From Bacteroidota bacterium (lineage in GTDB: Bacteria; Bacteroidota; Bacteroidia; B-17B0; Aurantibacillaceae): DNA of 64,000 nucleotides. The notes under the pieces were generated by a model, which was not told the origin of the DNA, did not search any database, and was given only the letters and a program-made list of their open reading frames with translations. Numbering within the stretch: position 1 is the stretch's first letter; every line of letters begins with the position of its first letter. The translations under genes and the position numbers were made by a program. Shown piece after piece: positions 1 through 64,000 of this stretch. The DNA lies in assembly GCA_016185125.1 (NCBI GenBank), contig JACPOC010000022.1:62001-126000 (forward strand), given 5' to 3'.

Positions 1-219
1 TCCGCAACTGCGTGTGCAGATATTTCCAAGGATCATAAAAGTAGCGGTTCCCGCGCCCCAGCATTCGCCCATGTTAGGGCAATTGCCACTTTCGCAGATG
101 GTGTGCAGTTTATGCTGGGCAACAATTTTACGAACTTTTGTATATTCTTCGCCAATAGGCAGTTTTACACGAAGCCAGTCTGGTTTTTTTATTCTTTCAA
201 TTTGTGGGATAAGTTCCAT
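1..219 (-). CDS. lipA: Lipoyl synthase LipA, N-terminal part (truncated by window edge)
   Basis: Reading the minus strand from an ATG at 219 gives 73 residues running off the window. They carry the LipA-specific auxiliary cluster cysteines C42-x4-C47-x5-C53 in [13 protein letters not shown], and then the first two cysteines (C68, C72) of the radical-SAM CxxxCxxC motif in NICTRSC. LipA inserts two sulfurs into protein-bound octanoyl chains to make lipoyl groups, in the cytoplasm. The start lies one base after the stop of the upstream barrel-protein gene, so the two are probably co-transcribed. The third radical-SAM cysteine and the rest of the barrel are outside the window. Identification is very secure from the motif. 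Confidence 0.95.
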
Positions 220-220
220 G

Positions 221-988
221 TTAAAACCATTTTCTTCCAAACACAAAACCAACGTGAAAGGTGATGATAATATTTTCTTTTGGGTTGCGTGCCATTATTG
301 GTAATGCACTAGGGAAATAATCTACGGAAATACCTGTTTCAATAGCTCTGATATAATCTGTATAAGGCGCGTATTCAAAACTTAAATTAAACTTCCCGCT
401 TATTCCGGGGTATATAACGGTTTCGGCCAGGCCCTTGCTAAATGCTCCTTTGCCCACTACACTGTCTTGTGTAAAATTATCAACATTAAAACGTACATCT
501 TCGTATTTACCTTGTCCTTGCCAAAAGGTGGGGCTTCTGTACACCTGAACATAATAAGGTTTTGCAAACCCAAGAATACCGCCTAAGGAATATGAGCCTC
601 TAACTTCAATGGCTTTGTTATCCGCTTTTTTAAAAATAACCTGTTGCATTCCTATGGAACCTCTTAATAAAAAAACAGAATTAATTTTGCCATACACAAA
701 ACGCTTTCGGTTGTCGGCGGTACCGGCTACTTTTACTTCTTTAGGATGTTTGAGGGTTTGAATATCGAATTCATAGTAGGAGCGTGTTTTTGCGGTAATG
801 TGTTTGCCCCGGCGATAAAGTATGCCTATGCCTCTTGTATTGGCGTATATTTTTCCGGTGGCTTCGTTCCTGTATAAAACATTTAATTCACTTCCGGGCT
901 GGTTGCTGAAAATGTTTTTCTGATCTTGCGCAAAAAAAACACAAGTGGATAAACCTGCAAAAAGGGATAAATAAATTCTTTTAAACAT
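221..988 (-). CDS. Outer membrane beta-barrel-like protein, unknown function
   Basis: A 255-residue protein with an N-terminal signal peptide (about residues 1-20, hydrophobic core [14 protein letters not shown], cleavage near AQD). The mature part alternates short hydrophobic and aromatic strands and ends in GFVFGRKWF, with a terminal Phe as in outer membrane barrels. I recognise no catalytic motif. It ends one base before lipA and is probably in the same transcript. Starting at the ATG at 988 gives a clean signal peptide. The function is unknown; a small outer membrane barrel is an inference from composition. Confidence 0.7.
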
Positions 989-1022
989 TATAACAAAGTT
1001 AACGATTTTCGGTGTATAATCC

Positions 1023-1030
1023 TACATTTG
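1023..1030 (+). promoter_or_regulatory. Bacteroidota -7 element (TACATTTG) for the OsmC gene
   Basis: TACATTTG matches the Bacteroidota sigma-A -7 consensus TAnnTTTG and ends 13 bases before the ATG at 1044, which puts the transcription start just ahead of the gene. I see no good TTTG -33 partner, so the call rests on the -7 box and its position. Confidence 0.45.
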
Positions 1031-1043
1031 TAAAAACAATAAT

Positions 1044-1451
1044 ATGCCAACAAGTATCGTAAAATACACCGGAGAACTAAGAACCCAAGCTCTGCATACG
1101 GCCAGTAATACTCAAATTATTACCGATGCACCTGTGGATAATCATGGAAAAGGTGAAGCGTTTTCGCCTACCGATTTATTGGCTACTTCGCTGGCAAGCT
1201 GCTTTTTAACGGTTATGGGAATAAAAGCACAAAGCGATAAAATGACGTCTATCGATGGGGCTGTGGCGGAGGTAACTAAAGTGATGTACCCAGAACCTCG
1301 CAGGGTGGGCGAAATTCAGGTAAAAGTGATATTTCCTAAAAATAATTTTTCTGAAAAAGAAAAAAAGATTTATGAAACCATAGCTTCAACTTGTCCGGTG
1401 GCAAAAAGCCTGCATCCGGATATTAAACAAGTGCTTACCTTTGTTTGGTAG
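1044..1451 (+). CDS. OsmC/Ohr-family peroxiredoxin-like protein
   Basis: A 135-residue cytoplasmic protein of typical OsmC length. The two redox cysteines are visible: C53 in SLASCFLTV on the central helix and C116 in ASTCPVAKSL. The FSPTDLLATSLASC stretch is the family signature. OsmC/Ohr proteins reduce organic hydroperoxides through a Cys-Cys cycle that usually draws on lipoyl-protein thiols. That fits the location next to lipA, although the two genes are divergent. Subfamily (OsmC, Ohr or YhfA-like) cannot be settled by eye. The TACATTTG box upstream supports the start. Confidence 0.9.
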   Translation: MPTSIVKYTGELRTQALHTASNTQIITDAPVDNHGKGEAFSPTDLLATSLASCFLTVMGIKAQSDKMTSIDGAVAEVTKVMYPEPRRVGEIQVKVIFPKNNFSEKEKKIYETIASTCPVAKSLHPDIKQVLTFVW

Positions 1452-1480
1452 CCAATAGTTAAAATATCATAATCAAATTA

Positions 1481-2728
1481 ATGTTTAGGAACATCCTACA
1501 GAGTTTATTTGCTAAAGGATTGGTTGCTGTGTTGAATTTTGCCATCCTAATTGTTTCATCGCATTATCTGGGGGTAAGTTCGCGCGGAGAAATTGCCATT
1601 CTTATTCTTAATATTTCTATCATTCAAATAGTAAATGAAATTTTTACCGGCTATACGTTGGTATATTTTATTCCCAAATTCAATCTTAAAAAAATAGTAG
1701 CGACAGGCATTATTTATACACTTATCGCTTGTTCTTTGAGTAATTCTATTTTTTATTTTTTGAATAAACATATTGCCAATTACGAGGGTTTAAGTGTTTT
1801 AATTTCGTTTATGGTAATACTCAATACGTTTAACTGTGTTATTATTCTTGGTAAAGAAAGGTTTACGCTTTATAATTTTTTAAATGTTTTGCAACCCTTG
1901 CTATTAATTTTGGGATTAGTTTTTACCACTTGCTTTAGAAAAATATACACCCTCGACGCATATATTTGGCCATTGTTGCTTTCATTTATCGCGGCTTTTA
2001 TTATTTCGTTTTATTTTGTAATTAAACTAGTATTTCAAAAGGAAGCGCATAAATCATTTACACTAAGGCCTATTTTTATGAACGGCTTGCTCTGCCAATT
2101 GGCGGTACTTATGCATATATTTTGTAATCGTTATAGTTATTATTTATTGGAAAATAAGGCGGATGTTGGATTGTATTCTTCAGCATCTTCTTTAATTGAA
2201 TCTGTTTTAATTATTTCTAATGGAATTGCACCGGTGCTTTTATCAAGGGTTGCAAATGATGGCGATAGTGAACGAAGCAGAGTCTTAACCTTAAGCTTGG
2301 CTAAAGCAAGTTTTTTATTAAGTCTATTTTGCGTTTTAATTATTGCTGTAATACCCAATGATTTTTTTGTAATCTTGTTGGGCGCCGGATTTAAAAATGC
2401 AAAAAGTATTATGATGATGTATTCGCCGGGAATTTTAATGCTGAGTTTTGCAGGGATAATAAGCCATTATTTTTCCGCAACAGGCAAATTGAAAATTATT
2501 TTATTATGTAACAGTTTGGGGTTTGTTACAGCAATGATATTGGCGCGGCTATTAATTATGAAGTATTCCTATATAGGCGCGGCAATCTCCGCTGATATTT
2601 CCTATGCGGTATTAACCATAAGCTTAGGGGTAGCTTTTTTTATGTTTAATAAACTAAAGCCCGCTAAATTATTTACAATAAGAGAAGATTACCGTAATCT
2701 GAAAAATTTATTTTTTCCGCGAGGTTGA
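1481..2728 (+). CDS. Polysaccharide/lipid flippase of the MOP superfamily (Wzx-like)
   Basis: A 415-residue integral membrane protein with about twelve hydrophobic segments, no signal-peptide cleavage site, and the FAKGLVAVLNFAILIVSSHYLG start typical of polysaccharide-biosynthesis flippases. Such proteins move undecaprenyl-linked or similar glycan precursors across the inner membrane. Hydrophilic loops are short. The ATG at 1481 is 29 bases after the OsmC stop. The 3' end overlaps the convergent L,D-transpeptidase gene by 21 bp. There is no glycan gene cluster around it, so the substrate cannot be inferred; it could serve teichoic-like, LPS or exopolysaccharide export. Confidence 0.8.
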   Translation: MFRNILQSLFAKGLVAVLNFAILIVSSHYLGVSSRGEIAILILNISIIQIVNEIFTGYTLVYFIPKFNLKKIVATGIIYTLIACSLSNSIFYFLNKHIANYEGLSVLISFMVILNTFNCVIILGKERFTLYNFLNVLQPLLLILGLVFTTCFRKIYTLDAYIWPLLLSFIAAFIISFYFVIKLVFQKEAHKSFTLRPIFMNGLLCQLAVLMHIFCNRYSYYLLENKADVGLYSSASSLIESVLIISNGIAPVLLSRVANDGDSERSRVLTLSLAKASFLLSLFCVLIIAVIPNDFFVILLGAGFKNAKSIMMMYSPGILMLSFAGIISHYFSATGKLKIILLCNSLGFVTAMILARLLIMKYSYIGAAISADISYAVLTISLGVAFFMFNKLKPAKLFTIREDYRNLKNLFFPRG

Positions 2729-4423
2729 TAAAGCATCATTTTTAGGATAAAGCATATGCATCATTTGCTCGTCTTTTCGATAAATGTCCAAATTAACTTT
2801 TAAATTTAGTTCACTATCAGCACTTGCTGTAAAATACCTTACGTAAATTGGTAACGGTTTTCTCAAGTTTATTTGCTGTTGCTGCTGGCGTGCAAAATAA
2901 GCGTTTAGGGTGTCATAAGGCAATCGTAATGTATCGTCGCGAATTAAAAAGCGAGCCAACTCTACAAAACGTTCAAGCCTTATACAGCCATGGCTTTGCC
3001 AGCGATAAAATGTTTTGAAGTATTTTTTACTGTTAGTGTCATGCAGATAAACGCCATATTTATTATTAAAATTAAATTTGCAAATCCCCAAGCTGTTTTC
3101 ATTGCCAATACGTTGCCTGAATTTAACAGGAAGATAATTTTTACTGAATTTTTTCCAGTTGAGGCTTCCGAGATTTGTTACTACTTCGCCTTTATAATTA
3201 ATTACCTCAAAATTTTTCTGATGTAAGTAATTAGTATCGCGTTTAACCATAGGAAGAATTTCCTTCCAGGCAATAGAGTAGGGTACATTCCAATAAGGGT
3301 ACACCAACATGTAATTTATTTTACTGCGCAATATGGGCGTAGGGTTTTCTGGTTTGCCAACCACCACGCGGCTATTAAGTACCAAGGTGTCAATTTTTTG
3401 TTTTTTGTCGTATTCCCAAACATTTATTTCAGCGGATGGAATATTTACAATGGCATACCGTGCAGGATATTTTTTAGGTTCCCATCTCCACCGTTCTAAA
3501 GCCATTTCCATTTGCCTGATAATTATTTCCTTGCTTAAGCTTAAGGCTTGTTTGGTATATTTTCCAAGTTTGCCATCTGGCTCAAGATTTAATTTTTTTT
3601 GAAAAGATTTAATTGCAGCCGCTAATTTTAAACTGTCGTTTACTTTTAAAGAATCGTTGTAATCCCCGGTATTTAATAAGCGCTGTTTGAGAGCCTCTTT
3701 TAATTTTAAAGTGTCTGCAACATTTTTAAACGAAATACTATCCCAATTTATATTTTCATTTTCTATTATAAAATTGGCCATTGCTTGTTTTAAAAAGTGG
3801 TAGCCGGCATGCTTGGGCTCTAATGAATCAAACGCGGTTCTTAATTTTTTATTTTCAATCCCGCGCTTTAAAATATCTACCCAATTTGAATCCAGTTTTT
3901 TTGGATTCCATTCTTTTAAAAGAGTATCGCTGTTTAAGCGGCCTCTGTTTAAATGTGCTCCAAATTTCAGACAGGCATCCGTAAAAAGAACTTCCGATTG
4001 AGCCACGGATGTAACGTTGTAGAGACTGTCCTTTTTATCAAAAAAGCTACTTACCAGTAAATTTATTTTTAATGCGTGATAATCATTGGGTATTAAGCCG
4101 TAAAACCGCGCGTTATTGATTATGTAAAGCAGAGAGTCGGCCAATGGCGACAATTTTCCTTTGTCAGAAAAAAGTAGTTGATGACCCCCGCTTATATTTT
4201 TAAAAAAACGGTAGGTTAACAATGAATCCGAGTCAATAACCAGTAAACTATCGCCTATAGATTTTGAGTAATAATCCGAAAGTAGTTTGAGTGCTTCGTC
4301 GTTTACGTTTTGAGACTTTCTAACTTCTATTTTTTTGGTTTGTATGTTATGATCCTCTTTACATGAAAGCAAAGCAAACAGGCAAACACTGGTTATTATA
4401 AAAAATTTAAAATATGGGTTCAA
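2708..4423 (-). CDS. L,D-transpeptidase lipoprotein (YcbB/LdtD-like)
   Basis: A 571-residue protein with a lipobox (LLSC, C21), a scaffold region, a peptidoglycan-binding domain at about 266-295 (FQKKLNLEPDGKLG) and a YkuD catalytic domain at about 320-500. The catalytic set is H461 (LHDTN) and SHGC480IRL. Large LdtD-type enzymes form 3-3 cross-links in peptidoglycan or attach proteins to it, in the periplasm. The only start giving the lipoprotein signal is TTG at 4423; an in-frame stop lies just upstream and no earlier ATG exists. It follows the peptide-binding lipoprotein gene by 38 bases, possibly as part of that transcript. Confidence 0.92.
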   Translation of the reverse strand: MNPYFKFFIITSVCLFALLSCKEDHNIQTKKIEVRKSQNVNDEALKLLSDYYSKSIGDSLLVIDSDSLLTYRFFKNISGGHQLLFSDKGKLSPLADSLLYIINNARFYGLIPNDYHALKINLLVSSFFDKKDSLYNVTSVAQSEVLFTDACLKFGAHLNRGRLNSDTLLKEWNPKKLDSNWVDILKRGIENKKLRTAFDSLEPKHAGYHFLKQAMANFIIENENINWDSISFKNVADTLKLKEALKQRLLNTGDYNDSLKVNDSLKLAAAIKSFQKKLNLEPDGKLGKYTKQALSLSKEIIIRQMEMALERWRWEPKKYPARYAIVNIPSAEINVWEYDKKQKIDTLVLNSRVVVGKPENPTPILRSKINYMLVYPYWNVPYSIAWKEILPMVKRDTNYLHQKNFEVINYKGEVVTNLGSLNWKKFSKNYLPVKFRQRIGNENSLGICKFNFNNKYGVYLHDTNSKKYFKTFYRWQSHGCIRLERFVELARFLIRDDTLRLPYDTLNAYFARQQQQQINLRKPLPIYVRYFTASADSELNLKVNLDIYRKDEQMMHMLYPKNDALSTSRKK

Positions 4424-4461
4424 ATTAATTTATGAAGCAAGAGATGTTGATTTTAAACTAA

Positions 4462-6117
4462 TTATTTTTTATCATTTTCTTTAACCACAGTTTTTAAATT
4501 AAGCAAATTGATAGGGTTGGCAGTTAAGCCTTTTACGTTGTGATGCACTAAGCGAATTACCTCATCATAGTACAACGGTATAATGGGCGCATCATCAATA
4601 ATTATTTGATCCATTTTTTGATACAGTATTTTTTTTACATCTTCGTTTGTTTCTCTTTGGGCTTTTTCATACGCTACATCAAATTCTTTATTTTTATAAT
4701 GAAAATAATTTACCCCCTGCGGACAAAAACTTTTGCTGTAAAATAAGCTCATAAAGTTTTCTTCGTCGGCATAATCGGCCACCCATGATTTTTTAAATAA
4801 CAGATATTCGCAGCTATTAACAGCTTGTTTTAAAACAGAGGGTTTTTCGATACTTATCTGAATTTTAATATTATTTAAAGCAAGTTGTGATTGTATGAAT
4901 TCTACTTGTTCTTTGTAATTGTCTATTGTATGAAGAGTTATTTCGGGCAGGCCTTTTCCATCCGGGAAACCGGCCTCGGCTAAAAGTTCTTTTACTTTTT
5001 CAGGGTTGTAATTGTAGCCTTTTACTTTTATGGGGTCATAACTTTTCATACCTTTTGGAATGAAGCCGGAATGTGCCGGCACGCCTACATTGCTCCGTAA
5101 ATATTTTATCAGTTTATCTCTATCAAAACCATAATTAATTGCTTTGCGAATACTTTTTAATTTAACGGGCGAATTTTTTACTGACGCAATATTGTCATCT
5201 ATTAAAATTCCAATGTAATCTGTTTTTAAAAAAGTTTGCTTTTGCAAGTAAAATTTTTTAGCGTAGGTTTCATGAAGCCTTCCCTCTTTATCTAATACTT
5301 CGTTGGTATTAAACGCGTCGGCACCGCTTAACATATCAAACTTGCCATTGAGCAATTCCATAAACGCGGTTTCGCGGTCTTTTACAAACGATATGGTTAC
5401 TGCATCCAAATAAGGCAATTTTTTTCCGTCCGCCGATTTTTCAAAATAATTTTCGTTTTTAAGCATGATGAGCTTTGTGCCTTCTTCCCACATTTTAAAG
5501 GAAAACGGCCCTGTACCCACCGGATTTCTTCTAAAATCTCCTTTATATAAATCAATGGCTTCAAAGGGAACTACACTAAAAAATTTCATGGTTAAAATAC
5601 TTAAAAAAGCACTAAATGGTTCTTTTAAATAGATTTGTAATGTAGAGTCATTAATGGCTTCAAAACCTTTATATTCTGTTTTTTCTGAGCGGTCAATGTT
5701 TGCTAATAATGTAGTGGCACTGCTTATCCTTGCATCAAATAAACGATTGAAGCTAAAAACAAAATCTTTGGCAACAACTTTTCTTCCTTTTCCATTATCA
5801 AAACAGATGCTATTGTGAAAATAAACATCGTTTCTTAAATTAAAGGTGTAGGTTAAGCCATCATCGCTGATGCTGAATTTTTTGGCTATGCAGGGAATAA
5901 CGTTTAACGCATCATCCATTTGCAGCAATCCATTGAAGAGTTGATTAACCGGCCATATATTTTCAAAACTGCTGGCCGCGGCAGGATCTAATGAAGTGAT
6001 GCCCGCCATTTCGTTATAACTAAAAACGGTGCGGTTATCTTTTTCTTTTTCGGGATTTTTACAGGCAGTAAAAAACAATAAACAAGAAATTGGAAGTAGG
6101 CCAAAATATTTACGCAT
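4462..6117 (-). CDS. Peptide/nickel-type ABC transporter substrate-binding lipoprotein (SBP_bac_5)
   Basis: The ATG at 6117 gives a clean lipoprotein signal, MRKYFGLLPISCLLFFTAC, with lipidated C19. A longer reading from TTG at 6159 adds 14 residues before this signal and is unlikely. The 551-residue product has the family-5 extracellular solute-binding fold: TFNLRNDVYFHN, NPVGTGPF and AINYGFDRDKL are typical. It would capture oligopeptides or similar ligands in the periplasm for a permease. No permease or ATPase gene is in the window, so it is an orphan subunit here. It sits between porV and the L,D-transpeptidase on the same strand, which could suggest cell-wall peptide recycling, but that is inference. 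Confidence 0.88.
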   Translation of the reverse strand: MRKYFGLLPISCLLFFTACKNPEKEKDNRTVFSYNEMAGITSLDPAAASSFENIWPVNQLFNGLLQMDDALNVIPCIAKKFSISDDGLTYTFNLRNDVYFHNSICFDNGKGRKVVAKDFVFSFNRLFDARISSATTLLANIDRSEKTEYKGFEAINDSTLQIYLKEPFSAFLSILTMKFFSVVPFEAIDLYKGDFRRNPVGTGPFSFKMWEEGTKLIMLKNENYFEKSADGKKLPYLDAVTISFVKDRETAFMELLNGKFDMLSGADAFNTNEVLDKEGRLHETYAKKFYLQKQTFLKTDYIGILIDDNIASVKNSPVKLKSIRKAINYGFDRDKLIKYLRSNVGVPAHSGFIPKGMKSYDPIKVKGYNYNPEKVKELLAEAGFPDGKGLPEITLHTIDNYKEQVEFIQSQLALNNIKIQISIEKPSVLKQAVNSCEYLLFKKSWVADYADEENFMSLFYSKSFCPQGVNYFHYKNKEFDVAYEKAQRETNEDVKKILYQKMDQIIIDDAPIIPLYYDEVIRLVHHNVKGLTANPINLLNLKTVVKENDKK

Positions 6118-6197
6118 ACACAAATATGGTAAATACGTGCACAGCAATTGCCTTAACAAAATTCAATTATGCACAAGAAGATGTGAAAAAGGGCAGC

Positions 6198-7436
6198 TTA
6201 TGGTGAAACCGTTGTTGGGTCTTTTTCTTTTTTAGCAGGATCAAAATCAAAGCTGATGGAAATTCTCCACGTTCTTTGAAGCGGATTATTAAGCAGGGTT
6301 GGAATTAAAAAAGAGCCATCGATGTTAATAATACTGTATCTTACACCCATACCTATGGTAAAAAACTGGCGTGATCCTTTTGTTTTAGGTTCGTAAAAAT
6401 ACCCGGTTCTAACCGCAAAAACATTGTTGTACCAGTATTCTAAACCCACACTGGTATTAAACTCCTGCATTTCCTCTTTAAAACCGCCCGGAGCATCTCC
6501 AAAAGACTGCAGTATGCCTTGCGCTACAGGCACATTAGGGTCTTTTCCTTTTGCAATAACCTTTTTGTTTGTAGCAGGATCTATTTCAATTTCAGCGGTT
6601 GGCTCGCCGGTAGCAGGGTTAATTTTATATTTATATATCGGCGGGGTTGGCACCAGCAGCTTATTAAAATCAAGATACATGCCAATGGTATTCACCTCAT
6701 CCATATCAAATTTAATACCGTTGCCAATGCGCATGTTCATGGGAATAAAATTGGCATCGTTTGAGTATTTAATTTTTGCTCCAATATTAGTAAAAGCCAG
6801 GCCGGCGGTATATATTGCATTTTTGTCGCCAATTTTAAATTTATCGCTTCGGTAATACGATGTAAGGTCAACCGCTACCGTGCTTGCCGCATTACCTGAA
6901 CTTCCGTTAAAATAAACACGGCTGATGCTGGAGTTGATATAACGGGTAGCAATACCAAGCGAGAAATTTTTTGTTAGTTTTTGAGCAAAACCAATATCAA
7001 AAGCAAATTCGTTGGGTTTAAAATCGCCGGTTTTTACTCCTGTAGCGTTGGTTAGCTCAATATTTCCTAAGCTAAAATAGCGTAAAGAGGCCGAAACCGC
7101 TTGGTTTTTATTAATTTTGGTATAGGCTGAGAGATAATACAAGTTAATATCAGGCACCAAAAGCCTTAACCATGGAGTAACGGTAAAGCCTACGCCAAAC
7201 TTTTTTTCCTGAAAGGCCAGTTTACTCACGTTCCAGTGGGGCGAGTTAACATCCGGGTCGGTAGCTACTCCTACATCGCCCATTCCGCCCTGTTTACTAT
7301 CCGGACTAATAAGCAAAAACGGCACCGCTGTGGTAATGGGATTAAGGGTTTGTCCGCTTAGGGCCATAGTATTGATTTGAGCAGCAAAGTTTTTTGCTAT
7401 CAGGGTTCCGGCAATAATTAATATTCTCTTTTTCAT
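6198..7436 (-). CDS. porV: T9SS outer membrane shuttle protein PorV (LptO)
   Basis: A 412-residue outer membrane barrel with signal peptide MKKRILIIAGTLIAKNFAAQ. The sequence after it (PFLLISPDSKQGGMGDVGVATDPDVNSPHWN) is the hallmark of PorV, and the C-terminal FFTIGMGVRYSIINIDGSFLIP segment also fits. PorV binds the C-terminal sorting domains of cargo as they leave the translocon and carries them to the PorU attachment complex. It follows porU by 46 bases on the same strand. ATG at 7436 is preferred over TTG at 7442. The PorU-PorV pairing makes the assignment strong. Confidence 0.93.
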   Translation of the reverse strand: MKKRILIIAGTLIAKNFAAQINTMALSGQTLNPITTAVPFLLISPDSKQGGMGDVGVATDPDVNSPHWNVSKLAFQEKKFGVGFTVTPWLRLLVPDINLYYLSAYTKINKNQAVSASLRYFSLGNIELTNATGVKTGDFKPNEFAFDIGFAQKLTKNFSLGIATRYINSSISRVYFNGSSGNAASTVAVDLTSYYRSDKFKIGDKNAIYTAGLAFTNIGAKIKYSNDANFIPMNMRIGNGIKFDMDEVNTIGMYLDFNKLLVPTPPIYKYKINPATGEPTAEIEIDPATNKKVIAKGKDPNVPVAQGILQSFGDAPGGFKEEMQEFNTSVGLEYWYNNVFAVRTGYFYEPKTKGSRQFFTIGMGVRYSIINIDGSFLIPTLLNNPLQRTWRISISFDFDPAKKEKDPTTVSP

Positions 7437-7482
7437 GAACAATTTTCTTGTGTAACTACCCCAATTAGAGGGTTTAAAGCTA

Positions 7483-10400
7483 CTAATTTAAAATTACTAA
7501 TTTTTCGGTTTTTTCTGCCTTTTTATTTTCGGTGTTTAAAATCCCCACTTTGTAAATATATACCCCACGGGCAAGTTTGTCGCCAAAGTCGTCTTTCCCG
7601 TCCCAGTCAATGCCTTCGGGCCTAAAGCCTTCGCAGGTAATATTTCTTTGCAGCGTTTTAACTATCTTACCACTAATAGTAAAAATTTGTACCGTAACTT
7701 TTAAAGGGTTGCAGGCCTGGTTATGTTCAAAGAAAAATTTTGTGCTTGAGGTAAATGGATTGGGGTAATTAAGTACGTGTTTTAAGGCTAATTCGGCACT
7801 TGAAGCCACAACAAAATCGGTATTTACAATGTTTGAATTGTTTTGAATATCCCAGGCTTTAAACGATAATCGGTGCGAGCCTTCACTTAATTCCTCAAAA
7901 GGGTATCTTACCCGGCCACTTTGATAACTGTTTAGCGCCGCTTCGTAATAATCATTTAAAATTACCGGTTTTGTGGTGTTTTGGTCCAATACCACCGAAA
8001 TATCATGGCCAATGCCGGTGCCCAGTGTATTAATGCCGCTGGAGTCAGTTAAGTTAGCATAAAGCACAGGTTTTTCGTTGGTGGTTCCTCCGCTTACAAA
8101 ATTTTTATCATTCAAAAATAATTTAACCTGCGGGCCTTCGTTATCAGGTATTACGTTTTTACCGCCGCCGCCCACTACTACTTTTTTATAAAAACCTGCG
8201 GCATCGGCCTGCCCATTGGTAGCGTAGTAAGTTATTTTACCCGGGCCGTATGCAAAACTAATATCTTTAGGAACCATAAAAGTAAAGTAAAATTCGCCGT
8301 TTTTAACTTCCGCTTTTCCTCTGTAAAGGATGTTTTTTTGAAGTTTAAACAGAAAGGGGAGGCCGGGTGAGTTGTAGTATGAATCCGATGAATTTAAAAG
8401 TCCGGTTTCATCTTTTTCCTTATCAAATACTGTAGGATAAACCAGTCCGTTAAAATTGCTAAGTTTGTTACCCGCTGTATCGGCTACAAAGCCTTTTATG
8501 GTTATTTTGGCAAGAGCCCCTAAAGTATCGGAACTGCCTGCTGAAACAACATTTGTATTGATGTGCGATGTTATAACTTTTTGCTCGGGATATACTAATT
8601 TTAATGCCGGATCGCCAATTAAATGAAAGTTAGAATAATAGAGCGACTGTGTAAGGGCGGCTTTGGTTTCGCGAATTACATCACCCAAGGCAGGTTTGCT
8701 TCCATTAGGTAGTTTTTTAAACATGTATGAAAAAAGAATATTGTTTAAGTTAAAATTGGTGGAGGAAAAGGCCACACGACAAGTGGTAAGCAGGGCAATA
8801 GCTCCGCCCCGTGGGTTAAGAAGGCAGTACTCTCCGGCAGATATTCTTCCCGGATCATCGTAGCGGGTAAATTCGCAAGTGGCGGTAATAAAAAGTGTTA
8901 AGCGGTTAAAATTATCCCATTTATTAATCATTTCAACATCTAACACTCTTTCTGCGGTAAGCCCCACCTCTCCGCCATGCCCCGTGTAATTGAATAAGAG
9001 CGTGCCTTTTTTTATGCGGCGGTTCATATCGGCTGACGCATCGGGGTAACGCTGCCCTCCCGGAGTTGAATAGCGTTGATAGGCATCTAAATATATTTTA
9101 TCTATATTAAACAAGGGGTTGTTAAATTTAACTGTATTGGTAAGGTTATCGGCTTGCGACATGTGGGTGGCTTGGTCTCCGTCATCTGCCATAAAAAGCA
9201 GCCAGTTGCGCCAATCGCCTAAACTGGTTTCATTGGTGGCGGCGCAGTTTGCAATGGCATTATCATTAATTACAAAGCCACCGTCTTTTTTGTAATAATT
9301 TTCAATTTTTGTAACCACGGCACTCATTTCGGCGGTAGTACGGCAGGTTAATCTTCCTATGCCAATATCAATAGATCCATAGCTTTCGGCATCCACTCCT
9401 TCATCAGGGTCCATCAATCCATAAAAATCGTCGGTTACCATACTTTGAAGTAATGCTACTGAATTAGCTGTTTGGTAAGTGGGGATTAAATTAGAGTTAT
9501 TGCTTAAATTCCTGCTTTTATTATAATAAGAGCCATCCCCCATTAAAATAACATATTTGGGCTGTTTGCCGCCCGATACGTTGCGAGTGTACAACATTCT
9601 TATAAAATCTCTAATGGCAGAAGCTTCGGGTTTGCCGCTTCCAAATTCATTATAAATTTGCTCGGTAGTAACAATGGCATACGTGAGGCCTTCGTTTTGC
9701 TGATGTAAAGTAGCCAGTCGCTGGGCGTAAGAGGTAAATAATGGGTGTGTAATTAGCACATAATCAGCCTGTTGAATGGAGTGAAGGTTTTGTGTATTAA
9801 CGGGCCCCACGTACACCGGAAGATAATAGTCTCCTTGAGCAATGGCAAATTCCATTACAGAATCTACGGGGGCTTTAAAATTAATTGCTCCGCTTGATGA
9901 ACTATAGGCTTGTTTTACGGGATTTAAGGGGTCTGTAACATTCCAAAGTGCTATACTGTTGTTGGAGGGATTGGAAATATTAAAATCGCACACATTGCCC
10001 GGGGCGGCTACACGCGAATCTCTGAATTGAAATTGGCCATTAACAATTAACTTTCGGCGGGCGTTAATATTTACATAATCCATCCACCCTAAACTTGAAC
10101 CGGTTTGTTTGGTAACGTTAAGTGTTATATCTGAGCCATTGGTGTTTAAGGTTTTTAAGTTGGCTACCTGAACATCGGCATAGGGAGCAAGATAATAATT
10201 AACGTTTACACCATTGGTTGCAACGGAGGAGTTAAGGCCGTTGCCGGAAATAGAAAACAGGGTGTTGGTTAAAGCGCGCCCTGCCAGCGATACCTGCGCA
10301 AAAAGAGAGTCGCCGGTAATAAAATTTCCATCTGTAAAAGGAAAATTATAGGAGGTATTAATATCGAAATATTCACCAAAAAACTGGCGGCCGCTTTTTA

Positions 10401-11400
10401 TAAAGTTAATAGCATCTACTTCATAAAAATTAAAATAATCATAGGAGCTTGTACTCATATTTGAAGTGGAGGAAGATGCCTGGGAGTTAATTCGTTTACC
10501 GGCACCGCCATCTACATTTATGTAATAAAAACTGGTATCGGAATAATAGTTTTTTACTCGGGTATATTTCATTCCTGCATTAGAAGTTTTTTGCCAGTGA
10601 TTAACACCGGTTCCATAAAAAAGCACAAAATCTGCGGCATCAAATACACCGTCAGATTCGCCTATCACTTCAATAGCGTTTTCTGTAAGATCATCATACC
10701 TAAAGGCCCCGTTTAATTCAGGAACCGCTTTGCCTCCATTACCGAAAATGCGAATTTTTTTAGGGTCAAGCGTAGTCATGTTTATTCCCAAACTATTTAA
10801 AAAGGCTTTATCAAGTTTATAAATACCGGTTTTTTCAAGTGCTATTTTATACCATTTGCCGTTTGCAAGCACAGAGTTATTTGCAAATGAAGAACTGCTT
10901 ATAAGCGATTGTTTATTGCCATTAGCTGTTATTTGCCAGGCAAAATCATATTCAATCAGTTCTTCAATTTGATTTTGATCGTTTAGGCGTAAAGGATAAA
11001 TTTTATACGTATTTAAATTATTTCCAGAAGAAAGGCTTGCTGCCGGAATAAGCGCAAACTCTTTTGTTAAATAGTTGAAAAAATATTTTTTTATACTTTC
11101 GGCATGATTTTGCGCCACCAATTGAGTTTTTTTAACAATTAAAGTTGGTGTGGCAGTTTGATTATAGGCAGTTTTATTAGAAATAAGATAATACGGAAGG
11201 TTGCCTTTTTGAAGATCATAATTAGCGTTTTTAAGCTCTAATTTTAGCATTACGGTATCGGCCAGGCTTGAATTTAAAATACGTGAAACCGATTGATTTA
11301 CAGTACGTATAGACCTAACTTCGTTGTTAGATACCGGACTTTGTGCCAATAAAATTTGAGCGGATAACAGAATGATAAAACTAATTTTGAACAGGCGCAT
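7483..11400 (-). CDS. porU: T9SS C-terminal signal peptidase PorU (gingipain-type, C25 family)
   Basis: A 1305-residue secreted cysteine peptidase with signal peptide MRLFKISFIILLSAQILLAQ. The catalytic pair of the C25 fold is visible: H808 in NYTGHGGEVG and C842 in FITATCEFTRYD. The C-terminal about 90 residues start at NYPNPFTSSTKF and end in RGVYIYKVGIL-type strands, a T9SS type A/FlgD-like sorting domain. PorU sits on the outer surface, removes sorting domains from cargo and joins the new C-terminus to anionic LPS or releases the cargo. It is followed by porV and diverges from the PorP/SprF gene, with gldJ nearby. The start at 11400 is the only one that gives the signal. Confidence 0.95.
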   Translation of the reverse strand: MRLFKISFIILLSAQILLAQSPVSNNEVRSIRTVNQSVSRILNSSLADTVMLKLELKNANYDLQKGNLPYYLISNKTAYNQTATPTLIVKKTQLVAQNHAESIKKYFFNYLTKEFALIPAASLSSGNNLNTYKIYPLRLNDQNQIEELIEYDFAWQITANGNKQSLISSSSFANNSVLANGKWYKIALEKTGIYKLDKAFLNSLGINMTTLDPKKIRIFGNGGKAVPELNGAFRYDDLTENAIEVIGESDGVFDAADFVLFYGTGVNHWQKTSNAGMKYTRVKNYYSDTSFYYINVDGGAGKRINSQASSSTSNMSTSSYDYFNFYEVDAINFIKSGRQFFGEYFDINTSYNFPFTDGNFITGDSLFAQVSLAGRALTNTLFSISGNGLNSSVATNGVNVNYYLAPYADVQVANLKTLNTNGSDITLNVTKQTGSSLGWMDYVNINARRKLIVNGQFQFRDSRVAAPGNVCDFNISNPSNNSIALWNVTDPLNPVKQAYSSSSGAINFKAPVDSVMEFAIAQGDYYLPVYVGPVNTQNLHSIQQADYVLITHPLFTSYAQRLATLHQQNEGLTYAIVTTEQIYNEFGSGKPEASAIRDFIRMLYTRNVSGGKQPKYVILMGDGSYYNKSRNLSNNSNLIPTYQTANSVALLQSMVTDDFYGLMDPDEGVDAESYGSIDIGIGRLTCRTTAEMSAVVTKIENYYKKDGGFVINDNAIANCAATNETSLGDWRNWLLFMADDGDQATHMSQADNLTNTVKFNNPLFNIDKIYLDAYQRYSTPGGQRYPDASADMNRRIKKGTLLFNYTGHGGEVGLTAERVLDVEMINKWDNFNRLTLFITATCEFTRYDDPGRISAGEYCLLNPRGGAIALLTTCRVAFSSTNFNLNNILFSYMFKKLPNGSKPALGDVIRETKAALTQSLYYSNFHLIGDPALKLVYPEQKVITSHINTNVVSAGSSDTLGALAKITIKGFVADTAGNKLSNFNGLVYPTVFDKEKDETGLLNSSDSYYNSPGLPFLFKLQKNILYRGKAEVKNGEFYFTFMVPKDISFAYGPGKITYYATNGQADAAGFYKKVVVGGGGKNVIPDNEGPQVKLFLNDKNFVSGGTTNEKPVLYANLTDSSGINTLGTGIGHDISVVLDQNTTKPVILNDYYEAALNSYQSGRVRYPFEELSEGSHRLSFKAWDIQNNSNIVNTDFVVASSAELALKHVLNYPNPFTSSTKFFFEHNQACNPLKVTVQIFTISGKIVKTLQRNITCEGFRPEGIDWDGKDDFGDKLARGVYIYKVGILNTENKKAEKTEKLVILN

Positions 11401-11491
11401 TTTTGTAATTTTGATGGAATCTATGGCAAGATAACGAATATCGAATAAAAATATTGTTTAACTTTTTATTTTTTTTTACAAAATTGATTTA

Positions 11492-11499
11492 TATATTTG
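11492..11499 (+). promoter_or_regulatory. Bacteroidota -7 element (TATATTTG) upstream of the PorP/SprF gene
   Basis: TATATTTG fits TAnnTTTG exactly and ends 26 bases before the ATG at 11526, predicting a short leader. The AT-rich tract upstream has no clear TTTG -33 box at the usual distance. It probably drives the PorP/SprF gene and perhaps gldJ. Confidence 0.5.
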
Positions 11500-11525
11500 T
11501 AGGATAGGTTAGGTTAACATTTTTT

Positions 11526-12473
11526 ATGAAGATACGCAATCTGTTCCCCTTATTAGTGTTTACGCTGCTTTTATTAAATTTAAAAGCGCAAGATCCACAA
11601 TTTACGCAATTTTATGCGAATCCATTATACTTAAATCCCGCTTTTGCAGGCACAGCCAAATGTCCGCGTATTACTATGAATTACCGGAATCAATGGCCAA
11701 ATTTATCCGGAACTTATGTGACGTATTCGGGCGCTTACGATATGCACGTGGATGCTTTGGCCGGAGGAATTGGAGTTTTAGTAACCACAGATGATCAGGC
11801 CCGCGGAACTTTAAAAACCACTAATTTAAGTTTATTATATTCTTACCATGCCGCTGTTACGCGCGAATTTTCTTTAAAATTTGGAATTCAGGGAACCTAT
11901 CTTCAAAAAACTTTAGATAAAACAAAATTAAATTTCGGCGATATGATTGACGCCCGAAGAGGTTTTGTGTGGAATACACAGGAAACAGTGCCTTCACAAA
12001 GCAAAAAGAATGTCGATTTTTCTGCCGGTATTTTAGGCTACAGTAAAAATTATTTTATTGGATTTGCAGCGCACCATATTAACCAACCCGATGAAGGTTT
12101 GTTAGGCTCTTCAAAACTTCCTGCAAAATTTACAGGTCATGCGGGCGCCATCATTCCCCTGGAAAAAGGAAATGCGAGTTATTTATCACCAAATGTTTTA
12201 TTTCAGGCGCAGCAAAAATTTACACAATTAAATTTAGGCTTATATTATGTTAAAGGCTCTTTTGTGGCAGGTTTGTGGTATAGAAACGCCGATGCCGTTA
12301 TTGCATTGGTTGGGCTTCAAAACGATAACTTTAAATTTGGGTATAGTTATGATGTAACTGTCTCTAAATTAAGTGGTAACACTGCCGGATCGCACGAAAT
12401 TTCGGTGCAGATTTTGTTCGAATGCCGCCCTAAAAAGAAGAAGTTCAGAACCATTAGTTGCCCATCTTTTTAA
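11526..12473 (+). CDS. PorP/SprF family type IX secretion membrane protein
   Basis: A 315-residue outer membrane protein with signal peptide ending LNLKAQ. The mature start DPQFTQFYANPLYLNPAFAG is the defining PorP/SprF motif, and the tail FKFGYSYDVTVSKLSGNTAGSHEISVQ is equally typical. PorP/SprF proteins form barrels that help particular T9SS cargo (mainly type B-sorted adhesins) cross or bind the outer membrane. Here it lies between the divergent porU and gldJ, 59 bases ahead of gldJ. It is one of two paralogues in the window; the other is at 34961-35857 in an adhesin cassette. A gene symbol would be a guess because the family is large. Confidence 0.93.
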   Translation: MKIRNLFPLLVFTLLLLNLKAQDPQFTQFYANPLYLNPAFAGTAKCPRITMNYRNQWPNLSGTYVTYSGAYDMHVDALAGGIGVLVTTDDQARGTLKTTNLSLLYSYHAAVTREFSLKFGIQGTYLQKTLDKTKLNFGDMIDARRGFVWNTQETVPSQSKKNVDFSAGILGYSKNYFIGFAAHHINQPDEGLLGSSKLPAKFTGHAGAIIPLEKGNASYLSPNVLFQAQQKFTQLNLGLYYVKGSFVAGLWYRNADAVIALVGLQNDNFKFGYSYDVTVSKLSGNTAGSHEISVQILFECRPKKKKFRTISCPSF

Positions 12474-12532
12474 AATATTTTGTAACCTTTTTTAAATTTT
12501 AACGTTATAGCGTTATCTATCATAGCAGAAAA

Positions 12533-14200
12533 ATGAAAATAAATTGGATAAAAAACCGAAAAGCATTAGTTTTAATTGCTGCGGCTTTGGTGGGATCTTG
12601 CTCTCAGGAGCGCTCGCCGGTAACAGGTTGGGCCTACAACGATCCTACAAACGGTGGTTTTGAAAAGCCGCCTTACGAGGAGCAGGAAACCGGCCCTGGA
12701 CTTGTACTTATAGAAGGCGGAAGCTTTACTATGGGCAGAACCGAAACCGATGTTACTTACGAGTGGAACAATGTTCCGCGCAAAGTAACCATTTCATCTT
12801 ATTACCTGGATGAAACAGAAGTGAGCAATTTTGCCTATTTAGAATATTTATGGTGGACCAGCCGTGTGTTTGGGCCAACCTTTCCCGATATTTATTATAA
12901 GGCTCTTCCTGATACCTTGGTTTGGCGCGAAAAGCTGGCCTATAATGAGCCTTATGTAGAATATTACTTACGTCACCCGGCTTATCGCGATTATCCCGTA
13001 GTTGGCGTTAACTGGTTGCAAGCCAATGATTTCTGCGCTTGGAGAACCGACCGTGTGAATGAATTTATTTTAATTCGCGAAGGTTTATTGGAGCACGTTC
13101 CAAACCCTTCCGATCAGGATTATTTTTCTACAGAAGCCTATTTATCAGGTAAATGGCAAGGTCAGTTAAAGCAAAAATTACCTTCTTTTGATGAGCAAAA
13201 CCCCGAGCGCGATGTGAAAATGGAAGATGGTATCTTTTTACCAAAATACCGTTTGCCAACAGAAGCTGAGTGGGAATACGCCGCTTACGGTTTAATTGGA
13301 AACACCATTGGCGAGCGAATCACCGACCGTCGTATTTACCCTTGGAACGGACATGGGGTTCGTAACGCTACCGATAAATACATTGGTCAGATTAACGCTA
13401 ACTTTGTGCGTGGTGCCGGTGATTATATGGGAACTGCAGGCTTCTTAAATGATAATGCCGATGTTACTGCTCCGGTTTATTCATACTGGCCAAATGATTA
13501 TGGTTTATATAACATGGCAGGTAATGTTTGCGAGTGGGTAATGGATGTTTATCGCCCAAATACACTTCAGGATGCGGATGAATTCCGTCCTTTCCGCGGT
13601 AATATTTTTACTACTCAAAAACGCGATAGTACTACTTTAATTGGTGGATTGGGCGGAGAAATTTTAACCAACGTTGACGGGCCTGTTTACCAAAAGTTTA
13701 AACACAAAGTAAGTGTGCCTGGCGTGCATGGAACAACTGTTGGAGAGCCGGTTGAGGTTCAGGATAGTGTTTTAACTATTTTAACTTCTGATGCTAATGG
13801 AAACAATAACGCCACCTCAGAAGGAAAATCAGATATTCCCGGCCGTGTGCAATGGAGAGAAGTTTCAAGTACGGTTTCTACGGATAATTTAGATGAGAGA
13901 AGAAACTATAAAACGGCTGACTATATTAACTATATGGATGGCGATGTAAATTCATCAATTTATTATAGCGAAGGTGAAGATGCTTTTAGCGAAAAAGCGG
14001 ATAAGTTAATGTATGAATATGCGAAAACTTCATTGGTTAACGATAAATCACGCGTTTTTAAGGGCGGAAGCTGGAGAGACAGAGCTTACTTTTTAAATCC
14101 CGGAACACGCAGATTTTTAGATCAGCGCCAAGCTAATGCGTGGTTAGGTTTCCGTTGCTCTATGACCAGAGTTGGAAGTCCGGTTGGTTTAGGCAAATAA
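12533..14200 (+). CDS. gldJ: Gliding motility lipoprotein GldJ
   Basis: A 555-residue lipoprotein (lipobox LVGSC, C23) built on the formylglycine-generating-enzyme-like fold. The start of the mature part (VTGWAYNDPTNGGFEKPPYE followed by EQETGPGLVLIEGG) and the end (RVFKGGSWRDRAYFLNPGTR then RRFLDQRQANAWLGFRCSMTR) match GldJ. GldJ is a periplasmic lipoprotein needed for gliding and T9SS function in Flavobacterium and stabilises the motor-associated components. It resembles the paralogue GldK, but the GFEKPPYEEQETGPG region favours GldJ. Location beside porU/porV agrees with the gldJ-porU-porV association in flavobacteria, although here gldJ is on the opposite strand from porU. A strong terminator follows at 14221. 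Confidence 0.93.
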   Translation: MKINWIKNRKALVLIAAALVGSCSQERSPVTGWAYNDPTNGGFEKPPYEEQETGPGLVLIEGGSFTMGRTETDVTYEWNNVPRKVTISSYYLDETEVSNFAYLEYLWWTSRVFGPTFPDIYYKALPDTLVWREKLAYNEPYVEYYLRHPAYRDYPVVGVNWLQANDFCAWRTDRVNEFILIREGLLEHVPNPSDQDYFSTEAYLSGKWQGQLKQKLPSFDEQNPERDVKMEDGIFLPKYRLPTEAEWEYAAYGLIGNTIGERITDRRIYPWNGHGVRNATDKYIGQINANFVRGAGDYMGTAGFLNDNADVTAPVYSYWPNDYGLYNMAGNVCEWVMDVYRPNTLQDADEFRPFRGNIFTTQKRDSTTLIGGLGGEILTNVDGPVYQKFKHKVSVPGVHGTTVGEPVEVQDSVLTILTSDANGNNNATSEGKSDIPGRVQWREVSSTVSTDNLDERRNYKTADYINYMDGDVNSSIYYSEGEDAFSEKADKLMYEYAKTSLVNDKSRVFKGGSWRDRAYFLNPGTRRFLDQRQANAWLGFRCSMTRVGSPVGLGK

Positions 14201-14220
14201 TATTGTTAATAAAAACACTC

Positions 14221-14253
14221 AAGACCCTTAAGTAAATCACTTAAGGGTCTTTT
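14221..14253 (+). terminator. Rho-independent terminator after gldJ
   Basis: A perfect 13-bp stem (14221-14233 with 14239-14251) and a 5-base loop are followed by a T-rich run. It ends the PorP/SprF-gldJ unit and lies 10 bases before murF, so murF must have its own start or be reached by read-through. Confidence 0.9.
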
Positions 14254-14263
14254 ATTTTGTAAC

Positions 14264-15580
14264 ATGCCGCAATACATTTCTACGGAAGAACTTCATAAGA
14301 TTTATTTAGAATCCGGACAACAAATTTGCACCGATACACGCAAGCTATTAAAGGGGGGAATCTTTTTTGCGCTCAAAGGAGTTAATTTTAATGCCAATGA
14401 ATTTGCGGCAAAAGCAATTGAACAGGGTTGTGCATTGGCGGTAGTGGATGAGGAAAAATACGTGACTGAAAATATTGTTTTGGTTCCTGATGTTTTAAAA
14501 TCGTTACAGCAGCTCGCCAACTATCATCGCAGGCAATTAACTATTCCGGTTTTAGGAATAACTGGAAGTAACGGTAAAACTACCAATAAGGAGCTTATTA
14601 ACGCCGTTCTATCCAAAAAATATAACACCCTTGCTACCGAGGGAAATTTAAATAATCACATTGGCGTGCCTTTAACCTTACTTAAAATTACGGCTAAACA
14701 TCTGTTTGCCATTATTGAAATGGGCGCTAACCACCAAGGAGAAATTAAAGAATTATGTGAAATTGCAGAACCTGATTTTGGCCTGATCACAAATATTGGC
14801 AAAGCACATTTGGAAGGCTTCGGCGGGATAGAAGGTGTGAAAAAAGGTAAAGGAGAAATGTTCGTTTATATCCGTTCAAAGCAAGGGAAAGTATTTATAA
14901 ACGGCGATGATGAGGTATTGAATGATCTGGCTCGTGAAAATGATAAGATTACTTACGGGTGCAAAAAATTATTTGACGTGATAGGCAAAGACATTACAAA
15001 TACCGAAACCGTTAGCTTTAAATATACAACGCGTTATGGCGAAAAGGACTGGAAAAATATTCCGGCTATTCATACCCAAATAATAGGAAACTACAATTTT
15101 ATTAATTGTTTAACTGCCGCCAGTGTTGGAAATTACTTTAAAGTGGATGATGAATTGATCAAGGAGGCACTTGAAAATTATGTTCCGAACATGAACAGGT
15201 CTCAATTGGTAAAAACAAGTAAAAACACGCTGTTGCTCGATGCCTACAATGCCAACCCCAACAGTATGAAAGCAGCTATTGAAAATTTTTCAACTTACAC
15301 TTCCGAAAATAAACTACTTCTTTTGGGTGATATGTTTGAATTGGGAGAATACAGCGCCAACGAACACCAAAAAATTATTCAACTTTTAAAAGAAAAAAAC
15401 TTCAACGATGTAATTTTAGTTGGAGAAGAGTTTTTTAAACTTAATGATAATTCTTACAGGAAATTTAAAACAACCAATGAATGTAAAGAGTATCTTCAAC
15501 AATTGGCTATAAGCAATGCCGCAATTCTAATTAAAGGATCACGAGGAATGAAAATGGAAAGTCTGCAGGAAGTTTTATAA
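14264..15580 (+). CDS. murF: UDP-N-acetylmuramoyl-tripeptide--D-alanyl-D-alanine ligase MurF
   Basis: A 438-residue cytoplasmic Mur ligase. The ATP-binding loop is GITGSNGKTTNKE (residues 98-110), followed by NHIGVPLTLL, EMGANHQGEI and LLLDAYNANPNSMKAA, which are MurF-specific signatures. It adds D-Ala-D-Ala to the UDP-MurNAc-tripeptide, the last cytoplasmic step before lipid I. The ATG lies just after the gldJ terminator; gldJ-murF adjacency also occurs in other Bacteroidota. The symporter gene begins 7 bases after its stop, so the two may be co-transcribed. Confidence 0.96.
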   Translation: MPQYISTEELHKIYLESGQQICTDTRKLLKGGIFFALKGVNFNANEFAAKAIEQGCALAVVDEEKYVTENIVLVPDVLKSLQQLANYHRRQLTIPVLGITGSNGKTTNKELINAVLSKKYNTLATEGNLNNHIGVPLTLLKITAKHLFAIIEMGANHQGEIKELCEIAEPDFGLITNIGKAHLEGFGGIEGVKKGKGEMFVYIRSKQGKVFINGDDEVLNDLARENDKITYGCKKLFDVIGKDITNTETVSFKYTTRYGEKDWKNIPAIHTQIIGNYNFINCLTAASVGNYFKVDDELIKEALENYVPNMNRSQLVKTSKNTLLLDAYNANPNSMKAAIENFSTYTSENKLLLLGDMFELGEYSANEHQKIIQLLKEKNFNDVILVGEEFFKLNDNSYRKFKTTNECKEYLQQLAISNAAILIKGSRGMKMESLQEVL

Positions 15581-15587
15581 AATAAAC

Positions 15588-16925
15588 ATGAATTATTTCG
15601 CTAAAAATAAATTGATCTCTCTTATCATCCTGGCCATGTTAGTTGGTTTGGTTATTGGGTATGCAGTCAATCTTTCCCTCACAAAAAATAAATTCGAATA
15701 TAGTTCCGCAAATCTGAATCATAATTCTAATCCCGCTGTAAAAAAGCAAGTAGAAGCAGGAATAAAAAAATACGAAGAAAAATGTTTTCGGGAGTCTAAA
15801 AAGCAAGTAGCCTCCAACTTTTCTATTTTAAGCGACATCTTTCTGCATCTCATTAAAATGATCATTGCACCCTTGGTATTAGCGGTGCTTGTGCTGGGTG
15901 TTGCAAAGGTTGGCGATTTTAAGAGCGTTGGACGAATAGGATTAAAAACACTCATCTATTTTACAAGTGCCACCTTAATTGCTTTGGCTTTAGGTTTGGT
16001 AATCGTTAACGTGTTTACTCCCGGTAAAGTCATGCACCTCGATCTTCCGGAGGCAACGGCTCAAACAGGCATTAAAGCCCATACTCAGGATGCGAAAAAT
16101 TTTATTGATCATGTAATTCCCGAAAGCATTATCCATTCCATGTCTGCTAATGATATTTTACCCATTGTTGTTTTTGCTTTATTTTTTGGTGTGGCTGCAG
16201 CGAGTATTGGAGAAGCCGGAAAACCCATTATCAAAGCCTTCGATAGTTTAAGTCACGTGATGTTTAAGGTAACTAATTTTGTTATGAATTTTGCCCCGAT
16301 TGGAGTATTTGGCGCTATTACCGCCGTGGTTATTCAGCAAGGATTGGATGTGCTGAGCGGATATGCTTATTTGATATTATGTTTTTTCGGAGGCTTGTTT
16401 TTCTTTGTATTTGTTGTGTTGTTTGCCATCAGCGCTTTGTTTAAGATCAATTATTTTAAGCTGCTCCGCGATGTAAAAGAACCCATTCTTCTTGCATTCA
16501 GCACGGCAAGCAGCGAAAGTGCAATGCCTAAAACCATTGAGGCTTTAGAAAAACACGGCATCAGCAACCGCATTGTAAGCTTTGTTTTGCCTCTAGGCTA
16601 TTCATTTAATTTGGATGGAAGCATCATGTACATGACTTTTGCTACCGTGTTTATTGCGCAAAGTTACGGCATCGATATTTCAATGGCCGATCAGATTAAA
16701 ATGATGTTAATACTTTTAGTTACCAGTAAAGGCATGGCGGGAGTTCCGCGCGCCTCTTTAGTGGTAATTGCCGGCATGCTTAGCATGTTTAACATTCCGG
16801 GTGAAGGCTTACTTTTACTTTTGGCGGTAGATCAATTATTGGATATGGGCCGAAGTGCTACCAATGTGGTAGGAAACGCCGTGGCCAGTGCCGTAGTAGC
16901 CCGTTTAGAAGGCGAGAAGTTTTAA
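15588..16925 (+). CDS. Dicarboxylate/amino acid:cation symporter (DAACS family)
   Basis: A 445-residue inner membrane protein with about eight transmembrane segments and two re-entrant loops. The family signatures are visible: ILAFSTASSESAMPKT (first re-entrant loop, Ser-rich), FVLPLGYSFNLDGSIMYMTF (NLDG motif) and LLAVDQLLDMGRSATNVVGNAVA. DAACS transporters take up glutamate, aspartate or C4-dicarboxylates with Na+ or H+. A charged insert of about 30 residues near 40-80 sits between the first helices and looks periplasmic. It lies 7 bases after murF. The exact substrate cannot be given from sequence alone. Confidence 0.93.
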   Translation: MNYFAKNKLISLIILAMLVGLVIGYAVNLSLTKNKFEYSSANLNHNSNPAVKKQVEAGIKKYEEKCFRESKKQVASNFSILSDIFLHLIKMIIAPLVLAVLVLGVAKVGDFKSVGRIGLKTLIYFTSATLIALALGLVIVNVFTPGKVMHLDLPEATAQTGIKAHTQDAKNFIDHVIPESIIHSMSANDILPIVVFALFFGVAAASIGEAGKPIIKAFDSLSHVMFKVTNFVMNFAPIGVFGAITAVVIQQGLDVLSGYAYLILCFFGGLFFFVFVVLFAISALFKINYFKLLRDVKEPILLAFSTASSESAMPKTIEALEKHGISNRIVSFVLPLGYSFNLDGSIMYMTFATVFIAQSYGIDISMADQIKMMLILLVTSKGMAGVPRASLVVIAGMLSMFNIPGEGLLLLLAVDQLLDMGRSATNVVGNAVASAVVARLEGEKF

Positions 16926-17340
16926 TCACAAAATTTCCAGCCATGGGTATTTAGCCACCAATTCCACTAATATCAAAATAATTATAAGCATTAATGGGTG
17001 AAATTCGTGACCGCAAACTTCTTATACCTAAAGATACGAAGTAATTTTTTATCAAGACGATTTTTAAAAATTGTTGCATAGCAGTGCCTACGGAACTATT
17101 TTTTAAATAAGTATGGATATAAAAGGACGAGTATATTGGCTTAAATTATATATTCATTTGGTATTACATGATTTAATTGCTAAAAAAAGTAGAGATTTAA
17201 GCCTGGTTGGCGAAATTTGTGAAATTCGTGGCAGCATACCTTGCGCCCTGCGATTGTTTTTAACATTTCACATTCTCCTTTTATTTCTTAGGCTTCCACT
17301 TAAATTAATACTAAATTTGCCGCGTTAAAATTATAACAAC
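16926..17340. repeat. Gene-free stretch with degenerate repeated motif
   Basis: About 415 bases between the symporter and yidC with no convincing gene. Three related copies of an ATTnGTGnAATTnGTGGC-like word are present: one on the minus strand at 16948-16971, one at 16998-17009 and one at 17215-17238. The outer two form inverted arms, 18 of 24 bases identical. It looks like an eroded dispersed intergenic repeat. The 3' end carries the yidC -7 box. Confidence 0.45.
17312..17319 (+). promoter_or_regulatory. Bacteroidota -7 element (TAAATTTG) for yidC
   Basis: TAAATTTG matches TAnnTTTG and ends 21 bases before the GTG start of yidC. A -33 TTTG is not obvious. Its position argues against a coding role for the small reading frame that covers it. 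Confidence 0.45.
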
Positions 17341-19212
17341 GTGGACAAAAATTCGTTAATAGGTCTTGGATTAATTGCAAGTATTTTAGGCATCTGGTTA
17401 TATATCAGCGGGCCTTCAAAAGAACAAATTGCACGCAATAGGCAAATAAAAGATTCAATTGCTTTAGTTCAGCAGCAAGCCCAAATTGCGCAAATGGCCA
17501 AGGATGCTGCGCTTCAAAAAGCAGCGGATACTTTAAAAACCGCTCCAATTGCAATTTCCGATTCGGTAAAATCATCTCAACTTAATGATAGGTATAAAGA
17601 TTTTTCGGTATCTGCTAAAGGCACCAAGGAATTATTCACTATTGAAAACGAAATGGTAAAAGCTACCATTAGCAGCAAAGGTGGCTATATCGAAAAAGTT
17701 GAGTTAAAAAACTATCACCGTCCGGGTAACACCAATCCTTTAATTTTGTTTGAAGGCGATTCCGTTAATTTTTCTTTAAAAATTCCCGCATATAACAACA
17801 TGCTTTTTTCAACCGACGAATTTTATTTTAAATCGGTAAATAAAACGGCCAATACCATTACTCTTCGCTTAGAAACCGCACAGGCCGCAAGTTATATAGA
17901 ATATTTGTACACGTTAAAACCCAACGATTACATGGTTCAATCAGAAATTCGTTTTGTGGGCATGCAAAACATTATTTCTCAAACCGAAGATCAACTGCAA
18001 CTTACCTGGGCCATGATCTATCCTAGTCAGGAAAAACACATTGTAAAGGAACGCGAAGCAGCAACTGTTTATTTTAAACAGGATATTAATGATCCGGATT
18101 ATATTAATCCTTTAAAAGATGAGCAAAAGGAAATTAATGAAGCTGATATTAAATGGGTGAGCTTTAAACAACAGTTTTTTAACTCTACCATTATTGCCGA
18201 TAAAACATTTAATAAAGCAGGGAGTTTTATTAAGTTAGGTCAACGGCCAACTTCAGAAATTGTAGTAAAAAGCGTATCGGCTGAATTAGGGATTCCTTTC
18301 GCTCACGCTCCTACAGAAATTTTTAAATATCAATTTTATTTTGGTCCTAACCATTATAACACCCTCGAAAAATATGGCAATTCATTAGAGAAGATTGTAC
18401 CTACGGGCTGGAGTGTTTTTAGTTATATTAATAAATGGATGGTTATTCCTTTGTTTAACGGATTAAATTTCTTGAACATGGGTATTGTAATTTTATTGCT
18501 TACCCTTATCGTTAAAATTGTATTGCTTCCCATCGCTTATAAAACCTACATGAGCGGTGCCAGAATGCGTGTTTTAAAACCCGAAACAGATGCCCTAAAT
18601 GCCAAGTTTGAAAAAAATGCTGATCCCATGAAAAAACAGCAGGAGCAAATGGCGCTCTATCGAAAAGCCGGCGTTAATCCGCTTTCTGGTTGTTTACCTT
18701 TGTTATTGCAGTTTCCAATTCTTATCGCCTTATTCGCTTTTCTTCCTGCGGCCATCGAATTACGCCAGCAGGGCTTTTTATGGGCAGATGATCTAAGTAC
18801 TTATGACAGCATTTGGACCTTCGGAGAAGTTCCGTTTATTAATTGGGCTTACGGCGATCACGTGAGTTTATTTGCCGCGCTGATGTTTGTGAGTACCATC
18901 ATTTACACTTACATGAACAGCAGTATGATGCCTCAGCAGAATACACAAATGCCTGGTATGAAGTTTATGATGTATTTTATGCCGGTTATCTTTTTAGCGG
19001 TAATGAACAGATATGCCGCGGGTTTAAGCTGGTATTATTTCCTGGCCAATATGTTTACTTTTCTTCAAAACTGGATCATGAAAAAAATAATCAGCGATCA
19101 AAAGATCAGAGCCGAACTGGAAGCCAATATGAAAAAACCGGTTAAAAAATCGGGCTTTCAGGCCAGGTTGGAGGAAATGGCTAAACAAAGACAACAAATA
19201 GCCCGGAAATAA
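17341..19212 (+). CDS. yidC: Membrane protein insertase YidC
   Basis: A 623-residue inner membrane insertase starting at GTG. It has an N-terminal anchor (SLIGLGLIASILGIWLYISG), a large periplasmic beta domain at about 95-370, and the conserved insertase core with RMRVLKPETDALNAKF, YRKAGVNPLSGCLPLLLQFP and FLPAAIELRQQGFLWADDLS. The C-terminal tail is basic (KKPVKKSGFQARLEEMAKQR), suited to ribosome contact. YidC inserts and folds membrane proteins alone or with Sec. The GTG is chosen because it directly precedes the conserved MDKNSLIG anchor. Confidence 0.97.
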   Translation: MDKNSLIGLGLIASILGIWLYISGPSKEQIARNRQIKDSIALVQQQAQIAQMAKDAALQKAADTLKTAPIAISDSVKSSQLNDRYKDFSVSAKGTKELFTIENEMVKATISSKGGYIEKVELKNYHRPGNTNPLILFEGDSVNFSLKIPAYNNMLFSTDEFYFKSVNKTANTITLRLETAQAASYIEYLYTLKPNDYMVQSEIRFVGMQNIISQTEDQLQLTWAMIYPSQEKHIVKEREAATVYFKQDINDPDYINPLKDEQKEINEADIKWVSFKQQFFNSTIIADKTFNKAGSFIKLGQRPTSEIVVKSVSAELGIPFAHAPTEIFKYQFYFGPNHYNTLEKYGNSLEKIVPTGWSVFSYINKWMVIPLFNGLNFLNMGIVILLLTLIVKIVLLPIAYKTYMSGARMRVLKPETDALNAKFEKNADPMKKQQEQMALYRKAGVNPLSGCLPLLLQFPILIALFAFLPAAIELRQQGFLWADDLSTYDSIWTFGEVPFINWAYGDHVSLFAALMFVSTIIYTYMNSSMMPQQNTQMPGMKFMMYFMPVIFLAVMNRYAAGLSWYYFLANMFTFLQNWIMKKIISDQKIRAELEANMKKPVKKSGFQARLEEMAKQRQQIARK

Positions 19213-19381
19213 TTTTAGAGCAGCATCTCCTTGTACACAGATTCCTCCTATCGTAGGGATGAACAAATTAGACTAAAGGAACGGATCTATTGTAAATATT
19301 TGTTAATTTTTGGCCAATAAAAGGCTATTTTCGCCCAAAAATTTGCAGGCTATCCATAAATTATCGAAATTTGGTTAAGAA

Positions 19382-19624
19382 ATGTTCACAAACCATTTTA
19401 TAAAATTAGGAGCAATTGCAGCCTTATTGCTTCTTACTATCGGCTTTACCATTTATAGGCTTCCCGTAAAAAATAACCTGAAGGCGGGGATGAGTAACGA
19501 GTTGTTTTTTTCTGAGACAAAAATTTCGCAAACAGAAAATTCGGATATTAACGAATCTACTTCTCGCATTTATTTCAGCATTTTTAAATTCGTGAGCAAT
19601 CTGGTTCCAACGGGCTCAAAGTAA
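19382..19624 (+). CDS. Small single-pass membrane or exported protein, unknown
   Basis: An 80-residue reading frame with a convincing N-terminal hydrophobic segment (IKLGAIAALLLLTIGFTIY) followed by a polar tail with many Ser, Asn and Glu residues. It lies alone between yidC and carA on the same strand, 169 bases after yidC. I recognise no family. Codon use and the signal-anchor-like start make it plausible as a real gene, but it is short and unsupported by any motif. Confidence 0.45.
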   Translation: MFTNHFIKLGAIAALLLLTIGFTIYRLPVKNNLKAGMSNELFFSETKISQTENSDINESTSRIYFSIFKFVSNLVPTGSK

Positions 19625-19687
19625 TTTTTAGTTTCAACAATCCTTCAACAGCCCTTTTCCATTATCAAATTTGTCGCATCTTTGCAT

Positions 19688-19705
19688 TTTAGATTTAAAT
19701 CTAAA
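19688..19705. promoter_or_regulatory. Perfect 18-bp palindrome at the carA start
   Basis: TTTAGATTTAAATCTAAA reads the same on both strands and ends two bases before the carA ATG. A near-consensus -7 box (CATCTTTG, 19677-19684) with TTTT 18 bases upstream (19655-19658) puts the transcription start at about 19691, inside the palindrome. A repressor operator is the natural reading, but no regulator is known from the sequence. Confidence 0.5.
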
Positions 19706-19707
19706 CT

Positions 19708-20823
19708 ATGCAATTAAAGTATACCCCGCAGCCTTCAGCTATTTTATTATTACAGGACGGAAAAGTGTTTCACGGAAAAGCCGCCGGAAAAAAAGGAACT
19801 ACCACCGGAGAAATTTGCTTTAACACCGGAATGAGCGGTTATCAGGAGATTTTTACCGATCCATCCTATTACGGACAAGTTTTGGTAATGAATAACGCGC
19901 ATATTGGCAATTACGGCATTGAAGAAAGTGAAGTGGAAAGTGAGGGCGTAAAAATTTCGGGCATGGTTTGCAAAAAATTTAATGTTGGATATTCTCGTCC
20001 GCGTGCCACTAAAAGTTTACAGCAATATTTTGAAGAGAATAACATTGTTGCCATTAGCGATGTTGACACCCGCGCCATAGTGAGATATATTCGCGATAAA
20101 GGTTCTATGAACTGTATTATTTCTTCGGAAGAAAGTGATATTGAAGTGTTAAAAGAAAAGTTGGCGAAAGTACCAAGTATGGAAGGCTTAGAGCTTTCTT
20201 CTAAAGTGGCAACCAAACAATGCTATTTTGTGGGCGATGAAAAAGCCAAACACAAAGTAGCGGTGATGGATTACGGAGTTAAAAAAAATATTATTCGTTG
20301 TTTAACCGAAAGAGATTGTTACGTAAAAGTTTTTCCAATGAAAACTACTTTGCAGGAAGTAATGGATTTTAATCCTGACGGAATTATGTTAGGTAATGGC
20401 CCCGGCGATCCCGGCGTAATGAAAGATGAAATTGCCTTGGTAAAACAATTGGTGGATGCAGGCAAACCTGTTTTTGGTATTTGTCTGGGACATCAACTGT
20501 TGGCCTTGTCGCAGGGTATCAGTACTTATAAAATGCATGCGGGCCATCGGGGAATTAACCATCCGGTAAAAAATCTAATCAGCGGAAAAAGCGAAATTAC
20601 TTCACAAAATCATGGCTTTACGGTAAGTGAAGAAGAAATAGGAAAACACAAAAATATTGAAATCACGCACGTGAATCTTAACGATAAAACCATTGAAGGA
20701 ATTCGTTTAAAGGACAGAAGTGCTTTCTCCGTTCAATATCATCCCGAAGCAAATCCTGGTCCTTACGATGCGCGTTATTTGTTTGATGAGTTCGTAAAAA
20801 ATATTGAGAATTCGAAAAACTAA
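19708..20823 (+). CDS. carA: Carbamoyl phosphate synthase small subunit CarA
   Basis: A 371-residue glutaminase subunit. The N-terminal CPSase domain starts with AILLLQDGKVFHGKAAG. The class I amidotransferase domain has the nucleophile C259 in FGICLGHQLLALSQG and the His/Glu pair in VQYHPEANPGPYDARYLF. It frees ammonia from glutamine and passes it to CarB, making carbamoyl phosphate for arginine and pyrimidines. carB is not in the window. The hemJ-like gene starts 2 bases after the stop. The palindrome at the start suggests local transcriptional control. Confidence 0.96.
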   Translation: MQLKYTPQPSAILLLQDGKVFHGKAAGKKGTTTGEICFNTGMSGYQEIFTDPSYYGQVLVMNNAHIGNYGIEESEVESEGVKISGMVCKKFNVGYSRPRATKSLQQYFEENNIVAISDVDTRAIVRYIRDKGSMNCIISSEESDIEVLKEKLAKVPSMEGLELSSKVATKQCYFVGDEKAKHKVAVMDYGVKKNIIRCLTERDCYVKVFPMKTTLQEVMDFNPDGIMLGNGPGDPGVMKDEIALVKQLVDAGKPVFGICLGHQLLALSQGISTYKMHAGHRGINHPVKNLISGKSEITSQNHGFTVSEEEIGKHKNIEITHVNLNDKTIEGIRLKDRSAFSVQYHPEANPGPYDARYLFDEFVKNIENSKN

Positions 20824-20825
20824 AA

Positions 20826-21410
20826 ATGGACTACGCTTACATAAAAGCCCTGCATATTATTTTTGTTGTTTGTTGGTTTGCGGCACTTTTTTACATTGTG
20901 CGTTTATTTATTTACGCCACCGAAGCTCAGTTAAAAACCGAAGCTGAAAAAAATATTTTAACACCGCAGTTTTTATTAATGCAACGCAAGCTTTGGTTCA
21001 TTATTGGATGGCCAAGCATGATAGGCACTTTTGTTTTTGGAACCTGGATGCTGTATTTAAACCCGGTACTTTTATCCATGCCATGGATGTGGTTAAAATT
21101 AATATTGGTAAGCTTGTTGGCTATTTATCATTTCGAGTGCCAGCGAATTTTTAAAAAACAACGCGAAGAAAAATTTAATTATACCTCTTTTAAATTACGT
21201 TTGTTTAATGAACTGGCCACTGTTTTTTTGGTAGCCATTGTTTTTTTAGCTGTAGTAAAATCACAAAACGGTTTGTTGTGGGGCTTGTTGGGTTTAATTG
21301 CTTTTGCAGCCATGCTCATGCTTGGTGTTACGCTTTACAAAAACAACAGATTAAAACAAGAGCTGAAAGAAAATTCTTCTGATAAATTGGAAGGCAATAA
21401 TAAATCCTAA
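20826..21410 (+). CDS. hemJ: HemJ-like protoporphyrinogen IX oxidase / CopD-type membrane protein
   Basis: A 194-residue inner membrane protein with four or five hydrophobic helices. The first has the conserved His in YIKALHIIFVVCWFAALFY, and the third begins LWFIIGWPSMIGTFVFG. A further conserved His is in LLAIYHFECQRIFKKQRE. These fit HemJ, which oxidises protoporphyrinogen IX to protoporphyrin IX in heme synthesis in bacteria lacking HemG and HemY. The C-terminus has an extra hydrophobic helix and a polar tail. It lies 2 bases after carA. The gene symbol is likely but the family also includes proteins of unproven function. Confidence 0.8.
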   Translation: MDYAYIKALHIIFVVCWFAALFYIVRLFIYATEAQLKTEAEKNILTPQFLLMQRKLWFIIGWPSMIGTFVFGTWMLYLNPVLLSMPWMWLKLILVSLLAIYHFECQRIFKKQREEKFNYTSFKLRLFNELATVFLVAIVFLAVVKSQNGLLWGLLGLIAFAAMLMLGVTLYKNNRLKQELKENSSDKLEGNNKS

Positions 21411-21429
21411 CAGGGCTTTAAAAATAGCA

Positions 21430-22959
21430 TTAAATTCCCAAGTCAAAAACAATACCCTGAGCCAGCGGTAATTTTGCGCCCCAATTAATAGTGTTTGTTT
21501 GTCTGCGCATATATGCTTTCCAAGCATCCGATCCGCTTTCGCGCCCGCCGCCCGTTTCTTTTTCGCCGCCAAATGCACCGCCAATTTCCGCGCCGCTGGT
21601 TCCGATATTTACATTCGCTATTCCGCAATCGCTTCCGCTAACACTTAAAAATAATTCTGCTTCACGCATGTTTAAAGTCATGATGGCACTTGATAAACCC
21701 TGAGGCACACCATTTTGCAAGGCAATTGCTTCTTCTAGTGTTTTATATTTCATAATGTATAAAATAGGCGCAAAAGTTTCGTGCTGCACAATTTTCATTT
21801 TGTTTTCGGCTTCGGCAATGGCGGGTTTTACATAACAACCGCTTTCGTATCCGTTTCCTTCAAGTACAGCTCCGGCAACAATTATTTTTCCGCCTTCTTT
21901 TACTACACTATCCAATGCGGTTAAATAATTTTTTACGGCATCTTTATCAATAAGCGGACCCACATGATTTCCTTCATCTAAAGGATTACCTATTTTTAAC
22001 TGACTGTAAGCTTTTGCCAAACGTTCTTTTGCTTTATCGTAAATGCTTTCGTGAATAATTAATCTTCTTGTAGTAGTGCAGCGTTGCCCTGCAGTTCCCA
22101 CCGCTCCAAAAATAGCGCCTACTAAAGTGCTGTCGAGATCCGCATTTTCAGTGATGATAATGGCGTTGTTTCCGCCAAGTTCTAAAATAGATTTTCCAAA
22201 TCGTTCTGCTACTTTAGCGCCTACAATTCTTCCCATTCTTGTTGAGCCTGTTGCTGAAATCAAAGGAACGTTGGTATCTTCGGTTAGTAATTGCCCTATT
22301 TCGTAATTTCCGTTTATTAAGCAGGAAATTCCTTCGGGTAAATTGTTTTCTTTGGCTACTTCATTCCAAATATGCTGACAAGCAACCGAGCATAAAGGAG
22401 TTTTTTCGGAAGGTTTCCAGATGCACACATCACCGCAAATCCAACCCAAAGCAGTGTTCCAGGCCCAAACGGCTACCGGAAAATTAAAGGCGGAAATAAT
22501 CCCTACAATACCTAAGGGATGCCATTGTTCCATCATGCGGTGATTAGGCCTTTCGCTGTGCATTTGTAAACCATACAATTGACGAGATAATCCTACCGCA
22601 AAATCGCAGATGTCTATCATTTCCTGAACTTCGCCCAAACCTTCCTGATAAGATTTGCCCATTTCATAGGAAACCAATTTCCCTAAATCGGCTTTTTTAG
22701 CGCGTAATTTATCGCCAAACTGACGCACATATTCGCCACGCCTTGGCGCAGGAAGTTCTCTCCAGAATTTGAACGCACTTTTAGCCGCGGCTATTACTTT
22801 ATTATAATCTTCCTTAGAAGCTGATTTTACTTTGCCAATTAATTTACCATCTACCGGGCTATAGGATTCAAGCACGCTGCCGTTAGAAAACCAGTTTAAA
22901 CCGGTAGAACAACCTTCGTTAACTTCTTTAATACCTAATGCTTTAAGAACGTTTTGCAT
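21430..22959 (-). CDS. Aldehyde dehydrogenase, ALDH7/antiquitin type (aminoadipate semialdehyde dehydrogenase-like)
   Basis: A 509-residue NAD-dependent aldehyde dehydrogenase. General base E260 lies in LELGGNNAI and nucleophile C294 in GTAGQRCTTTRR, with the normal 34-residue spacing. PLGIVGIISAFNFPVAVWAWN and WKPSEKTPLC form the NAD site. GERPNHRM-type segments and the C-terminal INWGAKLPLAQGIVFDLG favour the ALDH7 family, which oxidises alpha-aminoadipic semialdehyde in lysine catabolism. It is monocistronic and convergent with the hemJ-like gene. Substrate is inferred from family resemblance only. Confidence 0.92.
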   Translation of the reverse strand: MQNVLKALGIKEVNEGCSTGLNWFSNGSVLESYSPVDGKLIGKVKSASKEDYNKVIAAAKSAFKFWRELPAPRRGEYVRQFGDKLRAKKADLGKLVSYEMGKSYQEGLGEVQEMIDICDFAVGLSRQLYGLQMHSERPNHRMMEQWHPLGIVGIISAFNFPVAVWAWNTALGWICGDVCIWKPSEKTPLCSVACQHIWNEVAKENNLPEGISCLINGNYEIGQLLTEDTNVPLISATGSTRMGRIVGAKVAERFGKSILELGGNNAIIITENADLDSTLVGAIFGAVGTAGQRCTTTRRLIIHESIYDKAKERLAKAYSQLKIGNPLDEGNHVGPLIDKDAVKNYLTALDSVVKEGGKIIVAGAVLEGNGYESGCYVKPAIAEAENKMKIVQHETFAPILYIMKYKTLEEAIALQNGVPQGLSSAIMTLNMREAELFLSVSGSDCGIANVNIGTSGAEIGGAFGGEKETGGGRESGSDAWKAYMRRQTNTINWGAKLPLAQGIVFDLGI

Positions 22960-22977
22960 AAACTAAATTTTAGGATG

Positions 22978-22985
22978 CAAAGATA
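22978..22985 (-). promoter_or_regulatory. Minus-strand -7 element (TATCTTTG) for the ALDH gene
   Basis: On the minus strand TATCTTTG fits TAnnTTTG and ends 18 bases before the ATG at 22959. No TTTG -33 element is obvious. Confidence 0.45.
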
Positions 22986-23073
22986 ATATTTATTTGAGGC
23001 GGGAGATAGGCAGTTTTTAACTCTAAAATTATGTTAAAATATCCTTTAGCACGTTTTTTGATGGATAATAACA

Positions 23074-24609
23074 ATGAAGCGTAAAATTCAAAATATTGAG
23101 CTTGCATATTTAACCATTGATGATTATCAGGAATTAAAGCAGGCTATGACGCACTCTTACCCCACTATGCCCAATTCATATTGGGAAGAACATCACATCA
23201 AAACATTGTTGAATATTTTCCCCGAAGGCCAAATAAGTGTAAAAGTTGACGGACACATTGCCGGTTGCGCCTTATCCATTATCATTGATCACGAAAAATT
23301 TGAAGAACAGCATACCTATAAAGAAATAACAGGAAACTATACCTTTAGTACTCACACCCAAGATGGCGATACACTTTACGGCATTGATGTTTTTGTGAAG
23401 CCCGAATTCAGGGGATTGCGTTTGGGAAGAAGGCTATACGAATATCGCAAGGAGCATTGCGAAAAACTGAATTTAAAAGGTATTGTTTTTGGGGGAAGGA
23501 TACCCAATTACCACAAGTATGCCGATAAAATGAGTCCGAAAGAATATATTGAAAAAGTAAAGACCACCGAAATTCACGACCCTGTTTTAAACTTTCAGTT
23601 ATCAAACGATTTTTATCCTGTAAAAGTACTAACCGGTTATTTGGAAGGCGATAAAGTTTCTAAGGAATACGCTGTTCTTTTAAAGTGGGATAATATTTAT
23701 TATGAGAAGCCTTCGAGCAGAACCATTGATATTAAAAAAGTAGTGCGTTTGGGCTTGGTGCAATGGCAAATGCGGCCTTATAAAGATATAAAAGAACTCA
23801 TGCAGCAGGTAGAATATTTTGTGGATACGCTCAGTGGCTATAAAAGCGATTTCGCGGTGTTCCCTGAATTTTTTAACGCCCCCTTAATGGCCGAATACAA
23901 TCATTTAAGCGAATCAGAAGCCATTCGACGATTAGCTGATTATACTTTACCCCTGGTTCAGGAATTCTCAAAATTATCCATCTCTTACAACATCAATATC
24001 ATTACCGGAAGCATGCCCGAAGTAGTTAACGACCGCCTTTATAATGTTGGATATTTATGTAAACGAAATGGTTCCATTGAACGCTACGAAAAATTACACA
24101 TTACACCCGGCGAAGAACGTGTCTGGGGAATGCGTGGCGGCAACACGCTCCAAACTTTTGAAACCGATTGCGGAAGAATTGGAATACTGATAAGTTACGA
24201 TGTTCAGTTTCCGGAGTTAAGCCGCCTGTTGGCCGATGAAGGAATGGATATTTTATTTGTTCCTTTTTTAACCGATACTCAAAACGGCTACACAGGCATA
24301 CGGCAATGCGCACAGGCCAGGGCCATTGAAAACGAATGTTACATTGCCATTATTGGCAGCGTAGGCAATTTGCCGCAAGTGCATAATATGGATATTCAAT
24401 ACGCGCAATCTATGGTGTTTACTCCCTGCGATTTTTCTTTTCCTACCAACGGTATTCGTTCGGAGGCTACACCAAATACAGAAATGATATTGATCTCGGA
24501 TGTGGATTTAGATTTGTTGCGTGAGCTCCATAATTACGGTAGCGTTAAAAATCTGAAAGACCGTCGCCTTGATTTTTATAATTTGAAAAAAAGGGAGAAG
24601 CCTGATTGA
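23074..24609 (+). CDS. GNAT acetyltransferase fused to carbon-nitrogen hydrolase (nitrilase-like), catalytic Cys replaced by Ser
   Basis: A 511-residue two-domain protein. Residues about 1-170 are a GNAT domain (VFVKPEFRGLRLGRRLYEYR is the acetyl-CoA loop). Residues about 225-500 are a nitrilase fold: the Glu is in DFAVFPEFFNAP and the Lys in YEKLHITPGEE. The third member of the triad, normally Cys in ICYDxxFPE, is here S374 (AGT at 24193-24195) in ILISYDVQFPEL. The rest of the domain is intact, including PFLTDTQNGY and CAQARAIENECY. The fusion is a recognised Bacteroidota architecture of unknown substrate. Without the Cys it may be inactive as a hydrolase or have a sequencing error. The ATG gives a start in good alignment with the GNAT fold. 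Confidence 0.88.
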   Translation: MKRKIQNIELAYLTIDDYQELKQAMTHSYPTMPNSYWEEHHIKTLLNIFPEGQISVKVDGHIAGCALSIIIDHEKFEEQHTYKEITGNYTFSTHTQDGDTLYGIDVFVKPEFRGLRLGRRLYEYRKEHCEKLNLKGIVFGGRIPNYHKYADKMSPKEYIEKVKTTEIHDPVLNFQLSNDFYPVKVLTGYLEGDKVSKEYAVLLKWDNIYYEKPSSRTIDIKKVVRLGLVQWQMRPYKDIKELMQQVEYFVDTLSGYKSDFAVFPEFFNAPLMAEYNHLSESEAIRRLADYTLPLVQEFSKLSISYNINIITGSMPEVVNDRLYNVGYLCKRNGSIERYEKLHITPGEERVWGMRGGNTLQTFETDCGRIGILISYDVQFPELSRLLADEGMDILFVPFLTDTQNGYTGIRQCAQARAIENECYIAIIGSVGNLPQVHNMDIQYAQSMVFTPCDFSFPTNGIRSEATPNTEMILISDVDLDLLRELHNYGSVKNLKDRRLDFYNLKKREKPD

Positions 24610-24702
24610 TGTTGTCTTTCTTTTTACCACAGGGAAATAGGGAGGTACGGAGAAATTAGAGCTGCAGGATGCCGCCGCCAATTTACTCGTAACAGTTTAG
24701 TT

Positions 24703-24788
24703 GTAATTTCGAGTAGCGAGCTTAGGAGCGTATCTAGAAACATTCCCTACATCTCTCGATACAATTTTTCGCTACCGCCGCAAATTAC
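24703..24788. repeat. Imperfect palindromic intergenic repeat (REP/MITE-like)
   Basis: Nested inverted repeats: outer arms 24703-24719 and 24769-24788 share GTAATTT and GTAGCGA in inverse orientation, and inner arms 24730-24738 and 24754-24762 match at 8 of 9 bases. It can fold into one long hairpin. It sits between two convergent genes, where a bidirectional transcription barrier would fit. The sequence has the look of a short palindromic repeat common in Bacteroidota intergenic regions. Confidence 0.6.
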
Positions 24789-24814
24789 ACCGGCTGTTAA
24801 CCGATGTTTAAAAT

Positions 24815-27418
24815 TTATCTCGCTCTCGCTTTTACAAACTGATGTTTTTCATATTTGGCGCGTCCTAGTTCATGGTCGCCGCGGTATTTTGGCCCGCCTA
24901 CTTTATACTTTTTACTGAAACGTAATTTTTTTACGTTTCCGCCCTTCGCTTCAACAGCTTCTTTTACGCGCTCTTGTAACTTATTTGCGCGTGCAGAAGC
25001 AAGTTTTTTATTATTACCGTTAAATACCCTTGTTGGCACACGCGATGCGCTGGCATTGATACTTACCTGCACGGTTCTTTTTTTGCTTAATTCCACAATA
25101 TTATCAACAAAAGCAATCCATTCCGCATCGTCGTCATTCTGCTGAACGTTATATTTAAAGAAAAATTCGTAGCGTGATGGCGAAGAGTTAGAGGAAGCGG
25201 TTGAGGTATTTCCGGATTGTGCTCCGCCAACAAACACAGTTTTAGAAATACGTTTGCCTTTAGCGCCTTTGGTAGAAAAAGAAACGCTCTCAGAAACATT
25301 TCCGTCATTTGAAGCGGTAATGCCATAGTTCATATCAGGACTTAACTCAATGTCTTTAGCAGCACCTTTAGCATCTGTAGTAACGTCTACTTTATTTCCA
25401 TCAGCGTCGGTTAAGGTAACAGTAGCGTTAGGTATAATCTTTTTTGTTTTGGCGTTCTTTACAATCACATCCAAAACAAGATCTTTAGTAGTAGTTTTAT
25501 CAGCCTTTCCGCTCATATAAACAACCTGATTAATTACTTTGCCGGATTTAACGCCCTTGGTATTAATTTCAGAAACCACCGATTTTTTGCCGTCTGCTTC
25601 AGCAAATAAGCTATATTTTTTATCTGCTTTTAATTCAATTCCTTCTTGTTTGCCGGTTTGATTTACGTCAAATGTTTGAGTGGCTCCGCCTTCTTCCTGC
25701 AAAGTAAGCTTAGCGCCTGACACTGCTTTTTTATTTTTGTTGTTGTCAAACACAAGGGCATTTAAAATAATGGTTTTTTGCCTGGCTTTAACTTTACCTA
25801 GTAATTTTACAGGCTCAAGATTTACTTCGCGTTTAATTTCGGTATAAGTTAACTCATTGGTTACAAAAACATCTTCGTTGTAAAACTCCTCGCCGTTACC
25901 TGTTTGATACGAGAAATTATACTCTTTACCCGGGGGCAAAATGGTTGAAAATGTTCCGTTTACCATTTTAGGGCGGTAGGTTCCAATTACTTCACCGGTT
26001 TGTTTATCACGCACTACAATTAAAATATCATCAGGTAATTTATCTCCTTCCGAAGGAATTATTTGTCCTTTAAATAAGGCAAGCGGTTTTTCTTTAGCTT
26101 CAGGAATAGAGATCATGTAAATATCTTTTTCGCCCATGCTGCCTTCTTTAGCGGAAGAAAAATAGCCGCGCTTTCCATCGGGTGAGGCAATATAAAACAC
26201 GTCGTCATCAGTAGTGTTAATGGGGTAACCAATGTTAGAAACATCGGTAAATTGATTTTCTTCGTTAAGGGACGCGAACATTATGTCAAATCCTCCCATG
26301 GTTTTATGTCCTTTTGAGGCAAAGAAAAACGTTTTTCCGTCAGGGTGAATAAAAGCGCCGTCCTCATCATATTCTGTATTAATGGTTGGGCCCATGTTTA
26401 AGGCTTTGCTCCATTTGCCGTTTGGTAATTTAATACAGCGGTAAATGTCTCTTCCGCCCAAACCTCCCGGCCTGTCTGATACAAAAAATAACACATTTCC
26501 ATCAGCGCTTAAACACGCGTGTGATTCCCAATATTTTGTATTAACATTAGAGCCAAATTCCTTTAATGTACTCCAATCTTTTCCATCAAAAGTACTGTAG
26601 TAAATATTTCCACCCATTCCATCGCCGCCATCTTTGTATAAAATCAGGGTTTGTCCGTCAGGAGTCAGGTTAATAGAGGCTTCCATACTGCTGCTGTTAA
26701 TGTTAGCAGAGATAGGCTGAGGAGAGCTCCATCTGCCCATTTCATCTTTATAAGCAACTACCACATCTTCATTAAAAACCCCGTTAATATCTTTTAAACC
26801 CCCTGTAGTATTTGGCCTGCGGGTGGTGTAAATAAGCATACGCTCATCGGCACTTAACACCGGGCTATATTCAGGGTATTGGGAGTTAATACTGTCGCCT
26901 AAATTGGTAATTTGAATGTTTAAAGGAGCTGCGGCAAGTTCTTTTGCATAAGCGCATTCCGCTTTTTCCTTATCAAGCATTTTTTTCCAATCTTTATCTT
27001 TAGCATTTACAAATTTGGCAAAGTTATCGTATTGAGCGGTTGCTTCATCAAATTTATAATTGATGTGAAGCGCTTGGCCGTAAAAATAATGGGCTAAAGG
27101 AGGAGCCGCTTTTTCAAGGTGATTATCATTTTTATAAGTACGTGAAATATTGGTAATAGCTTTTGCTAAAAAACCTTCTGCCTTCACTTTTTGTGTGGGG
27201 GAATGCAGATAAGTAATTCCTAAAAGATAATTTATGTTGGCGTTGGTGGAATCTATCTGATACGCGGCGTCGAAATTTTCCTGGGCTACAGAAAAATTAT
27301 CTTCCAGCAATAAAAACGAACCTTCCTGAAAATAATCCTTATACGAACCTCCGGCTTTAACCTGAGCTTTAGAATTAAACGCAATAACAACCAGAACACA
27401 AGCTAATAACTTCCTCAT
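24815..27418 (-). CDS. TPR-PD40 protein with degenerate OmpA-like C-terminus (SprE/PorE-type)
   Basis: An 867-residue exported protein (signal ending FNSKAQ). In order: TPR-like helices at about 25-140, a PD40 beta-propeller at about 185-455 (repeats such as EASINLTPDGQTLILYKDG and LSADGNVLFFVSDRPGG), two or three Ig/CNA-B-like modules at about 460-730, and an OmpA-like domain at about 750-867. The last domain keeps KLASARANKLQERV but lacks the Asp of the HTDxxG peptidoglycan motif (INASASRVP instead) and ends in a very basic tail. Such proteins connect T9SS components to the cell wall. It stands alone here, not next to a PorP/SprF gene. The role in T9SS is inference. Confidence 0.85.
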   Translation of the reverse strand: MRKLLACVLVVIAFNSKAQVKAGGSYKDYFQEGSFLLLEDNFSVAQENFDAAYQIDSTNANINYLLGITYLHSPTQKVKAEGFLAKAITNISRTYKNDNHLEKAAPPLAHYFYGQALHINYKFDEATAQYDNFAKFVNAKDKDWKKMLDKEKAECAYAKELAAAPLNIQITNLGDSINSQYPEYSPVLSADERMLIYTTRRPNTTGGLKDINGVFNEDVVVAYKDEMGRWSSPQPISANINSSSMEASINLTPDGQTLILYKDGGDGMGGNIYYSTFDGKDWSTLKEFGSNVNTKYWESHACLSADGNVLFFVSDRPGGLGGRDIYRCIKLPNGKWSKALNMGPTINTEYDEDGAFIHPDGKTFFFASKGHKTMGGFDIMFASLNEENQFTDVSNIGYPINTTDDDVFYIASPDGKRGYFSSAKEGSMGEKDIYMISIPEAKEKPLALFKGQIIPSEGDKLPDDILIVVRDKQTGEVIGTYRPKMVNGTFSTILPPGKEYNFSYQTGNGEEFYNEDVFVTNELTYTEIKREVNLEPVKLLGKVKARQKTIILNALVFDNNKNKKAVSGAKLTLQEEGGATQTFDVNQTGKQEGIELKADKKYSLFAEADGKKSVVSEINTKGVKSGKVINQVVYMSGKADKTTTKDLVLDVIVKNAKTKKIIPNATVTLTDADGNKVDVTTDAKGAAKDIELSPDMNYGITASNDGNVSESVSFSTKGAKGKRISKTVFVGGAQSGNTSTASSNSSPSRYEFFFKYNVQQNDDDAEWIAFVDNIVELSKKRTVQVSINASASRVPTRVFNGNNKKLASARANKLQERVKEAVEAKGGNVKKLRFSKKYKVGGPKYRGDHELGRAKYEKHQFVKARAR

Positions 27419-27535
27419 CGATAAAAAGTTTTAATAAGGAGCAAATATATCATTTAATTTTAAAATACAATAGATTGATAGGGTAATTTACCTCCTTAAT
27501 CGACTTCGAAGAAATGGCTTATGGCGTTATTTTTC

Positions 27536-27543
27536 TATCTTTG
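27536..27543 (+). promoter_or_regulatory. Bacteroidota -7 element (TATCTTTG) for prfC
   Basis: TATCTTTG matches TAnnTTTG and ends 19 bases before the prfC ATG at 27563. A -33 TTTG is not obvious. Confidence 0.5.
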
Positions 27544-27562
27544 CCACCCATTTTAACTATTA

Positions 27563-29143
27563 ATGACTTTTTTAGAGGAAATCAACCGTCGCCGAACCTT
27601 CGCCATTATCGCACATCCCGATGCCGGTAAAACCACATTAACCGAAAAACTGTTATTGTTTGGAGGCGCCATTCATACTGCGGGAGCTGTTAAATCAAAT
27701 AAAATAAAAAAGGCCACCACTTCGGATTTTATGGAAATTGAAAAGCAAAGAGGAATTTCAGTTTCCACTTCTGTAATGGCTTTTGATTATAAAAATTACA
27801 AGGTTAATATTTTAGATACCCCCGGCCACGAAGATTTTGCCGAAGACACTTACCGCACCCTGAGCGCTGTGGATAGCGTTATCATGGTGATTGATTGTGT
27901 AAAAGGTGTTGAGCCGCAAACCCGAAAGCTATTGGAAGTTTGCCGCATGCGCAATACGCCGGTAATTGTTTTTATAAATAAAATGGATCGTGAAGGACAA
28001 AATCCTTTTGATCTTTTGGATGAAATTGAAAAGGAACTGAAAATAAAAGTTCGTCCGCTTACTTGGCCCATTGGCATTGGCAAATTATTTAAAGGGGTGT
28101 ATAATTTAACCGAAAAATCGCTTAATTTATTTCAGGGTGATAGTAAAACTACTGTTGAAGATACTCTTACTATTACGGATATAAATGATAAAGAAATTGA
28201 TGGGCGGGTAGGCGTTGATTTTGCCGCGCAATTAAGGGAAGACGTGGATTTAATTGACGGTGTTTATGACACTTTAAATACTCAAAAATATCTTGATGGA
28301 CAGATCAGTCCTGTTTTTTTTGGAAGCGCGGTTAACAATTTTGGGATTCATGAATTACTGGATTGTTTTGTGGAGATTGCCCCCGGCCCCAAAGAAAGAG
28401 ATACGGATATTGGAATTGTTAAGCCCGATGATAAAAATTTCAGCGGTTTTGTTTTTAAAATTCATGCTAATCTTGACCCCAAGCATAGAGACCGGATTGC
28501 TTTTTTAAGAATTTGTTCAGGAACCTTTGAGCGAAATAAATATTACCATCATGTGAGGGATAATAAAGATCTGCGGTTCAGCAATCCAACCGCTTTTATG
28601 GCTCAGCAAAAATCGGTTATTGACGAAGCTTTTCCGGGAGATGTGATTGGCTTATACGATGCCGGAAATTTTAAGATCGGCGATACACTCACCGAAGGAT
28701 CAGATTTTCAGTTTAAAGGAATTCCAAGTTTTTCGCCGGAGTTATTCAGGTATGTAAATAATATGGATCCCATGAAAACAAAGCAACTGCAAAAAGGATT
28801 GGAGCAATTAACCGACGAAGGTGTAGCGCAATTATTTACCCGTAAAATAGATGGCAGAAAAGTGATTGGAACGGTGGGGGCATTACAGTTTGAAGTTATT
28901 CAGCACCGTTTAAAAGCCGAGTATAACGCCAGCGCCAGTTTTGATCAGGTTAATTTATATAAAGCCCTTTGGATAAGTTGCGAGGACAGAAAAAAAATGG
29001 AGACTTTTATGCATGACAGAAGCGCGCATATTGCTTTGGATAAAGAAGGTCGTCCCGTTTTTTTAGCGGAAAGTGCTTGGTTATTGCAAATGGCTCAGGA
29101 AAAATTTCCCGATGTGCAATTTCACGTTAAAAGCGAATTTTAA
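27563..29143 (+). CDS. prfC: Peptide chain release factor 3
   Basis: A 526-residue translational GTPase. G1 is [20 protein letters not shown], the G2 region includes [16 protein letters not shown]3 is [16 protein letters not shown] and G4 is NKMDREG. The [16 protein letters not shown] and [15 protein letters not shown] segments are RF3-specific and exclude EF-G and TypA. RF3 removes RF1/RF2 from the ribosome after termination. The gene is monocistronic, with its own -7 box. Confidence 0.96.
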
Positions 29144-29170
29144 ATGGGTAATATTTTCCCCACAATTTAA

Positions 29171-30001
29171 CTATTCATGGATGCTCATTAAGGGCAAGTG
29201 TGTGTGAAAAGCCATACTTTTTGTACTTGGCTCATGAAAGATGTTGTGAAGCAAAGAATGTGAACGCGGGATCATCACAATTAGATCAATGGCATGAGCG
29301 GCGGCAAAACTGTTAATGCCCTCCACCACATTTGGATTTTCTTCAAAATGAAAGCTGTGCGGTATTTCTTCTAAAAGATGTTCAAGCTTAACGCCTGCCA
29401 CAGCCTGGTTAGTATCAGGAATAAGATCGTTTTTATTTTTTAAAACATTGATAATAAATAAATGAGATTGAAATAATTTTACAATTTCTTTTAAAGAATT
29501 GAAGGCAGAAACATTTTTAATTTCTTTAAAATCGCAGGCCAGCGCTATTTTTTTAATTGGACTAAATTTTACTTCAGCATCAATGGCCAATACCGGGCAT
29601 TTAAGGTTTCTCATTAAAGAAGTAGCGGTACTTCCAATTAATTTTTCTGTAAATTCGCCACCGCTGTGCATTCCTGTAATTACAAGATTTATATTGTGTT
29701 CTTTAATAAATTCATCAATTTCATCCACTTCAATGCCACACACACATTTGCATTCCGTTATTACAGTAGCGTTAGATTGCATATTAATTCTGCCCTCTAT
29801 TTTCCGTAATCCATCCATGCAATCTTTTTCCAGATCTTCCATAGACGGAATAATAAGCGGCGTATCACTGGTCATAACCGGCAATTGATAGGCGTGAAAA
29901 AGGATGAGTTTAGCTTCATATATTTTAGCAAACTCCGCGGCATAATTAATTGCATTATCCGAAACATCTGTAAAATCTACCGGTATTAAAATGGTTTTCA
30001 T
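29171..30001 (-). CDS. Tandem universal stress protein (UspA family)
   Basis: A 276-residue cytoplasmic protein of two Usp domains. The first (residues 1-145) has TILIPVDFTDVSDNAINYAA and the nucleotide-site-like GMHSGGEFTEKLIGSTATSL. The second (about 150-276) is more degenerate: it keeps KKIALACDFKEIKNVSAFNS but lacks a clear Gly-rich ATP loop (VMIPRSHSLLHNIFHEPST). Tandem Usp proteins respond to starvation or stress by mechanisms that vary. It is convergent with prfC and stands alone. Function beyond family is unknown. Confidence 0.9.
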   Translation of the reverse strand: MKTILIPVDFTDVSDNAINYAAEFAKIYEAKLILFHAYQLPVMTSDTPLIIPSMEDLEKDCMDGLRKIEGRINMQSNATVITECKCVCGIEVDEIDEFIKEHNINLVITGMHSGGEFTEKLIGSTATSLMRNLKCPVLAIDAEVKFSPIKKIALACDFKEIKNVSAFNSLKEIVKLFQSHLFIINVLKNKNDLIPDTNQAVAGVKLEHLLEEIPHSFHFEENPNVVEGINSFAAAHAIDLIVMIPRSHSLLHNIFHEPSTKSMAFHTHLPLMSIHE

Positions 30002-30196
30002 ATTATTGTTTTTTAAATAATCAGATTTTTAGATGGGGATTAATAAATATGCTTCAAAAAAGATGCCAGATAAGAATGCGCATTAAAAAGCCAATCTCAA
30101 ATTTGGTTTATTATACCAAACCGTTTAAGTTCCGGCTCTTTAAAAAAGAATATTGAGCTTAAATTAATTTTAGGAAAACCGTTCCTACCTTGGGAG

Positions 30197-30538
30197 TTAT
30201 TCGGTTCTGCGCTCGTATTGGCAGCTTTCGGGCAAAGCGCTGTAAGCATAATCATCACCAAAAAAAAGTTCGTTATCATGCCCCATCTTTGCTACCGCTT
30301 TTAAAACCTGCCCTGTGGTGGCAATAAGAGTATCTACTTTAAACTGAAGCAATTTTGAATCTATGTTCCAATCTGCTGAACTTACCCCTTTAATTTTTGC
30401 GGCGGTTTCAATTCGCGATTTACATTTTTCGCAGTTACCCCACACTTTTACTGATTTTTTTGTAGTTGAATTTGGGGAAGGATGGCACGCGTAAAACAGA
30501 CCTGCGAGTATTAATAAAATAAATAGAGGCTTCTTCAT
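30197..30538 (-). CDS. Exported HMA-type heavy-metal-binding protein
   Basis: A 113-residue protein with an N-terminal lipoprotein-like signal (LILAGLFYACHPS, possible lipidated Cys at 18). The heavy-metal-associated fold follows: VKVWGNCEKCKSRIETAAKI holds the CxxC metal site and KGVSSADWNIDSKLLQFKVD the next strand. It probably binds Cu or a similar soft metal in the periplasm, or acts as a chaperone for it. Its ATG at 30538 overlaps the stop of the polysaccharide deacetylase gene by 4 bases (ATGA), which indicates translational coupling. A C-terminal extension of about 30 residues is not recognised. Confidence 0.85.
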   Translation of the reverse strand: MKKPLFILLILAGLFYACHPSPNSTTKKSVKVWGNCEKCKSRIETAAKIKGVSSADWNIDSKLLQFKVDTLIATTGQVLKAVAKMGHDNELFFGDDYAYSALPESCQYERRTE

Positions 30539-31158
30539 AGTTCCAAGGCTTTGAATTGGAAGTGCAAATTTGCGAAATGTTTAAGGAATAATGGCAATGT
30601 GTAGCGTAAATTTTTTTCGGCTTTAATATTATCATGAAAAAGCACAATACTTCCTTCTTTGGTGTTTTTGATTACATTTTTAAGACAAATTTCAGGATTG
30701 ATTTTTTCGTAATCGTAGCTGATAACATCCCATAATATAATTTTATAACCTTTGCCATGGAGGTCGCGGTATTGAAAAGGGGTTAATTGTCCATAAGGTG
30801 GTCTAAATAACTTATTGCTAATCAAATGGTTACAATCTTCAACTTCTTCCAGATAAGCTTTTAAATTGGTTTTAAAACCTTTAAGGTGATGCATGGTGTG
30901 ATTGCCGACCGCGTGCTTTTCTTCTTTAATGCGTTTAAAAATGGAAGGATTTTTTAAAATATTATCTCCTACGCAAAAAAAAGTAGCTTTTGCATTATAC
31001 TTTTTTAACTCCTCTAAAATCCATTCGGTAAGGCCGGGAATAGGCCCATCATCAAAAGTTAAATAAATTATTTTTTCGGAAGTATCTATTTTCCATACAG
31101 CCTTAGGATAAAGTTTCCTTAATAAAGGTGCGGGCTGTATTAGAAATAAGTTTTTCAA
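30535..31158 (-). CDS. Polysaccharide deacetylase (NodB family)
   Basis: A 207-residue carbohydrate esterase family 4 protein. The motifs are in order: YLTFDDGPIPGLTEWI (metal and base Asp), GNHTMHHLKGF (metal His pair), FRPPYGQLTP and LWDVISYDY. It removes acetyl groups from N-acetylglucosamine in peptidoglycan or a surface glycan. No signal peptide is present, so a cytoplasmic or membrane-associated location is possible. The start is TTG at 31158; no ATG precedes the conserved LLRKLYPKAVWKI region. It overlaps the HMA-protein gene by 4 bases. The biological pairing of these two is unclear. Confidence 0.88.
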   Translation of the reverse strand: MKNLFLIQPAPLLRKLYPKAVWKIDTSEKIIYLTFDDGPIPGLTEWILEELKKYNAKATFFCVGDNILKNPSIFKRIKEEKHAVGNHTMHHLKGFKTNLKAYLEEVEDCNHLISNKLFRPPYGQLTPFQYRDLHGKGYKIILWDVISYDYEKINPEICLKNVIKNTKEGSIVLFHDNIKAEKNLRYTLPLFLKHFANLHFQFKALEL

Positions 31159-31202
31159 AATATTAAAAAATCAGGAGGATGTTCTCAAATTCCGATATTG
31201 CC

Positions 31203-31301
31203 GTCATTCTGAACTTGTTTCAGAATCTGTTTTAGCAAATCAACCCGGTACCGAATCCCTTTCAGCACAGTTTAGAGATGCTGAAATAAATTCAGCATGA
31301 C
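31203..31301. repeat. Imperfect palindromic intergenic repeat (REP-like)
   Basis: Arms at 31203-31228 and 31276-31301 are inverted copies with 22 of 26 bases identical, around the word GTCATnCTGAA. The 47-base centre is unrelated. It lies between the deacetylase gene and the DUF2723 gene on the same strand. The sequence type is frequent in Bacteroidota intergenic DNA and differs from the element at 24703. Confidence 0.6.
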
Positions 31302-31334
31302 CATTTTGGACCTTTGAAACAGCCTCATTTTTAT

Positions 31335-34300
31335 TTATTGCATTTGCGGCTCCGGATTTATTTCTTCAGGCGGAATAACAGCTTGCATTCTTTTTAAGAA
31401 TTCGCCTGAAAGTTCCGGCTGCTTAAATTGCTGCGTTAGGCCGGTAAGCCTTCTCATAATTTCCTTGGCCTGATTCATTTCGCGGTTAAAGGCTATTCGG
31501 TGATTTCCCTTTTGATCGTTATATATTTTAAGGTCCCCTTCAAAAATAGTAAACAACTTTTTGGCAAGTTCATTGGCAATTTTTGTTTCTCCTAATTGAT
31601 AGTAAGCGGCGCAAACCGTAAATATGGTAGCGTCATAAGATATATTTTCATCCGGCATTACCTGCAAACATTTGTCCAACACCGCTTTTGCTTTTTTGTT
31701 TTTTCCTTCGGCAATAAGTGCTCCGGCTAAAACGCCCATTTGCATTCTTAAATTTCCAACCATGCGTACACAATTCTCATCAAGGTTAACACCTTTTTTA
31801 TTCATGCCTCCCCACAAAAATTTGTTCATGATATTGTCATACATTTTTTCGGTGTTTACACGGCCTCCTTGTGCTTCTTCCATTTCAGTTTGTTTGATGG
31901 GAACAAAACGATATGCTAAACCTTCGAGCTGAAAATATTTTTTTAAACCCACGTAAGCTTCATCTCCGGTGGTAACCGCGAAATAAATCGGACGTTTCCA
32001 GTCGTTATGAGCAATAAGATCCAAAACCATTAAATCATTTTTGGTAATGTAACTTCTTCCGCCAAGATCCCAGCTCACCCGTTTTGCCAAGCGAGCAGTA
32101 TCTTTAATTGAAACCACTTTATTTCTCATTACAGTTAAACTATCAACATTCACGTATAAGCTTCTTGCGGGAAGAATATCTATCATCTCTCCGCCATTAT
32201 CCATCTTTGTCGCAGGATCATCACTGATCGCTTCTTTTAAAGCTGCCTTCAATTCCATTGGTTTTGGATTTTGTGTATTGATGACAAGATATTCAAGTTT
32301 AGACGCTTCGTATTTTTCTGCAGGAATTGTAAACGGCACTGGCTTGCCATCGTAAGCAGCTCTGCGCATCTGGTTAATGTACCAGTCGGTTTGCAGCAGG
32401 CTTAAATTCACAACGCGCACATCCGTTCTTATTCCTTCAACTTCCTGCGCGTACCATAAAGGGAAAGTGTCGTTATCACCATTGGTAAATAAAATGGCGT
32501 TAGGCGCGCAGCTCTGTAAGTAATTAATAGCCACATCACGCGATAAAGTTCTTAAAGAACGGTCATGGTCATCCCATCCTTCTTTTGCCATAATTCCCGG
32601 AACAATAAGGCTAAGCGCGGTTGATCCTATAGCAACGCCCATTGTTGCCGCTTTTTTGCTCAGCTTGTCGTAAATAAACAATACACCAAAGCCAATCCAT
32701 ATCGCAAAAGCATAAAAGCTTCCTGTGTAGGCGTAATCACGTTCACGAGGCTGATAAGGGTATTGATTAAGGTAAATAACAATCGCAAGCCCGGTTAAAA
32801 GAAAGAAGCATAAAACAACCCAGGCGTCAGGCTTATTACGCTGGAAGTGGAAGAACATTCCAAGCAGGCCAAGTATAAACGGAAGGGCGTAAAAATGATT
32901 GGTAGCCTTGTTATTCCTGTCCCTGTAGATAGTCTTGGAAGTATCACTGTCGTACATGAAATCGTCAACCGGCGTTATACCGGTAACCCAGTTTCCTTCC
33001 ATTGTATTTTTCATTAATCCCTGCACATCATTTTGTCTTCCCACAAAATTCCAGTAGAAATAACGCAGGTACATGAAACGAACTTGATAGGAAAAGAAAA
33101 AATTTAAGTTGGCCATCATGGTTGGAATCTCCGCGGTTTCTGTTTCACCGCTCCTGGTTTCCACTACTTTATTGCGGTGATGTTCCGCCACATTACCCCA
33201 GTATTTATAAGCTGCTTCGTGGTGCGACTGTTGACTCCACATCCTTGGAAAAACCGTGCAAAACTCTTTTTCATATTTTACAATAGAGTTTTTGCGCGAA
33301 TCAACGATTTTGTAATTTTTATTTTTTTCATCCTTGGCATAGATTGGATCATCGTCTCCGAATTCGCTTTTCGGACGCGTAGGTGCGTTGTAATATTGGC
33401 CATACAATAAGGGCCATGTACCGTACTGATCACGTACTAAGTACGATAACATATTAGTTGCGTTTTCAGGATCATTCTCATCCATCGGTGGATTGGCCTG
33501 TGAACGGATTACTACCACAAAAAAAGAAGAGAATCCTATGAGTAAAGTTGCAAAGCTTAAAAAAATGGCATTGAGCGTAATGGTTTTTGTTTTAAAATAA
33601 TGGATCGCATAAAGGAAACCGGACAACATTATCAGTCTTAAAAATTTGCCGCTTCCGCTTGGTGCGGAGATTACGGCAAACAAAACAAGAATAACGCCGG
33701 AGTAAAATCCAATTTTGTAATGCTGTTCTTTTTTACTAACGGTGTACATTATAAATGCTGTGAGGGAAGTTACCAGCAATAAAAAGAAAACAATTGTTCC
33801 GGTGCTGTAACCAAGGTGCATTTTATTTGTAAAAAAAACTTCGTAATCACTAATAAACTTTACTATTTTAGGAATGATTAGGTTTTGGATAAGACCTAAA
33901 ATTAATACCGAAGAAATGCCCGCTATAAAAAAGCCTTTCCAGGAGAATTTATATTTTTTAAAATAGATGATAAATCCGATGGCCGGAATAACCAGTAAAT
34001 TAAGTAAATGGACACCGATAGAAAGGCCAACCAAATAAGCGATCAATACGATCCAACGCAAAGCACTGGTAGGGCTAACAGAATCTTCTTCGTCCCACTT
34101 TAATATGGCCCAAAATACTACTGCAGTAAAGAAGGATGACATGGCGTAAACCTCGCCTTCAACGGCACTGAACCAAAAAGAATCAGAGAATGTGTATGCT
34201 AAACCTCCAACAATACCCGCGCCAAGAACCGCCCATTGCTGGCCTTGAGTAAGATCGGCTACTTTTTTTCCTAAAGATTTAATGCCCAGGCGGGTGATGG

Positions 34301-34595
34301 TCCAAAATAAAAATAAGATGGTGAAAGAACTGCAAAGTCCGCTCATCATGTTAATCATCATTCCCGCGTATTCGGGTTTACCCCCGGCTAATAAAGAGAA
34401 AAAACGTCCTATTATCAAAAAGAAGGGAGCTCCGGGCGGGTGCCCAACTTCCAGTTTATAAGAGCAGGCAATGTACTCACCGCAATCCCAAAAGCTGGCG
34501 GTGGGTTCAATGGTGCTGCAATAGGTAACAGTGGCGATGGCCCATACTATCCATCCAATGAGGTTGTTAAGTTTAATAAATTCTTTCGTCATCAT
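31335..34595 (-). CDS. DUF2723 membrane protein (TMEM260-like glycosyltransferase fold)
   Basis: A 1086-residue protein. About ten transmembrane helices occupy residues 10-390 and 580-690, with the conserved acidic loop WDCGEY and GHPPGAPFF near residue 40, typical of GT-C glycosyltransferases that use lipid-linked sugar donors. The C-terminal about 380 residues are soluble, with LFTNGDNDTFPLWYAQEVEG and a helical TPR-like end. Family members are called protein O-mannosyltransferase TMEM260 in animals; in Bacteroidota they may glycosylate secreted proteins, which is inference. The start is ATG at 34595; a second ATG follows one codon later. Confidence 0.88.
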   Translation of the reverse strand: MMTKEFIKLNNLIGWIVWAIATVTYCSTIEPTASFWDCGEYIACSYKLEVGHPPGAPFFLIIGRFFSLLAGGKPEYAGMMINMMSGLCSSFTILFLFWTITRLGIKSLGKKVADLTQGQQWAVLGAGIVGGLAYTFSDSFWFSAVEGEVYAMSSFFTAVVFWAILKWDEEDSVSPTSALRWIVLIAYLVGLSIGVHLLNLLVIPAIGFIIYFKKYKFSWKGFFIAGISSVLILGLIQNLIIPKIVKFISDYEVFFTNKMHLGYSTGTIVFFLLLVTSLTAFIMYTVSKKEQHYKIGFYSGVILVLFAVISAPSGSGKFLRLIMLSGFLYAIHYFKTKTITLNAIFLSFATLLIGFSSFFVVVIRSQANPPMDENDPENATNMLSYLVRDQYGTWPLLYGQYYNAPTRPKSEFGDDDPIYAKDEKNKNYKIVDSRKNSIVKYEKEFCTVFPRMWSQQSHHEAAYKYWGNVAEHHRNKVVETRSGETETAEIPTMMANLNFFFSYQVRFMYLRYFYWNFVGRQNDVQGLMKNTMEGNWVTGITPVDDFMYDSDTSKTIYRDRNNKATNHFYALPFILGLLGMFFHFQRNKPDAWVVLCFFLLTGLAIVIYLNQYPYQPRERDYAYTGSFYAFAIWIGFGVLFIYDKLSKKAATMGVAIGSTALSLIVPGIMAKEGWDDHDRSLRTLSRDVAINYLQSCAPNAILFTNGDNDTFPLWYAQEVEGIRTDVRVVNLSLLQTDWYINQMRRAAYDGKPVPFTIPAEKYEASKLEYLVINTQNPKPMELKAALKEAISDDPATKMDNGGEMIDILPARSLYVNVDSLTVMRNKVVSIKDTARLAKRVSWDLGGRSYITKNDLMVLDLIAHNDWKRPIYFAVTTGDEAYVGLKKYFQLEGLAYRFVPIKQTEMEEAQGGRVNTEKMYDNIMNKFLWGGMNKKGVNLDENCVRMVGNLRMQMGVLAGALIAEGKNKKAKAVLDKCLQVMPDENISYDATIFTVCAAYYQLGETKIANELAKKLFTIFEGDLKIYNDQKGNHRIAFNREMNQAKEIMRRLTGLTQQFKQPELSGEFLKRMQAVIPPEEINPEPQMQ

Positions 34596-34663
34596 AAATT
34601 AATAATGTTTGCGAAGATAGTATTTTAACCGATTTAAACAGGAATGTATTTTATCAAAAAATA

Positions 34664-34693
34664 TTTGTGAGAAATAAAAAAATTGTATCTTTG
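34664..34693 (+). promoter_or_regulatory. Full Bacteroidota promoter for tRNA-Gln
   Basis: TTTG at 34664-34667 and TATCTTTG at 34686-34693 are 18 bases apart, an exact match to the Bacteroidota consensus TTTG-N17-19-TAnnTTTG. The predicted start is about 34700, some 33 bases before the tRNA. This is the clearest promoter in the window and it confirms the lineage. Confidence 0.85.
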
Positions 34694-34732
34694 CACTCTG
34701 TTTTTAGGTTTTATAAAACAGAACAAACAGCT

Positions 34733-34803
34733 TGCCCGATCGTCTAATGGCAGGACTTCGGTTTTTGGTACCGACTATGTTGGTTCGAATCCAGCTCGGG
34801 CAA
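34733..34803 (+). tRNA. tRNA-Gln(TTG)
   Basis: The 71-base gene folds into a full cloverleaf. The acceptor stem pairs TGCCCGA with TCGGGCA, and the anticodon stem pairs TCGGT with ACCGA around loop TTTTGGT, giving anticodon TTG (Gln). The T arm has the TTCGAAT loop. The discriminator is A and CCA is not encoded. Promoter upstream and terminator downstream are both clear. Confidence 0.96.
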
Positions 34804-34822
34804 CAGTTTAAAACTAATAACA

Positions 34823-34853
34823 CCCTCGTAATCAACAAGTTACGGGGGTTTTT
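34823..34853 (+). terminator. Rho-independent terminator after tRNA-Gln
   Basis: A 9-bp stem (34823-34831 with 34840-34848, one G-T wobble) is followed by five T. It ends the tRNA transcript about 20 bases after the mature 3' end. Confidence 0.85.
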
Positions 34854-34960
34854 AGCTCTAACAGGTAGGATTTATAGGTGTATTCTGGTACTTAATAAAT
34901 ATCAAATAAAGCCGTATTACAAATTTATTAGTTTAAAGGCTTTTGTTTTTCAAAGCATGT

Positions 34961-35857
34961 TTAAAAAAAGCGTGGCGATTTAAAATCGTATTTTTTCTTG
35001 CTGAAGCCTTTGAGTACTGCCTGAAGCATAATTTCGTGCGAACCATTGCTTTGATTTCTTAGTTTAGAAGAATTAAAATCGTAGGTATACCCAATTCTGA
35101 TCTTGTTGATTGCAAAACCAATTAAACCAACAATAGATTCTTTATATCTGTAAGTAGTTCCAACCCATATTAAATTTTTATACATCACATTGGTGTTTAA
35201 CTCTGGTTGAGTAATAAACAAGGCGCTTTTTATTAATAATACCGGTGTTACCGAAAAATCGCCGAACTCAAATTTATATTTAGCATAATAAAAATAATGC
35301 CGTGGAACTTTGTAAACCGTAGCGTTGCTGAGTGATTGCGTGATGTGTGTGGACGAAATTCCTGTCGTAAAATTTTTTGCATTAAATTCTAACCCGGTAG
35401 AAAAATCAGGTAAAAATAAACTTGTTTGTGAAACAATAGCCCCCGGATCTGCGCTTTGCTCATAAATCAATTTGGCGCCATCTAATTTTTTATTTATAAA
35501 TCCTGCCGAAAGACCCGCCGATAACGAAGCCGATTGAGATAATTTAATATGATACGCGTAGCTTAATTTTAAGTTTAAAGCATTCTCGTATCCAATTTTA
35601 TCATTTATTATTGTTAAGCCTAAGCCACCTTTAATTTGTTCAACATAAGCGTGCGTGTTAAAAAATTGTGAGGCAGGTGAACGATCCATTCCTATCCATT
35701 GTTTGCGGGCTATTAAAGAGGAAATGAACTTATCGGTATTTCCGGTGGCCGCCGGGTTAAACGTAATTTCATTGAACATAAAATTACTGAGCTGAAAATC
35801 GTTTTGCGCTTTAGTTAAAGTGCTGATGGCAAGAAGAAAAAGTAAAATTCTTTTCAT
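34961..35857 (-). CDS. PorP/SprF family protein in a type B adhesin cassette
   Basis: A 298-residue outer membrane protein with signal ending STLTKAQ and the family start NDFQLSNFMFNEITFNPAATG. The C-terminal region (IRIGYTYDFNSSKLRNQSNG followed by SHEIMLQ) is typical. Genes of this type usually sit beside a CHU_C-type (T9SS type B) adhesin and an OmpA/PD40 partner, as here. It starts 11 bases after the OmpA-family gene in the same transcript. By analogy with SprF and SprB in Flavobacterium, it probably supports secretion or surface anchoring of the 1048-residue adhesin. Confidence 0.92.
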   Translation of the reverse strand: MKRILLFLLAISTLTKAQNDFQLSNFMFNEITFNPAATGNTDKFISSLIARKQWIGMDRSPASQFFNTHAYVEQIKGGLGLTIINDKIGYENALNLKLSYAYHIKLSQSASLSAGLSAGFINKKLDGAKLIYEQSADPGAIVSQTSLFLPDFSTGLEFNAKNFTTGISSTHITQSLSNATVYKVPRHYFYYAKYKFEFGDFSVTPVLLIKSALFITQPELNTNVMYKNLIWVGTTYRYKESIVGLIGFAINKIRIGYTYDFNSSKLRNQSNGSHEIMLQAVLKGFSKKKYDFKSPRFF

Positions 35858-35868
35858 ATTTTTTTTCT

Positions 35869-37761
35869 TTATTTATTCTTAATTACTTTAAAAGTGGTAC
35901 GTCTGTTCAAGGCATGATCTTCTTCCGATACTGCATTTTTTTTAAGCGGTTGCGACTCGCCGTAACCTTTGGCAAGCATTCTGTTTTGAGGCACACCTTT
36001 TGATCCTAAATAGCTTACCACATTCTGCGCTCTTTTTTGCGATAAAGTTTTGTTGTATTCATCCGCGCCCTTTTCATCGGTATGCGAACTTATTTCTATG
36101 ATAACTTTTGGTGTTTCAATTAAAATGCGCGCCAATTTATCTAACTCAATTTTACTTTCTTGTTTTAATTCCGATTGATTAAAATCATAAGAGATATTTG
36201 GAATAACAATTTCTTTTTTACTGATTTTCAATAAACCAAAATCAAGGTCTACTCCTGTTTTTTTTGAGAACTCCATATTCTCTTTTACGCCAATGGTTGA
36301 AATGCTTTTTGAGTCGCTAAAAAACCCTGATTTTACAGCAGTAACAGCGTATTTTAAATCAGGCTTCAAATCCTTAAAATTAAATTCTCCGCTTGAACCT
36401 GTGGTAATGGAATCAATAATACCATTATCTCCCTTAAAATAAACCGTTACGTTAGCCACAGGTTTATTGGTTTCAGAGTCTACAATTTTTCCTATCGCGT
36501 TTAAGATAAGCGGTGCCCGGTTAAACGAATAAATATCATCCTGGCCAACACCTCCATCTCGGTTCGAGCAGAAATAACCTTCAAGAATAGATTTTCCGAA
36601 TACAATTGAAAAATCGTCGGCACTTGAATTGATGGGAGTGAGCAGATTGGTAACCGGGCCGTTGATTGTATTGTTTTTAAGTTTAACCGAAAATATATCC
36701 AAACCACCGTATCCGGGATGCTGGTTGGAAGAAAAATACAGAACAGAATCTCCTGATACGTATGGAAATACTTCGTTACCTGAAGTATTAATAATGTTGC
36801 CTGCATTAACCGGTGAGCCCCAGATTCCATCTTTTTTAGAGATAAACCAAATGTCTTTTCCGCCCACGCTGCCGGGCATATCCGATACAAAAAAGAGCAT
36901 ATTTCCATCAGAAGTGATGGCGGGATGCCCGATGTTATAATTTGGATTTGAATATTCGAAAACTTTAGATTTGCTCCATGTATTTTCTTTTTCATCGTAT
37001 AATGAATAAAAAATTCCGCAGTTTTCTTTATTTCCTGAAGAGCCGTTGCATTGCATAAAGTAACCTATTTTACCTTGGGAATTGTAGGCAAAAGTACCGT
37101 CGTTGTAATTGGTGTTAACGCCGCCTTTTAGTTTCGCCGGTTCTTTCCATTTTTTAGAAATACTCCCAAACCTACTGGCGTATACATCCGAAAATCCTTG
37201 GCCGGTGTATTCATCTTGTCTTTCTTTTGTATTCAATCGTGAGGATGCGAAAATAAATTCATCGTTCACAAACGCTAATCCAAACTCACTGTAAGGCGAA
37301 TTGAGTTCCGTTATATTTTTAACTTCTAACGGAATTGCAGATTTTTTTCCACTAAGCGCAAAATCGCACGAAACTATTTTACTTTTAACCGTATTATCTC
37401 CCGACCTCTTCTGGTATTCTTGAAACGCGTTTTTTGCAGCGGTATAATTACTTTGCAAAGTTAAAATTTCTCCATACTGCAAAAAAGCTTTGGGGTCAGA
37501 ATATCCTTCTTCAATTGCCTTTTCCGTCCATTCTTTTGCCTCTTTATATTTATTAATGGAATAAAACGAAGAGCCTAATTTATAATAAATAGTTTTGTTG
37601 TTCTGAGGTTCTTTATTTTTCTTTAATATTTTTTCATACAGTTCAATAGCGGTAGAATATTTGCCGTGCGCAAAGGCTGTATCCGCCTTTTGTAACAATT
37701 GTGCTTTTGCCGCAAATGCAAAGCCAATTAAAATAAATAATAAAATTCTGATAAGTGACAT
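35869..37761 (-). CDS. TPR-PD40-OmpA family protein (SprE/PorE-type)
   Basis: A 630-residue exported protein (signal ending FAFAAKAQ). In order: TPR-like helices at about 20-120; PD40 propeller repeats at about 170-400 (AITSDGNMLFFVSDMPGSVG); a carboxypeptidase-regulatory Ig-like fold at about 415-500; and a full OmpA domain at about 515-625. That domain keeps the peptidoglycan-binding Asp and Arg (EISSHTDEKGADEYNKTLSQ followed by KRAQNVVSYL). It should tie the outer membrane adhesin apparatus to the cell wall. Spacing to neighbours is 9 and 11 bases. Unlike the 867-residue paralogue, its OmpA site is intact. Confidence 0.93.
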   Translation of the reverse strand: MSLIRILLFILIGFAFAAKAQLLQKADTAFAHGKYSTAIELYEKILKKNKEPQNNKTIYYKLGSSFYSINKYKEAKEWTEKAIEEGYSDPKAFLQYGEILTLQSNYTAAKNAFQEYQKRSGDNTVKSKIVSCDFALSGKKSAIPLEVKNITELNSPYSEFGLAFVNDEFIFASSRLNTKERQDEYTGQGFSDVYASRFGSISKKWKEPAKLKGGVNTNYNDGTFAYNSQGKIGYFMQCNGSSGNKENCGIFYSLYDEKENTWSKSKVFEYSNPNYNIGHPAITSDGNMLFFVSDMPGSVGGKDIWFISKKDGIWGSPVNAGNIINTSGNEVFPYVSGDSVLYFSSNQHPGYGGLDIFSVKLKNNTINGPVTNLLTPINSSADDFSIVFGKSILEGYFCSNRDGGVGQDDIYSFNRAPLILNAIGKIVDSETNKPVANVTVYFKGDNGIIDSITTGSSGEFNFKDLKPDLKYAVTAVKSGFFSDSKSISTIGVKENMEFSKKTGVDLDFGLLKISKKEIVIPNISYDFNQSELKQESKIELDKLARILIETPKVIIEISSHTDEKGADEYNKTLSQKRAQNVVSYLGSKGVPQNRMLAKGYGESQPLKKNAVSEEDHALNRRTTFKVIKNK

Positions 37762-37770
37762 AGGTAAATT

Positions 37771-40700
37771 TTATTCTTCTACTAACGTTACCGGCCCGTT
37801 AATAGAAACCGATTTTCCATTAGCATCTTGTTTTTTGTAAATGTAAAAGTAAGTACCGGGACTAACTTTCGCACCCTTATTAGTGCCATCCCATCCATTG
37901 GTCCCTTCATATAATTTATCTCCCCAGCGATTAAAAATTGATAAATTAAAACCTTTTAAAAATACATCGTTAATACCATCTCCATTAGGCGTAAAAGCGT
38001 TGGCAATTGGTAATATTTTCATTGTTAGCTCACTGGAGGCTTGGCCGCGGCAGGTACCGTTAACTGCAATTACAGTAATTTTATCACCGTCTATAAATTG
38101 ATCTGAACTGTAAATATTACTGGCAGAATTCTGCACCGATACATTATTAATATAAAATTCGTACGAAGTGTAACCCGCAGGACTTGCTTCAATAGATACA
38201 ACAGAGCCGGTTAAAGCAGTGTTGTTGGGTGCGGATGATTGCAGGCTGATAACAGGATATGGATTAACGATAACTGAAATAGGAATTCTTCCGCCATTTG
38301 TACATCCGTAAGGCGTTATGGCTTCTACCCAGTAGGTTTTGCTTTGAAACAAGGCTCCCGTATACACGGTATCATTTCCGGCTATATAATTTCCTCCAAA
38401 CTGATTATCCCACCAATAAACATTGGCTTGCGGAGGCTGAGTAAGATTAACCAATAACATGGTTGAATCGCCGTAACACAATTTAATATCATCGCTGTAA
38501 GGACTCGACACTAAGGGAAGTTTATTTATAAAAATTGAAATAGAGTCGGCTTTACTTTTACAGCCATATTCATTAGTTACCTGTAAATAAAAAGTACTGG
38601 TATCGTTTATTTGAATAGTTAAAGGGCTAATTCCCAAATAGTTACCACCAAATAAGGAGTCGGAGAAAGCGTAGGTTAATTGTGAGCCGCCCAACGATCC
38701 GCCTGCGGTTAAAGTAACCGAATCGCCTTTACAAACCGCGTAGTTGGTAGTGGTTAAAGTTGGCTGTGAGGGGGCAGGAGCAACTTCTACCGATATTACA
38801 GTTAAGGTAGAGCTGCAAGGATTGTCTGTAATAGAAAGACTAATGTTTTTTGTTCCCGGGGTATTCCAGTAAACCTGATGATTACTGCTGCCCGAACCGC
38901 TGGCCACTATTCCCCCATCAAAATCCCAAAAATAAGAGGCCGAGCTGCTAACAGTTCCCAAAAATGTAATTAACTGGTTGGATCCAAGGCAAACTGTATC
39001 AGACACACTAAATAACGAACTTGGCGCCGGAGTGAGTGAAACCGTTACCGGAACTCTGGGGGTTTTACAATTGGTAAGTGAATCAAAATACTCTACATAA
39101 TACGTTGTTCCTGTATTTAAAATTGGAGTTAAATAGGTATTGCTATCGGCCTGTAACAGATTGCCGCCGGTTAATGCGTCGTACCAGTTAAAGTGTGATG
39201 AGCCTGTGGGTGAATTAGCAAAAAGGGTAGCGGTAGAACCTTGGCAAACATTTACATTGGATGCCACCGGAAGTGCTTGTCCGATAATATATCCATTGGG
39301 GTTAAGCACCGATGGTAATTTAGAAGTAATAAATCCGTTAGTTCCGCCGGCCGCTGAGGTTACTGTTGGAAGCACAAAATTAAAGTTGCTGGCAGTAGAT
39401 GCCTGACCCCGAAGTACACTTAAAATACATTCCTGTGCGCCTGGTATAAAGTCAGCTGTCAGGTTGTAATTCATAGTAATATTAGCTGTAGGGTTTCCGG
39501 TATTGCTCGTTATTTTTACGAACCAATTAGCGGTTTTTACCGGAGCGGGATACACGGTATCGGCCTGCATGTTAATATTAGAAGCGCCGCCCGAAGCACT
39601 TTGATTATAAGTGATAGGCCGGTACTTTGCAGGAAGGGTATTTACAACACCTAAGGGATAACTGTAAATGCCGCTGGCTGCTACTTCGCGCCGTAAATTA
39701 CCGATAACAAAACTCGCTGCCGAACCGCCTGTAATAGCTGTAGTAGCAGGGTTAGAAACAAACAGTTGAAATAATGTTGCAGGAACTAAATAGGTGAAAA
39801 TTTTGCCGTTGCTGAGTATCAAATTATTGGTCACCTGTGCGCTGGTTGCCTGAAGAAGATTCCCCGCGCTTTTATTCACTCTTAAATTATAAAACGGACT
39901 GGTTGCATTGGTAGTAATGATCTGATTAGCGGTTCCATTAAAATTAACCAATCCCGTACCTGCGTTAAAATCGCTGGTGTTGATAAAATCTCCACCCACG
40001 TTAATTGTGAAGTTAGTTACGGCTAAGGTTCCGGATGAAATAGTTAAATCATTTTGCACCGTAAACCCCGATTGCGGAGCTACAATTACATTTTTGTTAA
40101 TGGTAAGATTATAAAAAACACCATTTCCGGGAAAAATTTGCTGGGTTGTATTGGCGGAAGAATATTGAACGGTTAATTTTCCTGTTCCGGGATTAAATGT
40201 GCCCATGTTGTTCCATGTCCCGGTAAAATACATATCAAATGTACCACCGCCTATTCCTGTGGCACCGTTTAAAGTTGCGCCCGCGTTAATATCCACATTG
40301 TGTAAAATTAGCGCGTTGATTCCTGAAATAGTGGTGTTGCCTGCAAATGTAACTTTTGCCGCCGGAAAGGACGTGTTGTTACGATTGAACACACCGTTAT
40401 TCTGAAAATTACCAAAGATAACAGTGTTAACCGGATGAGCAGTAACACCCATTCCTGCCGAACCGTTGGTATTGTTAACGATTACGTGATTAAAATTGAA
40501 GCTGGATCCATTAATGGTTTGCGAGCCGCTTCCATTAAACAAAACTGTGGAAGTGCCATCGTTAAATGTGCCGTTGTTGGTCCAGTTGTTTAATAACACA
40601 ATATTAAAAGAGGAGCCGTTTAAAATTCCTCCGGTATTAATCTGCACGGAGCCAACCGTTATGTTGGTGTTTACAGTAATATTTCCTCCGCTTACAATAA

Positions 40701-40917
40701 CAGCAATATCTCCAGCCCCGGGAACAACTCCTCCCACCCATGAAGTGCCGGCGGTCCAGTTTCCTGCAACCGCATTACTGGTTATTGTAGCAGAATATGC
40801 TTTCTGAAAAAAACAGAATACGCTTAACAATACCACAACATTTTTAAACTTACAGATGTTCAATCTGTTAGCGGGGGACGTAACAATTTTTTTTGCTACA
40901 CTATAAATAAAACGCAT
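37771..40917 (-). CDS. Secreted adhesin with T9SS type B (gliding motility-associated) sorting domain
   Basis: A 1048-residue protein with a long signal region (hydrophobic core VVVLLSVFCFFQKAYSA, cleavage near residue 42). Residues about 45-350 are beta-strand repeats that start with a WTAGTSWVGGVVPGAGD motif; three or four Ig/PKD-like modules follow. The C-terminal about 85 residues (ANAFTPNGDGINDVFLKGFN onward, with FNRWGDKLYEGTNGWDGTNK) are a CHU_C/type B sorting domain. It should be exported by T9SS and attached or retained at the surface with the help of the adjacent PorP/SprF protein. Ligand is unknown. It follows the amidase gene by 15 bases. Confidence 0.93.
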   Translation of the reverse strand: MRFIYSVAKKIVTSPANRLNICKFKNVVVLLSVFCFFQKAYSATITSNAVAGNWTAGTSWVGGVVPGAGDIAVIVSGGNITVNTNITVGSVQINTGGILNGSSFNIVLLNNWTNNGTFNDGTSTVLFNGSGSQTINGSSFNFNHVIVNNTNGSAGMGVTAHPVNTVIFGNFQNNGVFNRNNTSFPAAKVTFAGNTTISGINALILHNVDINAGATLNGATGIGGGTFDMYFTGTWNNMGTFNPGTGKLTVQYSSANTTQQIFPGNGVFYNLTINKNVIVAPQSGFTVQNDLTISSGTLAVTNFTINVGGDFINTSDFNAGTGLVNFNGTANQIITTNATSPFYNLRVNKSAGNLLQATSAQVTNNLILSNGKIFTYLVPATLFQLFVSNPATTAITGGSAASFVIGNLRREVAASGIYSYPLGVVNTLPAKYRPITYNQSASGGASNINMQADTVYPAPVKTANWFVKITSNTGNPTANITMNYNLTADFIPGAQECILSVLRGQASTASNFNFVLPTVTSAAGGTNGFITSKLPSVLNPNGYIIGQALPVASNVNVCQGSTATLFANSPTGSSHFNWYDALTGGNLLQADSNTYLTPILNTGTTYYVEYFDSLTNCKTPRVPVTVSLTPAPSSLFSVSDTVCLGSNQLITFLGTVSSSASYFWDFDGGIVASGSGSSNHQVYWNTPGTKNISLSITDNPCSSTLTVISVEVAPAPSQPTLTTTNYAVCKGDSVTLTAGGSLGGSQLTYAFSDSLFGGNYLGISPLTIQINDTSTFYLQVTNEYGCKSKADSISIFINKLPLVSSPYSDDIKLCYGDSTMLLVNLTQPPQANVYWWDNQFGGNYIAGNDTVYTGALFQSKTYWVEAITPYGCTNGGRIPISVIVNPYPVISLQSSAPNNTALTGSVVSIEASPAGYTSYEFYINNVSVQNSASNIYSSDQFIDGDKITVIAVNGTCRGQASSELTMKILPIANAFTPNGDGINDVFLKGFNLSIFNRWGDKLYEGTNGWDGTNKGAKVSPGTYFYIYKKQDANGKSVSINGPVTLVEE

Positions 40918-40932
40918 ACGTGTTTTTAAAAT

Positions 40933-43900
40933 TTATCTGTTTAATATAAGTTTAATAGTTGCAGATCCATTGTCGGTTGCAAATTTTATAAAGTATAAAC
41001 CTGATGGCAGTTGCATTTCCGTGGCGTTAATGGTTAATCGGTGATTGCCTGCAGCCTCTGATTTATTATTCCAGGCATATACAGCACGACCGAGTATATC
41101 CGTTAACGTAACCGTGGTATTTTCAGATTTGGTTAAGGTATAATCCAATGTAGTAGATTCGTTAAACGGATTTGGATAAACCATTAAACCTGAAACGGAA
41201 CTTAACTCTTCAATTCCAACTGCACTTACTACCACTGTTTGTCCGTTAGAGCTTAACACCGGAGAAAACATACCTGCGCCGTTTTTAGCTTTCACATTAA
41301 AATAGTAAACTTGGTTGATGGTAAGAGTAAGGTTGTTTTTTAATGCCATGGATTGTGAGCCGTTATCTGTCCAACCTGTAACACTTGTGTCTCCCGGATT
41401 AATTCCGATAGAATAATAATATTTAGTGATACCCGAATTAGGATCTGTTGTAGGAGCCCAGTTTGCAGCTAATTGATTGGTAAATGTGGTAGTGTTAATA
41501 TCCGGGCCGGTACCATCATTAATAGGCGTAACTGCTAATGGAGCTGTCCAATCAACATTTACCGGCATGGTAGTTATATTAGAAATATTGCCCTGAACGT
41601 CTGTTATCATAGAATTTATTTTCCCTCCTGCAAGTGAAAATCCGGCATTTTGATAACGAATGTCGTTTGTTGGAGCGTTACCACAACTAACAGATGTGGA
41701 GGCATTTCTGGAGCGGAGCACTTCAAAATAATTTACGGATAAAGATGCGTTATTAGTTTTAAATGACACCGAGTTACCGGAAGTTAAAGGCGCGGCATCA
41801 ATCCAGCTCTCAATTAAAACATTGTTAATGTACATATCCATTTTTCCCGTGATGCGATCGTAAATTAAGTTATAATCATAATATTGTCCGGCTAAAAAGT
41901 TATAATCAGTTTCTTTAGCAAGGGTTAAAACATTGTTGATAGACTTATAAAATTCAAGTTTTCCTCCGTCAATATTAAACTGTACCAAATAAGAATTACC
42001 CCTGTTAGTGAATGCCGCATTATCACAGAAGAAGTGTAATCCGGCTTTTTTAGCGGTTCCGTTTCCATCAATCTTTGCAGACCAATGATACATGTAACGG
42101 TTAGAAAGACTTTGTGTTAGGGAAGCGTAAAGATTAGTGTTAAGGCTTATATCATCACTTTGCACAAGATTTCCGGCTGTAGTTGCCCACGCGCCACTTG
42201 TTGTAGTCCAATCAGCGTGTAAAGTGGCGTTATCAAAATTATCATTTAAGAATCCTCTTAACCCATTAGCGCGCCATTCTGTTCCATTAAAATCAGCTAC
42301 ATTATAAAAACTTTTTCCAACCGTGTTATTATCCGCATCTGTAAAGTTAACAGTAAACGTACTGTTTTGCCATCCGTTTAGCGGAGTGATATTGGTGGAA
42401 GGACTCACCATGTCGCAGAAAGGAACCGTAAAGGTAGGCCCGTTAAAATAAGTAGTCCCTGATTTTATTCTCCAGTAATAAGTTGCATTAGGTTGAAACA
42501 CAAGTGCGGGACTAAATCCTACAGGCGCGGCAGAAGTAGATACATTTATTGCGGGCTTGCTGTGAATGGTATTAAAAGCAGGATCTAATGAAACTTCAAC
42601 CGTCCAGTTACTGGCTGAATTAACCCAACTTAAAGCCACCGATTTACTAGGGCACGCGCCTCCTACCGTAGCTGCAAGATTAGTAGGGCAGCCAATGATA
42701 TTTACAGCAATTGAACTGCAATTTGACCAGCAGCCCTGGGTGTTTTTAGCTCTAAGAAAATAAGTTCCGGTAGTACCTACTGTATAGGTAGAAGCCGAAT
42801 TAAGTGTGGATGTTCCGCACGAAGTTCCTTGCCAGAAATAAGTTGTTCCGGCAGGGGGCGTAGCGCGGGTAAGGGTTTTAGGTCCGCAGCTGCTGTTGCT
42901 TACTGAAGGAATTGGAGGTGTTGCAGGACTTGCTATTACATTCACAGCCAATGAAGAACAGTTAGACCAGCAACCTGCTGAAGATCTGGCACGCAGATAA
43001 TAGGTTCCGGAGGTTGTAACCGAATAAGAAAGTGCAGAATTAGCTGTACTTGTTCCGCAAGTAGTTCCTTGCCAGTAAAACGTAACACCTGTTGGTGGGG
43101 AAGGCCTGTTTAAAACCGTTAATCCACATGAACTTGAAGTAACGAAAGGCGCGCTTGGATCGGCGGGATCTTGGTTAACCGTAACATTTACTGAAGTACA
43201 GGTTGACCATACATTGGTTGAATTATCCCTTGCTCTTAAAAAGTAAGTTCCTGACGAAGTAACTACATAGGTGGAAGCAGAGTTACCTGTGCTTGTTCCG
43301 CAACTTGTTCCCTGCCAATAATAAGTTATTCCTGCAGGAGGTGTGGCGCGCGTTAAAGTTTTATTTCCGCAAAGATTGCTGCTTGTTGATGGCGGCGGAG
43401 GTGGAGCTACCGGACCCGAACCGCAGTTATTAATTAAGCAATAGTATTTTGGCCAGTTCCAGTTAATGCCCGGATCGGTATGCGATTGACCCGGAAAATG
43501 TTGATGACCTTTTATGCGGTAGGTAGATGAAAGCAAGCATGTGCTGCTCCCGCCATTACAGCTCGGGCCGTTATAGCAACTGGTAGGAGCGATACCATAT
43601 CCGGAAAGACAAATATCCTTAACTAAATTAGCTGAACCCGAATACATGGCATTTGTATACCAAGCCGCATTATTTATATAGCCCTCGTGTTCTATGCCTA
43701 TGGTGTAGGGATTGTTATTGCCCACGTGCCAAGCTTTATTAATTTCCAACACCATTTGGGTTATCTGACCATCCGATGAACGAACAACGTAATGCGCAGA
43801 AACCCCGGCACTGCAATTTTTAAACCACGAAATACAACCGGCATAATTTCCCTGTACGGTGTGAATAGTTACCGCCGAAATAGGAGTACCGCTGCGCGAG

Positions 43901-44652
43901 CTGTAATTACACGATGTAGGGTTCCAAATAGCCGGCCCGTAGTCGGCACTCATAATCTCGGCTCCTATACCGCTTTTTTGATAATTGCTGCCATTACCTT
44001 GAATAGTTTGGCCTGTTATAACTACTGAGGAGGAACTTAAAACATTATAATTTTCTTCGCCAAATACCTCAATTAAATTAATGTTATAGGATGGAAAATT
44101 ATAGGTGCTTTGATGATCGGGATTATTTAAAAAATAAAAAATAGAATATAATTGGGTATTAAGCGCGTAATCATTTTGAAGATCACCGTCGAAAGGAAGT
44201 TCGCTTAGAGCCACCAACACTTTAACATGCTTTGCAGGATCCGCGGAGGTAATGCTCATCAAATTCATTAAAGATGAATAAGCTTTTGCAAACGCCATAA
44301 TATTAAGGCGCGGATCGTTTATAATGTCTGTTTCACTAATGCCGGAAAGTTCTGACACTAATTTTAAATTATTTCTGAAATAATTTTTTCCATCTAAGGT
44401 TAAACCCATAACACCATAGGCTTTAGGAATCTCAATACAACTTTCAGGAGTTTGTGAATCATGCACAAGATGCTCTATTCTGGTATTTGCAAAGGCTATG
44501 GATTCAAGTATTCCCTTGGGGATTAAGGGATAATCTTCATAAGCCTTTTGAAAATGGCTGCTGTAAGAATTTGTTTTGTTAGAGGTTGAAGCTGTAAACT
44601 TGCCGGTTAAAAGCACACAAGAAGCAATAAAAAGAATAAATTTTATTTTCAT
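40933..44652 (-). CDS. T9SS-sorted N-acetylmuramoyl-L-alanine amidase with Ig-like repeats
   Basis: The ATG at 44652 gives a clean signal (MKIKFILFIASCVLLTGKFT); an upstream GTG would add 13 residues and is less likely. The 1239-residue product has a lytic-transglycosylase-like helical region at about 30-160 (IPKGILESIAFANTRIE, AYGVMGL) that lacks an evident catalytic Glu. A zinc amidase_2 domain follows at about 250-420 (AVTIHTVQGNY, IGIEHEGY, GQSHTDPGINW). Then come three near-identical Ig-like repeats of about 85 residues, a concanavalin-like domain, a fibronectin-type domain and a type A sorting domain ending in VYPNPFNESTTL. It cleaves amide bonds in peptidoglycan, possibly of other bacteria. 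It heads the adhesin cassette. Confidence 0.9.
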   Translation of the reverse strand: MKIKFILFIASCVLLTGKFTASTSNKTNSYSSHFQKAYEDYPLIPKGILESIAFANTRIEHLVHDSQTPESCIEIPKAYGVMGLTLDGKNYFRNNLKLVSELSGISETDIINDPRLNIMAFAKAYSSLMNLMSITSADPAKHVKVLVALSELPFDGDLQNDYALNTQLYSIFYFLNNPDHQSTYNFPSYNINLIEVFGEENYNVLSSSSVVITGQTIQGNGSNYQKSGIGAEIMSADYGPAIWNPTSCNYSSRSGTPISAVTIHTVQGNYAGCISWFKNCSAGVSAHYVVRSSDGQITQMVLEINKAWHVGNNNPYTIGIEHEGYINNAAWYTNAMYSGSANLVKDICLSGYGIAPTSCYNGPSCNGGSSTCLLSSTYRIKGHQHFPGQSHTDPGINWNWPKYYCLINNCGSGPVAPPPPPSTSSNLCGNKTLTRATPPAGITYYWQGTSCGTSTGNSASTYVVTSSGTYFLRARDNSTNVWSTCTSVNVTVNQDPADPSAPFVTSSSCGLTVLNRPSPPTGVTFYWQGTTCGTSTANSALSYSVTTSGTYYLRARSSAGCWSNCSSLAVNVIASPATPPIPSVSNSSCGPKTLTRATPPAGTTYFWQGTSCGTSTLNSASTYTVGTTGTYFLRAKNTQGCWSNCSSIAVNIIGCPTNLAATVGGACPSKSVALSWVNSASNWTVEVSLDPAFNTIHSKPAINVSTSAAPVGFSPALVFQPNATYYWRIKSGTTYFNGPTFTVPFCDMVSPSTNITPLNGWQNSTFTVNFTDADNNTVGKSFYNVADFNGTEWRANGLRGFLNDNFDNATLHADWTTTSGAWATTAGNLVQSDDISLNTNLYASLTQSLSNRYMYHWSAKIDGNGTAKKAGLHFFCDNAAFTNRGNSYLVQFNIDGGKLEFYKSINNVLTLAKETDYNFLAGQYYDYNLIYDRITGKMDMYINNVLIESWIDAAPLTSGNSVSFKTNNASLSVNYFEVLRSRNASTSVSCGNAPTNDIRYQNAGFSLAGGKINSMITDVQGNISNITTMPVNVDWTAPLAVTPINDGTGPDINTTTFTNQLAANWAPTTDPNSGITKYYYSIGINPGDTSVTGWTDNGSQSMALKNNLTLTINQVYYFNVKAKNGAGMFSPVLSSNGQTVVVSAVGIEELSSVSGLMVYPNPFNESTTLDYTLTKSENTTVTLTDILGRAVYAWNNKSEAAGNHRLTINATEMQLPSGLYFIKFATDNGSATIKLILNR

Positions 44653-44890
44653 AGTCTGAATTTGGTAGTTAAAGATAATGAAATTATACACAACATTATA
44701 ATCGAAACATTATATTTAAAATTTAAAAGGATTTAGAAATTTAAGGAAACCATTTTAAAGGTAATGCTCATCATTCCCTGATAGAAAAATGGCTTTTCGG
44801 CTTTAAAAAATCGGCTTTTAGCCATCCTTAAAAAGCGTTTACCTAAAAAAGTTAACTATCCTTTTAAACCCGTTGTAATTTTACTTTCAA

Positions 44891-45008
44891 GAAACAACCC
44901 CGTAAGGTTTTTTCAAACAAACTGGATGAAATGTTAAAATCTCATCAAACACACGAATTAAATCCCGTAAGATTTATTCGCCCACTTGTAGCCCCGTAAG
45001 GCTAACAA
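44891..45008 (+). ncRNA. Three hairpins with identical CCGTAA loops (candidate structured RNA)
   Basis: Hairpin 1 (44891-44914), hairpin 2 (44954-44980) and hairpin 3 (44986-45008) have stems of 8, 10 and 8 base pairs, each with one mismatch or bulge, and a C-G closing pair around the same hexaloop CCGTAA. The stems are different in sequence, so the pairing is kept while the bases change. They lie in a gene-free stretch (44653-45073) just upstream of a terminator. Function is unknown: they could be a regulatory leader, a small RNA or copies of a short palindromic repeat. The strand is chosen because of the terminator that follows. Confidence 0.6.
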
Positions 45009-45022
45009 ACAAAATGAAAAGC

Positions 45023-45049
45023 AGCCTGCATTTTGCGGGCTTTTTTTTT
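45023..45049 (+). terminator. Rho-independent terminator with no plus-strand gene upstream
   Basis: A 7-bp stem (45023-45029 with 45035-45041, one G-T wobble) is followed by nine T. It lies 24 bases before the ATG at 45074 and follows the three hairpins. No plus-strand gene is present in the 420 bases before it, so it ends either an untranslated RNA or a leader of the downstream gene. Confidence 0.8.
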
Positions 45050-45073
45050 AAGTAATTTATTTAAATAGTTAAT

Positions 45074-45691
45074 ATGAAAAAAAGTATCCAAGCAGTAATT
45101 ATTCTTTTAGTAGTGGGTTTTATATCAAACTCCTATGCTCAATCGTTTGCCAAGCAACAGATAGATATTAATTTTGGCGTGGGAATTGGAAATACATTTA
45201 TAAAATCCGGCGCTTCTAAAGTTCTTCCGGTCATCAGCACCTCTTTTGATTATGGAATTACGGATGCCATTAGCATTGGTGCTTATTTGGGATATTCAAA
45301 CGCCACCTATAATTTTAATGGCAGAAATTTTTGCCCTTCCGGAAATGGAAATGGTAACGCTTTTGGAAATTATTTTGATTATACAGATACTTATACATAT
45401 AAATTTTCAATAGTGGGTTTAAGAGGCGCGTATCACTTTGCCAAGTTTATTAACAGCGATAAAACAGATGTGTATTTAGGCGCTATGGCCGGAGCTAATC
45501 TGGTTCAATCTACTTATTCCACCAACGATCCTTGCGCAGAACACATAGCACTTCCGATTCAAAAATACAATGGATTTATCTACTCAGGTTATGCGGGTGT
45601 AAGATATAGATTTACTGAAAATATAGGAATTTTTGCAGAATTAGGTTACGGTATTTCTTACGCTACTTTAGGTATAAATTTTAAATTTTAA
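45074..45691 (+). CDS. Outer membrane beta-barrel protein
   Basis: A 205-residue protein with a clear signal peptide (MKKSIQAVIILLVVGFISNSYA, cleavage before QSFA). The mature part has alternating strands such as DAISIGAYLGYSNATYNF, GLRGAYHFAKFI and YSGYAGVRYRFTENIGIFAE, ending in a terminal Phe. It is of the size and type of eight-stranded OmpW/OmpX-like barrels of Bacteroidota. No substrate is evident. It is separated from the hairpin region by a terminator, so its own transcription start must lie within about 25 bases upstream or be reached by read-through. Confidence 0.85.
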   Translation: MKKSIQAVIILLVVGFISNSYAQSFAKQQIDINFGVGIGNTFIKSGASKVLPVISTSFDYGITDAISIGAYLGYSNATYNFNGRNFCPSGNGNGNAFGNYFDYTDTYTYKFSIVGLRGAYHFAKFINSDKTDVYLGAMAGANLVQSTYSTNDPCAEHIALPIQKYNGFIYSGYAGVRYRFTENIGIFAELGYGISYATLGINFKF

Positions 45692-45750
45692 TTTTTACAC
45701 TTATCCGTTAATGAACTTTGCATTTTGCACCGCATCGAACTGATTTTTTA

Positions 45751-45758
45751 TATATTTG
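45751..45758 (+). promoter_or_regulatory. Bacteroidota -7 element (TATATTTG) for the double-receiver gene
   Basis: TATATTTG matches TAnnTTTG. It covers the upstream ATG at 45756, so that ATG cannot be the start; the ATG at 45789 fits a transcript starting at about 45765. Confidence 0.5.
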
Positions 45759-45788
45759 TATGACCGTTATTTTAATCGGCATAATAAT

Positions 45789-46598
45789 ATGTTAAAACAT
45801 TCACGCATTTCGGTATTTATTGTAGAAGATAATAATCTGTACACTTATTTCCTTAATGATGCGCTTCAGGATGAAGGCGAATTTAACATCACCACTTTTG
45901 AAACCGCTACACAGTGCCTTGAATCTTTAGAGGATAAGCCCGATATTATTGTAATGGATTATTATCTGGAAGATGGTAAAACAGGCCTTGACTTTTTTAA
46001 AACCATACACAAAAAATATCCTAAACTTCCGGTTATTGTATTATCTGGTCAGGATGATGTGCAGGTGGCTGCAGACCTTATGGAGGCCGGCGTGCATGAA
46101 TATCTTCAGAAAAAAGATAAAGATGTGGTTGAAAAACTAAAAAAAGCTATTTTAGATATCAGCCACGAAAGGCATCATGAATATTTTGAAGAATTTTGGT
46201 CGAAAAAAGTAAAATCAAAAAGCATTTTTATTGTTGAAGATAATGCCACGTATGCAAAAGCGCTGGAGTTATTTTTAAAGAAAGCTTTTCCTGACAACAC
46301 CGATGTAAAAATATTTCCGGTAGGTGAAATAGCTTTAATGGAATTAGACAGGCGCAATCCAAGCATCGTTATAATGGATTATCATTTAGATGCACGCTAC
46401 TTCGATGCCGAGCCGGGCCTGGTTGCCATAAAAGATATTAAAGAAAAAAAGCCCGACACGCATATTATTTTATTAAGCGCGCAAGATGAAATTAGCGTGG
46501 CAGTAGAAGCCACCAAAACTTACCATTGCCATTACGTTAAAAAGGATGATCATTCCTTTGAAAAAATTGAGGCTTTTGTTCGAAGTGTGTGGCCTTAA
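45789..46598 (+). CDS. Protein with two response-regulator receiver domains and no output domain
   Basis: A 269-residue protein with two full receiver domains, about residues 5-125 and 150-265. Each has the acidic pair (EDN), the phospho-acceptor Asp (IVMDYYLEDG; VIMDYHLDAR), the Ser in LSGQD or LSAQD and the conserved Lys (QKKD; VKKDD). No DNA-binding, HPt or kinase domain is present, and no partner kinase is nearby. It may be a phosphate sink or relay, or act by protein contact. Start ATG at 45789 is preferred over 45756 because a -7 box covers the latter and the receiver fold begins at once. Confidence 0.87.
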   Translation: MLKHSRISVFIVEDNNLYTYFLNDALQDEGEFNITTFETATQCLESLEDKPDIIVMDYYLEDGKTGLDFFKTIHKKYPKLPVIVLSGQDDVQVAADLMEAGVHEYLQKKDKDVVEKLKKAILDISHERHHEYFEEFWSKKVKSKSIFIVEDNATYAKALELFLKKAFPDNTDVKIFPVGEIALMELDRRNPSIVIMDYHLDARYFDAEPGLVAIKDIKEKKPDTHIILLSAQDEISVAVEATKTYHCHYVKKDDHSFEKIEAFVRSVWP

Positions 46599-46722
46599 AA
46601 CCTCAAATTGCGATTATTCCCATTATTAAAGCACTCTCTTTTTCTAGCCGGAAGGCTTTTCAAAGTTTTCATTTTTTGGCATCATTTTTTAATGCTAATG
46701 ATAAACCAATAAACTTTATAAC

Positions 46723-47016
46723 ATGAAAAAATTAATTTTACTTTTCGCCTCAACGCTATTTGCTTTTAGTCTTGCAGCAGCAAATCCAATTTTTAAGAAC
46801 AACAACGGCGATGATAAATGCACGTATTGCTGTCCAAAATGTAAAAAATGCGAATCTAAGGAAGGCGATTGTGCTAAAGACAAATGCGCCATGGTAAAAA
46901 GCGGCACTTATTGTTGTACAAAAGATATGACCACCAGTGAAGTAGAGGCAAAATGCCCAAAGTGCCACAACGACATGAAAAAGGTTGAATGTAAAAAAGC
47001 GGACACTAAAAAATAA
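46723..47016 (+). CDS. Small exported Cys-rich protein, possible heavy-metal binder
   Basis: A 97-residue protein with a signal peptide (LILLFASTLFAFSLAAA) and a mature part with twelve Cys in pairs such as CTYCCPKCKKC and CPKCHNDM. The AKCPKCHNDMKKVE end resembles part of the heavy-metal-binding domain that contains CPKCGMDL. It probably binds metal ions or holds disulfides in the periplasm. It is flanked by 124 bases upstream and a strong terminator downstream. The role is inferred from composition. Confidence 0.75.
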   Translation: MKKLILLFASTLFAFSLAAANPIFKNNNGDDKCTYCCPKCKKCESKEGDCAKDKCAMVKSGTYCCTKDMTTSEVEAKCPKCHNDMKKVECKKADTKK

Positions 47017-47033
47017 CGTTTTGATAAAAAATT

Positions 47034-47065
47034 AAAAGCTTCCGATATATTTCGGGAGCTTTTTT
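47034..47065. terminator. Bidirectional rho-independent terminator
   Basis: A 12-bp stem (47034-47045 with 47052-47063, one G-T wobble) has T on the plus strand and an A tract on the other side, so it can stop the Cys-rich gene and the convergent helicase gene at 47079. Confidence 0.85.
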
Positions 47066-47078
47066 GCATTACATAAAT

Positions 47079-48224
47079 TCAATATCCTTTTAAATCAATA
47101 GAAGCACTTTCCTGAACAGTTACTTGCTTCTTCATCTTTTTTTGAATGATCTTAAAATGATGCTCCTCATCAGCACTTATCAGCGAAATAGCCTCTCCCG
47201 GAGATTCGGCGCGGCCTGTTCTTCCTATGCGATGAATATAATCTTTAGGAGAACGCGGAAGCTCATAATTGATTACGCAGGGTAAAAATTTAATATCAAT
47301 ACCGCGGGCCATTAAATCGGTGGCTACCAACACACGTAATTTTCCCGATTTAAATTTACTGAGCGCTTCTGTTCTGGCACCCTGACTTTTTTTACTATGA
47401 ATAGCGGAAGCATCAATACCGTTTAAGCGAAGTTTATTGGCTACGGCATCGGCTTTAAAAACAGAGGAAGTAAACACCAATACTTGTTTAATGCCATTAT
47501 GTTTTATAAGATAACGCAGTAGCGGCCCTTTTCGCTCATCTTCCACCGCGTAAGCCATTTGATTTATGAGGTCGATATTTCCCGTTTGCTCATCTTCAAT
47601 TTTAATTATTAAGGGATCTTTTAGCAATAAAGCGGTGATGTTTGAAACATCTTCACTTAAAGTAGCAGAGAATAAAAGGTTTTGCCTTATAACCGGAAGC
47701 ATGGCAAAAATCGCTTTCATTTCATCCTTAAACCCCAAATTGAGCATTTTATCCGCCTCATCCAGTATTAAGGTTTTTACTTCAGATAATGATAAAGCTT
47801 TGGAAGCGATTAATTCCAACAAGCGGCCCGGAGTAGCTATTAAAACTTCAACGCCCTGCATACGCATCATTTGCGGGTTAATGGAAACCCCGCCATACAC
47901 CGGAAGAATATTTATACGCCTCGCTAAATTATCGGCCAGCAATGTAAAAACTTCATTCACCTGCGCGGCCAATTCGCGCGTGGGAACTAAAACCAAAACC
48001 CGAATGTGCCGGTTTTGCAGGGGCGTTTGATGCTGAATTTTTTCGAGAACGGGCAGTGCAAAAGAGGCTGTTTTTCCTGATCCGGTGGGCGCAATGGCTA
48101 ATATATCTTTTCCAAGTAAAATTGGCGGAATAGCTTTTTCCTGAATGGGATAAGGTTGAGTAAATCCGTGTTCAGATAAGGTTTTTAATACAGAGGAAGA
48201 GAGACCAAGGTGGGAAAACGACAT
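47079..48224 (-). CDS. DEAD-box ATP-dependent RNA helicase (RhlE-like)
   Basis: A 381-residue helicase with the motifs in order: GFTQPYPIQ (Q motif), APTGSGKTASFALPVL (motif I), PTRELAAQV (Ia), TPGRLLELI (Ib), LDEADKML (II), FSATL (III), TDLMARGIDI (V) and HRIGRTGR (VI). There is only a short tail after the core, which favours an RhlE-type protein over DeaD/CsdA. It remodels RNA in ribosome assembly or RNA decay. The plus-strand gene ahead is convergent, with a shared terminator. A minus-strand -7 box (TATATTTG) lies close to the start. Confidence 0.94.
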   Translation of the reverse strand: MSFSHLGLSSSVLKTLSEHGFTQPYPIQEKAIPPILLGKDILAIAPTGSGKTASFALPVLEKIQHQTPLQNRHIRVLVLVPTRELAAQVNEVFTLLADNLARRINILPVYGGVSINPQMMRMQGVEVLIATPGRLLELIASKALSLSEVKTLILDEADKMLNLGFKDEMKAIFAMLPVIRQNLLFSATLSEDVSNITALLLKDPLIIKIEDEQTGNIDLINQMAYAVEDERKGPLLRYLIKHNGIKQVLVFTSSVFKADAVANKLRLNGIDASAIHSKKSQGARTEALSKFKSGKLRVLVATDLMARGIDIKFLPCVINYELPRSPKDYIHRIGRTGRAESPGEAISLISADEEHHFKIIQKKMKKQVTVQESASIDLKGY

Positions 48225-48231
48225 TTTTATT

Positions 48232-48239
48232 CAAATATA
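48232..48239 (-). promoter_or_regulatory. Minus-strand -7 element (TATATTTG) for the helicase gene
   Basis: On the minus strand TATATTTG fits TAnnTTTG and ends 7 bases before the helicase ATG at 48224, implying an almost leaderless transcript. Confidence 0.45.
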
Positions 48240-48480
48240 AACAAAAGCAAAGTTTATATGGAATGCTTTGTTAATCTATTAATTTGTAAAAAAAGGTTAA
48301 AAAAATAAATTTTAATAATTTTGTGTAACATATTGATAATTAAATGGTTGATTAACATTAAATTTTATTGCCATTATTGAAAAGTGATGTTTATAGCTGA
48401 AAAGGCATTTTGTGAAGTTGATTAAAATGGCATGGCAAGAATGTTGTGTAGTTAATAATAAGAACTTTAAAAATAAAAAT

Positions 48481-48777
48481 ATGAAAATAGCGATGAAATA
48501 TTTATTGATTTTTTGTTTGTTTTTCGGACTCAAATCAATAGCGCAACAACCGGGCGACTCAAGAGTAATGGCAAGTAAAAACTCAATAAAGGGGCGTAGC
48601 GAATTAAAAAAAGAAAATAATGTTAAGAACCGGAGCAGAAAAAACGCTAAAAATCAAGAACGGGCGGCATTTAAGAAAAGCCCTTTGAATAAAAATTTTA
48701 ACTTAGGTAAAAAGTCAAAAAAACATATGAAAAAGAGCAAGGAAAAGAAACCTAAAAACGATGAGCCAAAGAGTTAA
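48481..48777 (+). CDS. Small very basic exported protein, unknown
   Basis: The ATG at 48481 gives a signal peptide (MKIAMKYLLIFCLFFGLKSI, cleavage near AQQ). A longer reading from 48412 adds 23 residues ahead of the signal and is rejected. The mature roughly 77 residues are about one-third Lys and Arg with few hydrophobic residues, probably disordered. It could bind anionic surface glycans or nucleic acid outside the cytoplasm; I see no domain. It is convergent with the large adhesin gene, whose stop is 9 bases after its own. Confidence 0.6.
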   Translation: MKIAMKYLLIFCLFFGLKSIAQQPGDSRVMASKNSIKGRSELKKENNVKNRSRKNAKNQERAAFKKSPLNKNFNLGKKSKKHMKKSKEKKPKNDEPKS

Positions 48778-48785
48778 TGGTGTGC

Positions 48786-51700
48786 TTATTTAACCGGAAG
48801 CTTAATAACCCGGCGTTGATTGCCGGAGGTGATGGTCATTAAGTAAACCCCTGCCGAAAACTCTTGTAAATTTACAGGCAGTTGAATGTGCTGCGATGTT
48901 AAAGTGCCGTAATCTTTTAAAAGCCTGCCCTGCAAATCCATTAACTGAAAAGTGCTGCTAACTTCAACCGTAGAAAGTTGTTCAAACACAAACTCATTAT
49001 TGCCTGATGTTTTTACTATTAAACCCGAAGTATTCATTCCGTTAGAGCCAATTGAAGTGGGATTAGCCAATACAGTAATAACTTTTTTTGCGGTATCAGT
49101 GCAACCCGAGCTGCTCCACGATACAAGAGTTATGGTATAAGTTCCGGGATTAAAATAATTGTAAATAGGAGAAACATTTGTTGAAGTTCCTGCGCCATCC
49201 CCAAAATTCCATAAGTAACTAACGGCTCCCGTAGTAGTATTGTTAAACATTATGTACACCGATTGATTAAGATCAAGCGTATCAATTGAATTGAACTGGG
49301 CAAAAGAAGTGGTTTGCGGCGTTATCTGAAACGATAGATTATTATTGTCACACATTCCTACCGAATTTATTTCAAGATCAAAATTACCACCGCCCAAATT
49401 ATTCAAGGTATCGGCCGAAAATTTATTTAAAGAAGTTTTAACCGGTATTCCGTTTGAAGTCCAATAGTAATTCCATGGGCCGGGAGTAATTCCTGCAGCA
49501 ATAATTTCTCCGTTATTAAGTAATTGGCAGGAAGGATTATTAACCATAGAACTAACCGGTAAAGGATTAATAGTAATGTTCAAATTAAACCTTGCAACTG
49601 TCGTGGTGTCGGCTAAATTAAATACATATGAATTTGTTTTAAGATTGGTGGTTGTGTTTAAAAACTTATCATATAAATTAATGCAGGCGCCATTGGGAAA
49701 TGTGCTTAAGTTGGAGGCACTTAAAGTGTAGGTTCCGGTATAGCCTGTTAAAGCTTTTAGAGGGATTGAAAAATTTCCAGTAATGGGCGCAACTGCATTT
49801 ATCTGAAATTGCGAAGGCCCTTTTTCTAAAGCTACGAAAGGTGCAAAAGGATCTTGGCCTCTCATTTTATATGAATCGTAAGCTTCATCAAAATAATCAT
49901 TGGCAAACGTTTGCAGGTATAAAACAGTTTCATCGTTAAATCCATTTACGCCATTTAAATTAATTCTTAATAAACAGAGATTAGCAGAGGTGCTTGCTGA
50001 GGTTTTTAAGTAAGTAGGATTTCCGGCAACTTTATTAGATTCCACAGCGTTAAGTGAGGTGGCTCCCGTTGAATGCACATAAAAACCCTGGCTCATGGGA
50101 ATGGTATTGCCCACGCCACCCGAGCCAACCGCAGGACTGCTTACTCCATTAACATACGACGCAAAACCTCCTGCTCCGGCATTTAAATCGGCATTGTAAA
50201 CATATACCGCGTTATCAATATTTGGGGTGATGCCTTTTAAAGCAGTCCAACTTATGGCAGATGGATAAGGGTTGGTGATAAGGTTCCAGCCATCATCAGG
50301 TGGAGAGCCAAAATTGGTGTATTTAAGAGGAATAGCAGTGTTTAGTTTATTCACTGTTCCTGTTACATCTATTGTAATGTTACTTGTAGTAAACTGGCCA
50401 TCGCCAAAATATACCCAGTAACCTTTATTAGGGGTAATAGGATCATTAATAGTATTTATTGGAATATAAGAAGCAGGCGCATCGTACAAGCCCGGCAATG
50501 CTTCATCATAGGTGTAAATGGATAAAAATCCTCCCGCACTTCCATCAGGGCAGGTGGGGCAACTAATGGGCATATCATCGTCCCAATCGTTATAAGTTAG
50601 TGCAGAAGAAATGGGTGTGCCCATTAAGGCCCAGCCCGTTGTTCCTCCGGGGGCATATCTTTGAACGGTAACATTGCCTAATATATTACCCGAGCCTGTA
50701 ATTTCAGCTATTCGCGCTGTTGCCGTTGCGGTAGATATCATAGTAAAAACCTGCGCATTTGTATTAAAAACGCCTGTGGTTAAAGTTCCCAATAAATTTT
50801 CTGCTCCGGTTAAAGAAGCGCCTGCCGGATTTCCAAGAGTAATGTCGTTAAAATTGGTGATGCTTGATCCGCCAAGGGTTTGTGCGGTGGTGCCGTTAAA
50901 ATAAACGAGTCCCAACCTTGCGTTAAAAGTTCCATTATTAATATAATTGCCTTTAACGGTTAGCCTATTGTTGGCAGCACTTACATCTACTGAGGCTCCG
51001 GCGCTTACAGAAAAATTTCCATTGGTTGTAACAGCGGTTGAAAACGTTTTTACTCCGCTTCCGCTAAATAATAAATGATTAAAAATTTCGCCGCCGGTGG
51101 AAGCGATTGCCTGTGCTGTATTTGAATTAAAAGTTACGCTTACGGTTCCGGGAACAAAACTTCCGCTGCTTCGGGTCCAATTCCCTCCAAGTGAAATGCC
51201 AAAATTATTGGTATTTAAAGTACCTGAATTAATTGCCACATTTCCAATAACGCTTAATGAGTTTGTATTTAACCGCGCCACAGCATTAACACTGTTAACA
51301 GAAAGATTGCCTATAAAATAATTGGTATTTATGTTTATGGTTGAAGCCGCCGGTGTTAGTGTGTTGCCAATTTGTAAAGTACCCCCGGTAACAGAGCCTG
51401 CTGTTACGGTGTTTACAAAGCCCAGATCTTGCGTGCCATTCCCGCCTTCTTTAGCAATAACCAATAAACCTGCGGACATATTAAATTTAGAACCCGCCCC
51501 AATTATTTGAAAAGGCGCAATAGTTTGGCTGGTAGATGCCGAAGTGGGTACTGTAAGCGTGCCCCCACTTATTGTTACATAGCATAAATTATTTATCCCG
51601 GAAGCATAATATTTACCTGCGATATTTAGCTGGCCTCCTGTAACCACCAGGTTTCCCCCGCTTGATAAAAGATCTTCGTCGGCAGCGTTACCTACATTTA

Positions 51701-53420
51701 AGGTGCCATTGGATACCGAAAGTTTACCCGTAAGGGTAATCCCTGCGCCTGTATTTAAAACCGCTGTAGCTGAATTTAGCCAAACCCCGGCAGTTTGAGG
51801 AATACTTGTTAGAGGGGTAAAAAGTGTTATTGATACTGAATTTACTGTTGATAATTTAAATGTACCGTTAGTAAGCGTTAAAAAATTTGCCGGAGCTGTA
51901 AAGGTAGTAGCGGTAATTTCCAACGTGTTATTTATGGAGTTACCCATATTCATATTAATCAGATTAAATCGGTTTAAAGTTGCGGTTCCGCTAATAACCT
52001 GGTTACCCGCTTTTATGAAATAAGTATTGCACAAACTTGTGAGGCTCGTATTCAAATCAATTGATCCGTTGTTGGTAATATTTCCTTTTGATATTAAAGA
52101 ATGGGTAAGGCCTGAAGTAGGAGCCACTCTGAAAACCGCGTTGGTATTTACCGTTATATTATTGTTTACAGTAAAAGAATTGGCTGCCCCCAAAAACTGA
52201 AGTGTGGCAGCGGTGCCTTGCCCCACAATAAGTGAGTTGCACTGTGCGGTAGAAGTAATGGAAACTAAATGTCCATTTGCTATGGTTACATCTTCGCCGG
52301 CTGTAGGAATGCTGGCTGGGCTCCAGGTGGTAGCGGCATTCCAATTGCCACTGGCTACTGAAGTTTTGGTGCCGGCTGCCGAAGTTGCCTGATTGCCCGT
52401 TAAGGGATCGCCAAGATAGCCATCCGTTACCGCGTGTAGTTTCCAAAAATAATTTGTGCCGGAGGTTAAGCCACTCACCATTGCTGAAGATGAATTTACC
52501 GCAACTTGTGACACAAAAGAATAGTTAATTCCATCGGTAGAATTGTAAATAACATACCCAACTTCGTTAGTGGCCCAATTAGGCCAATTAAGCGTTATGG
52601 CACTTGAAGATACAGCCGAAAACGATAGAAGCCCTGCGGTGGGAGTAGGAGCGGGTGGCGAAAAAACGTACTGTGAATTTGCAGCCGGCATAGCCGATAG
52701 ATTATTTTGAATAGTGTTATTTAATACCGTTCCATTTGCAGTTTGAAGCATTTTTAACTGAGCTGCGGTAGGGGCGACGGTTAAAGTGGCACTGTTAATA
52801 CCCATGCTGTATGAAAACATATTTGTGCCTGTTATCATAGTGCCGTAATTAATTAAAATAACACCGGTTTTTTCCACTAATTGCACCTGAAAATTTAGGC
52901 TCGGCGTGGCATTTAAGTACACCGCCATATTTATCCATTCTACGGTTAAGGTTCTGTTGGGGGCAGTGCCAGTTAACAAATATTTAATACTGTTTCCCAA
53001 GGCCTCTGTTCCGCCTTGCGCTGTTAAGTCGTCGTAAAAAGGGGCAATGGCTGGGCGGGTGGCATTGGCCATATTTGCATTCGTAAAGGCGGTATTGTTA
53101 AATCCGAAAGCATCCGGCACCGGCCCGCCATCATCGGTAGAATTTGAAAAATCCATAAAGCCATTAGTGGAAACGCTAAATTGAGAATAACGCGTACCGT
53201 TATACCAAAAATCAAAACCAATATCTGTAAAATCAGAACGGTTGTCATCTTGGGCGTATGCCCCTAAATTCCTCCATGTACTAAAAGCGTTTCCGGTAGA
53301 ATTAATGCTCACATAAGTTGTGCCAATATTACGTACTGTAGAATAAGTGGCAATAGATTGCGTGATGCCGCTAAAAGGAATTAAAACAAAGATAAAATGA
53401 AATAATATTTTTTTTATCAT
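48786..53420 (-). CDS. Large T9SS type A-sorted adhesin with fibronectin III, beta-helix and PKD domains
   Basis: A 1544-residue protein with a signal ending SGITQ. Domains in order: an N-terminal beta-sandwich (about 20-255); a fibronectin III domain at about 260-350 (AITLNWPNWATNEVGYVIYN); a long repeated beta-helix-like region (about 355-960) with many NG/NN turns that starts with a NWNAATTWSPASIPTAGED motif; further Ig-like parts; a PKD domain at about 1395-1460 (YLWNFGDGAGTSTNVSPIYN); and a C-terminal T9SS type A sorting domain (LQGRLLKDYGTLTSQHIQLP). It should be a surface adhesin or glycan binder. No partner genes are adjacent. Confidence 0.9.
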   Translation of the reverse strand: MIKKILFHFIFVLIPFSGITQSIATYSTVRNIGTTYVSINSTGNAFSTWRNLGAYAQDDNRSDFTDIGFDFWYNGTRYSQFSVSTNGFMDFSNSTDDGGPVPDAFGFNNTAFTNANMANATRPAIAPFYDDLTAQGGTEALGNSIKYLLTGTAPNRTLTVEWINMAVYLNATPSLNFQVQLVEKTGVILINYGTMITGTNMFSYSMGINSATLTVAPTAAQLKMLQTANGTVLNNTIQNNLSAMPAANSQYVFSPPAPTPTAGLLSFSAVSSSAITLNWPNWATNEVGYVIYNSTDGINYSFVSQVAVNSSSAMVSGLTSGTNYFWKLHAVTDGYLGDPLTGNQATSAAGTKTSVASGNWNAATTWSPASIPTAGEDVTIANGHLVSITSTAQCNSLIVGQGTAATLQFLGAANSFTVNNNITVNTNAVFRVAPTSGLTHSLISKGNITNNGSIDLNTSLTSLCNTYFIKAGNQVISGTATLNRFNLINMNMGNSINNTLEITATTFTAPANFLTLTNGTFKLSTVNSVSITLFTPLTSIPQTAGVWLNSATAVLNTGAGITLTGKLSVSNGTLNVGNAADEDLLSSGGNLVVTGGQLNIAGKYYASGINNLCYVTISGGTLTVPTSASTSQTIAPFQIIGAGSKFNMSAGLLVIAKEGGNGTQDLGFVNTVTAGSVTGGTLQIGNTLTPAASTININTNYFIGNLSVNSVNAVARLNTNSLSVIGNVAINSGTLNTNNFGISLGGNWTRSSGSFVPGTVSVTFNSNTAQAIASTGGEIFNHLLFSGSGVKTFSTAVTTNGNFSVSAGASVDVSAANNRLTVKGNYINNGTFNARLGLVYFNGTTAQTLGGSSITNFNDITLGNPAGASLTGAENLLGTLTTGVFNTNAQVFTMISTATATARIAEITGSGNILGNVTVQRYAPGGTTGWALMGTPISSALTYNDWDDDMPISCPTCPDGSAGGFLSIYTYDEALPGLYDAPASYIPINTINDPITPNKGYWVYFGDGQFTTSNITIDVTGTVNKLNTAIPLKYTNFGSPPDDGWNLITNPYPSAISWTALKGITPNIDNAVYVYNADLNAGAGGFASYVNGVSSPAVGSGGVGNTIPMSQGFYVHSTGATSLNAVESNKVAGNPTYLKTSASTSANLCLLRINLNGVNGFNDETVLYLQTFANDYFDEAYDSYKMRGQDPFAPFVALEKGPSQFQINAVAPITGNFSIPLKALTGYTGTYTLSASNLSTFPNGACINLYDKFLNTTTNLKTNSYVFNLADTTTVARFNLNITINPLPVSSMVNNPSCQLLNNGEIIAAGITPGPWNYYWTSNGIPVKTSLNKFSADTLNNLGGGNFDLEINSVGMCDNNNLSFQITPQTTSFAQFNSIDTLDLNQSVYIMFNNTTTGAVSYLWNFGDGAGTSTNVSPIYNYFNPGTYTITLVSWSSSGCTDTAKKVITVLANPTSIGSNGMNTSGLIVKTSGNNEFVFEQLSTVEVSSTFQLMDLQGRLLKDYGTLTSQHIQLPVNLQEFSAGVYLMTITSGNQRRVIKLPVK

Positions 53421-53569
53421 TAATTGTATAAATCTTACATCTGAAAGTATTTATAAATTTAATGATATTTTTATGTTATAATGTTATTTTAAAAAAAAAA
53501 TTGTTAATTATTTTTGGTCTTATAATAAAGAATGTTTATGGGTTATATAAATGATTCCGTCGAAGTAAT

Positions 53570-54100
53570 TTACTTAAATTTATCTTTAATAATTTGCCAT
53601 AACACAATGCCCGTGCTTACAGCAATATTTAAAGAATGTTTAGTGCCTCCTTGCGGTATTTCAATTACATGATCGCATAAATCAACAACTTCCTGTTCTA
53701 CTCCGTAAACTTCATTGCCAAAAATTAAAGCCAAGGGAAAGTTGTTCCAGACAAAGTGATTAAGCAATGTGCTTCCTTGAGCCTGCTCTACGGCGCACAC
53801 GGTATAATTATTTTGTTTGAGGTGATCAACTGCCTCAAGAGTAGTTTTAAAAAAGTTCCAGTTTACCGAAGAGGTAGCCCCTAAAGCTGTTTTTTCAATC
53901 TCTTTGTTGGGAGGAGTTCCGGTAACACCGCATAAAAATATCTTTTCAATTAAAAAAGCATCTGCGGTTCTAAAAACAGAGCCTACGTTATTTAAACTTC
54001 TAATATTGTCCAGCACAATTACAATTTTATGTTTTTGGGCGCTTTTAAATTCTTCGTTGCTAAGGCGGTTAAGTTCTTCATTCTTTAGTTTTTTATTCAT
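53570..54100 (-). CDS. TrmH/SpoU-family RNA 2'-O-methyltransferase
   Basis: A 176-residue SPOUT methyltransferase. The three motifs are visible: LNNVGSVFRTADAF (motif 1), LALIFGNEVYGVEQEV (motif 2, AdoMet knot) and HVIEIPQGGTKHSLNIAVST (motif 3). It methylates a ribose 2'-OH in tRNA or rRNA; the exact target cannot be told from sequence. It lacks the N-terminal extension of TrmH, so it is probably a short SpoU-type enzyme. It is divergent from the mlaD-like gene. Confidence 0.93.
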   Translation of the reverse strand: MNKKLKNEELNRLSNEEFKSAQKHKIVIVLDNIRSLNNVGSVFRTADAFLIEKIFLCGVTGTPPNKEIEKTALGATSSVNWNFFKTTLEAVDHLKQNNYTVCAVEQAQGSTLLNHFVWNNFPLALIFGNEVYGVEQEVVDLCDHVIEIPQGGTKHSLNIAVSTGIVLWQIIKDKFK

Positions 54101-54161
54101 AAATGATTACACGTTAATTAATTAAAAATAGCTATATTTAAACCTTAAATTATCTCTTTTT

Positions 54162-55139
54162 GTGAAGGTAAGTAAAGAATTTAAAATAGGTATTGTAGTA
54201 GTTTTTGCTATTGGAGCCTTTATATGGGGCATTAACTTTTTAAAGGGCTCTAATCTTTTTACGCATAAATATTTTTTATTTGCCGTGTATCCTAAAATTG
54301 ATGGTTTAATTCCGGCAAATCCGGTTTTAATCAGCGGGTATAAAATAGGGCAGGTAACTGATATTTCTTTAATGAAGAATGATTCCAAAAATCGTGTTCT
54401 TGTAAAGTTTCTTCTAACCGAAAATGTTAATATCCCTAAGGGTTCTATAGCCCGTTCTATAAGTGCTGATTTATTAGGACAAAAAGCAGTGGAAATCATA
54501 TTCAGTCAAAATACCGAATTTGTAAAAAGCGGCGATACGTTAGTAGCTGAAACAGAATCCGGATTTAAGGAAGCACTCGATAAACGTATTGCACCCATTC
54601 AGGCAAAAGCCGAAAATTTAATTTCCAGCATGGATAGTGTACTTACTGTGGTAAACTCTATTCTTAATAAAAAAACACGTGATAATCTCGACAAATCTTT
54701 TGAAAGTATTCATAAAGCTATTTTAAGTTTGGAGCAAACAGCCTATAAATTAGATGATTTGATTGGCTCCGAAAAAGCTAAGATATCTTCTATTCTTACT
54801 CACATAAACGCGGTTACTGCTAACCTGGATAAAAATGGCGAAAAAATAAATAACATCATCAGTAATCTCAGTAATGTTTCTGATAGCCTTGCAAAATCGC
54901 AGTTAAAGGAAGCAATTGCCGATGCCGATAAATCATTAAAGGAATTAAATATTTTATTGGCAGGAATAAATAAGGGGCAAGGCACATTGGGTAAAATGGC
55001 TAAAAATGATTCGTTATACAATAACTTAAATAAATCCTCAGCCGATCTTGACAGATTATTAAACGACCTTCGCTTAAACCCAGAACGCTACATTCACTTC
55101 TCTGTTTTTGGAAGAAAGAAAAAACCGGCCACTCAATAA
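54162..55139 (+). CDS. MlaD/MCE-domain lipid-transport protein
   Basis: A 325-residue protein starting at GTG with one N-terminal anchor (KIGIVVVFAIGAFIWGINFL), an MCE domain at about residues 38-115 (DGLIPANPVLISGYKIGQV) and a long alpha-helical C-terminus (about 130-310). It should be anchored in the inner membrane and form hexamers that move phospholipids through the periplasm. The usual MlaE and MlaF partners are not in the window. The Fe-S gene begins 5 bases after its stop, so they form one transcript. Confidence 0.9.
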   Translation: MKVSKEFKIGIVVVFAIGAFIWGINFLKGSNLFTHKYFLFAVYPKIDGLIPANPVLISGYKIGQVTDISLMKNDSKNRVLVKFLLTENVNIPKGSIARSISADLLGQKAVEIIFSQNTEFVKSGDTLVAETESGFKEALDKRIAPIQAKAENLISSMDSVLTVVNSILNKKTRDNLDKSFESIHKAILSLEQTAYKLDDLIGSEKAKISSILTHINAVTANLDKNGEKINNIISNLSNVSDSLAKSQLKEAIADADKSLKELNILLAGINKGQGTLGKMAKNDSLYNNLNKSSADLDRLLNDLRLNPERYIHFSVFGRKKKPATQ

Positions 55140-55144
55140 TTTTT

Positions 55145-56467
55145 ATGATTAGCTCTATCATATTTTGTATATTATTTTTAAGCGGAAGTCTTTTCTTTGC
55201 AATCAATGTAAAAAAAATTCGTCGTAATATTTTATTAGGACGAGATGTTGATCTTTCCGGCAATAAAGATTCCCGTTTAAAAACCATGATGCTGGTTGCC
55301 TTTGGTCAGCAGAAAATGTTCTCAAAGCCAATTCCCGCTATTCTGCATTTATTTTTATACGCTGCGTTTATTATCACTCAAATTGAATTAATAGAAATTA
55401 TTGTGGATGGGGTAAGCGGAAGCCATCGGGTATTCCGTCCTTCGCTTGGAGGATTTTACACCTTTATGGTCAGCTTCATCGAAATTTTATCGGTACTCGC
55501 TTTTATTGGAACAATCGCTTTTTTATCGCGTAGAAATCTGATTAAAATTCCTCGCCTCACACAAAACGAATTGAATGGCTGGCCAAAACTGGATGCTAAT
55601 TTAATTTTATTAGCAGAGCTAACGTTGATCTGTTTTATCTTTATGATGAATGGAGCCGACGAAGTACTTTATTCAAAACGTTTATCGCACGCGCAAAACT
55701 TAAACGATGATTCTTTAAATCTTTCCATCAGCAAGCATTTAGGCCCGCTGATTTTTGGCGGTTTATCTGAACAGGGCTTGCATACGGCGGAGCGCATTGG
55801 CTGGTGGGGACACATAGCCATGGTTTTTGGTTTTTTAAATTACCTGCCTTTTTCAAAGCATCTGCACATTGTATTGGGTTTTCCAAATACCTATTTCTCC
55901 AATCTTCAGAAAAAAGGAAAATTTGCCACTCTTGAAAGTGTAACAGACGTTGTTGCCCCTAATTTTGATCCAGCCTATGTTCCAAAAACAGACCCAAATA
56001 ATCCTCAGCGATTTGGTGTAAAAGATGTTCAGGATCTCACTTGGAAAAACTTATTAGATGCTTATACTTGCACCGAATGCGGAAGATGCACCAGTGCTTG
56101 TCCGCAAAACATAACAGGTAAAAAATTATCTCCGCGTAAAATAATGATGGATACCCGCGACCGATTGGAAGAAGTGGGAAAAAACATTGATGCCAATAAA
56201 GGAACTTTTGTGGATGACGGTAAATCCCTGTTTGATTACATTACCAAAGAAGAGATTTGGGCTTGTAATACCTGTAATGCCTGTGTGCAGGAGTGCCCTG
56301 TAAATATTGATCCACTAGCTATTATTATGGATATGAGACGGTTTTTAGTGATGGAAGAAAGCAAGGCTCCTAACGAGTTAAATCTAATGTTTAACAACAC
56401 TGAAAATAACGGCGCCCCTTGGCAATTTTCTCCTTCAGATCGTGCTAATTGGACTAAGGAAATTTAA
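55145..56467 (+). CDS. Membrane-anchored Fe-S protein (HdrC/respiratory subunit type)
   Basis: A 440-residue protein. The first about 250 residues hold five or six transmembrane helices with several His (for example WWGHIAMVFGFLNYLPFSKH) that could bind heme b. The C-terminal half has two 4Fe-4S motifs: CTECGRCTSACP and CNTCNACVQECP. It should pass electrons between the quinone pool and the partner CCG-domain subunit at 57233, as in Hdr-type oxidoreductases. Its C-terminus overlaps the alternative GTG start of the next gene. Substrate is unknown. Confidence 0.9.
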   Translation: MISSIIFCILFLSGSLFFAINVKKIRRNILLGRDVDLSGNKDSRLKTMMLVAFGQQKMFSKPIPAILHLFLYAAFIITQIELIEIIVDGVSGSHRVFRPSLGGFYTFMVSFIEILSVLAFIGTIAFLSRRNLIKIPRLTQNELNGWPKLDANLILLAELTLICFIFMMNGADEVLYSKRLSHAQNLNDDSLNLSISKHLGPLIFGGLSEQGLHTAERIGWWGHIAMVFGFLNYLPFSKHLHIVLGFPNTYFSNLQKKGKFATLESVTDVVAPNFDPAYVPKTDPNNPQRFGVKDVQDLTWKNLLDAYTCTECGRCTSACPQNITGKKLSPRKIMMDTRDRLEEVGKNIDANKGTFVDDGKSLFDYITKEEIWACNTCNACVQECPVNIDPLAIIMDMRRFLVMEESKAPNELNLMFNNTENNGAPWQFSPSDRANWTKEI

Positions 56468-56471
56468 CTAT

Positions 56472-57233
56472 TTGAAAACATATACGCTTATATTTTTTTT
56501 CGCCTTTTTATTAAGTTTTGGCATGAAAGGCCTAACGGTAAAAAGCATAACCCAAGGCGCGTGGACTAACCCGCAAATCTGGAGTAACGGCTTAGTTCCT
56601 TCCGCTCCCGATACAATTCTTCTCAAACATTATATAACTTTTTCCAATAATCTTATTATAAGTTCACCTACTATTTTATTTATAGAATCAACGGGCACTT
56701 TATGCGGAAATTTTAAACTGGAAATAGGCTGCGGCGCTACATGGTATAATTACGGAGCGGTATATTTAAACGGATTCCTTATTAGAGGCGTGGCGTATAA
56801 TTATTGCTCCCTAAAATCAACCAGCTCAGGCACTTTAGTTGGTTGCCCCGGCAGCAACAACGGGGGTTTTATGGGCAACTATCCCCCTAACGGAAGCACG
56901 AGTGTTGGATTTTCCGGCCCCTGTCCCGGTTGGGATGAAACCGGAAATTCTCAAGGTGGGTGTAATGCCGTTGCCTTACAGGAACAGTTTTCGGAACTAA
57001 AACTTTTAATTTTTCCCAACCCTTTTACAGATAAAGTAACTGTTGAATTTTCTGAAGCCCGGGAATGTGTTTGGACCATTAAAACAAGCGAAGGCATCCT
57101 CATAAATGATAGCGGGAAATGTTTCTTTAAAAAAAAGGAATTAGACTTGTCGATTTTAAGACCGGGACTTTATTTTATACAAATTAAAACACAAGAAAAT
57201 ACGTTCATAAAAAAATTAATAAAAAATTATTAA
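56472..57233 (+). CDS. Small secreted T9SS type A cargo protein
   Basis: The TTG at 56472, four bases after the previous stop, gives 253 residues with a signal peptide (KTYTLIFFFAFLLSFGMKG). A GTG at 56442 would add ten residues and overlap the Fe-S gene. The mature protein begins with a AWTNPQIWSNGLVPSAPDT motif shared with the two larger T9SS proteins, has a Gly/Asn-rich middle, and ends in a type A sorting domain (LIFPNPFTDKVTVEFSE). It sits between the two halves of an Fe-S oxidoreductase pair. Its stop overlaps the next ATG by one base (TAATG). Function is unknown. Confidence 0.75.
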   Translation: MKTYTLIFFFAFLLSFGMKGLTVKSITQGAWTNPQIWSNGLVPSAPDTILLKHYITFSNNLIISSPTILFIESTGTLCGNFKLEIGCGATWYNYGAVYLNGFLIRGVAYNYCSLKSTSSGTLVGCPGSNNGGFMGNYPPNGSTSVGFSGPCPGWDETGNSQGGCNAVALQEQFSELKLLIFPNPFTDKVTVEFSEARECVWTIKTSEGILINDSGKCFFKKKELDLSILRPGLYFIQIKTQENTFIKKLIKNY

Positions 57234-58021
57234 TGTCCGAAATAAAAGTAAATACAATGGCCGAAATGCTGGCTGCCGGCGAAACTCCCGAAATCCTTTT
57301 TTGGGTAGGATGCAGCGGAAGTTTTGATGACCGCGCAAAAAAAATTACCAAAGCCATTGTTAGAATTTTAGATCATGTAAAAATAAAATTTGCCATTCTG
57401 GGAATGGAAGAAAGTTGCACAGGCGATCCTGCCAAACGAGCCGGAAATGAATTTTTATTTCAGATGCAAGCTATGCAGAATATTAATGTACTGAACGGTT
57501 ACGGAGTAAAAAAAATAGTTACCGGTTGTCCGCATTGCTTTAACACCATAAAAAATGAATATCCTTCTCTTGGTGGAAATTACGAAATCGTGCATCATAC
57601 TCAATTGGTTCAGGAATTAATTGACCAGGGTAAACTAACGGTTCAGGGCGGTGTATTTAAAGGAAAGAAAATTGTTTTTCACGACCCCTGTTATCTTGGT
57701 CGCGGAAATGATATTTACGAAGCGCCACGCGAAGTGATAAAAAAACTGGATGTTGAATTGGCTGAGATGAAACGGAGCCGCGCCAAAGGTTTATGCTGCG
57801 GAGCCGGCGGGGCACAAATGTTTAAAGAAGCCGAAAAAGGTACCAAAGAAGTGAATAACGAAAGAGCAGAGGAAGCTTTAGGCTTAAATCCGGACATAAT
57901 TGCAGTTGGTTGTCCGTTTTGTAATACCATGATGACAGATGGCGTTAAGCACTTTAATAAAGAAGATAAAACTAAAGTATTAGATGTTGCCGAATTAATA
58001 GCTTCCGCCAATGATTTGTAG
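57233..58021 (+). CDS. Fe-S oxidoreductase subunit with two CCG domains (HdrB-like)
   Basis: A 262-residue cytoplasmic protein with two cysteine-rich CCG-type domains. The second has the complete signature GLCCGAGGAQMF, and VFHDPCYLGRGNDIYEAPRE precedes it. The first domain has WVGCSGSFDDRAKK and KIVTGCPHCFNTIKNEYP. It would hold a noncubane Fe-S cluster as in HdrB and GlcF, and act with the membrane Fe-S subunit. It overlaps the upstream gene by one base and the downstream TPR gene by 11 bases, so all are in one transcript. Confidence 0.92.
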   Translation: MSEIKVNTMAEMLAAGETPEILFWVGCSGSFDDRAKKITKAIVRILDHVKIKFAILGMEESCTGDPAKRAGNEFLFQMQAMQNINVLNGYGVKKIVTGCPHCFNTIKNEYPSLGGNYEIVHHTQLVQELIDQGKLTVQGGVFKGKKIVFHDPCYLGRGNDIYEAPREVIKKLDVELAEMKRSRAKGLCCGAGGAQMFKEAEKGTKEVNNERAEEALGLNPDIIAVGCPFCNTMMTDGVKHFNKEDKTKVLDVAELIASANDL

Positions 58022-59048
58022 AAAAAACATTCTGATTTTAATCGGTTTTATTTGCACCGTTTTTATTTCCTGCAAAAATTCATTGGAAGATAATGAGCTG
58101 CAAAAATTAAATTTAAAAGCCGACAGTTTAAGCATAAAATTAAACTCTCCGCAATTAAAAGATGTAAACGCCCAGTTGCTTAAAGAGCCCAATAACGCTT
58201 CTTTGTATAATAAAAGAGCAAGAGTTTATTTGGGTTTAAAACAATTTCCTGAAGCTGTTGGCGACGCTTTACGGGCAATTAAATTAGACAGTACACAAGC
58301 CTTGCACTATAACACTTTGGTAGATGTTTATTTTGCGCAGAACAAAACCCGACAGGCAAAAGATCTTCTTGAAATTATGGAAAAAAAGTTTCCGGAAAAC
58401 ACGGAGGCCTTATTAAAACTTGGTGAATTATTCTATCTGGTAAAACAATATCAAAAAGGAATTGAATACGTTAACAAAGCTTTAAAAATAAATGAAAATC
58501 TTGCAAAAGCCTATTATTTAAAAGGAAGCATTTACAGAGAGAGCGGAGATACTGCACGCGCAATTTCAAGTTTGCAAACCGCTGTAGAACAGGATAGTAA
58601 GTTTGAAGATGCTTTTTATGATCTGGGTATAATTTTTGCCGCTCGTAAAAATCCATTGGCACTCGAATATTATGATAATATTTTGCGGATAAACTCAGCC
58701 CATGAAAATGCCCGCTACGCCCGCGCGCGATTACTTCAGGATCTGAATAAAACAGAAGATGCAATTGCGGGATACGAAAGTATTTTGGCAAAAAATAAGA
58801 ACTGCGAAAATTGTTTGTACAATTTAGGAGCCATTTATCTTGAAATAAAAAAGGATAATAAAAAAGCTTTGGAATATTTTACTAAAGCTGTAGAAGCGAA
58901 TCCGAATTATCTGGAGGCTTACTTTGCGCGTGGTTACACTTATTCGGCCTTAAAAGATAAAACAAGCGCCGAGGCGGATTATAAAATGTGTTTAAAACTG
59001 CAAGCAAATTATGAGCCGGCCATTCAAGGTTTGCGCGAACTTAAATGA
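58011..59048 (+). CDS. TPR-repeat lipoprotein
   Basis: A 345-residue lipoprotein with a signal MICRKNILILIGFICTVFIS followed by the lipid Cys (C21). It is made of about seven or eight tetratricopeptide repeats, for example NASLYNKRARVYLGLKQFPE and LGELFYLVKQYQKGIEYVNK. TPR lipoproteins act as assembly scaffolds at the outer or inner membrane. It overlaps the CCG-subunit gene by 11 bases, so is in its operon. Partner unknown. Confidence 0.9.
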   Translation: MICRKNILILIGFICTVFISCKNSLEDNELQKLNLKADSLSIKLNSPQLKDVNAQLLKEPNNASLYNKRARVYLGLKQFPEAVGDALRAIKLDSTQALHYNTLVDVYFAQNKTRQAKDLLEIMEKKFPENTEALLKLGELFYLVKQYQKGIEYVNKALKINENLAKAYYLKGSIYRESGDTARAISSLQTAVEQDSKFEDAFYDLGIIFAARKNPLALEYYDNILRINSAHENARYARARLLQDLNKTEDAIAGYESILAKNKNCENCLYNLGAIYLEIKKDNKKALEYFTKAVEANPNYLEAYFARGYTYSALKDKTSAEADYKMCLKLQANYEPAIQGLRELK

Positions 59049-59111
59049 TAAAATTTCGATAAACCCTACTTTTACGAAGATTAAAAAATCAGCGGATGAA
59101 CATTAAAATCA

Positions 59112-59119
59112 TATCTTTG
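59112..59119 (+). promoter_or_regulatory. Bacteroidota -7 element (TATCTTTG) for the patatin gene
   Basis: TATCTTTG matches TAnnTTTG and ends 8 bases before the ATG at 59128, so the transcript would have almost no leader. Confidence 0.45.
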
Positions 59120-59127
59120 AAAGAATA

Positions 59128-60159
59128 ATGACTTTAAAGAAAAAACCGGTTGGCATTGCATTACAAGGTGGGGGAGCACATGGTGCTTTTACCTGGGGCG
59201 TTTTAGACCGCTTATTGGAAGAAGAAGCTGTGGTTGCGGAAGCAATTTGCGGAACAAGCGCAGGAGCGGTTAACGCTGTAGCCTGTGCTTATGGCTTGCA
59301 AATTGGCGGTCCGCAAAAGGCGAAAGAACTACTTGAAGAATTATGGCGCCGGGTGGCATTAAGCGGAAGTTATTTGTTTAAGCCGGGCACTTACGATAAA
59401 GTTTACGGAAGCGGCGACATATACAACAGCGCGGGTTACATGTTGTTTAATGCAATGACGCAGGTTTTATCGCCTTATAATTTTAATCCTTTCAATTATA
59501 ATCCATTAAAAGATATTTTATCTAATCTTATAGATTTTAAAGAACTTCAGGAGTACAATAAAAAGAAGTTATTTATTTGCGCCACCAATGTAAAAACTAA
59601 CCGTGCTAAAATTTTTTCCAATAAAGAAATAACTGTGGATGCGGTGATGGCGAGTGCTTGTTTACCGTTTTTGTTTCAGGCGGTGGAAATTGGAGGCGAA
59701 TTTTATTGGGATGGAGGTTATATGGGAAATCCACCCATTTCTCCTTTAATAACCAATACAGGCTTGCGCGATATTGTGCTTGTAAAGATCAACTCCATCA
59801 ATATTAATTCTGTTCCTACAACGGCGCGTGATATTGCCGACAGAGTAAACGAAATTTCTTTTAACAGCAGTTTAATCAATGAAATGAAATTGATACACTA
59901 TCGTAATGAATTAATTCGTCATGGTGTTGTTAAAACCGATAATAAATCCAACCGCGAAATCTTTGTTCATACCATCAGCGGTTACGAGGCCTTAAGCCAA
60001 TTGAATTACAGCAGTAAAATGAATACTTCATGGGAGTTTTTATTGGATCTTAAAAATAAGGGCAGGGCAATTGCTGAAAAATGGATTGCCAATGATTTCA
60101 AAGAAGTTGGTTTAAAATCAACATTTGATGTGGAGCAGCATTTCTTCGATAAATATTAA
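59128..60159 (+). CDS. Patatin-like phospholipase
   Basis: A 343-residue protein with the patatin catalytic dyad: nucleophile Ser in GTSAGAVNAV, oxyanion loop GGGAHGAFTWG, and Asp in DGGYMGNPPISPL. No signal peptide or barrel domain is present, so it is likely a cytoplasmic or membrane-associated lipase acting on phospholipids or lysolipids. It is monocistronic, 80 bases after the TPR gene with its own -7 box. Confidence 0.93.
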   Translation: MTLKKKPVGIALQGGGAHGAFTWGVLDRLLEEEAVVAEAICGTSAGAVNAVACAYGLQIGGPQKAKELLEELWRRVALSGSYLFKPGTYDKVYGSGDIYNSAGYMLFNAMTQVLSPYNFNPFNYNPLKDILSNLIDFKELQEYNKKKLFICATNVKTNRAKIFSNKEITVDAVMASACLPFLFQAVEIGGEFYWDGGYMGNPPISPLITNTGLRDIVLVKINSININSVPTTARDIADRVNEISFNSSLINEMKLIHYRNELIRHGVVKTDNKSNREIFVHTISGYEALSQLNYSSKMNTSWEFLLDLKNKGRAIAEKWIANDFKEVGLKSTFDVEQHFFDKY

Positions 60160-60250
60160 TTTTTAATTTCGTGGCTGGCGCAATTTTTTAAGCTAAAGGA
60201 AAAATTATGTCTTAGCCGGATGCTTTTAATTTGTTAGTTTTACCTTTCAA

Positions 60251-62140
60251 TTGAAGTTTCTTAAACCTATAGGATTTAGCCAAGAAAGTGTAAAATTTAT
60301 TTACACTTTTATTATTATTTTTTTTATTTCAGCCGGTTTTTCACAGGTATTTTATAGCGTTAAGCCTGATTACGTTAAAGAAAAAAGAGAAGGAGATAAC
60401 TTATTGAAAGATTATAAAGCCGCTTATCCCGATACAAACATTAATGAATTTCATAATTTTTTTCCGAGAAATTTTATGGGAAATTTGGGCTTGCCTTCTC
60501 CGGAGTATATCTTTTCATACGGCACACCCAGCCTTGGATTCAGATTTACGCCTACGCCTTACAAGAACGATCTTTTTACCGAAGAACAGGTGACTTACTT
60601 TCGTACAAAAGGCCCCTACGCCAACTTAACAGGCATTGCGGGCAGTAAAAAACTACAGGCATTTAAATTGTTTTTTACGCATACCTATAAAGATAAAATT
60701 AATATAGCTGTTAAATTTAACCGTTATACGTCGCAAGGTTTTTATTTAAAGCAACAAACATATACCAATAATTTATTTATCACCAGTAATTTTACCAAGT
60801 CAAATAAAAGAGCCGGATATTTTTTCTATTTTTTAAATAACAGCAATAAAAATAGGGAAAACGGCGGAATAGTTGGAGATACATTATCAGATTATGCTTT
60901 TACGGCGGGTAAAGATTTACTGCCTGTTAAATTATCCTCGGCCTCAAGAGAAAATAAAGAGTTTAAATTTATGTTTAATCCTTGGGTTAAATTAAATAAA
61001 GATATAGACTCCATGGCGAAGAGCAATCACTATTTGCAACTGAAAACAAAATTCAATTTTAATCTGTATAAGTATAAAGACGCTTCACTTTCAAAAGACA
61101 AATTTTACACCTTGATGTATTTAGATACTGCGCGAACATACGACAGCACACGGATTATGCAGGTAATAAATGAAATCAATTATTCAGTTTTGAGCGCAAA
61201 CAAAAATATTGGATTTTCGGCAGGGTATAAAAACGAGTTGAATGCGGTTTGGCAAAAAGCGGATAGTATTTTCAAAAACAATTTCATTATTTCAAACTTG
61301 GTTTTTAATAAAGCATCATACTCATCTGATTCAATAAAATTAAAAACACAAGAAATTTATTCTTCCCTAACCGGGCAGTACATTTTTAGCGGCGCCAATG
61401 CTGGTAATTATAAAGCGGAAAGTAAATCGCAAATTGTACTTAGCAAAAGAAAATCACACCGTTATTTCCTCAATCTTTTATATGAGAATAGAAGTGCGGA
61501 TTACATTTATAATTATTGGGTGAGTAACAATTTTATCTGGTTTAACAACGGATTTAAACCACAACAGATATTTCAATCGCAAATGGGTTACGAATTTAAT
61601 AAGAAAGTTGGCATCTCCTTTCTGTTTCAGAACATCAAAAATTATTTGTTTTTTGATCATGTGGCTTATCCAAGGCAGTATTCAAATCCCTTGCAAAATA
61701 TTTCGCTTAAGCTCAATTATTCTTCAGTTTTTTTTAAACACTTAGGTTTTTCCGCTAATCAGATTTTTCAGAATACTTCCAATACTTCTTACGTGAGTGT
61801 GCCACAAAGCATTTCTACGGCTAAATTATTTTATACAGGAAGTTTGTACAATAATAATCTTCAGCTGCAAATTGGCGCGCAGGTGCAATATTATTCCTCA
61901 TTTTATGGATATGCATATATGCCGGCTTCGCAGGTTTTTTATTTGCAAGATAGAAGTGTTACCGGCGAATATCCCTTTTTAGATGTTTATCTTAATGCGA
62001 GAATCAGGCCGGTAAATGTTTTTTTGAAAGTGGAAAATGTTCTTCAGGGTTTTGTGGGGAAAAATTACGCTTTTGTACCCGGTTATTATCAAACCGACCG
62101 AGCATTCAGATTTGGGATAAGCTGGATGTTTTTTGATTGA
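60251..62140 (+). CDS. Putative porin (beta-barrel, Bacteroidota Porin_10-like)
   Basis: A 629-residue protein starting at TTG with a signal (FIYTFIIIFFISAGFSQ). The mature part contains many aromatic beta-strands such as GTPSLGFRFTPTPYKND and HYLQLKTKFNFNLYKYKDAS, and ends in FRFGISWMFFD. It is of the length and type of large Bacteroidota putative porins. No other start gives the signal peptide. Neighbours (patatin, rlmH) do not suggest a substrate. Confidence 0.8.
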   Translation: MKFLKPIGFSQESVKFIYTFIIIFFISAGFSQVFYSVKPDYVKEKREGDNLLKDYKAAYPDTNINEFHNFFPRNFMGNLGLPSPEYIFSYGTPSLGFRFTPTPYKNDLFTEEQVTYFRTKGPYANLTGIAGSKKLQAFKLFFTHTYKDKINIAVKFNRYTSQGFYLKQQTYTNNLFITSNFTKSNKRAGYFFYFLNNSNKNRENGGIVGDTLSDYAFTAGKDLLPVKLSSASRENKEFKFMFNPWVKLNKDIDSMAKSNHYLQLKTKFNFNLYKYKDASLSKDKFYTLMYLDTARTYDSTRIMQVINEINYSVLSANKNIGFSAGYKNELNAVWQKADSIFKNNFIISNLVFNKASYSSDSIKLKTQEIYSSLTGQYIFSGANAGNYKAESKSQIVLSKRKSHRYFLNLLYENRSADYIYNYWVSNNFIWFNNGFKPQQIFQSQMGYEFNKKVGISFLFQNIKNYLFFDHVAYPRQYSNPLQNISLKLNYSSVFFKHLGFSANQIFQNTSNTSYVSVPQSISTAKLFYTGSLYNNNLQLQIGAQVQYYSSFYGYAYMPASQVFYLQDRSVTGEYPFLDVYLNARIRPVNVFLKVENVLQGFVGKNYAFVPGYYQTDRAFRFGISWMFFD

Positions 62141-62161
62141 TAAATTATTATTTTTTAACGT

Positions 62162-62635
62162 TTAAACATGATGATATTTTTCGCCCTTTATAATAGTAAA
62201 AGCCCTGTACAATTGCTCGGTAAAAAACAAGCGAACCATTTGATGTGAAAAGGTCATTTGCGATAAAGCAACCGTTGCATTAGCGCGTTTATAAATCTGC
62301 TCATCAAAGCCAAAAGGGCCACCAATCACGAAAAAAAGCTGTTTAACTGATGCGTTTTGCTTTTGTGATATAAATTTGGCGAAGTCAACCGAACTGTATC
62401 CTTTCCCTTTTTCATCCAGTAGAACAAGCGTATCTTCCGGCAATAAATGACTTAAAATGAGCTTGGCCTCTGCTGCCTTTTGCTCGCCATGGGAGCGTTG
62501 CCGCACTGCCTTTGGCACGTTAATTGTTACAATATTAAAGTCGGTGTAGTTCTTAATTCGTTTGGTATAATTTTCTATGCCTTCGATCAAATAGCTATCC
62601 TGAGTTTTATCAATTTGAAGCAAAATTACTTTCAT
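62162..62635 (-). CDS. rlmH: 23S rRNA (pseudouridine-1915 N3) methyltransferase RlmH
   Basis: A 157-residue SPOUT methyltransferase of normal length. The AdoMet knot is LFFVIGGPFGFDEQIYKRAN and the C-terminus is the invariant FTIIKGEKYHH. It methylates pseudouridine 1915 in helix 69 of 23S rRNA on the assembled ribosome. It is divergent from the DUF4783 gene and convergent with the porin gene. Confidence 0.97.
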   Translation of the reverse strand: MKVILLQIDKTQDSYLIEGIENYTKRIKNYTDFNIVTINVPKAVRQRSHGEQKAAEAKLILSHLLPEDTLVLLDEKGKGYSSVDFAKFISQKQNASVKQLFFVIGGPFGFDEQIYKRANATVALSQMTFSHQMVRLFFTEQLYRAFTIIKGEKYHHV

Positions 62636-62676
62636 ACAATGGGTTTTGAACCATGTTGTAAAGATGCAAAAATTAT

Positions 62677-62684
62677 TAACTTTG
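62677..62684 (+). promoter_or_regulatory. Bacteroidota -7 element (TAACTTTG) for the DUF4783-nadC unit
   Basis: TAACTTTG matches TAnnTTTG and ends 10 bases before the ATG at 62695. Confidence 0.45.
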
Positions 62685-62694
62685 TAATATCAAA

Positions 62695-63069
62695 ATGAAA
62701 CGAACACTGGGTGTTATTTTTTTGCTTTTTAGTTTTTTATTTTCATCAGCCGATGTTCCTGAAGAAATTGTGGCCGCTTTAAAACAAGGCAAGTCTACCG
62801 ATTTGGTAAAACATTTCGGAGAAAAAGTATCCGTAAAGATATCCAATCAAGAAGATGTGTTGAGTAAATCACAAGCGGAAGCTAACATCAAATATTTTTT
62901 TGATAAACATGCTGTAAAAGCTTTTACTTCTTCGCACATCAGTTCCATGAACAACAGCGCCCAATATATTACCGGAACACTGGAAACCTCAAACGGAAAA
63001 TTCAGGGTTTCTATATTGATCAGAAATAATTTAATTTCTCAATTCAGAATTGAAGACGATAATGAGTAA
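62695..63069 (+). CDS. DUF4783 exported protein
   Basis: A 124-residue protein with a signal (GVIFLLFSFLFSSADV) and an NTF2-like or cystatin-like fold: DVPEEIVAALKQGKSTDLVK, VSVKISNQEDVLSKSQAEAN. The DUF4783 family is widespread in Bacteroidota and is often next to nadC, as here. Function is unknown. The nadC start lies inside its last codons (ATGAGTAA), an 8-base overlap that indicates coupled translation. Confidence 0.87.
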   Translation: MKRTLGVIFLLFSFLFSSADVPEEIVAALKQGKSTDLVKHFGEKVSVKISNQEDVLSKSQAEANIKYFFDKHAVKAFTSSHISSMNNSAQYITGTLETSNGKFRVSILIRNNLISQFRIEDDNE

Positions 63070-63934
63070 TTACGTTTCGTTGCATAATAAGAATTTCAAC
63101 TTCCGTCAATTTATAATTAAAGCTTTTAAAGAAGATGTGGGCGATGGCGATCACACCTCTGCCGCCACCATCCCTTCTAATCATAAAGGCTGGATGCAGC
63201 TGCTAATTAAAGAAGATGGAATTATTGCCGGTGTGGAAGCCGCAGAAATTATTTTTAAATTAATTGATAAGAAAATAAAATTTAAAGGTGTTTTTAAAGA
63301 TGGCGATAAAGTAAAAAAAGGCCAGGTTGCATTTATTGTACACGGTAACACCCGGAAATTATTAACCGCTGAACGACTTATTCTAAATGTGATGCAGCGC
63401 ATGAGCGGTATTGCTTCAAAAACGGCAGCTCTGCAGTCGTTATGCAAAGGCACTAAAGCAAAAGTGATTGATACGCGTAAAACCACTCCCGGTTTTCGTT
63501 TTTTTGAAAAATGGGCGGTTGTAATTGGCGGAGGTTCTAATCACCGTTACGGTTTGTATGATATGATTCTGATAAAAGATAACCATATTGATTTTGCCGG
63601 AGGAATAACAGAAGCTATTGACGCGTCTAATTTATACCTTAAAAAGAAGCGAAAAAAACTAAATATTGAAGTAGAAACCCGCAGTATTGAAGATGTTCAA
63701 AAAGTGGTACAGCACGGCGGAGTACAACGCATCATGCTGGATAATTATTCTCCGGAAAATACATTGGAAGCTGTAAAATTGATCAATAAAAAATTTGAGG
63801 TTGAATCATCCGGAGGTATTACTGAAAAAAACATTGCTAACTATGCCAAATGCGGTGTGGATTTTATTTCTATCGGGGCTTTGACCCATCATATAAAAAG
63901 TCTGGACTTGAGCCTGAAGGCGATGAAGGAGTGA
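63062..63934 (+). CDS. nadC: Nicotinate-nucleotide pyrophosphorylase (carboxylating) NadC
   Basis: A 290-residue cytoplasmic enzyme. The signature motifs are AERLILNVMQRMSGIASKTA, VIDTRKTTPGFRFFEKWAV, GGGSNHRYGLYDMILIKDNH and VESSGGITEKNI. It converts quinolinate and PRPP to nicotinate mononucleotide, CO2 and pyrophosphate in NAD synthesis. The ATG at 63062 (overlapping the upstream stop) is preferred to one four codons earlier. Confidence 0.96.
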   Translation: MSNYVSLHNKNFNFRQFIIKAFKEDVGDGDHTSAATIPSNHKGWMQLLIKEDGIIAGVEAAEIIFKLIDKKIKFKGVFKDGDKVKKGQVAFIVHGNTRKLLTAERLILNVMQRMSGIASKTAALQSLCKGTKAKVIDTRKTTPGFRFFEKWAVVIGGGSNHRYGLYDMILIKDNHIDFAGGITEAIDASNLYLKKKRKKLNIEVETRSIEDVQKVVQHGGVQRIMLDNYSPENTLEAVKLINKKFEVESSGGITEKNIANYAKCGVDFISIGALTHHIKSLDLSLKAMKE

Positions 63935-63938
63935 GTTT

Positions 63939-63998
63939 CTAAAATTCAACAGCCCTTTTAACTTTTGTGGCCGTTGAAAAAATCTCCAAATATTTCTC
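63939..63998 (-). CDS. Possible C-terminus of a minus-strand gene running off the window
   Basis: A minus-strand open frame covers the last 60 bases and ends with TAG at 63939-63941, 4 bases after the nadC stop. It would encode EKYLEIFSTATKVKRAVEF. The segment is too short for identification, and convergent arrangement with nadC is the only support. Confidence 0.3.
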   Translation of the reverse strand, partial: EKYLEIFSTATKVKRAVEF

Positions 63999-64000
63999 CT

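Follow-up and report, generated by a model that had tools for sequence, protein, structure and literature searches.

Why do three consecutive hairpins with different stems carry the same loop, and what does the terminator behind them end? The question is raised by a short intergenic stretch of the window, i.e., the whole 64-kb stretch of DNA analysed, for which the initial annotation had weighed a small RNA, a leader and, with some preference, a palindromic repeat family. Three hairpins, each with the loop CCGTAA closed by a C-G pair, and the terminator behind them lie where they had been described, all on the plus strand. Hairpin 1 (44891-44914; GAAACAACC[CCGTAA]GGTTTTTTC) extends the core AACC[CCGTAA]GGTT into a longer stem with one mismatch, the inner stem of hairpin 2 is TAAATC[CCGTAA]GATTTA (44959-44976), its outer pairs reaching 44954-44980, and hairpin 3 is TAGCC[CCGTAA]GGCTA (44989-45004). 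The intrinsic terminator (45023-45049), composed of a stem at 45023-45041 and then a T run, gives the predicted 3' end of the RNA, while a promoter -7-like element, TAATTTTAC (44876-44884, plus strand), which resembles the Bacteroidota element TAnnTTTG and the upstream element found across the genus, places the predicted transcription start about 5-7 nt 3' of itself. Promoter element, array and terminator thus delimit a predicted small RNA of ~160 nt (44889-45049, plus strand), in which three CYGUAA hairpins are strung along an A-rich linker and followed by the terminator. The description of this terminator as ownerless holds for its upstream side, but 25 bp past it starts a plus-strand ORF (45074-45691) for a small outer-membrane beta-barrel protein (OMP; OMP_b-brl-like, below the Pfam cut-off). 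Folding of the 173-nt stretch yielded -39 kcal/mol vs -26.2 (sd 3.4) in shuffled sequences (z -3.7), none of 200 of which folded as well. The covariance model of the family, run on the 64-kb window, matched only the three hairpin sites at E <1 (0.0003, 0.0003 and 0.0025), which speaks for specificity and is not an independent discovery, as the window hairpins were part of its training set; in an Rfam scan of the window, tRNA was the sole match.

The window array has counterparts in its own genome, where BLAST of the stretch found copies of AACCCCGTAAGGTT at two further intergenic sites. One of them, on contig C54 and located 3' of atpG, carries 12 hairpins (L341:8774-9182; G000 C54:110773-111181) and contains a 137-bp unit repeated three times with 94% matches, which shows that arrays are able to grow by tandem duplication with their stems staying paired. 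The other, on contig C46, has two good hairpins and a weak one, followed by a terminator. A single-hairpin covariance model (R1), built from 83 hairpins, gave 19 matches genome-wide at E up to 10, 17 of them inside the three arrays, and the two that lie outside are weak single hairpins. The short motif CCCGTAAG alone is not enriched in the genome (54 matches vs 62 for the reversed control); what stands out in the genome is that the sites cluster and have paired flanks, not the count of CCCGTAAG. Other CCGTAA-loop hairpins, for which the initial annotation had proposed to search, were found elsewhere in the genome, and a relative has them in its orthologous intergenic region.

Altogether we collected 50 arrays with 297 hairpins from several families of the class Bacteroidia, each array holding 2 to 15 hairpins in tandem. 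Among the 221 distinct hairpins of these arrays, the sampling of which was keyed on the CYGUAA loop, the loop is CCGTAA in 202 and CTGTAA in 19. The closing pair is C-G in 213 of the 221, and the remainder mostly have compensated T-A, A-T or G-C pairs. At the third pair the 5' base is a purine in 99% of the distinct hairpins, and in 52 of 54 distinct 4-bp stems, while the linkers between the hairpins are A-rich (48% A). The pairing of the stems was assessed at loci picked by three spaced CCCGTAAG alone, with the stems unconstrained. At 32 such Bacteroidota loci, stem positions 1-4 outside the fixed C-G pair were paired at 84/87/86/70% vs 50/61/47/40% in shuffled controls, with all pair types present, and at 86 loci of other phyla they paired at 40/41/43/37%, which equals chance. 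The covariation score of alignment A1 was likewise high (0.72 vs 0.23 shuffled, 0/500 as high), but A1 had been selected for stems of at least 4 bp, and the loop-only loci are therefore the fair test. They lend strong support to the proposal that the RNA structure, with its conserved loop, is under selection; that the CYGUAA hairpin arrays are an RNA family is near certain. The invariant loop, the C-G closing pair and the purine of the third pair together define the recognition element R-N-C-[CYGUAA]-G-N-Y. A GNRA-type reading, in which the preceding C would close a GUAA tetraloop, was discarded since the outer closing pair varies with compensation (T-A, A-T, G-C), which fits a hexaloop. In a subclass of hairpins (L162, L320, L341, L044), the apical stem of 4 bp is separated by a small asymmetric internal loop (about CT/T) from a second, short paired stem, e.g., GAG-TT-GACC[CCGTAA]GGTC-T-CTC.

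The arrays carry the marks of transcription units. Within the 50 arrays all 297 hairpins lie on the sense strand and none on the antisense strand. The element TAnYTTTAC, mostly TAnTTTTAC, precedes 9 of 12 arrays of the genus at a distance of 15-60 nt and is found on the mirrored side of 0 of 12, against a background of 0.038 per 65-nt search interval (P about 3e-11). Save for the last base it matches TAnnTTTG, the consensus of the Bacteroidota -7 element (PMC7366714), and it is often followed on its 3' side by GAAACAA, the likely 5' end of the RNA; beyond the genus the promoter signal of the arrays is weak. Terminators in the sense direction follow 26 of 46 arrays; the mirrored side has 11, and 0.6 would be expected after shuffling. 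In about 11 arrays the last CYGUAA hairpin doubles as the terminator. As every loop contains TAA, translation through an array is unlikely. The small-RNA option of the initial annotation gains strong support from the single orientation, the promoter element and the terminators, and this part of the window is very probably the gene of a small RNA made of repeated hairpins.

The impression that such elements are also present in other Bacteroidota was right, and arrays were found in scattered families of Bacteroidia. Two CCYGTAAG within 10-40 nt were found in 19 of 60 relatives, the matches in reversed controls being few and single, and the triple pattern in 22 of the 395 Bacteroidia genomes sampled (15 of 197 genera, about ten families). 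Most carriers of the triple pattern have plain hairpin arrays, and one (G657) has a plain tandem repeat without stems. The spread is patchy, with carriers making up about 8 of 36 genomes of the same genus and about 5% of the sampled Bacteroidia. Among the matches listed, carriers in public genomes include Adhaeribacter aerolatus, A. aquaticus and Chitinophagaceae IBVUCB1, together with MAGs labelled Flavipsychrobacter, Chitinophagales and Chryseobacterium. When the model was run across the phylum at E up to 0.05, most matches stood alone and were about as numerous as chance would give, so only clusters were counted. Pattern matches in other phyla (Streptomyces, Clostridia, Anaerolineae and others) had stems at chance level or were plain tandem repeats, those in Prevotella and some other gut Bacteroidales failed the stem test, and 18 matches in viral contigs contained no hairpin arrays. 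Two other kinds of repeats lie among these matches. In the Anaerolineae MAG Zod_Metabat.387 (L092, L116, L123, L191) the 22-bp tandem repeat GATCCATTTCCCGTAAGGAAAC occurs many times and on several contigs; it is unrelated to the hairpin family. The viral contigs L195, L200, L202, L204 and L206 have in common identical-looking 15-bp repeats without stems, TCGGCACCCCGTAAG, perhaps repetitive coding sequence.

What, then, could such an RNA do? The family combines selection for stem pairing, an invariant loop, a single orientation and transcription signals with multiple copies in trans-like placement. The best overall explanation, to which we would give an even chance, is that the window encodes a discrete small RNA with its own promoter and terminator, a member of a Bacteroidota bead-on-string family that titrates one protein. 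Each hairpin would be a putative site for one RNA-binding protein, with the stem sequence free as long as it pairs, a single array RNA might bind many copies of the protein, and it could thereby draw the candidate protein away from mRNA or other targets. The analogy is with CsrB, which titrates CsrA; CsrB and RsmZ RNAs are decoys of CsrA and RsmE, and the protein here would be a different one. The titration reading follows from the fixed loop, the closing pair and the third-pair purine, repeated 2-15 times on A-rich linkers. The arrays resemble CsrB/CsrC and RsmX/Y/Z in having many hairpins with one loop motif, variable stems, several paralogues per genome and a terminator at the end, and also in being standalone RNAs, which is here predicted from promoter and terminator signals. 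They differ in the loop, which is GGA in CsrB/RsmZ and here CCGTAA or CTGTAA (CYGUAA) closed by C-G, and in the lack of the known partner, as CsrA (PF02599) was absent from all 29 genomes tested, array genomes included, as was Hfq (PF17209), while the controls matched. A further difference is that copies of the motif in mRNAs are not obvious; with only two weak single hairpins outside the arrays of the genome, mRNA targets with the same hairpin are not evident, unlike for CsrA. To our knowledge, Bacteroidota mostly lack the known global RNA-binding proteins, and their post-transcriptional regulation is poorly understood for this reason. We hypothesize, tentatively and at somewhat less than an even chance, that part of the Bacteroidota, which lack CsrA and Hfq, has an independent Csr-like system, in which multi-hairpin decoy RNAs titrate a putative hexaloop-binding protein via R-N-C-[CYGUAA]-G-N-Y.

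The main rival, unlikely in our judgement, is an antisense small RNA whose six-letter loops are repeated seeds for UUACRG in mRNAs or other RNA, which it regulates or sponges. The loop is indeed invariant and exposed, and the change of C to T at loop position 2 would keep the pairing with G (C-G to U-G). Multicopy families of base-pairing sRNAs also exist in Bacteroides, such as the paralogous FopS/GibS sRNAs, which have sigma-ABfr promoters and the RRM-1 protein RbpB as partner, RRM-1 proteins being global RNA binders in Bacteroides (PMC11697453). The likeness lies in the multicopy, paralogous nature of sRNAs in Bacteroidota; FopS, however, has a single-stranded 5' seed and a terminator and no hairpin array. 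RRM-1 proteins occur in most array genomes, usually in single copy, and also in array-less genomes, but G523 and G643, array genomes that are 98-100% complete, lack them, and none was found in G011 (91% complete). Their absence from G523 and G643 and presence in array-less genomes suggest that RRM-1 is not an obligatory partner of the arrays. Against the antisense reading, a seed confined to the loop leaves unexplained why the closing pair is nearly always C-G and why the third pair has a purine on its 5' side in 99% of the distinct hairpins, and no target was found. Pairing of the loop with a tRNA anticodon or with rRNA is a further conceivable role.

Multivalent hairpins on A-rich linkers (48% A) would also suit a role as scaffold, in RNA stability, in the recruitment of a ribonuclease or in a ribonucleoprotein, all without titration. 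Target hairpins were not found in the genome, which agrees with such a role. There is nothing specific against it, or otherwise in its favour, and we regard it as quite unlikely.

A leader acting in cis, in which the window array and its terminator would form an attenuator of the OMP gene (45074-45691) with the occupancy of the hairpins setting the read-through, is likewise quite unlikely. The terminator ends 25 bp before the ATG, which leaves little room for a separate promoter, and the order array, terminator, OMP gene is common to the window and the relative G003, with 3 and 5 hairpins, respectively, and OMPs that are 67% identical. More distant relatives of the OMP (about 30-44% identical), however, have no array, and the other two arrays of the genome precede convergent genes. 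In the family as a whole, the gene 3' of the array is more often on the opposite strand (about 23 cases) than in the same orientation within 250 nt (about 15). The neighbours mostly differ from array to array, and those that recur do so mainly at orthologous loci of near relatives; the clustering of array neighbours for a conserved gene that might encode a partner likewise gave mainly orthologous loci, as well as common large secreted proteins. Differing neighbours, and antisense downstream genes at least as frequent as sense ones, fit action in trans. The leader option of the initial annotation is thus possible at the window locus, where the order is kept in G003 and the array possibly exerts some control of read-through into the OMP gene, but not elsewhere, where the downstream genes vary and are often antisense.

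That the hairpins are mobile or selfish palindromic DNA repeats of the REP type, with the structure acting as DNA, is scarcely credible and mostly refuted, for although repeated intergenic palindromes as in REP/BIME, the tandem triplication of the 137-bp unit in the C54 array and the patchy distribution would suit it, the dispersed repeat family that the initial annotation preferred is contradicted by hairpins confined almost entirely to arrays (17 of the 19 matches in the genome), in one orientation (297 sense, 0 antisense), with promoter and terminator, with a conserved loop and not a conserved stem, the stems not being repeated sequences, and neither plasmids, where the C54 array had no match, nor the 18 viral pattern matches yielded such arrays.

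The decoy RNA thus stays our preferred reading, and dozens of identical loops on free stems would make a ready bait, the hairpin of about 20 nt being an exact ligand for fishing out the candidate protein. Should no protein be found, the arrays would still give annotation a new class of structured non-coding RNA that is easy to recognise. The family is absent from Rfam; none of the arrays among eight loci matched Rfam 15, even at E up to 1, and a search of open-access papers by description and by the sequence, written as DNA and as RNA, gave no report of CYGUAA arrays. The STAXI and pan motifs, which are protein-binding-like RNA motifs, are similar in being small structures repeated in tandem, but STAXI are pseudoknots, and pan motifs have a bulged A and lie in cis to the pan genes (PMC2864571). 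Beyond the OMP gene, the window encodes on its plus strand a 280-aa protein (45756-46598) in which two response-regulator receiver stretches are all that is clear of its domains, and a 97-aa Cys/Lys-rich, secreted-looking protein (46723-47016) with many CxxC pairs and no Pfam match. Near the arrays L306, L121 and L310 lie genes that, from the appearance of their sequences, we take to be UspA-like, Hsp20-like and DUF983-like, and these neighbourhoods are perhaps stress-related.
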